Assembly: GCA_903935205.1 (NCBI GenBank)
Contig: CAIZQU010000082.1
Location: forward strand, 1 to 37,361
From: an uncultured cyanobacterium
GTDB taxonomy: Bacteria > Cyanobacteriota > Cyanobacteriia > PCC-6307 > Cyanobiaceae
Reading direction: 5' to 3'
Length of the DNA: 37,361 nucleotides
Below the pieces are notes generated by a model. It was given only the letters and a program-made list of their open reading frames with translations. It was not told the DNA's origin and searched no databases. The translations under genes and the position numbers were made by a program. Below are positions 1-37,361 of the stretch, one piece after another (the stretch's first letter is position 1; every line of letters starts with the position of its first letter).

Positions 1-87
1 AATCCGTTTCCGAAATCCCGGCGGGAGGCGTGCTCATCAGAGGATGTCTCTATCTGAGATTCAATCGGGAATCAAGCTGTCGTCAAG

Positions 88-119
88 GGCTCAGCAGGGC
101 TTGAAGTGCCCTGTGAGCC
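88..119 (-). terminator. Hairpin downstream of hsdM, possible terminator
   Basis: A 12-bp stem (GGCTCA-G-CAGGGC pairing with GCCCTGTGAGCC, one bulged G at 94) closes a 7-nt loop about 75 bp past the hsdM stop. Neither side carries a T-tract, so it is at best a hairpin-only terminator or an RNA-stability element. The rest of positions 1-193 shows no gene. Confidence 0.35.
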
Positions 120-193
120 GTCCCACCCCCTGAACACGTACTCCGTTTGATAGAGGATCAGATCAGAAGGTCGGGTGGCTTGGCTGGGGTCTG

Positions 194-2263
194 TCATGCT
201 GACAGCCCCCCGATCATCGCCAGAATCCGATCGGTCACCTGCTTCAGCTCCGCATCGATCACCTCCAGCGGCCGGGGCGGAGTGAACACATAGAAATGGC
301 GGTTGAAGGGGATCTCATAGCCTACCCTCGTCTTCTCGTGATCGATCCAGGCATCGGGCACATGGGGCAGCACCTCCCGCTCGAAATAGGTCTGCACGTC
401 TTCTGACAGCGGCACATTCTCGGTGTCGCGCAGGCTGCTGTCGGCCTGGGGCTGGCCCTTGGCCTTACCGCGTTGACCCAGCACCACGTTGCCGGCGTCG
501 TCCCGCAGCGGGCGCTCCACGGTGATCGTGCGGTAGCCAAAATCCTCGTTGCGGAAGATCTTGCTGATCGGCTTGCCGTCTTTCTCGGCCTCCTCAAAGC
601 TGCCGAACAGGCGGGTGATCTCTTCGATGTGCTCGGGGCTCAGTTCCTTGCGCTTGCTGCCCAGGCTCTTGCGCATCTTCTGCCAGAAGCCGCTCGCATC
701 AATAAGTTGCACCTTGCCCTTGCGTTCCTCGGGTTTGCGGTTGCTGAGGATCCACACATAGGTGCTGATGCCCGTGTTGTAGAACATGTCGGTGGGCAGG
801 CCGATGATCGCCTCCACCAGATCGTTTTCCAGCACATAGCGGCGGATCTCGCTCTCCCCTGATCCCGCACCGCCGGTGAACAGCGGCGAGCCATTCAGCA
901 CAATCCCGAAGCGGCTGCCGCCATCCTTGGCCGGCCGCATTTTGCTGATCAGGTGCAGCAGAAACAGCAGCGAGCCATCGCTCACCCGCGGCAGCCCCGG
1001 TCCGAAGCGACCGGCAAAGCCGAGGGTGTCGGCCTCCCGCTGCACCTCCTTCTGAATCTTCTTCCACTCCACCCCGAACGGGGGATTGGAGAGCATGTAG
1101 TCGTATTTCTGATCACCCAGCTGGTCATCAGAGAGCGTGTTGCCGAAGCGGATATTCTTGATGTCCTGCCCCTTGATCAGCATGTCGGCTTTGCAGATCG
1201 CGTAGCTTTCGGGGTTCAGCTCCTGACCGCTCAGCACCAGCCGGGCCGAAGGATTCATCCCCACCAGGTGTTCCTCGGCCACGCTGAGCATGCCGCCGGT
1301 GCCCGCCGTGGGGTCGTAGAGGCTGCGCACGATGCCGGCTTGGGTGAGGGCCTGATCGTCTTCGATGAAGATCAGGTTCACCATCAGACGAATCACTTCA
1401 CGCGGGGTGAAGTGTTCCCCAGCTGTTTCATTGGATTCTTCTGCATGCTTACGAATAAGTTCTTCGTAGACCATTCCCATCTCGGCATTGCTGACCGTTT
1501 CGGGATGCAGGTCGACTTGCGAAAAACGCTCAGTGACCATATAGAGCAGCTTTGCCCGTTCAAGCCGGTCGATCTGAAGATGGAACTCGAAGTTCTCAAA
1601 GATGTTCTGCACTTCTGGGGTGAAGGCTTGGATGTAGCTGCGCAGGTTTTCGCCGATGTTGTCTTGGTCGCCCATCAGCCGCTTCACGCTCATTGCGGAT
1701 GTGTTGTAGAACGCTTGTCCCGCAACCCGCAGCAGAAACTGCTCAGGGTCCAGGTCTTGGCTTTCGCGGTGCTCTTTCTCAGCAAGGACTGCCTCTTTTG
1801 TGGGCTCCAGCACGCAGTCGAGCCGGCGCAGCACGGTGAACGGAAGGATCACCTTGCCGTAGTCACTTCGTTTGTAGTCACCCCTCAAAAGGTCGGCGAT
1901 GCTCCAAAGGAAGGCCGACAGGTTCTGTTTGCCGGTGGGCTGGGAGCCTGGGGCTGGTGCAGTCATCGCTTGGTTGGTCCGTTTGCTGACGGAATGGCTT
2001 CGGGGTCTTTCATCGGTGGCCTCCTCGACGGCGCTGTCCTCACCGTCCCCATCACGGATGTCGGCCGAGTCATCAGCCAGGGCCACCGAGCCGCCACGGC
2101 CTCGGCCTGTCCGCAGCTGTCCTGAGGCGACCAGCGGGGCCTTCACCGCCTCGTAGGTGGTCTCGTCCCAGCCCAGCAGATTGCGCAGCCTGCCGTTTCC
2201 CGCCGAGCGACCCAGGGCTTCCAGGGCGCCAAGAAGCTCCAGCTGCTGATCCTCTGCCCCCAT
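194..2263 (-). CDS. hsdM: Type I restriction-modification DNA methyltransferase subunit M (HsdM)
   Basis: Adenine-N6 DNA methyltransferase subunit of a type I system; with HsdS it methylates a bipartite target using S-adenosylmethionine. It has 689 aa. Residues 1-65 look like a small winged-helix domain ([13 protein letters not shown]..., ending in a GRGRGGSV hairpin). An acidic linker follows (about 65-110), then the HsdM helical N-domain from NLSAFLW (about 115-250). The catalytic domain has HFTPREV (284-290), SAM-binding motif I DPTAGTGG (317-324) and catalytic motif IV NPPF (393-396). The ATG at 2263 has GAGAG about 8 nt upstream; an internal Met at residue 100 would remove the winged helix. 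No HsdS or HsdR is visible: the gene is followed by about 190 bp of non-coding sequence to the window edge and preceded by a divergent photolyase. Stretches around 1400-1900 are clearly less GC-rich than neighbouring genes, consistent with acquisition by transfer. Confidence 0.93.
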
Positions 2264-2445
2264 TCGACGGCTCTCTTCGGTGCATCTCGCCGGGAAGTCT
2301 GGCCTTCGGTTGCCATCTGTGGAGATCCGCCCCCCTCGCTCCTTCCTTCCTCCGGGGGGCTGCCGCCGCGGTCCTCCAGCCGCTCCCGGCGCCAGGTCAG
2401 CGGCGGGCCGCAGCCGTCTGGTTGCCGGCGGTAGGGTCCTGCGCC

Positions 2446-4347
2446 ATGGGCCCGCTCCAGATCGTCTGGTTCAAGCGCGACCTGCGCGCCGTTGATCACC
2501 GTCCGCTGCTGCAGGCCAGCCGCCTCGGGCCGCTGTTGCCCCTGCTGGTGGTGGAACCGGAGCTGTGGCAGCAGCCGGATGCCTCGGCGCGGCAGTGGGC
2601 CTTCTACGCCGAGAGCATCGAGGAGCTGCGCCAGGCTTTGGCCCAGCTCGGTCAGCCGCTGGTGGTGCGCGTTGGCTCGGTGACGGACGTGTTTGAGCGG
2701 GCCCGGCGGCAGTTTGGGATCGCGGCATTGTGGAGCCATCAGGAGACCGGCAATGGCTGGACGTATGACCGCGACCGGGCCCTGGGCCGCTGGGCCCGCC
2801 AGCACGGCATCCCCTGGAGCGAGACGGCCTCCTTTGGGGTGATCCGCCGCCTGGCCAGCCGTGATGGCTGGGCGCGGCGCTGGGAGGCGCGGATGGCCGA
2901 GCCCCTGGTTCCGGCGCCCCCAGCCCTCATCCCCCTGCCGACCATCGATCCCGGTCCGATTCCCACCGCGGCGGACCTGGGCCTGGTCCCCGACCCCTGC
3001 CCCCTGCGCCAACGGGGTGGACGGTCCGAGGGTCTGGCCCTGCTGCACAGCTTTCTGGCGGAGCGGGGCGGCCGCTATCACCGCAACCTCTCCAGCCCCA
3101 GCCGGGCCGAGCTGGGCTGCTCGCGGCTGTCGGCGCACCTGGCCTGGGGCACCCTTTCCCTGCGGGAGGTGGTGCAGGCCACCCGGGTGCGCCGCCAGGG
3201 GCTGGGCCAGCTGGCGGCGGCCGATCGGGCGGAGTGGCCCCGGGCCCTGCGCGGTTTCGAAGAACGGCTGCACTGGCATTGCCACTTCATCCAGAAGTTG
3301 GAGTGCCAGCCGGATCTGGAATTCCGCAGCCTCCATCCGCTGTTCGGCAGGGAATCGGCGCTGGTTGAAGCCGAGCCCGCGGAGGTTGAGCGCGACGAGG
3401 CTGAGCCGCCCGAGGTGATCGGCCTGGCCGAGGGGAGAACAGCGCCGCCGGCTCCCGGTGATCGGCCCGGATCGGTCCAGGACCTGGGCGCCTGCGAGCG
3501 GCTGGCCGCCTGGGCCGAGGGGCGCACCGGCCTGCCATTCGTCGATGCCTGCATGCGCTCCCTGATCGCCAGCGGCTGGCTCAATTTCCGGATGCGGGCG
3601 ATGCTGATGTCGGTGGGCTGCCACCACCTCGACCTTGGCTGGCGTGACTGCGGCCAGGTGCTGGCCCGATTGTTCGTCGATTACGAACCCGGCATCCACT
3701 GGAGCCAATGCCAGATGCAGGCGGGCAGCACCGGCATCAACACGATCCGGATCTACAACCCGATCAAGCAGGGCCAGGATCATGACCCCCAGGGTCTGTT
3801 TCTGCGCCGCTGGTTACCCGAGCTGGCCGGCGTGCCGCTCGTGCATCTGCACGAACCCTGGACGATGGCGGCCAACCTGCAGGATCAGGTTGGTTGCGTG
3901 CTCGGGATCAGCTATCCCCTGCCGATCGTCGACCCCACCGCCGCTGCCCGTGAGGCACGCGAACGGCTCTGGGGCCGGCGCCGCCAACAGGGCTTTGGGG
4001 CCTGGGCCGATGCCATTCAGCAGCGGCATGGGTCAAGACGATCCGGTCTGATGGCCAGTGCTGGACGGAATCGCAGCAGGAAGGCCAGGAATGCAGGGGC
4101 CGACAACACCATCGTGCAACTGGGTCTGGACCTCCAGCTGGATGGATCGCAACCCCTCAACCTGCAGCCCGATCAGGTCGAGGCCCTGTCGCGACGCACC
4201 GTGACGAAGGCAGGCTTGAGACCCTCGCCCATCGACGGCTCGGAACGCTCGGTTTCAGCCGTGCCGATCAGACCCGCCACGATCGGGGCATCAAAGGAGA
4301 GCTTGCCAGGGCCGAGCAGCAACAGGGCGAGACTGCCGCCCAGATAG
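2446..4347 (+). CDS. Cryptochrome/deoxyribodipyrimidine photolyase family protein
   Basis: Light-dependent flavoprotein of the photolyase/cryptochrome superfamily, for DNA repair or blue-light sensing. Starting at ATG 2446 (a TTG eight codons upstream is also open), the protein opens with the family hallmark [10 protein letters not shown] Rossmann-like antenna domain covers roughly residues 1-170 and the helical FAD-binding domain about 190-530, with [39 protein letters not shown] and NTIRIYNP. An acidic Pro/Ala/Glu insertion interrupts the FAD domain near residues 305-350. I cannot tell repair enzyme from cryptochrome, nor the lesion. About 100 C-terminal residues follow the conserved domain. 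A QLGLDL stretch near 4120-4137 looks like a natural end, and the last 58 codons run antisense over the 3' end of doxX. A TAGGGT -10-like element lies just upstream (2432-2437). Confidence 0.9.
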
Positions 4348-4847
4348 AGCACCACGAGTTCCAGCACATAGATGTTCAGACCGGCGGTGAGGATGTGCTG
4401 GTAAGCAGCCACCGTCATCGTGCCGGTGATCGCCAGGGCGCCGAGGGGGGTGAGCAGACCAAGGATCAGCAGCCAGCTGCCGATCAGCTCGGAGAAGCCG
4501 GCGGCGTAGGCGAAGAACAGGGGGAAGGGCAGATGCAACGACGCCACATAGGTGTCGGCGAACTGTTGGGGATCGGCCAGTTTTTCCTGGCCGTGGTGAA
4601 TCATCATCACGCCGATCGTCAGGCGCAGCAGAAGCAGGCCGATCGATCGCAGCCGGCCAGCCGGCAGGAAATACCCAGCGAGCAGGCGGCTGACCCGGCC
4701 CTCGCGCAACGGCGGCACGGAACCCCGGCTGCGCAGGGGGTCGTAACCATCCTCCGGTTTGGCGGAGCGGCTGAGCAGCACGAACCAGAGGGCCATGCCG
4801 GCGGCGAGGAAACCGGCGAACAGTTCGAGGACCAGGGGGGTGGTCAT
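4173..4847 (-). CDS. DoxX family membrane protein
   Basis: Small integral membrane protein of the DoxX family. The family is linked to redox and thiol stress or quinone-associated functions, but this member's function is unknown. About 224 aa from the ATG at 4847, which begins directly with a hydrophobic helix (LVLELFAGFLAAGMALWFVLL). The four-helix DoxX core follows, with the typical LLLRLTIGVMMIHHGQEKL opening, then an FSELIGSWLLILGLLTP segment and two further helices. The frame stays open upstream to 5024, but that extension is Gly/Arg/Pro-rich and non-hydrophobic, so I chose the internal Met; no good ribosome-binding site decides it. The 3' end overlaps the convergent photolyase frame by 175 bp. 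Confidence 0.82.
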   Translation of the reverse strand: MTTPLVLELFAGFLAAGMALWFVLLSRSAKPEDGYDPLRSRGSVPPLREGRVSRLLAGYFLPAGRLRSIGLLLLRLTIGVMMIHHGQEKLADPQQFADTYVASLHLPFPLFFAYAAGFSELIGSWLLILGLLTPLGALAITGTMTVAAYQHILTAGLNIYVLELVVLYLGGSLALLLLGPGKLSFDAPIVAGLIGTAETERSEPSMGEGLKPAFVTVRRDRAST

Positions 4848-5292
4848 GGACAGGAGGCGTGGTGCACCCAGTCTGTCGATTCGCGTAAAGAAACGTGAAG
4901 CGGGGTCGGGGTGGTCCGGGCGGCTCGTGCGGCGGTCCGGCGAATAGCGGGGCCATGCGCCACCAGCCAGGCCTCCGGTCATTCCCCCACCCATGGATCC
5001 GGCGCCAGAGCGCAGTTCCACCACTGCCGCGGCACTGATCAGCCCCAGGCGTCACGGTGGCTGGGCTCCACCAGCTTCAGCTGGTCCATCGCACCGCTCG
5101 GGTCGCGTCGGATCGCTGCATCCGCCACAAACGATCAGCGGATCGCGGCCCCGGCCGCTGGAACCCAGCCTGTCTCTGTCGGCACGGCGGCCAGGGGCCA
5201 TCAAAAGCCCCCCGGCCATCCGCAGCCGGGTGGGCTGCCTGATGGCCGGGGGGCCGGTCGTGGCGGGCCGAACGGACCGTGCCCCGTCGGGT
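4848..5292. other. Intergenic region without a convincing gene
   Basis: About 445 bp between the doxX start and the ferritin-like gene's stop. Frames are open on both strands because of high GC, but their translations are Arg/Pro/Gly-rich and lack domain-like features. The only clear structure is the strong hairpin at 5203-5254. Confidence 0.6.
5203..5254 (-). terminator. Strong intrinsic terminator of the ferritin-like gene
   Basis: Perfect 14-bp inverted repeat: GCCCCCCGGCCATC at 5207-5220 and GATGGCCGGGGGGC at 5241-5254. A second stem is nested in its loop (GCAGCC 5222-5227 with GGCTGC 5233-5238). Read on the minus strand, the hairpin ends in a TTTT run (complement of 5203-5206). It lies about 40 bp past the stop of the minus-strand gene ending at 5293. 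Confidence 0.85.
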
Positions 5293-6183
5293 TCAGTTGC
5301 CGGATGCCACCGAGGGGCGCAGGTGCTGCAGGCCGCTGAGGAACATCGGAATGAACTGCTCCACCAGCTTCTCCGGCTTGTCCTGCCAGACCCTCTGCAC
5401 CGCCAGGAACCGTGATTTCTGCAGATCGGGTGCCAGCAACGCCTGGGGCAGGCGCTCGATCAGATAGGCGGGACGCTCCCAGACCGGCATGGTGTTGGTG
5501 ATCTCCACCAGATTGGCCAGGCGGCGCAGTTCCGCTCCGGCGGTGATGTCCATGCCCGCCTCAAAAGCGGCATGTTCGATCATCGAATACTTGCGCTTCG
5601 CCTCATTGACCCGGGCCCTGTGCTCAGGGCTGCGGCTGGCGATCGCCCCCAGCCAGCGGCTGCCCCAGCTGACATGGGCCGCCTCTTCAGGAAGGATCTT
5701 CTCGATCGTTTCGCGGATGCGGATGTTCTCCTCGGTGGCAGGAGCGTGACGGAGGGCGTGGATGTGGGCGGAAAAAGCCTGGCAACCGCGCTTCTCGGTG
5801 GCGTTGATCGAGGCCAGCACCGCGATCAGTCCATCCTCCTGCTGAATCTGATCGCCGCTCTTGTCGAACAGGCGATTGAGTTCATCGATGTAGGAGCCGG
5901 TGGGAGGATTGCCGATGTCCTCGCCCAGGTCCACCAGCAGGTCGGTCAGCCAGACGGCATGGCGGGCCTCATCGCTGATGTGATGGGAGAGTTCGCGGCA
6001 GAGCTCGCGGGGCTGGCCATCGAGGGCCTCGACCAGGGTTGTGAGTTCCAGGCAGGAGCGCTGTTCGTTGAAGCGGTAGCTGTTCAGAAACAGCATCTGA
6101 ATCTTGCGCTCCTTGACCACTTCGGCCATCACCTGCCGGGGCCCGAGGTTGTTGACGAGCTTGCGGGGATAGGTCACGGCCAT
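5293..6183 (-). CDS. Ferritin-like di-iron carboxylate protein
   Basis: About 296 aa from ATG 6183 (MAVTYPRKLVNN...). The frame is open further upstream to 6438, but that part is low-complexity and would overlap the divergent mscS gene. The helical protein carries the ferritin/di-iron pattern of two ExxH motifs, DEARHA and EEAAHV, each preceded by a helix with candidate ligand glutamates (NEQRSCLE; NATEKRG). This suggests a four-helix-bundle di-iron site for oxidation, oxygenation or iron handling. It does not match aldehyde-deformylating oxygenase or bacterioferritin signatures that I know, so the substrate is unknown. It stands alone between doxX and mscS and ends in its own strong terminator. 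Confidence 0.78.
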   Translation of the reverse strand: MAVTYPRKLVNNLGPRQVMAEVVKERKIQMLFLNSYRFNEQRSCLELTTLVEALDGQPRELCRELSHHISDEARHAVWLTDLLVDLGEDIGNPPTGSYIDELNRLFDKSGDQIQQEDGLIAVLASINATEKRGCQAFSAHIHALRHAPATEENIRIRETIEKILPEEAAHVSWGSRWLGAIASRSPEHRARVNEAKRKYSMIEHAAFEAGMDITAGAELRRLANLVEITNTMPVWERPAYLIERLPQALLAPDLQKSRFLAVQRVWQDKPEKLVEQFIPMFLSGLQHLRPSVASGN

Positions 6184-6283
6184 GGAGAGGGCTCCGACAA
6201 CGGGCGAGGCATTGTGTTGAATGGTAACGGGGTTGGCCCGATCGCCGTGGTGCCGGACCGCCACCCCCAGGCCCAGCTCGACC

Positions 6284-8185
6284 ATGATCGGCGCAGCCTC
6301 TCGTCCCCGCTGTTCCCGATCGCCATGTGGTGGGCCACAAGCCTCGGCCTCAGCAGCAGACCGGCCAAGCGATCGTCCTGCCAGCAACGATCGCGCCCCG
6401 CCAGGACCGGAACCAGGCGCCCCCTGGCTGGCCGCCATCCCCTGGCGTCAGGCGGCCCTGGCCCTGGCGATCCTGCTGGCGTTCGCCCCCCTGCTCGTCC
6501 AGGCGGGCCCGGCCGCCATCGGCTCCCCGCCCAGCTCCCTGCCAGAGACCACCGCTCCCCGTCCCCAGGCGGCGGAGGCCATCCACGACAGCGGCAGCTT
6601 TCACCGCGCCAAGGTCCGCATTCTTGGCATCCCCGTGCTCACGGTGGCGTCACCGGTGGTCAGCGGATCGCCGGGGCCCAGCGCCCTGCAGCGGGCGCAA
6701 GTGATCGAGGGAAACCTCGAATTGCTCTATCGCAGTCAGGAGGTCTGCACCCCCTCCGAGGCCATCGGTGAACAATGGATCGAGGGGCTGCTGCCCCAGC
6801 GCGGCGACACGGCGCGGGCCTGTGATGCCAACCAGCTCGGCCTGCTGGGCAGGGCCGATCAGCTCAAGGTTGAGATCGCTCCCGACAGCGGTGAACTGCC
6901 GGTGCTTCATGCCCGGGTCCCGAATCGGGAGTTGCCGCTGCCGCTGCTCAGCGTCACTGACGACGATGCCCGTCTTAACGGCACCACCCCGCAGCGCCTG
7001 GCGGAACGGTGGCGCAGCCTGCTGGAGAGGCGGCTTCGTCTGGCCCGCTATCTGCTCGAACCGGGGGTGCTGGGCCAACGGTTCCGCGTCATCACCCTGG
7101 TGGAAGTCGCCCTGCTGGTCCTGCTCAGCGCCGCCCTGCTGCTCTGGCGTCGGATCAGTCGGCGGCTGGTGCTCCTGGAGACGGCGGAAGCCGGCCCCAC
7201 CAGGCCGGCTGGATCGAGCCACGCCGGTGCCTGGCGCCGGGAACTGGTGATCAGCGGCCTGCACCTGCTCAGCAGGGGATTGCTGGGGGTGGTGGTGCTG
7301 GTGCTGTGGCTGATGGGCGTGGCGGTGCTGGCGGTGCCCGGCCAGATCCCGCTGGGGATCGCGCTGCTGCTCCAGCCTTTCGGTGTGATGGTGAAGCTGG
7401 TGATCGGCTGGCTGATCGCCCTGCTGCTCAAGATCGTGCTGATGGTGGTGTTGCGTCAGTGGCTCAGCAATCCGGTCCTGGCCCCGGAGCAGAGGGCGCG
7501 GCGCAACCAGCGTTACCGCAGCCTGCTGCGGATCTCCCAGCGGCTGGTCAATCTGCTCTGCATCGTTCTGGTGGCCCTCTGGGTGCTGGTCGAGATCCCC
7601 GGGATCCGGGACCTCTCCAACAATGCCCTGCTGGCCAGCGGTGCCCTGCTCGGAGCCCTGGCCCTGGTGTTCCAGGATCTGCTGCGCGATGCGGTGGCGG
7701 GCCTGACGGTGCTGCTGGAGGATCGCTACGCGATCGGTGATCAGATCAGCGTCGATGGTCTCAGCGGTGAGGTGATCGATGTGGGTCTGCTCAGCAGCGA
7801 GCTGCGCGGCCCGGACCAGCGGCTGATTGTGATCCCCAATAGTCAGTGCAAACGGGTGGAGAACAGCACCAAGCTGCGCTCCGGCCAGGAGCTTGTGCTC
7901 ACCCTTTCCCATCAGGCCGCCGATCCGCGCCGGGCCCTGGAGGTGATCGGCGCCGCAGCCGCGGCCTTCGCTGTCGATCCTGTCTGGCGCGTCGAGTTGC
8001 TGGAGGCCCCCCAGCTGCTGGGCCTGCGCAAGGTCAGCCCCCACGGGATGGAACTGGCGCTGCTGCTGATCACCCGGGCCGGTCGTCAGGGTGCCGTCCA
8101 CCGGGAGCTGCTGCTGCGGCTGGTGGAGGCGCTGCGCGGGGCTGGCATCCCCCTGGCCGATGGGGCCCAGATCGCGTCACCCTGA
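6284..8185 (+). CDS. MscS family mechanosensitive ion channel
   Basis: Membrane channel of the small-conductance mechanosensitive family, expected to release solutes on hypo-osmotic shock. About 633 aa from ATG 6284; the start is uncertain because no other Met precedes the hydrophobic leader (LALAILLAFAPLLVQAG). A roughly 160-residue, probably periplasmic domain with Cys residues follows. Several transmembrane helices come next (VITLVEVALLVLLSAALLL; LLGVVVLVLWLMGVAVLAV; LVIGWLIALLLKIVLMVVL; a helix near LVNLLCIVLVALWVLV). The pore-lining helix NALLASGALLGALALVFQDLL leads into the MscS beta-domain with LEDRYAIGDQI, the GLSGEVIDVGLLSSELR stretch and IPNSQ. It is divergent from the ferritin-like gene (100 bp apart) and convergent with the DUF1254 gene. 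Confidence 0.88.
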   Translation: MIGAASRPRCSRSPCGGPQASASAADRPSDRPASNDRAPPGPEPGAPWLAAIPWRQAALALAILLAFAPLLVQAGPAAIGSPPSSLPETTAPRPQAAEAIHDSGSFHRAKVRILGIPVLTVASPVVSGSPGPSALQRAQVIEGNLELLYRSQEVCTPSEAIGEQWIEGLLPQRGDTARACDANQLGLLGRADQLKVEIAPDSGELPVLHARVPNRELPLPLLSVTDDDARLNGTTPQRLAERWRSLLERRLRLARYLLEPGVLGQRFRVITLVEVALLVLLSAALLLWRRISRRLVLLETAEAGPTRPAGSSHAGAWRRELVISGLHLLSRGLLGVVVLVLWLMGVAVLAVPGQIPLGIALLLQPFGVMVKLVIGWLIALLLKIVLMVVLRQWLSNPVLAPEQRARRNQRYRSLLRISQRLVNLLCIVLVALWVLVEIPGIRDLSNNALLASGALLGALALVFQDLLRDAVAGLTVLLEDRYAIGDQISVDGLSGEVIDVGLLSSELRGPDQRLIVIPNSQCKRVENSTKLRSGQELVLTLSHQAADPRRALEVIGAAAAAFAVDPVWRVELLEAPQLLGLRKVSPHGMELALLLITRAGRQGAVHRELLLRLVEALRGAGIPLADGAQIASP

Positions 8186-8296
8186 GCCAACGCCCTGCGG
8201 GCGGGCCCGTCGACGACAGGACCGCGGCTCCAGGGGATCAGGAGCTGTGGGTTCTGGGTCCGGCTCCAGAGGCCGTGGCGGGGGAACGGGCGAGCT

Positions 8297-9865
8297 TCAG
8301 CGTTCCGCCCCTGACAGCGGCGTGATGTCGTTGAGTTGCCAGTTCTTGCTGAAATAGGGCTCGGTCGGACCATAAAAACGGAAATAGGCGAACCAGCCTT
8401 TGCCCGGGATGGTCTGAATCCAGTTCGAGGCGCCCGCCGGTCTGATCGGCCCGAAGATCAGATCCACCGAGCCATCGGCGTTGGTCAGCAGATCGGGCCG
8501 GCGCGAGCTCAGATCGGCGGCGCCCTGGCCGGTGAGCAGCGGGCCGCGCGTGAGGTTGTCGTAAAGGGTGATCGACCAGAACTGTTTCACCGGTGGATTG
8601 GCGGGCACGCGCATGCGGTAGGTCTTGCCTCCGTCAAGCCACTGGCCGCGTCCGTCCTTCGAGGCCTCCAGATACACCTGGCCGAACCCCAGCACCCGTC
8701 CCTGCATCCCCACCGACATGCCGATCGCCTCGTAGAACCAGGAGCTGCGCTCGTCGAACTGCACGCGGCGCTTGTCGGGTGCTTCCTGGTCGAGGTCGAA
8801 GAGCACCGCGTACTCCCATTGCTTGCCGGGGTAGACCGTGGCCCCGGGGGTGCGCTTGTCGTAGGCGATGGTGCGGGCCATCAGATCGCCCAGTTGGGCT
8901 GCTTCCCGCAGGATTCCGGCCTGGCGGCCATCGGGGTTGAAGGGTTGGCCGGGGCTGATGCCGAGCGGTGCCAGCAGGCCGAACATCATCCGATCACGCG
9001 GTGCCACCGGCTCATTGGCGTAGAGCTCGCTCAGCAGGCGCCAGTAGGCAAGATCAGCGGGCTGGGCCGACTGCCAGGGGCGCCCCCCCACCTCCACATA
9101 GCGGGAGACCGGCGGTTGGGCCCTCTGGCTCCAGCCGTAGAGGCGGTGCTGGCGCACGGTGGCCTCGGCCACGGCCTTGTCCGCCGCCAGCCCCCGGGTG
9201 CCGAACCAGATCTGGTTGCTGGGGGAGCGGAAGATGCGATATCCCGGCACCACCAGCTCGGGCCCGCCTGGGGGAAGGATCAGGTACCGGCCGCCGGCCC
9301 CCTTGTCGGGTCCGGTCTGGCCCATGTCGGTGATCGGCTGCTGCCAGATGTCGAGCACTCCGCCGGCGGTGAGGCCGGCCGGCACCTCCACCACCAGCGG
9401 CCCCTGGGCGGCCAGATCCCAGAAGCTGAAGGCGTAGAGGGTGGTGATGTTGGGCGTCAGCATCCCCGCCTTGTCCTGGAGGGTGCGGTAGAGCAGCACG
9501 TCGCCGTTGCGCACGCCCATGGTCTTGGCCTGGGCGTCATAAAGCGCCTTGAAGCCAACCGCTGGCAGAGCCCAGAGGTAGGCCTGGGTGGCGCGCTGCA
9601 GGTCGAGTTCGTCGTAGAGCTTCCGGGCTGTGGCGGCGGTGGGGTAGCCGTTCTCGAACTCCAGGCGGCCCAGGCGGGTGGGCAGGCTGCTGGGGGCGGA
9701 GATGCCGGCCTTGCCCGCTTGCATGCTGCCTGCAGCCCTGCCGGGGGGCGCGGGGGGTGCGGGGGCCGCCACCGCCGCAGCGCCGAGGCCGCCGAAGGGC
9801 GCCAGGGCGATCCCCAGGCCAACCGCCAGGGTGAGGGCGGAGCCAATGGACCGCTGGCGGGGCAT
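8297..9865 (-). CDS. Secreted DUF1254/DUF1214 domain protein
   Basis: About 522 aa from ATG 9865, giving a clean export signal (MPRQRSIGSALTLAVGLGIALAP... ending near AVAAPAPP). The mature protein has an N-terminal DUF1254 region (the YLWALPAVGF, NGDVLLYRTLQDKAGMLTPN and PLVVEVPAG segments). A C-terminal DUF1214 region follows (FWSITLYDN, then GPIRPAGASNWIQTIPGKGWFAYFRFYGP split by short turns). These paired domains are common in proteobacterial periplasmic proteins of unknown biochemical role. The frame is open about 40 codons upstream, but that part is Arg-rich and lacks a signal. Convergent with mscS (111 bp gap), divergent from the deacetylase gene (234 bp gap). Function not assigned. Confidence 0.87.
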   Translation of the reverse strand: MPRQRSIGSALTLAVGLGIALAPFGGLGAAAVAAPAPPAPPGRAAGSMQAGKAGISAPSSLPTRLGRLEFENGYPTAATARKLYDELDLQRATQAYLWALPAVGFKALYDAQAKTMGVRNGDVLLYRTLQDKAGMLTPNITTLYAFSFWDLAAQGPLVVEVPAGLTAGGVLDIWQQPITDMGQTGPDKGAGGRYLILPPGGPELVVPGYRIFRSPSNQIWFGTRGLAADKAVAEATVRQHRLYGWSQRAQPPVSRYVEVGGRPWQSAQPADLAYWRLLSELYANEPVAPRDRMMFGLLAPLGISPGQPFNPDGRQAGILREAAQLGDLMARTIAYDKRTPGATVYPGKQWEYAVLFDLDQEAPDKRRVQFDERSSWFYEAIGMSVGMQGRVLGFGQVYLEASKDGRGQWLDGGKTYRMRVPANPPVKQFWSITLYDNLTRGPLLTGQGAADLSSRRPDLLTNADGSVDLIFGPIRPAGASNWIQTIPGKGWFAYFRFYGPTEPYFSKNWQLNDITPLSGAER

Positions 9866-10099
9866 GGCGATCACCAATCCGGGGCCCAACCCTAAACAGC
9901 GCCTTCGGCAACGGCCACGGTCGCCACCAACCCTGGCCAGGGCCAGGGGAAGCCGCCTCCACCGGCGCCCGCGCCCGCCTGCCACGCCCTCGCCTGCCGC
10001 TGCAGCCGCTGGCGAACCCTGCCGCAGGGGGCCCCTGGTTCAGGCTGCAGGAGGTCCGTGGCGCCGCGTCAGGCGGGCGGGCTTCCCTAGCCTCGAATC

Positions 10100-11014
10100 G
10101 TGCGCCCTCCGCTCGTCTACCACCCGGCCTATTCGGCACCGCTGCCCAGCAGCCACCGCTTTCCGATGGCCAAATTCCGGCTGCTGGCCGAGCACCTGGA
10201 GCGGCTGGATCTGCTGCGCCCTTCCCAGCTGCACCAGCCCCTACCGGTGCCGCGCCGCTGGTTGGAGCTGGTGCATGGCCGCCGCTATCACCAGGCCTTC
10301 GCCCGCGGTGAGCTCACGACCGCCGAGGAGCGCCGCATCGGTCTGCCGGCCACCACGCCACTGGTGCGGCGCAGCTGGTTGGCGGTGGGTGGAACCGTGC
10401 TCACCGCCCGTCTGGCCCTGGACCATGGCCTGGCCTGCCACCTGGCCGGCGGCACCCATCACGCCTTCCCCGACTACGGCAGCGGCTTCTGCATCTTCAA
10501 CGATGTGGCGATCGCAGCCCGGGTGCTGCTGGCCGAGGGGCGGGTGCGGCGCCTGTTGGTGGTGGATCTCGATGTGCACCAGGGCGACGGCACGGCGGCG
10601 ATCTTTGCGGACGATGGGCGGGTGTTCACATTCTCGGCCCATGCCGCCTCCAACTTCCCGCTGCGCAAGCAGAGCAGCGACCTGGATCTGCCCCTCGCCG
10701 ATGGTCTTGAGGATGAGGCCTATCTGCAGGCCATCGGGGCGGTTCTGCCCGATCTGATCGAGCAGGTCAACCCCGATCTGGTCCTTTACAACGCCGGCGT
10801 CGACCCCCATCGCGGAGACCGGTTGGGCCGGCTCTGTCTCAGTGACATCGGCCTGCTCCAGCGCGACCGGCTGGTGCTGGAGGCGTGCCTGCGCCGTCGC
10901 ATTCCGGTGGCGACGGTGATCGGTGGCGGCTACGACGCCTTGCCCAGTCTGGTGGAGCGCCACGGCCTGATCTTCCGTGCCGCCAGCGAGATGGCCCTGC
11001 TGCACGGCCTCTGA
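10100..11014 (+). CDS. Histone deacetylase-like (arginase/deacetylase fold) hydrolase
   Basis: Zn-dependent deacetylase-superfamily enzyme; bacterial members remove acetyl groups from small molecules such as acetylated polyamines, or from proteins. 304 aa from a GTG at 10100. Key residues are visible: the catalytic His pair in GGTHHAFPD (120-121), zinc ligands Asp158 and His160 in DLDVHQGDGTA, the third ligand Asp235 in YNAGVDPHRGD, and the transition-state Tyr278 in GGGYDAL. The short length and the FNDVAIAA segment resemble the class IV (HDAC11-like) branch. It is probably monocistronic: it is divergent from the DUF1254 gene and meets the GMC oxidoreductase 3' end after 119 bp containing a run of ten C. 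The substrate cannot be predicted. Confidence 0.9.
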   Translation: MRPPLVYHPAYSAPLPSSHRFPMAKFRLLAEHLERLDLLRPSQLHQPLPVPRRWLELVHGRRYHQAFARGELTTAEERRIGLPATTPLVRRSWLAVGGTVLTARLALDHGLACHLAGGTHHAFPDYGSGFCIFNDVAIAARVLLAEGRVRRLLVVDLDVHQGDGTAAIFADDGRVFTFSAHAASNFPLRKQSSDLDLPLADGLEDEAYLQAIGAVLPDLIEQVNPDLVLYNAGVDPHRGDRLGRLCLSDIGLLQRDRLVLEACLRRRIPVATVIGGGYDALPSLVERHGLIFRAASEMALLHGL

Positions 11015-11133
11015 CGCTGCCGTGGCGCCCCCCCCCCAGCGCATCGCCGGCGGGGATGGGGTGGTGCCCCTGGTGCGCTCGCTCGCTCACCCCCAGGGTC
11101 GGGCTCCTGGAAGCGCTGCTGCGGCTGATCGGA

Positions 11134-12693
11134 TCAGCGCCCCAGCTCCCGGCGGATCGCCGCGGCCATCCGCAGCGCCAGGGCCACCACCGTCAGCCCC
11201 GGTCCCACCGACGGACAACCGGGCAGGGTGGAGGCGTCGGCGATCCAGAGGTTGGCCACCTCGTGGCTGCGACCCTCCAGATTGACCACCGAAGCGGCTG
11301 GATCGCTGCCCAGCCGGCAGGTGCCGCAGGCGAAGCCCATCACGTTCAGGGGCGCCTCGCCCCGGGGATAGATCGGCGCCCGCTGCACCACGGTGGTGGC
11401 CGGATCGCGCTCCACCTGCTGCATCACCGCCAGCCAGCGATACACCAGCCGGTCGTGGGCCTCACGGCTGTTGGCCAGGTAGTTGACCACCACCCGCTCG
11501 CCCCGCAGGGTCACCCGGTTGTCTGGATCGGGTCGCACGCTGCTGGCCACCCACCAGCTCACCGAGCGGTCGGCCAGCCACTCCAGGGCGGGATCGGGCA
11601 GCAGCCGGCTCACCAGCGACAGCACCGGCGGCGATTCGGCAAACAGCGGATCCTGCAGCACGCCGCCGCCGCCGCGCACCACCCCAAGGGCGTAGTCGAC
11701 GTTGCGGTCGCCGTCGTGGAAATCCGTCAGGCCCAGGCCGGGCCCGTAGCGACCCGAATGCACCACGGCCGACCGCTGCAGCATGGCGGTGAGCTGGGGG
11801 CGCATCAGGTTGCGGCCCACCTGGTCGGAGCCGTTGGCCATGCCGCGGGGGTGGCGTTCGCTGGCCGAACGCAGCAGGATCACGGCGCTGCCGATCGCCC
11901 CCGCGGCCAGCACCACCTGGTGGGCGCGGAACAACCAGCGCTGGCCGCCGATGCGGGCCTCCACCGCCCGCACCTCCCGGCCGCTGGCGGAGCCATGCAG
12001 GGCCAGCACCTCGGCACCGCAACGCAGCGTGAAGCCGGGGCAGCGGCGGGCCCGGTCGAGCCCGAAGCCCTCGGCGTCGCCGCTGGGATCTTCGGGCGAT
12101 GGGCCCACGCTCAACGGCAGGTGGTAGGGGCGCAGCCCCTGCCGGCGCAGGTCGGCGCCCAGAAGCTCCTGGAAGGGTTCCAGGGGCTTTGGCGCCTGGG
12201 CATAGGGGGCGGAGCGGGGAGGCTCGGTGGCGTCGACACCGGCCTGCCCGTGCACGCGATAGAGCGTTTCGGCGCGGTCATACCAGGGTTCGAGGTCGGC
12301 GTAGCGCAGCTCCCAGTCGGGACCGGGGCCCTCCTGCATCGGCAGGTGGCAGAACTCCCGCTCCCGCATGCGCTCCAGCACCGCGCCCCAGATCTTGGTG
12401 TTCCCCCCTGGGGCCATCACCATCTGCGGTGCGAAGGGGTCGCCATCGGTGCCGATCCACTCCTCGCCCGGGTGGTAGCGGCGGCGGCGGAACAGGTCGA
12501 TGTCGGCCACGTTCTGATCGGCCAGGGGCAGGGGAGTGCCGCGCTCCAGCAGCAGCACCGAAAGGCCCGCGTCCGCCAGCTCGCCGGCCAGGGTGCCGCC
12601 GCCGGCGCCGCTGCCGACGACGAGCACATCAAAAAGCTCCTCTTCGATCAGCAGCCCCCCAGCCGGGGCCGGCGGCAACGGCGGTGCGTTCAT
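11134..12693 (-). CDS. GMC family FAD-dependent oxidoreductase
   Basis: Flavoprotein dehydrogenase/oxidase of the glucose-methanol-choline superfamily, 519 aa. The N-terminal FAD-binding Rossmann motif is VGSGAGGGTLAGELA (about 26-40), and the GGNTKIWGAVL segment lies near 97-107. The C-terminal half has the conserved GTCRLGSDPAASVV and LWIADASTLPG blocks. Two positions depart from the pattern I expect. The residue usually His before GT is Phe (FACGTCR), and the usual Asn-Pro near the C-terminus reads Gly-Pro (PSVGPGLTVVALALR). No Tat or Sec signal is seen, so it is probably cytoplasmic or peripheral. Its ATG overlaps the stop of the oxidase subunit III gene (ATGA), so it is translationally coupled to the terminal-oxidase operon. 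I infer that it may deliver substrate electrons to that chain. Its substrate is unknown. Confidence 0.9.
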   Translation of the reverse strand: MNAPPLPPAPAGGLLIEEELFDVLVVGSGAGGGTLAGELADAGLSVLLLERGTPLPLADQNVADIDLFRRRRYHPGEEWIGTDGDPFAPQMVMAPGGNTKIWGAVLERMREREFCHLPMQEGPGPDWELRYADLEPWYDRAETLYRVHGQAGVDATEPPRSAPYAQAPKPLEPFQELLGADLRRQGLRPYHLPLSVGPSPEDPSGDAEGFGLDRARRCPGFTLRCGAEVLALHGSASGREVRAVEARIGGQRWLFRAHQVVLAAGAIGSAVILLRSASERHPRGMANGSDQVGRNLMRPQLTAMLQRSAVVHSGRYGPGLGLTDFHDGDRNVDYALGVVRGGGGVLQDPLFAESPPVLSLVSRLLPDPALEWLADRSVSWWVASSVRPDPDNRVTLRGERVVVNYLANSREAHDRLVYRWLAVMQQVERDPATTVVQRAPIYPRGEAPLNVMGFACGTCRLGSDPAASVVNLEGRSHEVANLWIADASTLPGCPSVGPGLTVVALALRMAAAIRRELGR

Positions 12694-13385
12694 CGGTCCT
12701 GCCAGAGGTAAAGGAGGGCAAACAGCACGATCCAGATCACATCGACGAAATGCCAGAACAGGCCCACCGCCGTCACCCCCGCTTCGCCGCCGTCGTAATT
12801 ACCGGGCTGGAAGGATCGCCAGAGCATCAGGGCCATCAGCAGCACGCCGCTGATCACGTGCAGGCCGTGGAAGCCGGTGAGCAGGTAGAAGCAGGCGCCG
12901 AACACCCCGTCAGCCAGGCCGAAGGGGAGCCCCATCCATTCGCGGGCCTGTCCGAGCACGAACCAGCTGCCCATCGCCATGGTGAGCAGCCACCAGAGCC
13001 GGAAGCGCCCCAGCTGGCGGCGGTGCAGGGCCCGTTCGGCCAGCCAGGCCACGCCGCTGGAGCTCACCAGCACCAGCGTGTTGATCAGCGGTTCCCGCAC
13101 CTCCAGACCTTCCACCCCAGGCGGCAGCCAGAGGGGAGAGGAGCGCTTGAACACGATGTAGGCCGCGAACAGGGCGGCGAAGATCAGGCTCTCGGAGGCC
13201 AGAAAGATCACGAAGCCCGTGAGGTTGTGGCCGCCGTGGCCGCCGTGGCCGCCATGGCCGCCGAGGGAGTTGCCGCCAGGTTCATCCGGCCGGCTTTCGG
13301 GGCCCTCTGGATGGCGACCAGCGGCGAGCTCCGGGAGGCCGCCGGAGCCGGGGCCGGTGCTGCCGCCGAGCAGGGATTCCGCCAT
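12690..13385 (-). CDS. ctaE: Haem-copper oxidase subunit III (ARTO-type)
   Basis: Subunit III of the terminal oxidase, 231 aa, an integral membrane protein stabilising subunit I. A soluble Gly/Pro-rich N-terminus of about 54 residues precedes five helices: FVIFLASESLIFAALFAAY, INTLVLVSSSGVAWLA, LLTMAMGSWFVLG, then ACFYLLTGFHGLHVISGVLL and FVDVIWIVLFALLYLW. The FHGLHVISG block is a subunit III signature. Unusually, the N-terminus ends in four tandem Gly-Gly-His units (residues 42-53) just before the first helix. Its start has AGGAGG 9 nt upstream, and the gene begins 4 bp after the ctaD stop. Its stop overlaps the GMC start by 4 bp. Confidence 0.93.
   Translation of the reverse strand: MAESLLGGSTGPGSGGLPELAAGRHPEGPESRPDEPGGNSLGGHGGHGGHGGHNLTGFVIFLASESLIFAALFAAYIVFKRSSPLWLPPGVEGLEVREPLINTLVLVSSSGVAWLAERALHRRQLGRFRLWWLLTMAMGSWFVLGQAREWMGLPFGLADGVFGACFYLLTGFHGLHVISGVLLMALMLWRSFQPGNYDGGEAGVTAVGLFWHFVDVIWIVLFALLYLWQDR
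13227..13262 (-). repeat. Four tandem 9-bp units encoding (Gly-Gly-His)4 in ctaE
   Basis: Four copies of GTGGCCGCC (one with ATG in place of GTG) encode Gly-Gly-His four times at residues 42-53 of subunit III. The slightly degenerate His codon (one CAT among CAC) argues that it is not a very recent slippage product. Histidine-rich tracts can bind Cu or Zn; a metal role here is only a possibility. Confidence 0.85.
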
Positions 13386-13389
13386 CGCT

Positions 13390-15084
13390 TCAGGCCTCCT
13401 GCAACCGCGCTTCGTAGCGCTCCTGGTCGGCCACCAGAGGATGGCCGAGGCCGTAGCCGTAGGGAGCGCTGATCACGGTGGGCACATCGTGTTCAAAGTT
13501 CTCGGCCGGCGGTGGCGAGGGCAGCAGCCACTCCAGACCGATGGCCTGCCAGGGATTGGCCGGGGCCCGAGCCCCCCGCACCCAGGAACTCACCAGATTG
13601 AGCAGGAAGGGAATCGTGGCCACCCCGAGCAGGAAGGCGCCGAGGCTGGCGAGCACATTGGCCAGGGCGAATTCGGGGTCGTAGGCGGCGACCCGGCGGG
13701 GCATGCCCATCAGGCCGGCCCAGTGCATCGGCAGGAAGTTGAGCTGGGCGGCGAGGAAGGTGAGCAGGAAGTGAACCTTACCAAGACCTTCGTAGAGCAT
13801 GCGACCGGTGAATTTTGCGAACCAGTGATAAATTGCGGCATACACACCGAAGGTGATTGTGGAGAAAATCACCGTATGGAAATGACCAACAACGAAATAG
13901 GTATTGCCCACGTGCACATCCACCGGCACCGTGGCCAGCATCACGCCGGTGATGCCGGCAAAGATGAAGTTGAAAACCCCGCCCATCGCAAATAGCATGG
14001 CTGTGGTCAGCCAGAGTTTGCCGCGCCAGAGGGTGGCCAGCCAGGCAAAAACCTTGATGCCGGTGGGCACGGCAATCAGCATCGTGGTGACCATGAACAG
14101 ATGGCGCATCCATTGCGGTGTGCCGCTGGTGAACATGTGGTGCACCCAGACGATCAGGCTGAGCAGCACGATGCCGAATGAGGCGATGGCGACCACGTGG
14201 TAGCCGAACAGGGGCTTGCGGGCATAGACCGGAAAGATCTCGGAGAAGAAGCCGAACACCGGCAGCACCATCACGTAGACGGCGGGGTGGGAGTAAAACC
14301 AGAAAAAATGTTGATAGAGCATCGGGTCTCCACCGCCCTCCGGGCGGAAAAAGCTGGTGCCGAAGCTCAGATCAAACAGCAGCATCACCGCCCCGGCCGT
14401 CAGCACCGGCAGCCCCGCCAGCTGGATCGTCTGGGCCGCCAGGGCCGTCCAACAGAAGATCGGCAGGCGAAACCAGCCCATGCCAGGGGCGCGCATGCGC
14501 ATGATCGTGGTGCAGAAATTCACCGCCCCCAGAATGGAACTCACCCCCGATATGGCCACTGCCAGAATCCAAAGAAACTGACCATTGACCAGCAGGCCCA
14601 ACGGGTTCTGGGTGCTCAGCGGGGGATAGGCCCACCAGCCCGAGCTGGCGGGGCCGCCCGGCACCAGGAAGCTGGCCATCAGGATCACGCCAAACAAGGG
14701 AAACATCCAGAAGGCCAGGGCATTGAGGCGCGGGAAGGCCATGTCTGGCGCGCCGATCATCGGTGGAATCAGGAGATTATTGAACCCATTCAGAATTGGA
14801 AAGAGAAAGAGAAACAGCATCACCGTGCCATGCATGGTGTAGAGGCCGTTGTAAACCGTCGGATCGATCAGATCGGCCGGTGGTGTCAGCAGTTCGCCCC
14901 GCATGATCATCGCCAGCAGACCTCCGACCAGCAGAAACAGCAGGGCCAGGGCGATGTATTGAATCCCGATCACCTTGGCGTCGGTGTTGAAGGTGAAGAA
15001 GCGTCGCCAGTTGTCCGGTGCCCCAGGCACTGGATGGGGGGCCCGCAGGACGCGGGGATCGAAGCGGATCGGGGCGGTGCTCAT
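13390..15084 (-). CDS. ctaD: Haem-copper oxidase subunit I, A2 type (ARTO)
   Basis: Catalytic subunit of the terminal oxidase (O2 to water with proton pumping), 564 aa and about 12 helices. Haem and Cu ligands are present: His85 (TMHG), His266, His315/His316 (VHHMF), and His401/His403 (VGHFH). The D-channel entry Asp114 in GAPDMAFPR and Asn121 are kept, as is the K-channel Lys344 (TGIKVF). At the site where A1 oxidases have HPEVY, this protein reads YSHPAVY (264-270). The proton-gating Glu is Ala and the Tyr-Ser pair of A2-type oxidases replaces it; the crosslinking Tyr270 is kept. It lies 12 bp after ctaC and 4 bp before ctaE. Patches near 13770-14060, 14270-14330 and 14500-14600 are markedly less GC-rich than the rest of the operon. 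Confidence 0.97.
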   Translation of the reverse strand: MSTAPIRFDPRVLRAPHPVPGAPDNWRRFFTFNTDAKVIGIQYIALALLFLLVGGLLAMIMRGELLTPPADLIDPTVYNGLYTMHGTVMLFLFLFPILNGFNNLLIPPMIGAPDMAFPRLNALAFWMFPLFGVILMASFLVPGGPASSGWWAYPPLSTQNPLGLLVNGQFLWILAVAISGVSSILGAVNFCTTIMRMRAPGMGWFRLPIFCWTALAAQTIQLAGLPVLTAGAVMLLFDLSFGTSFFRPEGGGDPMLYQHFFWFYSHPAVYVMVLPVFGFFSEIFPVYARKPLFGYHVVAIASFGIVLLSLIVWVHHMFTSGTPQWMRHLFMVTTMLIAVPTGIKVFAWLATLWRGKLWLTTAMLFAMGGVFNFIFAGITGVMLATVPVDVHVGNTYFVVGHFHTVIFSTITFGVYAAIYHWFAKFTGRMLYEGLGKVHFLLTFLAAQLNFLPMHWAGLMGMPRRVAAYDPEFALANVLASLGAFLLGVATIPFLLNLVSSWVRGARAPANPWQAIGLEWLLPSPPPAENFEHDVPTVISAPYGYGLGHPLVADQERYEARLQEA

Positions 15085-15096
15085 CGGTGGTGCGGC

Positions 15097-16317
15097 TCAG
15101 CCTGCGTGGGGGGCGGTGGCGTCGAGGGGGGCGTTGACCAGGGGAGGGGCGGCCGGGGCCACCGTGGCCCAACCCCGGTTGCCCTGGCGCAGGCGCTGCT
15201 CCCAGAGATCGCTGGCGAGGTTGGGGTTGGGCACCAGGGGGCTGGCCAGGGCTGTCTCGAGCCAGTGGCTGAACGCCTCCTCGCTCTCCACCACCACATC
15301 GGTCTGGTTGGCGGCGAAGTAGGCGCCGCTGAACAGGGAATCCCGCAGCCGGTAGCGCCCCTCGCGACTGGGGGTGAGGCGGTAATCGATCACGCTGCCG
15401 GGCACCACGTCCTGGCGCAGTCGGAAGGCGGGAATCGAGAGGCCGTGCAGCACATCGAGCGAAAGCAGGCGCAGCCGCACCGGGCGGTTGAGGGGCAGGT
15501 GCAGTTCGCCGCTGCGAACGCCGTTGGGATAGATGAATTCCCAGGACCACTGGCGGGCGATCACCACCACCGGACCCAGCTCGGCGGGGGGTGGCCCAGC
15601 CGGGGGGGAGGCCACCGTGGCGCCGGCTGCCGCCCTGGGGGAGGAGCGCTGAGCCGCAGCCAGCGCGGCAGTGGAGCGTTCGGATGCCTGGGCGATCGCG
15701 GCAGCGGAGCCTGCCTGTGCGGGCCTCAAGGCGCTGGAATGGTCAGGCGCCGCCGCGCCGGCAGCGGCATCAACACCCGGAGCGCCTCCCGCGGCCGCTA
15801 TCTCCTCCACCCCCTCCAGCCCCACCAGCCGCAGGGCTTCGGCGGCCCCCGCCACCCGCACCTTGCCGCCCAGGCTGGCGAGCTGGCCGTTGACCCGGAT
15901 CGCCTGCCAGGCGATCAGCAGGACCAGCACCAGGGGGATCAGGGTCCAGGTGATCTCGAGGGTCAGATTGCCCTCGATCGGTTCACCATCGTCGCGGTCG
16001 TACCTGCCGGTGCGGTCGAACAGCAGGGTCCAGACCATCACCGCCGTGCAGCCCAGGAGCAGAAAGCAGCCGATCCCCACCTCAAGCCCGAATAGGTCGT
16101 CAACCAGGGGGGCGGCGGTGGAAGCCTGGGGCGGCAGCCAATGGGGCACCTGATCCATCAGCCAACGGCTGGCCAGCAGGTCGAGGCCGACCCCCAGCGT
16201 CACCAGCACCACCGCCCCCCGATCGAGGCCGGGGTCGCGCCGATCGGGGGGCGTACCGGAGCCCTGGGGCCCGCTGGTTGCTCCGGAACCGGTCGCCGTC
16301 GAAACGGAGTCGCTCAT
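15097..16317 (-). CDS. ctaC: Oxidase subunit II lacking the CuA site (ARTO-type)
   Basis: Subunit II of a haem-copper oxidase, 406 aa from ATG 16317, which overlaps the preceding DUF2231 stop by 4 bp. The order is an N-terminal helix (AVVLVTLGVGLDLL), a second segment (LEVGIGCFLLLGCTAVMVWTL) and a third after EGNLTLEITWT (LIPLVLVLLIAW). Next comes an Ala-rich insertion of about 100 residues (roughly 146-247), then the cupredoxin domain with the aromatic RQWSWEF motif (255-261). The fold motif HGLSIPAFRLRQDVVPG keeps only the first ligand-type His291. The CxExCGxxHxxM CuA motif is replaced by DSLFSGAYFAAN (326-337): both Cys, the Glu, the His and the Met are absent. Loss of CuA is described for the cyanobacterial alternative respiratory terminal oxidase and for quinol oxidases, so electrons probably do not enter from cytochrome c through CuA. 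Confidence 0.93.
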   Translation of the reverse strand: MSDSVSTATGSGATSGPQGSGTPPDRRDPGLDRGAVVLVTLGVGLDLLASRWLMDQVPHWLPPQASTAAPLVDDLFGLEVGIGCFLLLGCTAVMVWTLLFDRTGRYDRDDGEPIEGNLTLEITWTLIPLVLVLLIAWQAIRVNGQLASLGGKVRVAGAAEALRLVGLEGVEEIAAAGGAPGVDAAAGAAAPDHSSALRPAQAGSAAAIAQASERSTAALAAAQRSSPRAAAGATVASPPAGPPPAELGPVVVIARQWSWEFIYPNGVRSGELHLPLNRPVRLRLLSLDVLHGLSIPAFRLRQDVVPGSVIDYRLTPSREGRYRLRDSLFSGAYFAANQTDVVVESEEAFSHWLETALASPLVPNPNLASDLWEQRLRQGNRGWATVAPAAPPLVNAPLDATAPHAG

Positions 16318-16940
16318 GGCAACAGCTGGCGAGGATCGGCGCCTTCGGCCAGAAGCTGGTCGGCGGTGACATGCACGCCGAATTCGGCCGCCAGCTCCGC
16401 GCCCAGGGTGCCATGCAGCCCGAGCAGGCCAAACAGGAGCAGACCCACCAGCAGATAGGACCACTGCACCTGACGGCCGTAATCACGCCGCCAGGCGAAG
16501 CGCTGAAACCCGCGCCACACCGTCATCGCCACGATCGCCAGCAGCAGCAGAACGCCGCCCACCCCATGCCAGAGCAGGGTGGTGGTGGCGTCGAGGCCGA
16601 GGGCGCTGCGCACCCCCGGCACCGGGTCCGCCAGCAGCATCTCGTAGAAACCTGCGGCCACCGTCAGGAAGCTGATGCCAGCACAGGCCAGCAGGTTGTA
16701 CCAGCCGACATCGTGGAAGCCGCTGCGGGTGACGGGCAGGGCCAGGAAGCGGAAGATCCGCTTTTCCACCGGGTAGAGGGCCCCGACCAGATCGAAGGCG
16801 ATGGCGATCACGAACAGGCCGATGCTCAGGTGCACCAGGTTGGGGTGAATCGGCAGGGCATAGGGCAGGTCGTTGGCCCCCAGTCCCGCTGGACGCAGCG
16901 GCGCCAGCACAGGCCAACCCGTTGCCGTCAAGGGGCTCAC
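16314..16940 (-). CDS. DUF2231 membrane protein (second copy, adjacent to ctaC)
   Basis: Four-helix membrane protein of 208 aa. I place the start at GTG 16940 because it overlaps the upstream DUF2231 stop as GTGA; the frame is open further but would run into that gene. Helix 1 carries IHPNLVHLSIGLF (His32, His37), helix 3 has LLWHGVGGVLLLL (His125), and helix 4 ends in GLLGLHGTLG (His176). The neighbouring paralogue has His at the equivalent four sites. Paired intramembrane His residues suggest bound haem b or a quinol site, by analogy with cytochrome b561-like four-helix proteins; the family itself has no known function. It is translationally coupled on both sides (4-bp overlaps), so it is probably made together with the oxidase. 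Confidence 0.85.
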   Translation of the reverse strand: MSPLTATGWPVLAPLRPAGLGANDLPYALPIHPNLVHLSIGLFVIAIAFDLVGALYPVEKRIFRFLALPVTRSGFHDVGWYNLLACAGISFLTVAAGFYEMLLADPVPGVRSALGLDATTTLLWHGVGGVLLLLAIVAMTVWRGFQRFAWRRDYGRQVQWSYLLVGLLLFGLLGLHGTLGAELAAEFGVHVTADQLLAEGADPRQLLP

Positions 16941-17566
16941 AACCTGCCCTCTCGCATCGCCGCCACCACCTGCACCGTGTGGAGGCCGTAGGTCCAGATC
17001 AGCTGGTTGCCGAGCAGGGTCTGGACCACGATCAGCACGCTCAGGCCGGCGCCCGCCACCAGGAAGGGGGCGGGAAGGCTCTGGGGGTCGCGGCTGCGGA
17101 TCACGTAGCGCCATCCCGAGAGCAGGGAGAACACCCCCGCCAGGGCCCAGCCGAGGCTGCTGTGCAGATTGAGCAGATCGCGGGAGGCCCCATAGGGATT
17201 GGCAAGACCCGCTTCCACCTGGCCGAAGAGGATGGCCACGAAGATCGCCACCGTGGCGAACAGCAGGTTCCAGAAACTCACCTCAAACAGGGCCGGCCGC
17301 CGTCCGAAGCGGCCGATCAGATCAAACACAAAAGCCACCAGTCCCATCGCAATCACGAAGTGCACGACGATCGGGTGGATGGTGTCCATCCAGGGCAGGT
17401 TGTGCTCGTTGAGGGGAGGCAGCAACGGCACGGTGGGGGTGGCGATTCGCCGGCGGGTGATTTCAGGCTGGCGGTTCGGCCTGCGAAAGCCGCGGCTTGT
17501 GATGGATTGCGACAGCTGCGTCGACGATTCCACACCGGCCGCGGAACCCTTCGCCAGCGTGGCCAT
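16937..17566 (-). CDS. DUF2231 membrane protein (first gene of the oxidase operon)
   Basis: 209 aa with a polar N-terminal extension of about 60 residues, then four helices. TIHPIVVHFVIAMG (His64, His69) is in helix 1, FWNLLFATVAIFVAILFG is helix 2, LLNLHSSLGW (His135) is in helix 3, and TYGLHTVQ (His196) is at the end of helix 4. It is a paralogue of the next gene with the same His layout. The ATG at 17566 has GAAGGGATC just upstream, a reasonable ribosome-binding site. It is the probable first gene of the operon. Only 24 bp separate its start from the divergent HdeD-like gene, so the promoter must overlap that gene's 5' end or the short gap. Function unknown; a role in electron input or assembly of the CuA-less oxidase is inferred from position. 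Confidence 0.85.
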   Translation of the reverse strand: MATLAKGSAAGVESSTQLSQSITSRGFRRPNRQPEITRRRIATPTVPLLPPLNEHNLPWMDTIHPIVVHFVIAMGLVAFVFDLIGRFGRRPALFEVSFWNLLFATVAIFVAILFGQVEAGLANPYGASRDLLNLHSSLGWALAGVFSLLSGWRYVIRSRDPQSLPAPFLVAGAGLSVLIVVQTLLGNQLIWTYGLHTVQVVAAMREGRL

Positions 17567-17590
17567 CGGATCCCTTCGACAATCGCTTCC

Positions 17591-18106
17591 GTGTCCGCCC
17601 CGGCTTCTCCGACCCTGCGGCGCGTCGCCGCCCTGTTGTTGCTGGCGGCGGCGGTCCTGGCGATCGCCCTGCCCTTCCTGTCCTCCACCCTGCTCACCAT
17701 CGCCCTCGGGGGTGTTGCGATCGCCGCCGGGGTGTCCCAGCTGCTGCGGCTGAGCGGTGCCGAGGGGACCCAGGCCAGGCTGTTTCGGGGGCTGTCCGGG
17801 GTCCTTTACCTGCTCGGGGGTATCGGCCTGCTGGCCTTCCCGGTGCAGAGCACCCTCAGCCTGACCCTTTTCCTGGGCTTCCTCCTGGCGATCGAGGGGG
17901 TGATGGAGCTGGCGGCCGCCGCCGCCGGCCAGGGGCCGGCCCGGGGGCTGGTTCTGCTCGATGGCATCGTCACCGCCGTGCTCGGCGGACTGCTGATCGT
18001 CGAATGGCCCCTGAGCGGTACCTGGGCGATCGGCACCATGGTTGGCATCGGTCTGGTCTTCTCGGCGGTGAACCTGCTCACCAGCCCGTCGCGGCGAGAG
18101 GCCTGA
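17591..18106 (+). CDS. HdeD/DUF308 family membrane protein
   Basis: 171 aa from GTG 17591 (VSAPASPTLRRV...). Six hydrophobic helices form three hairpins: VAALLLLAAAVLAIALPFL, LLTIALGGVAIAAGVSQLL, GLSGVLYLLGGIGLLAF, LTLFLGFLLAIEGVMELAAA, LLDGIVTAVLGGLLIV and AIGTMVGIGLVFSAVNLL. This is the DUF308/HdeD layout. E. coli HdeD is associated with acid resistance, but the role here is unknown. The gene is divergent from the oxidase operon with a 24-bp gap, so the two may share regulation. Two GCGATCGC octamers lie inside it (17660, 17717). Confidence 0.85.
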   Translation: MSAPASPTLRRVAALLLLAAAVLAIALPFLSSTLLTIALGGVAIAAGVSQLLRLSGAEGTQARLFRGLSGVLYLLGGIGLLAFPVQSTLSLTLFLGFLLAIEGVMELAAAAAGQGPARGLVLLDGIVTAVLGGLLIVEWPLSGTWAIGTMVGIGLVFSAVNLLTSPSRREA

Positions 18107-18212
18107 GGGATCCGCGAACCTGGCCGGATTGGACGCGGCCAGGCGGCTTCTGCGTCGCCCCTCGTGATGCCCCGATGCCCCAGCGAGCGCGGCAGGAAAC
18201 GCCGAACCACCG

Positions 18213-18255
18213 CTGGTGCCCTTTCAGCTGGCGCCCTTTCACTGGCGCCCTTTCA
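18213..18255. repeat. Three tandem copies of a 14-15 bp unit
   Basis: Units CTGGTGCCCTTTCAG, CTGGCGCCCTTTCA and CTGGCGCCCTTTCA follow each other directly, about 110 bp downstream of the HdeD-like gene. They are not in a recognised gene. Function unknown. Confidence 0.85.
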
Positions 18256-18567
18256 ACAGATCGGGCGGCGCCGCTCCAGGCCAACGGGCCGATGGATCAC
18301 CCAATGACGGGGGGCATGGCTTGCCTGGGGCTGAGTGCCGGGAGATCTGGGGGGCCGATGGGGCCTGAGAGGCTCCCGCCCCCGCGGGGCCGGTTCAGGG
18401 GCATGGCCCTGGCTCGGGGCAGCTGCTCTGCTGTCTGCAGCGCCGGGCGGCAGAACATCCTGGGTGGTCACGGAGGGCTGGGTGCGGATCACCGCCACCC
18501 AGGGGCGGCTCCCCCCCGAAGCTGCCCAGAACACGTCGGCGAGTAGCACGGTGAACACTCCATGGAT

Positions 18568-18587
18568 CGTAGCGGTTGCTACGTTTT
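18568..18587 (+). terminator. Short inverted repeat followed by TTTT
   Basis: CGTAGC (18568-18573), loop GGTT, GCTACG (18578-18583), then TTTT. It could be a weak plus-strand terminator or an operator upstream of the small gene at 18659. The stem is only 6 bp, so the assignment is uncertain. Confidence 0.35.
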
Positions 18588-18658
18588 GAGCACGTTCATC
18601 CCGACAGCGGGACGCATGCCTTGGCAGCAGGGAACGGGGCTGCCCCTCGAGGCACGTC

Positions 18659-18760
18659 ATGAACCACCTCGTCCTCATCCGCGAGCGGATCCTCAAGGCC
18701 CAGCGCCTTCATCAGGCCCAGCTCGCCTGCGTGAACAACACGCGTGACCAGATCTTCTGA
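18659..18760 (+). CDS. Small 33-residue protein with dedicated terminator
   Basis: ATG 18659 opens a 33-aa frame (MNHLVLIRERILKAQRLHQ... ending NNTRDQIF). It is predicted to be mostly one basic amphipathic helix with a single Cys. A GAGG sequence lies about 7 nt upstream, and an unmistakable intrinsic terminator starts 28 bp after the stop, so a short transcript ends here. I do not recognise the family. It could be a conserved picocyanobacterial micro-protein, or the transcript could act mainly as a small RNA. Confidence 0.55.
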   Translation: MNHLVLIRERILKAQRLHQAQLACVNNTRDQIF

Positions 18761-18788
18761 TCGCGTCCCGTCCACGCCAATCACACAG

Positions 18789-18812
18789 GGCGCCCCCGCG
18801 GGCGCCTTTTTT
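18789..18812 (+). terminator. Intrinsic terminator after the 33-aa gene
   Basis: GGCGCCC (18789-18795), loop CCGC, GGGCGCC (18800-18806), followed by six T residues (18807-18812). A textbook Rho-independent terminator on the plus strand. Confidence 0.95.
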
Positions 18813-18932
18813 GATGCCCGGCACCTGTTCGCCAGGACACGCCCATGCCGTCTGATCGCGCTGCGCCTGCCCGCGGTGCCCTGACAGCGCTGCAGCGGAT
18901 GCCTAAGAAAGGAGTTCACCCCCGTCGGCGCG

Positions 18933-19433
18933 ATGCCTCGACCCCAGCTGATTCCCCTGATCGGCGCCACCGCCCTGTTCGGCGGCGGCGTGATCCTCGG
19001 CCTCCCTCCAGCCGCTGGGGCCGGCCCCCTCTACACCCTGACCACCTCCTGCACCCTCAGGGATGCGGCCCCGGTGCGCTGCATCGTCGAGGCTGAAGAT
19101 CAAGGGACCGTGACCCTTTACCGCCATCGCATCGGCAAGGAGGAGCGGATCATCGGCATCGCCGAGGAGCCGTATGTGCGCATGGGGCTCTGGAATCCGA
19201 GCAGCCGCGGCTGGCAGGCTCTGGCCTCGGCTTCGGCACGGCTCTCCACCAACACCCTCTGCTTCAACGGCAGCGATCTGTGCGTGGTGAATCCGAATTA
19301 CCTCAACAGCCTTCGTCAGGAGAGGGGCGCCGCCCTCAACGGTCGCGATCTGATCCGGGTGACCTTCGGCAGCGACGGGCGGATCAACGCCTATTGCTAC
19401 GACGATGGCTGCCCCAGCGGCGCCGGCCGCTGA
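18933..19433 (+). CDS. Secreted hypothetical protein
   Basis: 166 aa with an N-terminal export signal (LIPLIGATALFGGGVILGLPPAAGAG). The mature part of about 135 residues is beta-rich and has six Cys (TSCTLRDAAPVRCIVE; LCFNGSDLCVV; AYCYDDGCPSG), suggesting disulphide bonds outside the cytoplasm. The start is the ATG at 18933. The nearest good ribosome-binding site (AAAGGAG, 18906-18912) is about 20 nt upstream, longer than usual, and no better start lies between. The gene is followed after 12 bp by another secreted-protein gene, so the two probably form an operon. I do not recognise a named family. Confidence 0.75.
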   Translation: MPRPQLIPLIGATALFGGGVILGLPPAAGAGPLYTLTTSCTLRDAAPVRCIVEAEDQGTVTLYRHRIGKEERIIGIAEEPYVRMGLWNPSSRGWQALASASARLSTNTLCFNGSDLCVVNPNYLNSLRQERGAALNGRDLIRVTFGSDGRINAYCYDDGCPSGAGR

Positions 19434-19445
19434 GGAGCCCACACC

Positions 19446-20597
19446 ATGCGACGTCTCCCCCTCTTGGCCGCAGCCCTGTTGCTGCTGCCCCCCGGCGAAG
19501 CCCTGGCCTTCGTGCCGGAAGCTCCGGCGACCCCGCTTGCCATCGCGGCTGCTCCCCAGCCCTCGGCGTCGTTCGGCAGCGCCGGCTCCTACGCCAGCCG
19601 CGATGCTGCCCCTCCCCAACTGCTGGCCCGCGGGGGCGGGGGCGGTCGCGGTGGCGGCGGAGGGCGCGGTGGCGGCCGGGGCGGTTCCGGGGGCGGTCGC
19701 GGCCAGCGGGCCAACACCGGCCTGGATCGTCCCCCCCGCAGCCTCGATCGCGGCAATCGGCAACCCAGTGGAGGCTGGAGCCGTGATCTCAGCAACCGCA
19801 GCGACCGCGCTCGCCCCAGCCTCGATCGGAGCGAGATGCAGCGTCCCGCCACGGCCAACCGCCAGCAGACCCGCGAGCGCGTCGCCTCGTTCGACCGCCA
19901 GGGACTGGGGGATCGCAACGGCGTCGGCAACCGCGAGACCCTGCGCGACCGCAGCGCCAATCAGCGGCGGGATGATTGGGACCGGGCCAGCGAACGGCTT
20001 CAGAACACCAGGAACGAGCGCCGCGACACCCTCAACAACGCCCGTGACAACTGGCGGGACAACCGCTCCGAGCTGAATGACCGGATCGACCGTGCCGCCG
20101 ATCGCTACAACAACTATTGGCCCGGTTGGGCCCGGCCGGGTTGGGCTGTGGCTCGCCCCTGGAACTGGGGCTGGTACGGGAGCTGGGCCAGCCCACCCTG
20201 GGGCTGGTGGGCGGCCCGGTCGGTGGCCTGGGGGGTGACCAGCCTGGCCACCGCCGCTGTGATCAACAACGCCGTCAATGAGGCCATTGCCGCCAACCAG
20301 ACGCTGATCGTGGTGCCGCAGAGCTCCTATGAGCTCTACTACAACTCGATCGCTCCCAGTGGTGATCAGCAGATCACCTTCGTGGCGGTCCCCAATGGCG
20401 GCGAGGCCCAGACCTGGACCGCCGATTGTCGCAGTGGCAGCCTCAATGGCTATCAGCCTGCCGGTGCCGCCGAGGCCCAGTTGCTCAATGCGGCCTGCCA
20501 GGTGGCCTTCGGTTCCTGTACCCACCCAGTCGCTGGGCCGTGGCCAGGAGCAGCAACGCCAGCAGTGGCGCCTCGCCCCAGCGTCCATAGGGCGTGA
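19446..20597 (+). CDS. Secreted Gly/Arg-rich and Arg/Asp/Asn-rich hypothetical protein
   Basis: 383 aa with a signal peptide (MRRLPLLAAALLLLPPGEALA). A low-complexity Gly-Arg tract (GGGGGRGGGGGRGGG..., about residues 63-86) follows. Next is a long charged Arg/Asp/Asn-rich region (about 90-230) with DRxxR-like repeats. A Trp/Tyr/Pro-rich stretch (YNNYWPGWARPGW..., about 230-270) leads into an Ala-rich helix (SVAWGVTSLATAAVINNAVNEAI) and a more regular C-terminal domain with two Cys (TADCRSG; NAACQVAFGSC). GGAG about 9 nt upstream supports the ATG at 19446. It probably forms an operon with the secreted protein before it. The last 38 codons overlap the 3' end of convergent lnt by 113 bp. Function unknown; a surface or matrix role is speculation from composition. 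Confidence 0.72.
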   Translation: MRRLPLLAAALLLLPPGEALAFVPEAPATPLAIAAAPQPSASFGSAGSYASRDAAPPQLLARGGGGGRGGGGGRGGGRGGSGGGRGQRANTGLDRPPRSLDRGNRQPSGGWSRDLSNRSDRARPSLDRSEMQRPATANRQQTRERVASFDRQGLGDRNGVGNRETLRDRSANQRRDDWDRASERLQNTRNERRDTLNNARDNWRDNRSELNDRIDRAADRYNNYWPGWARPGWAVARPWNWGWYGSWASPPWGWWAARSVAWGVTSLATAAVINNAVNEAIAANQTLIVVPQSSYELYYNSIAPSGDQQITFVAVPNGGEAQTWTADCRSGSLNGYQPAGAAEAQLLNAACQVAFGSCTHPVAGPWPGAATPAVAPRPSVHRA

Positions 20598-22095
20598 GGG
20601 CGCGGCGCTGGTGGATTCGGAGCAGGGCGACCTCCGGCTGCCCCGCTGGCAGCCGCTGCCGCACTCGGCCGATCGCATCCACCACCACGCTGGGGCCGGT
20701 GTTGGCGGCGGCCACCAGCCAGCGGCCGCTCTCGATCGCTCGCAGCCGCGCCAGGGCAAGGAACTGCTCCTGCAGCAGGGCCGGGTAGGGATCGAGGTTG
20801 GCGCTGGCCAGCAGCCAGAGCCCCCCGGCCCGGCTGGCGGCGGCCAGGGCGCGGCCGTCGGCGATCTCGTAGCAGATCGCCACTCCGATCGCCCCGGCCG
20901 GTCGCCGCAGCAATCGCGATGGCTCGCCGGGCTCCACCCCCCCGACGGCCGAGAGGCCGCTCCAGCGCCATAGGGAGGCCAGGGGCACCCATTCCCCCAG
21001 TGGCACCAGCCGGTGCTTGTCGATCCAGCCGCTGGGCACACGGCTGTTCGGCGGGAAGCGCAGCAGGCTGCTGCGCAGATCCTCGCCCTGGCGGCGGAAG
21101 CCACCGCTGAGCACCTCCTGGGGGGCCTGCAGCGGCAGGGGTTGATCCACGGCCAGGGATCCCTCCGGCAGAACCAACCCCGCCACCGACCCTTCGGCGG
21201 CCAGGGCAGCCCCCCGCTCCTGGGCCCCGGCGAGCTGCTCCAGCAGCCGCCGTTGCTGGGCCGCCTCGAATTTCTGGCGGGTGGGGATCGCCGGCTGAAC
21301 AACCAGCAGGGTCTCCGCCGACCCTGGCCGGAGCGCCTCCCCTCGACCCTCTGCCTCGACCCAGGCCAGGGCACCCAGCCCCAGTCCATGGCTGCCGGCC
21401 AGCAGCAGCAGCCCCAGCAGCAGCCAGCGGCGCAGCCCAGCCGCCTCCTTCAGCCGCCACTGGCCCCAGAGGCGCCAGAGGATCCAGCCCAGGATCAGCT
21501 GCACCATCGCCACCAGCCCCGCTCCGCCGAGGGCTGCCAGCCCCGCCAGGGGGCGGTCCGCCGGCAGGGCACTGCCCCCCAGTCCGATCCAGAACAGCGG
21601 CCCCTCGGCCAGCAGCACTTCGACCAGACCCCACAGGCAGGCCCCAGCCAGGGCCGTGGCCCCACGGCGGGCATCCCAGCGGCGCACCAGCTGCCACCAG
21701 AGCTGCACCAGCAGGCCCCCCAGCAGGCCGCAGCCCAGCCAGAGCAGCAGGCAGAGCGGCAGGCTCAGGGGCAGGGGCACCCCCACCCAGTCGAGGGGAT
21801 GGAGCCACAACAGCCAGCGATGGCTGACCAACACCGCCGCCATCCCCCAGGCCAGGCCGAGCCAGCGGCGTCCAGGTGCTCCGCTCCGCTGGGCCTCGGC
21901 CTGGGGGGCGAGGGGGGGATCCTCCTCGGTGGGCGGATCTCCGGCCAGCCCCCAGAGCACCGCCAGGGCCGGCCAGAGCAGGGGCGGCATCCCCAGCGGC
22001 GGCAGGGCCAGGCCCGCCAGGGCACCGGCCAGGAGGGCCATGGTCCAGGCCGGCGGGCCCGCTCCGGCGGCGGCGGAATGGCGGTCATCTCCCAT
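20485..22095 (-). CDS. lnt: Apolipoprotein N-acyltransferase
   Basis: Integral membrane enzyme that N-acylates the lipid-modified N-terminal cysteine of lipoproteins at the periplasmic face of the inner membrane. 536 aa. An N-terminal multi-helix membrane part (about 18-245) precedes a carbon-nitrogen-hydrolase domain (about 262-510) with the catalytic triad Glu311 (LVLPEGSL), Lys360 (IDKHRLVPLGEWVP) and Cys408 (GVAICYEI). A final hydrophobic helix (APLLALLLLATAQ) closes the protein. Start at ATG 22095; a later Met at residue 19 is possible. Divergent from the phasin-like gene (81 bp). Its last 37 codons overlap the convergent Gly/Arg-rich gene. Confidence 0.93.
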   Translation of the reverse strand: MGDDRHSAAAGAGPPAWTMALLAGALAGLALPPLGMPPLLWPALAVLWGLAGDPPTEEDPPLAPQAEAQRSGAPGRRWLGLAWGMAAVLVSHRWLLWLHPLDWVGVPLPLSLPLCLLLWLGCGLLGGLLVQLWWQLVRRWDARRGATALAGACLWGLVEVLLAEGPLFWIGLGGSALPADRPLAGLAALGGAGLVAMVQLILGWILWRLWGQWRLKEAAGLRRWLLLGLLLLAGSHGLGLGALAWVEAEGRGEALRPGSAETLLVVQPAIPTRQKFEAAQQRRLLEQLAGAQERGAALAAEGSVAGLVLPEGSLAVDQPLPLQAPQEVLSGGFRRQGEDLRSSLLRFPPNSRVPSGWIDKHRLVPLGEWVPLASLWRWSGLSAVGGVEPGEPSRLLRRPAGAIGVAICYEIADGRALAAASRAGGLWLLASANLDPYPALLQEQFLALARLRAIESGRWLVAAANTGPSVVVDAIGRVRQRLPAGQPEVALLRIHQRRALTPYGRWGEAPLLALLLLATAQRLGGYRNRRPPGRPH

Positions 22096-22176
22096 GGCCC
22101 CGGAGCCTAAGGAGAGCCAGTCTCAGGGCCCGGATCCGCCCCTTCTCTCCAGCGGATCATCGCGAGAGCACCCACC

Positions 22177-22512
22177 ATGGATCAGGGCAATCTGCTGCAG
22201 ATGCTGCTGCTGCGCGGACTGGGCACCACCTCACTGGTGACCGAGCGCTTGCGTGATGTGTCCCAGGACTGGGTGCTCAGCGGCCGCCTCGACCCCTCCC
22301 AGGCCTCGGCCCTGGTGGACGATGTGCTTAAAGCGCTGCGGGGAGAGACCCCTGAGCTTGAGCAGCAGGCTGAGCGCCAGTTGGAGCGCAACCGCGATCA
22401 GCTGCTGCAGGACCTGGGCCTGGCCCGCCAGCGGGAGGTGGATGAGCTGCGGGGGCGGATCGACCGGCTGGAGCAGCAGTTGCGCCAACGGGGCCACCAG
22501 GGGATCGGCTGA
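22177..22512 (+). CDS. Phasin-like coiled-coil protein
   Basis: 111 aa, mostly helical. The N-terminus is hydrophobic ([22 protein letters not shown]). A central [12 protein letters not shown] segment follows, and the last 45 residues are a heptad-rich Glu/Gln/Arg coiled coil (about 60-105). This matches the small COG3937-type phasin or polyhydroxyalkanoate-regulator-like proteins found in cyanobacteria. In genomes without PHA synthase these have no proven role, and no PHA genes are visible here. GAGAG lies about 9 nt upstream of the ATG. Confidence 0.72.
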
Positions 22513-22660
22513 GGCAGGGGGCGATCCCATCGCGGCGCCTGGGGGGGGCTGGCCCATGGCAGGGCAGCGGCGGCGGCGGTCGCCCGCTCTCGGATGCGCC
22601 CGTCGCCCGGCCGGCGAAAGCGGAGGCTGGCAGAATCCCTGCAGTGGTGATGGTGCTGTC

Positions 22661-23317
22661 TTGCGCGACATCCTGATCAGCGCGGCGGTCTGCCTGGGCT
22701 GCCTGATTCTGGCCTTCGTCAGCCAGCTGGTCGCCCCGTCCACCGTCGAGGCGACCCCCACGGCCGTGGTGGCACCGGCCTTCAGCACCGGATCGCTCCA
22801 GGAGGCCCCCGGCCAGCCGGTCCGGCGGACCGAGCCCTCCGTGCGCCAGGCCGTGGCTGCCCCCCTCGAACTCGACCCCAACGACGCCAACCCCACCCTG
22901 TTCACCATGGCTCCTGCCGATTCCTCCGCCGATCTCGCCTCCGCCGCCGACCTGGGCGGGGACCTCAGCGCCGCCAAGGAGGTGTTGACCACCAGCGGCC
23001 TGCGCTACACCGATCTGGAGCCTGGCAGCGGAGCCGAAGCCATAGCCGGCCAGACCGTGACCGTGAATTACCGCGGCACTCTCACCAATGGCAAGGAGTT
23101 CGACAGCAGCTACGGCCGCGCACCCTTCAGTTTCCGCCTCGGTGGCGGCCAGGTGATCAAGGGCTGGGACGAGGGCGTCGCTGGCATGCAGGTCGGTGGT
23201 AAGCGCCGCCTGGTGATTCCCCCCGATCTCGGCTACGGCTCCCGGGGTGCCGGTGGCGTGATTCCCCCCGATGCCACCCTCATCTTTGAGGTCGAGCTGC
23301 TGCGGGTCGGCGGCTGA
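22661..23317 (+). CDS. FKBP-type peptidyl-prolyl cis-trans isomerase
   Basis: Proline isomerase and folding helper. From TTG 22661 the protein is 218 aa with an N-terminal membrane anchor or export signal ([21 protein letters not shown]). A Pro/Ala-rich spacer of about 80 residues comes next, then a single C-terminal FKBP domain (about 108-218). That domain has [48 protein letters not shown] and [14 protein letters not shown], the canonical active-site set. The anchor suggests action in the periplasm or thylakoid lumen. No ATG fits before the anchor, and a CAGAAT -10-like hexamer at 22631-22636 leaves only a short leader, which supports the TTG start. Confidence 0.92.
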
Positions 23318-23462
23318 TCCGCCGACGACATGATCAGCGGTCCGCCCTCGGTAGGATGCGGCCGCCAGCCCTGTCCCGGATCGCTGCCCAGTCTCCCTGC
23401 GGAGCGGCCCCTGCCCGGCTGTTGGCACGACGTCCCGGGGCCGCGCCCCTGGACAGTTTTCA

Positions 23463-23478
23463 AACGGCCGCGGCCGTT
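23463..23478. promoter_or_regulatory. Perfect 16-bp palindrome upstream of sodB
   Basis: AACGGCCGCGGCCGTT is fully self-complementary and ends 30 bp before the sodB start, a suitable place for an operator or a 5'-UTR hairpin. No regulator can be named. Confidence 0.5.
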
Positions 23479-23508
23479 CGCCATCTTCTGAACACCTTCC
23501 CCCCACCC

Positions 23509-24108
23509 ATGGCTCACCAGCTGCCCCCGCTGCCCTACGGCCTTGACGCGCTCGAGCCCCACATCTCCCGCGGCACTCTGGAGTTTCACCACGGCAAACA
23601 CCACAACGCCTATGTGACCAACCTCAACAATCTGGTCGCCGGCACTGAACTGGAGGGCAAGAGCCTCGAGGACACGATCACTGCAGTTGCCGGTGATGCC
23701 AACAAGGCCGGGGTGTTCAACAATGCCGCCCAGGTCTGGAATCACAGCTTCTACTGGCAGTGCATCAAGCCCGGTGGAGGCGGCGCCCCCAGCGGTGCCC
23801 TGTTGGACAAGATCAACGCTGACTTCGGCAGCTTTGAGGCTTTTGTCGATGCCTTCAAGGCCGCTGGCGCCACCCAGTTCGGCAGTGGTTGGGCCTGGCT
23901 GGTTCTCGATGGCGGCACCCTGAAGGTCACCAAGACCGCCAATGCCGACCTGCCCCTGGCCCATGGTCAGAAAGCTCTGCTCACGATGGATGTCTGGGAG
24001 CACGCTTACTACCTCGACTACCAGAACCGCCGTCCGGACTACATCTCAACCTTCCTCGACAAGCTCGTCAACTGGGATTTCGTTGCCGCCAACCTCGCCG
24101 CAGCCTGA
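23509..24108 (+). CDS. sodB: Iron superoxide dismutase
   Basis: Cytoplasmic dismutase converting superoxide to H2O2 and O2. 199 aa from ATG 23509; the frame is open upstream but that part is Pro/Arg-rich. Metal ligands are His27 (EFHHGKHH), His79 (WNHSFYW), Asp161 and His165 (DVWEHAYY). Gln75 in NNAAQVWNH is the active-site glutamine position of Fe-type rather than Mn-type enzymes. FGSGWAWL (124-131) is the usual signature. The gene has its own upstream palindrome and a strong terminator, so it is a single-gene unit. Confidence 0.97.
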
Positions 24109-24145
24109 GTCCCCGCATCCAGCCCGTTCCTCCGCGGCCCCCCAG

Positions 24146-24170
24146 CCCCTGCCCCCGGCAGGGGTTTTTT
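24146..24170 (+). terminator. Intrinsic terminator of sodB
   Basis: CCCCTGCC (24146-24153), loop CCC, GGCAGGGG (24157-24164), then six T residues. It starts about 38 bp after the sodB stop. Confidence 0.95.
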
Positions 24171-24291
24171 GTTGCAGCAGCGCCCCTGGGTGCTACGGCG
24201 CCCTGGTGCTGCAGCGCCGTTAAGGTGAAGGGAAGAACCAGCCCCCGGATCCCCAGGGATCGCCGCGGGCCACCGATGGCAGGCACTCACG

Positions 24292-24525
24292 ATGGATGGG
24301 CTGGTGGATGTCTTGCTGCTGCTGGCGGCCTTCACCCTGGTGGTGCGCAGCAACAGCGAGCGCGATGAGGTCTGGGCCCTCTGTCTGCGGGTGTTGGCGG
24401 TCACGGCGGTGTTCGCCGTGATCACGAACGTGCGGGGCTTGCCCATCTCCCTGTTGCTGCTGGCCCTCGCCCTCTGGTTGCCGAGCGCCTCCCGCTTTGA
24501 GAAGCTGCCCCCTTCCGACCCCTGA
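24292..24525 (+). CDS. Small two-helix membrane protein
   Basis: 77 aa with two hydrophobic helices, LVDVLLLLAAFTLVV and VLAVTAVFAVITNVRGLPISLLLLALALWL (probably one or two segments). They are separated by a charged loop (RSNSERDEVW), with a short polar tail. ATG 24292 is the first in-frame start. TTAAGGT at 24219-24225 could be its -10 region. I do not recognise the family. Confidence 0.6.
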   Translation: MDGLVDVLLLLAAFTLVVRSNSERDEVWALCLRVLAVTAVFAVITNVRGLPISLLLLALALWLPSASRFEKLPPSDP

Positions 24526-24553
24526 TGGTGTCTGATCCAGCCTCTTGTCAGCC

Positions 24554-24621
24554 CTGATCACCTGGCTTTCCTGATTAACGATCTGCCCGGATTAACCCTC
24601 TGCCCTGATTGACTCTCTGCC
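24554..24621. repeat. Degenerate tandem repeat, period 17 bp
   Basis: Four consecutive 17-bp units start at 24554, 24571, 24588 and 24605. The clearest are CTGATTAACGATCTGCC, CGGATTAACCCTCTGCC and CTGATTGACTCTCTGCC. The period is not a multiple of three and the array lies between genes. A fifth, weaker unit runs into the next small frame. Confidence 0.75.
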
Positions 24622-24708
24622 GTGATCAATAAAGACGGCCCCGACCTGCTGGAGATGATCTTCGTGGCCCTGGTGCTCGCGGGCATCGCCTACAGCTTCA
24701 CCCATTGA
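24622..24708 (+). CDS. Candidate 28-residue single-helix membrane peptide
   Basis: GTG 24622 opens a 28-aa frame (polar INKDGPDLLE, then the hydrophobic helix MIFVALVLAGIAYSFTH). A CTGGAG next to the internal ATG would give only 17 aa. It resembles the size class of tiny subunits of photosynthetic or respiratory complexes, but I cannot match it to a named subunit. It ends 18 bp before the convergent queA stop. Confidence 0.35.
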   Translation: MINKDGPDLLEMIFVALVLAGIAYSFTH

Positions 24709-24726
24709 GCGGCGGTGACATCCGCT

Positions 24727-25917
24727 TCAGGCGTTGGGGGCAACGCCTCGATCGCCGATGGCTTCGGGCGGAATCCACATGGCGTCGCCATAGGAAAAGA
24801 AGCGGTAGCCAGCTCCAATCGCCTCGCCATACAGCTGCAGCAGGCGGCACCGACCGATCAAGGCGCTGACCAGCAGCAACAGCGAGCTCTTCGGCAGGTG
24901 AAAGTTGGTCAGCAGACCCTCCACCACAGCGAAGCGATGTCCGGGGCGGATCACCAGATCCACCGCTCCGGCGTGGGGCTGCAGCCGGCCGCCGTTCAGG
25001 GCGGCCACCGCTTCGAGGCTGCGCACGCAGGTGGTGCCCACCGCGATCACCCGGCCGCCTCGGGCACGGCAGGCCTCCACCGCCGCCACCAGTTCCCGGC
25101 TCACTTCCACCCACTCGCTGTGCAGGCTCAGGTTGCGCAGGTCCTCCTGCTCCAGGGGCCGGAAGGTGCCCAGACCCACATGCAGGGTCACGCTGGCCCT
25201 GGCCACCCCCCGCTGGTCCAGAGCGGCCAGCAGGGCGTCGCTGAGGTGCAGGCCGGCGGTCGGAGCCGCCACGGCCCCCGGTCGGCGTGCGAAACGGGTC
25301 TGGTAGCGCTCGTCATCGCTCGGGTCGTGCTGCTGGATGTAGGGGGGCAGGGGGATCTCGCCGTAGCGCTCGAGCAGGGTCTCCAGGGAGGCTGCGTCGC
25401 GATGGCCATCGGGAAAGCGGATCACCCGGCCGCCACTGACGGGATCCAGCGCCACCACCTCCAGGGGCAGGGGGGGATGGTCGGGATGCTCCAGCAACAC
25501 GGTCTGGCCGACGGCCAGACGCCGGGCGGGGCGTGCCAGGCAGAGCCAGTCGCTCGGGCCTGGGTCCTGGGGCGCGGCTCCGGACTCCCCAGGCGAGTGA
25601 GGGCTGGCGTTGAGCGGCTCCAGAACCAGCAGCTCCACCGATCCACCGCTGGGCCGCCGGGCCCGCAGACGCGCCTTGAGCACGCGCGTGTCGTTGACCA
25701 CCAGCAGATCGCCGGCCCGTAGCTCCCGGCTCAGGTCCCAGACCGTCAGGTGCCGGCAGCCCTGACCCGGTTCCACCGCCAGCATCCGGGCGGCATGGCG
25801 CGGTTCAACGGGGCGTTGGGCGATGCAATCCTGGGGAAGGGCAAAGTCGTAGCTGGAGAGCAGCAGGTCGGCCGGATCAGGGCCTCCGCGAGCCTCTGCT
25901 CCCGGGGTGGTTGCCAT
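24727..25917 (-). CDS. queA: tRNA preQ1(34) S-adenosylmethionine ribosyltransferase-isomerase
   Basis: Transfers and isomerises the ribosyl group of S-adenosylmethionine onto 7-aminomethyl-7-deazaguanine at tRNA position 34, giving epoxyqueuosine in queuosine synthesis. 396 aa. Family blocks are DYxLP-like [104 protein letters not shown] and [13 protein letters not shown] short Pro/Ser/Gly-rich insertion is present near residues 105-122. It is downstream of pdhC on the same strand with a 175-bp gap, so probably a separate unit. Confidence 0.96.
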
Positions 25918-26092
25918 GGCTGAGGCCGTAGGGGTGGCGTGGCGTGGGGATGGGCCGCGGCCCAGCGGACGGACCTTGGATCGCGGGGCGTTGATCTCGG
26001 GCCGCCCCTGGCTCGCTGTCAGGCCGCGGCCGCGGTGATCAGGCAGCAGTCCAACCCGCCGACGGCAGCCCGTTGATCGGGGCCGCGGGGGC

Positions 26093-27472
26093 TCAGAGGG
26101 CCAGGCTCTCGGGATTGGTCTCGATCAGCTGGGCCAGGTCCTTGAGGAAGGCGGCGGCATGGGCGCCGTAGATGGTGCGGTGGTCGCAGGTGAGGTTCAC
26201 CTGCATCTGCCGCTTGACGCTGATCGAGCCATCCTGTCCCGCCACCACCGCGGGCCGGGAGGCGGCCACCGCCAGGATGGCGCCGGTGCCGGGGGGCAGG
26301 ATCGCATCGAAACGGTCCACCCCAAACATGCCCAGGTTGGAGAGCGTGAAGGTGCCGGTGCTGTATTCCTCGGGTTTCAGCTGCTTGGCGCGGGCCCTTT
26401 CCACCAGATCGGCCCAGCTGCGAGAAAGGCTGTAGAGATCGGTGCGGTCCGCGGCGGCCAGCACCGGAGTGATCAGGCCGCCGTCCTCCATGGCCACGGC
26501 CACGGCCACGTTGATGGCGGCCGGGTAGGCCATGCCGGCTTCGCTGGTGGCCGCGTTGACCTGGGGGTGGCGGGCCAGGGTGACGGCGGCAGCTTTGGCG
26601 AGCAGGGCGGTCATGGTGACGCCCTTGCTCTTCACCTGTTTGTAGAAGGCATCCAGCTTGTCGGTGGTGATGGTGTACCCCACTCGGAAGCAGGGCACCG
26701 CCAGGCTGGCCACCATGTTGCGGTTGACCGCCTGCTGCAGGGTGTTGAAGGCCACCGTTTCTCCGGGCCGGCCAAAGGCCTGACCGGCGACGGAAGCCGC
26801 AGGCGGCGCGGGGATGCGGGCCGCACCAGCGGGGGCGGCGACGGGGCTGACGGCGGGGCCTGAACCCTCGGCCACCCGAGGCAGGCTGACCGGCTGGCCG
26901 CTGGCGGCGAGCACGTCTTCGGCCTGGATGCGGCCGTGGGGACCGCTGCCCCGCAGGGCCTCCAGGGCCACTCCGAGCTGCTGGGCGAGCTTGCGGGCCC
27001 GGGGGGTGGCCACCAGCCGGCCGTTGGTGGTGGCGGCGGGAGCGACCACCCCCGACGCCGGGGCGACCGGGGGGGCGACCGCGGGGGCCGGCGGGGCTGT
27101 GGGGGGCGCGGCAGGGCTCGCGGCGACCGGCGCTGCGCTCACGGGGGCTGTCGCTGCGGGGGCGGGAGCAGGGGCGGCTGCAGCGCTTGGGGCTGCCGGA
27201 GCGTTGGCTGCCGCTGCGGCGATTTCGTCCTCGCTGTCGACCACCAGGCCGATGGTCTCGCCCACGGGAGCCGTGGAGCCGGCCGGCATCAGAACCGCCG
27301 CCAGGAAGCCGCCATTGAAGGTTTCCACATCCATATCGGCTTTGTCGGACTCGACCACAAGCACCGATTCACCGCGTTCGACCCGATCCCCAGGGCGCTT
27401 CAGCCACTCCACGATCTTGCCCTCCGTCATCGTCGAGCTGAGGGCGGGCATGAAGATTTCGTGGGTTGCCAT
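26093..27472 (-). CDS. pdhC: Pyruvate dehydrogenase complex E2, dihydrolipoamide acetyltransferase
   Basis: Core acetyltransferase of the pyruvate dehydrogenase complex, moving acetyl from lipoamide to CoA. 459 aa from the ATG at about 27472. One N-terminal lipoyl domain (1-80) has the lipoylated Lys44 in [11 protein letters not shown] long Ala/Pro linker (about 84-150) is followed by the E1/E3-binding domain ([12 protein letters not shown]...[11 protein letters not shown]) and the catalytic domain (about 235-459). The canonical HRxxDG active-site motif reads HRTIYGA: His is kept, Asp is Tyr. I recall this as the cyanobacterial/plastid E2 form, not a lesion. The frame is open far upstream but that part is not E2-like. 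lipB, needed to lipoylate Lys44, lies 3.5 kb upstream on the same strand. Confidence 0.96.
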
Positions 27473-27566
27473 CAGCGAGGTCCCGTCGGCGGTTGGAGGG
27501 GGGATCCAGTCCTGCGTGGTCTTCTTGCAAAGACGCGGGGGCAGGCCTGAATGGGCGGATCGGCGG

Positions 27567-27572
27567 ATTTTA
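27567..27572 (-). promoter_or_regulatory. Probable -10 box for pdhC
   Basis: Read on the minus strand, TAAAAT stands out in very GC-rich sequence about 95 bp upstream of the pdhC start. A C-run at 27581-27589 fills the spacer side and no convincing -35 is visible. Confidence 0.4.
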
Positions 27573-27704
27573 GGACCGCGCCCCCCCCCGGAACAGCTCT
27601 CCCCACGGCGACGGGGCATGGCAGCCACTCGAGCCATGGAGCCATGGAGTTTGCTGCCAGGGAGCCAAGGCCGAGGTTGCGCTGACCCACCAGACCCCCG
27701 CTCC

Positions 27705-27839
27705 ATGGGGCAGCGGGATGCTTCGGAAGCGTCGGCTGCAGCGAGGGGCTCAGTGGGAAGGAGCCGGGCAGAGCAATGGGCCGATGGGGAGGGGGCGTTG
27801 ATCTGTCTGGCCGTGATGATCACGGCCCTGTGGCTTTGA
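27705..27839 (+). CDS. Candidate 44-residue tail-anchored peptide
   Basis: ATG 27705 opens a frame beginning MGQRDASEASAAARGS, with a polar Ser/Ala/Arg first part. It ends in a hydrophobic segment (GALICLAVMITALWL) directly before the stop. There is no clear ribosome-binding site and no recognised family. An 8-bp inverted repeat follows within a few bases. It may be a chance frame antisense to the pdhC leader region. Confidence 0.25.
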   Translation: MGQRDASEASAAARGSVGRSRAEQWADGEGALICLAVMITALWL

Positions 27840-27841
27840 CG

Positions 27842-27878
27842 CCTGTGCTTTGCGTGCTGGCAGATTCCTGAGCACAGG
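27842..27878. repeat. 8-bp inverted repeat
   Basis: CCTGTGCT (27842-27849) and AGCACAGG (27871-27878) are perfect inverted copies separated by 21 nt. They immediately precede the 13-bp tandem array. No T-tract follows. Confidence 0.5.
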
Positions 27879-27994
27879 TGGATGGATCGGCTGGATGATT
27901 TGACTATTTTGATCGACTGTTTTCATCGGCTATTCTGGTCGGCTATTCTGATCGGCTCTTTTGCTGAACCTTATGGATCGGTTTTATGGATCGC
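27878..27994. repeat. Degenerate tandem repeat, period 13 bp, nine units
   Basis: Nine consecutive 13-bp units start at 27878, 27891, 27904, 27917, 27930, 27943, 27956, 27969 and 27982. The best pair is CTATTCTGGTCGG and CTATTCTGATCGG; related units are CTATTTTGATCGA, CTGTTTTCATCGG and TTTTATGGATCGC. The consensus is near CTATTCTGATCGG. The period is not a codon multiple and the array is intergenic and AT-richer than its surroundings. Confidence 0.85.
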
Positions 27995-28341
27995 CATCCC
28001 CCTGGATTGATTCTTTGACATCCTCTCTGGCGATCGCCATGGCCCCCGGCTGGAGTGGTTGGCGATCAGCGGATCAAGGCCCACAGGGTCGTGCCATGGG
28101 ATACGGGCATCGGCTGCTGCCAGGCGCCATCGCTGCTGCCAGGTGGCTCACAATGCGATGGGCACCTGCTTCCTGGTTGGCTGGCTCGCAACAGCGCGGG
28201 GGCGGACCTCCAGGGCGGAGTGTCGTGGGACCGGCAGCGATCGACCCTCGATCCGTTGAATGATTGCCATGGTTCAAGCCTGCCCTGCGTTGTCCTGGGG
28301 ATGGCCAGCAGGCGCGAGCCATGCAAACCAGCCCTTGGATC

Positions 28342-28785
28342 TCAGGAGGGGGTCTGGATCGACTCGATCACGCCATCGCGCACCAGAACCGCCGCCTGCA
28401 GCTTCTGAACCAGGTTGTCGCCGACACCCACCTCGACGAAGCTCTCGATCTGGCCCTGATCGACGATCTGCTCAAACTCAAAGCCACGCACCTGGCGCTG
28501 CTGCTCCAGGATCTGCGCCTTCTGATCCTCGAGCTCGGCCCGCTTGGCGGCCACCTGCTGCTGCACCGAACCCACCTGCTCCTGGACGCGGGGGTCGAGG
28601 GGGTTGGCGCTCTGGCGGCGGATCTGGTCGATGACCTGCTGACCCTCCTGCTCCAGCTGGGCCAGCTGCTGGTCGACGCCGCTGATGGCATTGCTCAGCT
28701 CCCGCTCGGCATCCTCCTTCCAACGGGGGGTGACGACGGCCCGCACGGTGATGTTGCGCTTGATCGTGAGGGTGCCGTCGGCCAT
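28342..28785 (-). CDS. YlqD family protein
   Basis: 147 aa from ATG 28785. An N-terminal beta segment (LTIKRNITVRAVVTPRWKEDAERELSNA, split here by a turn) leads into a long Gln/Glu-rich coiled coil (about 35-100: QLEQEGQQVIDQIRRQ, VQQQVAAKRAELEDQ). A C-terminal small beta domain follows (FEFEQIVDQGQIESF, VGVGDNLVQKLQAAVLV). This is the layout of the YlqD family, common in cyanobacteria and Firmicutes and of unknown function. It follows the acyl-ACP synthetase gene on the same strand after 125 bp. Confidence 0.85.
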   Translation of the reverse strand: MADGTLTIKRNITVRAVVTPRWKEDAERELSNAISGVDQQLAQLEQEGQQVIDQIRRQSANPLDPRVQEQVGSVQQQVAAKRAELEDQKAQILEQQRQVRGFEFEQIVDQGQIESFVEVGVGDNLVQKLQAAVLVRDGVIESIQTPS

Positions 28786-28910
28786 GGACTGGGAGTAGCA
28801 GACGACAGGCTGTCAGGTGCGGGCCGGTAGGTCAACCGGCGCCTCCGGCGGATTGCCGCCCCAGGGACTCGGGAGGGGATCCCAGGGCAGCCGCAGGGCA
28901 GGGCCACGCC

Positions 28911-30860
28911 TCAGCCATCGCCATACAGGGCCGCGATGGCGGCCTGATCGCGGCTGCTGATCCGGTCGCGGCGTTGCTTGAGGGTCTGGGTGAGCAGGCC
29001 GTTGTCGATCGTGAACGGCTCCACCAGCACCACACCACCCAGCCGTTCGTCGGGCCGGGCGCCGGGGCGGGCCGCCAGCACGCGGTTGCATTCGCGGGTG
29101 AGGGCCCTCAACAGGGCGGGTTCGGCGTGGGCTGGCCCAGGGGCCGCCAGCCCCTGCTCCCTGGCCCAGGCCTGCAGGGCTTCGCTGCGCGGCACCAGCA
29201 GGGCGCCGAGCTGCTTGCGGTCCTGGCCCACCAGCATCACCTGCTCCACCAGCGGACTGGCCGCCAGGGCCTCCTCGAGCGGCCCAGGCTCGATGTTCTC
29301 GCCGCTGCTCAGCACGATCGTGTCCTTGGCGCGGCCGGTGAGCACCAGGCTGCCGTCCCCCAGCAGCAGGCCCAGATCGCCGGTGTCAAACCAGCCCTCG
29401 GCATCGATCGCCTTGGCGGTGGCTTCGGGCTTGCCGAAATAACCCGCCATCACCTGCGGTCCCCGGGCCAGCACCAGCCCTCGCTCCCCGATCGCGAGGG
29501 TGCGGCGGCTTTCCGGGTCGACGATCTTCAGGGCGGTGCCATCCAGGGGGCGGCCGGCACTGCCGCGGCGGTTGGCCCAGGGCCTGCGGCAGCTGAGCAC
29601 CGGCGCGGTCTCGGTGAGGCCGTAGCCCACCAGCAGCTCGATGCCGATCGCCTCGAAAAAGGCATCCACGTGGATCGGCAGCGCTCCGCCCCCGCTGATC
29701 GCGGTGCGCAGGGCTCCACCCACCAGCTGGCTTCGCACCTTCGGCCAGAGCAGGGACCCGGCCAGGGTGTGCAGGGGCCAGCGCAGCAGGGCCTCGATCG
29801 CAGCCTGCACCCGGGTCGGCAGCGGTTCGGGGGCCAGGGTCAGGTCAGCGGCCTGGCGGCGCCGCAGGCTGTAACGGCGACTGTTGGCCAGGGCGCTGCC
29901 CAACAGGCGCTGGCGGCTGGCGGGCATGGCGGCCAGGGCATCCTCGAAGCCGGAATGGATCGCCTCCCAGAGGCGGGGCACGCTGATCAGATACTGGGGC
30001 CGCACCCTCTGCAGGTCAGCCCGGAAGGTCTTGAGGGTGGCGTAGCTCTGGCGGCAGCCGCAGGAGAACAGGAAATATTCGGCGCTGCGCTCGTAGGCGT
30101 GCCAGATCGGCAGGATGCTCAGCACCCGGTCACCGGGCTCCGGGGCCACCGCCACTCCGAGGTTGCGGAGCTGATGCAGCAGGTTGGCATGGCTCAGCGG
30201 CACCCCCTTGGGCTGGCCTGTGGTGCCGGAGGTGTAGAGCAGGGTCGCCAGCCGTTCCGGACCGCCCTCGGGCCAGGGGGCCACGCTGCCGGCACCGCGT
30301 GCGAGCAGTTGCTCCCAGCTGAGGCAGGGCAAGGCCGGATCTTCAACGCCGGGCGGATCGCCCTCCAGCACCACCACGAAGCGCAGCTGCTCCCTGAGCT
30401 CCTGATCGAGGGCCAGCCTGCTGAGCAGGGCCGCCGATTCGACCACCAGGGCCATGGCGGTGGAATCGCGCAGGATGTAGCGCAGTTCCTCCACCGGCGC
30501 GCCGCTGCCGCGCACGGCATCGGCGGCCCCTGCCCTCATCAACCCCTGATCGGCCTGGAGCCAGCGGGGGCCGTTCTCGGCGAACAGGGCCACCACGCAG
30601 CCCGGTTCCACGCCCAGGGCTCGGAAGGCGGCCGCGGCGGCCTCGATGCGCCGGTGCAGCTCGGCGTAGCTGAGCGTTTCCGGTTCCCGGGCATGGGGGG
30701 CCTCCAGCGCCACCCTCTCCCCATGGAGCTCGGCCAGCGCCGGCCAGAGCCGCTCCAGGCCGGCCAGCTGCGACCAGTCCCGGCGACGCGCCAGGGCCTC
30801 TCGATCGGGGCCATCGGCCGACCAGAGGATCGCGGCGGCGGAGCTGCTGGCGGTCGACAT
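28911..30860 (-). CDS. Long-chain acyl-ACP/acyl-CoA synthetase (AMP-binding)
   Basis: Adenylate-forming enzyme activating free fatty acids. Cyanobacterial members of this family act as acyl-ACP synthetases (Aas) recycling fatty acids released from membranes, which is the likely role here. 649 aa from ATG 30860; a GTG 12 codons upstream is also possible. Motifs are the P-loop-like YTSGTTGQPKGVPLSH (about 209-224), IWHAYERSAEYF, SGGGALP, GYGLTETAPVLSCRR, WFDTGDLG, the hinge TGRAKDTIVLSSGENIEP and a C-terminal NGLLTQTLKQRRDRI. It is downstream of lipB (73-bp gap, same strand), which suggests a shared acyl-ACP theme. I cannot distinguish ACP from CoA as acceptor by sequence alone. Confidence 0.92.
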   Translation of the reverse strand: MSTASSSAAAILWSADGPDREALARRRDWSQLAGLERLWPALAELHGERVALEAPHAREPETLSYAELHRRIEAAAAAFRALGVEPGCVVALFAENGPRWLQADQGLMRAGAADAVRGSGAPVEELRYILRDSTAMALVVESAALLSRLALDQELREQLRFVVVLEGDPPGVEDPALPCLSWEQLLARGAGSVAPWPEGGPERLATLLYTSGTTGQPKGVPLSHANLLHQLRNLGVAVAPEPGDRVLSILPIWHAYERSAEYFLFSCGCRQSYATLKTFRADLQRVRPQYLISVPRLWEAIHSGFEDALAAMPASRQRLLGSALANSRRYSLRRRQAADLTLAPEPLPTRVQAAIEALLRWPLHTLAGSLLWPKVRSQLVGGALRTAISGGGALPIHVDAFFEAIGIELLVGYGLTETAPVLSCRRPWANRRGSAGRPLDGTALKIVDPESRRTLAIGERGLVLARGPQVMAGYFGKPEATAKAIDAEGWFDTGDLGLLLGDGSLVLTGRAKDTIVLSSGENIEPGPLEEALAASPLVEQVMLVGQDRKQLGALLVPRSEALQAWAREQGLAAPGPAHAEPALLRALTRECNRVLAARPGARPDERLGGVVLVEPFTIDNGLLTQTLKQRRDRISSRDQAAIAALYGDG

Positions 30861-30933
30861 GGCGACGGATCTGGTGTGCGGCGCAAAGGTTGCCACGGAT
30901 CACCCGCTGCCGGCGGCGCGACCGCCGGGGTGA

Positions 30934-31629
30934 TCATCCACCGGCTGCCTCTGGGTCCTCGCCATCCTCCAGCCGCTCCGCCGCCGGTCGCAGCTCCAGC
31001 CCGAAGCGCGCCGCCAGGTGGGCCAGCAGGCGCGGCGCCAGGGCGGCGCAGCCGAGTCCCGGTCGCCAGTCGACAAGCCGCCCCACCGGAAGGTCCAGGC
31101 CGCAGGGTGCGATCGCGCCGAATCCCTTCAGGTCGCAGTCCACATTGAGGGCCAGGCCGTGCTGACTGATCCAGCGGCGGGCGCCCACCCCCAGGGCTGC
31201 CACCTTGCGGCCCTCCAGCCAGACGCCGGTCAGCCCCTGGCGCCTCTCCCCCGGCAGTCCGAGCTCCGCCAGCAGATCGAGCACCACCTGCTCCAGTCCA
31301 CGCAGGTAGAGGTGCAGATCGGCCCCGTGGCGTTGCAGATCGAGCACCGGGTAGAGCACCAGCTGCCCCGGGGCGTGGTGGGTCACCTCGCCGCCCCGGT
31401 CGATGCGATGCAGGGGCAGGGGCGGCGAGGCCGGATCGAAGCGCAGGTGGGCCAGGCTGGCGCCGCGGCCAAGGGTGTAGCAGGGGGGATGCTGCAGCAG
31501 CAGCACCGCCTCCGGCCCGCCGGGATCGTCCAGCAATCTGGCCTGAAGCAGTCGCTGCCAGGCCCAGGCGCGAGGAAAGGGCACCGGCGCCGACGGTTGA
31601 TAAAGGATTGCGGAGCCTTTGGTGGCCAT
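30934..31629 (-). CDS. lipB: Octanoyl-ACP:protein N-octanoyltransferase
   Basis: Transfers octanoate from octanoyl-ACP to the lipoyl domains of E2 and GcvH-type proteins, the first step of lipoate synthesis. 231 aa. Diagnostic parts are [33 protein letters not shown] (78-95), the catalytic Lys142 in [10 protein letters not shown] and the acyl-accepting Cys176 in [13 protein letters not shown] 31629 is divergent from hpf, with only 71 bp between, so the two promoters share that gap. The likely target PdhC is encoded nearby on the same strand. Confidence 0.96.
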
Positions 31630-31700
31630 CGGATGCCGTTCCTAGCGTGAAGTCAACCAGAACCCGCGCTTCCTGAATCCCGCGGGTCGGCTGGCCCCCC

Positions 31701-32288
31701 ATGAAACTGCTGATCCATGGCCGCAATGTCGATGTCACCCCGGCCATCCGTGATTACACCGAGACCAAACTGGGCCGCGCCATCAGCCATTTCGAAGGCA
31801 TGGTGAAGGAGGCCGACGTCCATCTCTCGGTGGCCCGCAACCCGCGGGTGCCCCAGCAGACGGCGGAGGTCACGGTGTTTGCCAATGGCCTGGTGATCCG
31901 CGCCCAGGAACGCAGCGAAAACCTTTACGCCAGCATTGATCTGGTTGCCACCAAGCTCAGCCGCCAGCTCAATCGCTACAAGGACCGTCTCCAGAACCGC
32001 ACCCAGGGCCCGGTGCATCGCTCCGCCGCCGCTGAGGAGGCCGGTGCTGCCACCCTGCCGCCCCCGGGCCAGAGCCTCATCGATGGCAAGGAGGCTGAGC
32101 TGCCCAGCCGGGGTGTGCGTCGCAAATACTTCTCGATGCCGCCCATGGCGCTGGAGGAGGCGCTGCACCAGCTCGAGCTGATCGACCATGATTTCTACGT
32201 GTTCCGCGAGGCCGCCAGCGGCCAGGTGCAGGTGGTCTATCGGCGCAACCACGGCGGCTTCGGGGTGATCCAGCCCAGGGACGCATGA
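31701..32288 (+). CDS. hpf: Ribosome hibernation promoting factor, long form (LrtA-like)
   Basis: Dimerises and inactivates 70S ribosomes in the dark or stationary phase; the long form forms 100S particles. 195 aa. The N-terminal ribosome-binding domain (about 1-100) has IHGRNVDVTPAIRDYTETKL and VTVFANGLVIRAQERSENLYASIDLV. A variable linker (100-130) follows. The C-terminal dimerisation domain has RKYFSMPPMALEEALHQLELIDHDFYVF (split: RKYFSMPPM, EALHQLELIDHDFYVFR) and VVYRRNHGGFGVI. Cyanobacterial homologues (lrtA) are light-repressed transcripts; no regulatory element is evident in the 71-bp upstream gap. Its stop overlaps deoC by 4 bp. Confidence 0.95.
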   Translation: MKLLIHGRNVDVTPAIRDYTETKLGRAISHFEGMVKEADVHLSVARNPRVPQQTAEVTVFANGLVIRAQERSENLYASIDLVATKLSRQLNRYKDRLQNRTQGPVHRSAAAEEAGAATLPPPGQSLIDGKEAELPSRGVRRKYFSMPPMALEEALHQLELIDHDFYVFREAASGQVQVVYRRNHGGFGVIQPRDA

Positions 32289-32983
32289 GCAGGGACCTGC
32301 CGGACCTGGCCCCGCTGATCGACCATGCCCTGCTCGATCCGCACCATGGCCTGGCCGCCCTGCATGCCTGCTGTGATGAGGCCCGCCACTTCGGCTTTGC
32401 CGGGGTGTGCGTGGCCTCACGCTGGGTGGATCAGGCCCGCGAGCGCCTGCCGATCGGGGGGGCCACCCGGCTCGTCAGCGTGGTGGGCTTCCCGTTCGGT
32501 GCCGTCCCCGCGGCGGTCAAGCGGGCCGAGGCCGAGGCGGCGGCGGCGGCCGGCGCCGATGAGCTCGACGTGGTGCCTGATTTCGGTGCCCTCGCCGATG
32601 GCGACAGCCGCGCCCTGCTGACGGATCTGGCCCCGATCGCCGAGCTGGGGCTGCCGGTGAAAGTGATCCTGGAGGTGGGGCGGCTCGATCCTGGGGCCCT
32701 GGAGCTTCTGGTGGAGGTGAGCCTGGATGCGGGGGCTCGCTACCTCAAGAGTGGCAGCGGCTTCGGGCCGCCGGTCAGCGCTGCCCAGATCGGGCGCCTG
32801 GTGGCATTGGCGCGGGGGCGGGCCGGGGTCAAGGCCTCCGGTGGGATCGCCAGCCTGGAGCAGGCCTTCGCCCTGGTGGAGGCCGGAGCGGTTCGGCTCG
32901 GCACCAGCCGGGGGGTGGCCCTGATGCAGGCCCTGCGCGCGTCGACGCCAGCGCGGCGGCCGTCCGATCCGGGGGCCGCCTGA
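32285..32983 (+). CDS. deoC: Deoxyribose-phosphate aldolase
   Basis: Class I aldolase splitting 2-deoxyribose-5-phosphate into glyceraldehyde-3-phosphate and acetaldehyde, used in deoxynucleoside catabolism. 232 aa. Catalytic residues can be placed: Asp95 (DELDVVPDF), Schiff-base Lys155 (YLKSGSGFGP) and Lys183 (GVKASGGI). Its ATG overlaps the hpf stop (ATGA), so it is translationally coupled to a ribosome-hibernation factor. recO follows after 13 bp, making an hpf-deoC-recO unit. Confidence 0.95.
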   Translation: MSRDLPDLAPLIDHALLDPHHGLAALHACCDEARHFGFAGVCVASRWVDQARERLPIGGATRLVSVVGFPFGAVPAAVKRAEAEAAAAAGADELDVVPDFGALADGDSRALLTDLAPIAELGLPVKVILEVGRLDPGALELLVEVSLDAGARYLKSGSGFGPPVSAAQIGRLVALARGRAGVKASGGIASLEQAFALVEAGAVRLGTSRGVALMQALRASTPARRPSDPGAA

Positions 32984-32996
32984 GCGGAGAGCCACC

Positions 32997-33815
32997 GTGC
33001 CGGAGTGCATGCTCGAAGGACTCGCCCTCAACGTCCGTCCTCTGGGGGAAAACGATCGCCTGCTCACCTTGCTCAGCGACGAGCAGGGGGTTGTGCGGCT
33101 TGCGGTGCCGGGGGCCCGGCGCCCGAACAGCAGCCTGGCCGCCGCCCTTCCCCTCACCCTGATGCGTCTGCAGGTCGGGGGGCGGGGCGAACTGCGGCGG
33201 GTCCGCCAGCTGCGGATGCTGCGCAGCTACGCCGTTCTCGGAGAGCGGCTGGAGACCCTGGCCGCGGCCCAGTCCCTGGCGGAACTGGCCCTGATCCTGG
33301 TGCCGGCCGGTCTGGCGGCCCCGGGGCTGCTGGCGGATCTGCTGCTGCAGCTGGAGCGGCTGGAGGCGGTGGTGCGCGAGCGACGGGAGGGGCGCGAAGC
33401 GCTGATGGTCGCGGTTCAGGGCAGTGTGCATCTGCTCGCCCTGGGGGGCTTTGCCCTGCCGCTGCAATCCTGCGCCCGCAGCGGTGTGCCCCTGGTGCCA
33501 CCCCTGGGCGACCGGAGCTGGCGCTGCAGCCTGCTCCCCGGTGAGGGCCTGGCGATCGGCCCGGTGGCGGGGGCCCGGGTGGTGCTCAACGCCTCCGAGC
33601 TGGCCCTCCTGCAACGCCTGCCCCGGCCTGCCCTGCCCCGCCGTCGCGACGGCGACCTGTTGGGACCGGCCGGTGCCTGGCTGCATCTGCTCGATCTGGT
33701 GGAGCACTGGTGCGGCGAACACCTTGGGCGCCGCCCTCGGGCCTTCAGACTGCTGCGGGACAGCTTCGAAGCGGAGCCTCCCGCCCGAGCACCAGGCCGA
33801 GGAGCCAGAGGATGA
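32997..33815 (+). CDS. recO: DNA repair protein RecO
   Basis: Recombination mediator that helps load RecA on SSB-coated gaps (RecFOR pathway). 272 aa from GTG 32997, with GGAGAG about 6 nt upstream. An N-terminal OB-fold (about 1-80: EGLALNVRPLGENDRLLTLLS, split at LGE, and VRLAVPGARRPNSSL) is followed by the helical C-domain. The zinc-finger region found in many RecO proteins is reduced: only SCARSG and WRCSLLPGEGLA provide Cys, so a four-Cys site is absent. I cannot say whether this is lineage-typical. The C-terminal WCGEHLGRRPRAFRLL block is conserved-looking. Last gene of the hpf-deoC-recO unit. Confidence 0.9.
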   Translation: MPECMLEGLALNVRPLGENDRLLTLLSDEQGVVRLAVPGARRPNSSLAAALPLTLMRLQVGGRGELRRVRQLRMLRSYAVLGERLETLAAAQSLAELALILVPAGLAAPGLLADLLLQLERLEAVVRERREGREALMVAVQGSVHLLALGGFALPLQSCARSGVPLVPPLGDRSWRCSLLPGEGLAIGPVAGARVVLNASELALLQRLPRPALPRRRDGDLLGPAGAWLHLLDLVEHWCGEHLGRRPRAFRLLRDSFEAEPPARAPGRGARG

Positions 33816-33927
33816 CCAGGCCGAGTTCAGCCCCGCTCCAGCGCCCCGGCGCCCCACCGATCCGTCCAGGGTCCCCTTTCGGCATCGTTCCTGCGGCGAT
33901 CAGCGCGGCGACCTCCCGACAGATCCG

Positions 33928-35355
33928 ATGAGCCAGTCAGGACCCGACCCCCAAGCCGAGGCCCGGCATCCAGCTCCTGGCGCTTCGCCCGCCGGCATCC
34001 ATCCCGGCGCCCCGGGAGCCCCCCCCGCTCCGGTGGAAACGGGCATCGGGGCAGTGCTGGCACTACCGGGCTTCCGCCGCCTCTGGCTGGGGCAGATCTT
34101 TTCGCAGCTGGCCGACAAGTTCTACATCGTGCTGATGGTGTTTCTGATCGCCCAATACTGGGTGACTGACAACGCCGCCACCGATCCGGCTCTGGTGGAT
34201 GCCGCCGCGGCGATTCGGATCGACCTGGAGACCCGCGCCCAGGTGATCACCCTGATGGCCACCGGCATCTATGTGGCCAACACGATTCCGGCGATCCTGC
34301 TGGGCACCGTCGCCGGTGTCTGGGCCGACCGCTGGCCCAAGCGCAGCGTGATGGTGGCCTCCAATGCCATCCGGGCGGCGCTGCTGCTGCTCGCTCCCCT
34401 CTGCCTGCTCAAAGGTCCGGTCTGGCTGGGGTTGAGCTGGGGGTACTGGGCGCTGGTGGCGATGACCTTCCTGGAATCGGTACTCACCCAGTTCTTTGCC
34501 CCGGCCGAACAGGCGGCGCTCCCCCTGCTGGTGCCATCGGGCCAGCTGCTCGCCGCCAATTCCCTCTATCAGGCCACCAGCATGGCCGCCACGATCGTCG
34601 GCTTCGCGGTGGGGGATCCGGTGTTGCGGCTGCTCCAGTCCGGCCTGGCCAGACTGGGCATCCCGGGGGGGGAGTTCGTGCTGCTGCCCGTTTGCTACGG
34701 CGTGGCAGCCATGGCGATCATGGGCATCGCCCTGCCTGAACAGGTCCGCGCTCCCCGCCGCGTTTCGGTCTGGCAGGAGATCGGCGAGGGATTGCAGGTG
34801 CTCCAGGAGCGACGCAGCGTCCGGGCCGCCATGCTCCAGCTGGTGCTGCTCTACAGCCTGCTGGCGGCTCTCTATGTGCTGGCGATCAGCCTGGCGGCCA
34901 CGATCGCGCCCCTGGGGCCCACCCGCTTTGGCGTGCTGCTGGCCCTCAGTGGCGTCGGCCTGGGTCTGGGGGCCCTGGCGATGGCCCAGATCGGTGAGCG
35001 CTTCAGCCGCCGCCTGCTGGCCGCCGCCGGCCTCGGCACCGTGGCCTGCAGCCTGGTGCTGCTCGGCCAGGCCCGGGGCCATCTGGTCCCGACATTGCTG
35101 CTCTGCGCCCTGCTCGGGGTCGGTTCCTCGCTGCTGGCGATCCCCGCCCAGACCACCATTCAGGAGGACACCCCCGAGGAGCAGCGAGGCAAGGTGTTCG
35201 GCCTGCAGAACAATCTGATCAACATCGCCCTCAGCCTGCCGCTGGTGCTCGCCGGTGCCATGGTCAGCCGCTACGGGCTGGTGCCGGTGCTCTGGGGTCT
35301 GGCGGCCCTGGCCCTGCTGGCAGCGCTGATCGAGCAGCCATGGCGGCGCTGCTAG
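33928..35355 (+). CDS. Major facilitator superfamily transporter
   Basis: 12-helix proton-linked transporter, 475 aa from ATG 33928; the frame is open far upstream through recO but that part is not MFS-like. A Pro/Ala-rich N-tail of about 38 residues precedes helix 1 (FRRLWLGQIFSQLADKFYIVLMVFLIAQYW). The intracellular loop 2/3 signature GTVAGVWADRWPKRSVMV is clear. The FFAPAEQAALPLLV segment and the C-terminal TIQEDTPEEQRGKVFGLQN block place it near the MFS_3 / lysophospholipid- or siderophore-exporter-like group. Substrate unknown. It lies 112 bp after recO and 30 bp before the GT4 gene on the same strand. Confidence 0.88.
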   Translation: MSQSGPDPQAEARHPAPGASPAGIHPGAPGAPPAPVETGIGAVLALPGFRRLWLGQIFSQLADKFYIVLMVFLIAQYWVTDNAATDPALVDAAAAIRIDLETRAQVITLMATGIYVANTIPAILLGTVAGVWADRWPKRSVMVASNAIRAALLLLAPLCLLKGPVWLGLSWGYWALVAMTFLESVLTQFFAPAEQAALPLLVPSGQLLAANSLYQATSMAATIVGFAVGDPVLRLLQSGLARLGIPGGEFVLLPVCYGVAAMAIMGIALPEQVRAPRRVSVWQEIGEGLQVLQERRSVRAAMLQLVLLYSLLAALYVLAISLAATIAPLGPTRFGVLLALSGVGLGLGALAMAQIGERFSRRLLAAAGLGTVACSLVLLGQARGHLVPTLLLCALLGVGSSLLAIPAQTTIQEDTPEEQRGKVFGLQNNLINIALSLPLVLAGAMVSRYGLVPVLWGLAALALLAALIEQPWRRC

Positions 35356-35385
35356 TTTCTTCCCTCGATCGAGTAACCGGCGCCG

Positions 35386-36579
35386 GTGGCCCAAATCGCC
35401 TGGCTGGGCAAGAAATCACCCTTCTGCGGCAACGTCACCTATGGCCTGAGCACCACCGAATCCCTGCGTCGCCGCGGCCATACCGTCCATTTCATCCACT
35501 TCGACACCCCCACCGCCCCCCTGGGCAGGCTGGAGAGCAGTGCTCCCGAGGCCGTGGCGACCACAGTCGGCGGCACCGAGGCTGAGCCCGAGGTCACCCT
35601 GCCCTATTTGGTCAAATCGCAGGTTTACACCATCCCTTCGCCGGGGGCCCAGCGGGAGCTGCGCGAGTCCCTCGAACGGATCCGCCCCGACCTGGTGCAC
35701 GCCAGCCTGACCCTCTCTCCCCTCGACTTCCGCCTCCCCGATCTCTGCCAGCAGCTGGGATTGCCCCTGGTCGCCACCTTCCACCCCGCCTTTGACGCCG
35801 GCCTGCGCAACCTCTCGGCCGGCACCCAGCAGCTCACCTACCAGCTCTACGCCCCCTCCCTGGCCCGCTACGACCGGGTGATCGTGTTCTCCGAGCTGCA
35901 GGCCGAGGTGTTGGAGCGTCTGGGGGTGCGGCGCCAGCAGCTGGCGGTGATTCCCAATGGCGTCGATACCGACCTCTGGGCCCCCGCCCCCCGCACCCCC
36001 GGCCCGGTGCTCGCTGAGCTGCGGCGCCGCTATGCAGGGCGGCGGGTGTTTCTCTACATGGGCCGCATCACCACCGAGAAGAATCTTGAGGCGCTGCTGC
36101 GGGCCTGGCGCCTGGTGCGGCCGGCCGGCTGCCTGCTGCTGATCGTGGGCGATGGCCCCCAGCGTCAGTCATTGCAGCTGGCGGTGGAGCCGGATGTGGA
36201 GTGGTGGGGCTATGAGGCCAGCCTGGAAACGCGCATCGCTCTGTTGCAGCTGGCGGAGGTGTTCCTGTTGCCCTCGTTGGTCGAGGGCCTTTCCCTGGCC
36301 CTGCTGGAGGCGATGGCCGCCGGTGCGGCCTGTGTGGCCACCGATGCCGGCGCCGATGGCGAGGTGCTGGAGGGGGGGGCCGGCATCGTGATCAGCACCC
36401 AGGGGGTGACGACCCAGCTGCGCACCCTGTTGCCGGTGCTCCGTGACCAGCCGGTGCTCACCGCCGAGCTGGGCAGGCGCGCCCGGGCGCGGGTGATCGA
36501 GCGCTACACCCTCACCCGCAACATCGACTCCCTCGAACGCCTCTACGCCGAGCTGATCCCCCAGCCCCTGAGGGCCTGA
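35386..36579 (+). CDS. Glycosyltransferase family 4 (GT-B)
   Basis: Retaining sugar transferase, 397 aa from GTG 35386. The GT-B fold has an N-terminal acceptor domain (1-185) opening with WLGKKSPFCGNVTYG. The C-terminal donor domain (about 190-390) has GRITTEKN (226-233, Arg and Lys phosphate contacts) and the EX7E motif EGLSLALLE (Glu300, Glu308). The KKSPFCGNVTYG start is a feature I associate with a widespread cyanobacterial GT4 group, possibly involved in glycolipid or envelope glycan synthesis; it is not the SqdX-type N-terminus. It is close behind the MFS gene (30 bp) and meets a second, membrane-bound glycosyltransferase tail-to-tail after 40 bp. Confidence 0.9.
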   Translation: MAQIAWLGKKSPFCGNVTYGLSTTESLRRRGHTVHFIHFDTPTAPLGRLESSAPEAVATTVGGTEAEPEVTLPYLVKSQVYTIPSPGAQRELRESLERIRPDLVHASLTLSPLDFRLPDLCQQLGLPLVATFHPAFDAGLRNLSAGTQQLTYQLYAPSLARYDRVIVFSELQAEVLERLGVRRQQLAVIPNGVDTDLWAPAPRTPGPVLAELRRRYAGRRVFLYMGRITTEKNLEALLRAWRLVRPAGCLLLIVGDGPQRQSLQLAVEPDVEWWGYEASLETRIALLQLAEVFLLPSLVEGLSLALLEAMAAGAACVATDAGADGEVLEGGAGIVISTQGVTTQLRTLLPVLRDQPVLTAELGRRARARVIERYTLTRNIDSLERLYAELIPQPLRA

Positions 36580-36619
36580 TCGGGAACCATGCCCTCGACC
36601 CAGGCGCTCCGGTTGTGGA

Positions 36620-37361
36620 TCAGTAGCGCTCAGGCCGCGGCAGCTGCCAGGTGGGGGCCAATCCCTGGCGTTGCAGGCTGTCGGCCCGCTGCTCCAGTCG
36701 GCGGCGCTCGACCCGCCAGAGCCTGTAGAGGCCGCTGCTCGCCAGTTCTGTGGGCTCCAGCCCACGCCAGTGGGGAAGGGCGGCGGTGCCGCGGTCGATG
36801 ACCAGCAGCAGGGTCGGACGTTGCTCGGGGCTGGAGGGGCTCTGACCCGGTCGAAATTCCTGGCGCAGGCGGTCTGCAAGGTTGACGGGACCCACCGGTG
36901 GATCGCCCTCGTAGATCACCACGCGACGGCTGTAGTAGTGCAACGACGGTTTCAGGATGCCCACCATCGCCAGCGGTTCCCCCGGTCTGGCCTGGCGCTG
37001 CACCGCCGCGGCCATCGCCCGCACCGGCGCTCCCCGCAGCTGATCTCCCAGGTTCCAGAGGGGCAGCAGCGCCAGGGGCACGAAGGCCACCAGGGGCAGC
37101 TGGAGGCGCAGCAGGGGCTGGGGCCAGGGACGGTGTCGTCCCAGCCAGCCCAGGCCGGCCGCCAGCAGCCAACAGGCCGCCGCCAGGGGCAATCGGCCGC
37201 TGGCCAGGATGCCTGCCGGCAGAGTGGGAAGTTCGGGATCCTGGATCGCCTTCACCCACAGCGGTCCCGCCAGGAACACGCCTCCCAGCAGCAGGGTCAG
37301 CAGCAGGGACAGGCCCCAGGCCAGCGCCAGGGGCTGGTCGATGGCGCCCACCCCCGGCCAG
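36620..37361 (-). CDS. ArnT/dolichyl-phosphate-mannosyltransferase-like membrane glycosyltransferase (C-terminal part)
   Basis: Partial: the frame is still open at the right window edge, so the N-terminal catalytic half lies outside. The visible 247 codons contain the last hydrophobic helices (LALAWGLSLLLTLLLGGVFLAG, LPLAAACWLLAAGLGWL, LPLVAFVPLALLPLW). A soluble C-terminal domain follows, with ILKPSLHYYSRRVVIYEG and TLLLVIDRGT, resembling the C-terminal region of GT83/PMT-type glycosyltransferases that use polyprenyl-phosphate sugars. The catalytic Asp-Glu loop cannot be checked here. Convergent with the GT4 gene. Confidence 0.8.
   Translation of the reverse strand, partial: WPGVGAIDQPLALAWGLSLLLTLLLGGVFLAGPLWVKAIQDPELPTLPAGILASGRLPLAAACWLLAAGLGWLGRHRPWPQPLLRLQLPLVAFVPLALLPLWNLGDQLRGAPVRAMAAAVQRQARPGEPLAMVGILKPSLHYYSRRVVIYEGDPPVGPVNLADRLRQEFRPGQSPSSPEQRPTLLLVIDRGTAALPHWRGLEPTELASSGLYRLWRVERRRLEQRADSLQRQGLAPTWQLPRPERY

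Follow-up and report, generated by a model that had tools for sequence, protein, structure and literature searches.

The closest described systems are the cyanobacterial type-1 oxidase ARTO (alternative respiratory terminal oxidase, also called Qox) and its Anabaena form, the five-gene cox3 operon alr2729-alr2730-coxB3-coxA3-coxC3 (PMC6616624, available in part). The layout in the accessible portions of the literature is the one encountered here: two genes for small membrane proteins are followed by those for subunits II, I and III, and CuA is missing. In the available parts of the sources, an expression table includes alr2729 and alr2730, labelled putative membrane proteins, among the genes that vary together with cox3 (PMC7065334), the first gene of the operon is given as an NtcA-bound region (PMC3898017), the plasma membrane is named as the site of both ARTO and NDH-2 in Synechocystis (PMC6878006) and ARTO is described as required in heterocysts. 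Within those portions the publications assign neither a function nor a family to the first two genes. By analogy with Nostoc-type loci, we infer that alr2729 and alr2730 encode DUF2231 proteins. No function has been proposed for the DUF2231 pair in the literature searched, a scope that excludes most subscription journals. The ARTO operon itself is already published; the present analysis contributes a corrected residue set, a counted link to the oxidase and a second oxidase partner, which together make the question of the pair's role a testable one.

Three other kinds of oxidase are useful for comparison. The bo3 and aa3-600 quinol oxidases are, like ARTO, haem-copper enzymes with a CuA-less subunit II and the same active-site ligands in subunit I; unlike the ARTO operon, the cyo operon of bo3 contains no DUF2231 gene. 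In the archaeal quinol oxidase SoxABCD, subunit II likewise lacks CuA and the enzyme has an additional cytochrome subunit in the membrane, so that it would, by its description, offer a precedent for the mechanism considered below. SoxC is a relative of cytochrome b, whereas to our knowledge DUF2231 is not. The cbb3-type enzymes (CcoN-CcoO) differ from the oxidase studied here, which belongs to the A type, possesses subunits II and III and lacks a haem c subunit.

The window, a stretch of 37,361 nucleotides, comes from a genome that named relatives place in the Cyanobium/Synechococcus clade. It carries six consecutive genes on the minus strand, for two membrane proteins (D1 and D2), the oxidase subunits CtaC, CtaD and CtaE, and a GMC-type oxidoreductase (Table 1). 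The preliminary description had assigned the first two proteins to DUF2231, joined both genes to ctaC by 4-bp stop/start overlaps and reported that subunit II lacks CuA, all of which agrees with our analysis. Both ORFs match PF09990 (DUF2231) with E-values of 8.1e-34 and 6.3e-38 (117.1 and 130.4 bits against a Pfam gathering cut-off of 26.4), the overlaps read directly in the sequence are GTGA (D1/D2) and ATGA (D2/ctaC), and no CuA motif is found in CtaC. NCBIfam provides no name for D1 or D2, which are the only DUF2231 genes in the genome at an E-value of 0.001; a second oxidase, of the CuA type, is encoded elsewhere in it. A promoter scan returned no promoter-like site. D1, D2 and CtaC were all found in 77 of 80 relatives (the best 80 of 155), the remainder having D1 and D2 (one) or D1 alone (two). 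The GMC gene accompanies the D1 to ctaE genes at 71 of 72 close loci and at 10 of 20 distant ones, and the two membrane-protein genes preceding ctaC also occur on named plasmids.

Table 1. Genes of the D1-D2 oxidase operon and conserved residues of D1 and D2 (window coordinates)
Feature	Position	Strand	Remarks
D1 (DUF2231)	16937..17431	-	Probable GTG start, 164 aa; longest ORF reaches ATG 17566
D2 (DUF2231)	16314..16940	-	GTG start, 208 aa
ctaC, oxidase subunit II without CuA	15097..16317	-	406 aa; both Cys positions occupied by Asp and Ser
ctaD, haem-copper oxidase subunit I	13390..15084	-	564 aa; retains the active-site ligands but none of the bo3 quinol-site residues
ctaE, oxidase subunit III	12690..13385	-	231 aa
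GMC-type oxidoreductase	11134..12693	-	519 aa; 4-bp overlap with end of ctaE
D1 invariant His H19	17375-17377	-	164-aa numbering
D1 invariant His H24	17360-17362	-	164-aa numbering
D1 invariant Glu E73	17213-17215	-	164-aa numbering
D1 invariant His H90	17162-17164	-	164-aa numbering
D1 invariant His H151	16979-16981	-	H196 of the listed ORF
D2 invariant His H32	16845-16847	-	
D2 invariant His H37	16830-16832	-	
D2 invariant Glu E100	16641-16643	-	
D2 invariant His H125	16566-16568	-	
D2 His H190	16371-16373	-	Missing from one truncated relative
D2-specific His H176	16413-16415	-	Gln in 6/119

The alignment of D1 with its closest relative among the matches listed (91% identical) begins at residue 46 of the listed ORF, which is the GTG at position 17431. 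In all 80 D1 relatives, a start codon (ATG in 72, GTG or TTG in eight) lies no more than four codons from an LPxLN motif. Both observations point to a D1 of 164 residues that probably starts at GTG 17431; the start is probable rather than proven, because some tblastn matches extend further upstream of this codon.

The preliminary description had also noted matching histidines in the two proteins, at residues 32, 37, 125 and 176 of D2 and 64, 69, 135 and 196 of the listed D1 ORF. Histidine is present at each of these positions and the first three pairs correspond in the alignment. The fourth pair does not: the counterpart of D1 H196 (H151 in the 164-residue numbering) is D2 H190, and D2 H176 lies opposite an invariant Gln of D1. 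In the 164-residue numbering, H19, H24, H90, H151, E73 and Q137 are invariant across all 121 D1 sequences aligned, as are H32, H37, H125 and E100 across 119 D2 sequences. D2 H190 is conserved in 118 of the 119, the remaining sequence being truncated before this position, while the position of H176 is occupied by His in 112, by Gln in six (including all four copies linked to a cbb3-like oxidase) and by a gap in one. The idea that four histidines are conserved was therefore right, and on these alignments it is the stronger for the correction of the fourth.

A search across 244 genomes from the cyanobacterial phylum recovered DUF2231 in 79. Among the matches listed, with ctaC called ARTO-type by match region and identity, 63 of 67 ARTO-type ctaC genes have a DUF2231 gene within 3.5 kb, compared with none of 133 other coxB genes; the corresponding Fisher value (about 1e-47) is descriptive only, since the operons share descent. 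The count covers loci related by descent and the 168 of 178 DUF2231 hits that have listed coordinates. It leaves out 17 of 150 listed PF00116 rows, all from non-photosynthetic genomes; none of the 17 shares its contig with a DUF2231 match of the same genome, among the matches listed. A further 17 full-length ctaC matches of 33-38% identity, among those listed, were assigned to the CuA type, and CuA was present in all seven of these that were read. At the CuA cysteine positions, Asp and Ser were found in 100 of 100 ARTO-type CtaC sequences that cover the loop, the window included (102 in total, with L022 and L141 excluded because the loop is not covered), whereas the full CuA motif was found in all 32 other coxB products sampled.

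The exceptions are few. The four ARTO-type ctaC genes without DUF2231 nearby, among the matches listed, belong to the three genomes of genus g15 and to G060:C23, where ctaC-ctaD-ctaE occurs without the pair; in this pairless ctaC (L191) the CuA region was not located by pattern. Viewed from the other side, an ARTO-type ctaC lies within 3.5 kb of 55 of the 61 DUF2231 pairs among the matches listed. The other six pairs are those of G036 and G111, which stand beside a cbb3-like oxidase, those of the three g15 genomes, and that of G062, which is of the single DUF2231 type. In g15 the pair, ctaC and a second COX1 gene are unlinked and all three are kept; eight second COX1 copies were classed as ARTO by our own judgement. 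In cyanobacteria, the DUF2231 pair keeps closely to the oxidase without CuA, and to this extent the expectation that DUF2231 tracks the loss of CuA is borne out; outside cyanobacteria a single DUF2231 also accompanies CuA oxidases, with full CuA at five of the 12 oxidase loci described below. One pair, on a plasmid of Gloeothece, has no oxidase gene among its neighbours up to 7 kb away in both directions. Cyanobacterial single DUF2231 genes were also considered as oxidase parts and rejected, as no oxidase gene occurs near them in 16 stretches or at L172 and L174 and their neighbours are of other kinds.

The CtaD sequences were compared with E. coli CyoB. Equivalents of the haem and CuB ligands H284, H333, H334, H419 and H421 are present in 100 of 100 ARTO CtaD sequences. 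Those of R71, D75, H98 and Q101, which we take to be the quinol-site residues of bo3, are each present in none of the 100. R71, D75 and H98 are likewise each found in 0/10 CtaD sequences of the CuA type, with Q101 in seven. Because the first three are also missing from CuA-type CtaD, the comparison establishes the absence of one known site and does not locate the entry point. At the site equivalent to CyoB H411, all ten CuA-type sequences have His and none of the 100 from ARTO does. Judged from their sequences, the core subunits of ARTO show neither of the two known electron entry sites.

A second partner of the pair emerged from the loci of FixO, a gene detected in only 10 of the 388 cyanobacterial genomes at the level of the class. 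The gene order CcoN-FixO-D1-D2 occurs at four of these ten loci (G036, G261, G111 and G345, from three families), and at three of the four, G036 and G111 included, NDH-2 comes next after the pair. The remaining six FixO loci have no DUF2231 pair. The pair therefore accompanies haem-copper oxidases of two types. The CcoO of the cbb3-like partner has its own haem c, a point that we count against a role of the pair in electron input. A D1-D2 pair standing in for the di-haem CcoP was rejected, as no second haem c gene was found at five of the six pairless FixO loci either; the sixth, in G493, was viewed over 3.4 kb only. In a tree of D1 and D2 the two halves separate, but the four copies linked to cbb3 are not united in a single clade, and for this reason no claim is made on how many times the pair was recruited.

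Structure models bear out the four helices predicted earlier for each protein, with pLDDT values of 81 for D1 and 72, a lower confidence, for D2. In the D1 model, helices 1 and 3 begin on the side where helices 2 and 4 terminate, and H19, H24, E73, H90 and H151 are placed on that side. Loop Lys and Arg residues are more numerous on the opposite side than on the His/Glu side (six versus three in D1 and nine versus three in D2), a distribution from which the His/Glu cluster should face the lumen or periplasm. Together with the helix ends in the model, this orientation appears probable.

The natural proteins matched by the fold of the D1 model are mostly oxidase subunit III, which is free of cofactors (7xmc_C: Z-score of 13.4, r.m.s.d. 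of 2.9 for 140 aligned residues). Designed helical bundles tie with it, one of them ranking first with a Z-score of 13.9. As far as the model goes, D1 gives the fold matches that any common four-helix bundle would give. Foldseek returned no match at an E-value of 0.001 (the best was about 0.4); its D1 list between 0.4 and 0.7 contains cytochrome bd, bo3 subunit III and cytochrome b561, which we do not treat as evidence. Sequence searches found no solved relatives of D1 or D2, haem b proteins included, and two solved structures for the proteobacterial DUF2231 set, at E-values of 0.33 and above. Profile comparison of D1 with oxidase subunit III in hhalign gave a probability of 0.2% from shallow profiles, and that with the alignment of proteobacterial proteins annotated as CopD (UPF0093) also gave 0.2%. 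D2 aligned with the proteobacterial DUF2231 profile at a probability of 18% (E-value of 0.0014), although both match PF09990.

At the loci viewed outside cyanobacteria, DUF2231 occurs as a single gene. Seven plasmid loci picked from a search with a distant single DUF2231 comprised three with an oxidase and four with none; eleven picked from a search with an oxidase-linked copy, a set biased towards such copies, comprised nine and two. In these 12 oxidase loci with a single DUF2231, subunit II has full CuA in five, lacks both cysteines in six and has only the CuA Met changed in one, an unannotated record. At all 11 annotated oxidase loci DUF2231 adjoins a gene annotated as CopD, and at 10 of them a gene for oxidase assembly as well. 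The three assembly genes scanned in proteobacterial clusters are all Caa3_CtaG, above the Pfam cut-off, and the one annotated 'CopD' scanned is UPF0093 (53.9 bits, cut-off 34.2), not CopD. UPF0093 presumably corresponds to HemJ, a family of membrane-bound oxidases that act in the haem pathway. The proteobacterial clusters thus combine a single DUF2231 with subunit II, a large ctaD and Caa3_CtaG, with CuA present or absent, and the regularity of Caa3_CtaG as a neighbour keeps an assembly role under consideration. Like D1-D2, Caa3_CtaG, CtaM (DUF420) and UPF0093/HemJ are multi-helix membrane proteins tied to oxidases or haem. In the available part of PMC9145763, CtaM and Caa3_CtaG are small membrane proteins with conserved residues that are needed for oxidases; their likeness to D1-D2 would be one of role, not of sequence.

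Taken together, these data make D1-D2 very probably a dedicated partner of the CuA-less oxidase ARTO, and D1 and D2 are probably integral-membrane subunits of it. As to what the pair does, we tentatively favour a part in electron input, since a single explanation would then cover the loss of CuA, the absence of the quinol site and the NDH-2 genes found next to the pair. D1 and D2 would be four-helix bundles, each presenting four invariant His and one Glu at the lumenal or periplasmic face. Quinol would be oxidised at this face of D1-D2 and its electrons would pass through the pair to the low-spin haem of CtaD, most likely via haem b held by pairs of D1-D2 histidines; haem b binding, a candidate property suggested by the conserved histidines, is rather doubtful when taken by itself. 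We count in favour of electron input the linkage, the invariant residues, the missing entry sites, the pairs beside CcoN-CcoO, the co-retention in g15, the location of the His/Glu residues on one, probably outer, side (from helix ends and loop charges) and the plasma-membrane location of ARTO and NDH-2 in Synechocystis (PMC6878006, in part). Against it we count the want of a standout fold match, the G060 operon without the pair, the Gloeothece pair without an oxidase, the DUF2231 genes that outside cyanobacteria also stand beside CuA oxidases, and link counts that share descent and were taken among the matches listed. A wider proposal would make D1-D2 a portable, so far unrecognised quinol-oxidising haem b module that lets A-type (ARTO) and C-type (CcoN-CcoO) oxidases dispense with CuA and with any soluble cytochrome as donor, with single DUF2231 relatives that may have eased repeated loss of CuA in Proteobacteria; as a whole it is unlikely.

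The conserved residues could also form a membrane metal or haem site by which D1 and D2, as assembly factors, help to load CuB or the haems of CtaD. The company of single DUF2231 and Caa3_CtaG in Proteobacteria, whether CuA is present or not, the match of the one scanned 'CopD' neighbour to UPF0093 and the small-membrane-protein precedents CtaM and Caa3_CtaG (PMC9145763, in part) all point this way, and a His/Glu cluster on one face would suit a metal site equally. An assembly role is nevertheless somewhat doubtful: the pair opens a structural operon with 4-bp overlaps, and it stands beside none of the 133 listed CuA-type coxB genes although those enzymes need CuB and haems too. It is also kept with a C-type oxidase, whose assembly needs differ. 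The preponderance of cofactor-free subunit III among the natural fold matches of D1 (7xmc_C, Z-score of 13.4) would accord with D1 and D2 being structural or regulatory subunits without cofactors that cover the membrane face exposed by the lost CuA contacts. We consider this quite unlikely, as the score ties with that of designed bundles (13.9), the profile probability is 0.2%, and packing by itself would hardly require that both paralogues keep four His and a Glu without exception. It is very unlikely that the pair is just co-transcribed with the oxidase while serving another redox function on the outer membrane face, for instance the reduction of ferric iron. Ferric reduction is impaired in ARTO mutants of Synechocystis according to the available portions of PMC7676907 and PMC10119275, the Gloeothece plasmid has the pair without an oxidase, and genes for GMC, SDR or sorbosone dehydrogenase proteins lie near several DUF2231 genes; but the reported mutants hit oxidase genes, three unlinked parts are retained together in g15 and the pair also accompanies a second type of oxidase.

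If D1-D2 is the missing point of entry, it would explain how ARTO is fed and provide a first function for the uncharacterised DUF2231 family; if it is an assembly factor, the same His/Glu set would be a new loading site. Under either reading, the invariant residues make a short list of mutants for a model cyanobacterium. At three loci, D1 and D2 share one reading frame.

A divergent gene adjoins D1, the first of the two DUF2231 genes, and the last gene of the operon encodes a GMC-type oxidoreductase. If D1 starts at the GTG at 17431, about 160 bp separate it from the divergent gene. Of 72 close loci, 71 retain the GMC gene alongside the genes from D1 to ctaE, as do 10 of 20 distant loci. Two DUF2231-oxidase clusters of Sulfitobacter likewise have GMC genes in their vicinity. 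The GMC-type oxidoreductase is a candidate electron donor.

Flanking and other genes of the window
Feature	Position	Strand	Basis or remark
HsdM-type DNA methyltransferase	194-2263	-	N6_Mtase and HsdM_N matches
DUF1254 + DUF1214 domain protein	8297-9985	-	Domain matches
GMC-type oxidoreductase	11134-12693	-	Last gene of operon
DUF308-matching gene (HdeD-like repeat)	17591-18106	+	Domain match; divergent from D1, adjoining

At the position of E. coli CyoB H411, subunit I of the alternative oxidase (ARTO) carries Asn, Ser or Gly in all 100 CtaD sequences, whereas His is found in all ten CuA-type CtaD sequences. Copies of D2, the second DUF2231 gene, that are tied to the cbb3-like oxidase have a C-terminal extension of approximately 100 residues (loci L165, 9012-9944, and L166, 3748-4668).

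In Proteobacteria, both CuA cysteines are gone from the subunit II adjoining a single DUF2231 gene at six loci (L180, L248, L250, L251, L253 and L258), and these subunit II genes are often annotated as 'cytochrome B' or hypothetical. The cysteines are retained in relatives from the same kind of cluster.

A single genome, G060 (loci L191, at G060:C23, and L141, at G060:C15), holds three ARTO-like sets: one complete with the DUF2231 pair, one with the pair in which ctaC and ctaD were matched as fragments only, and one without the pair.
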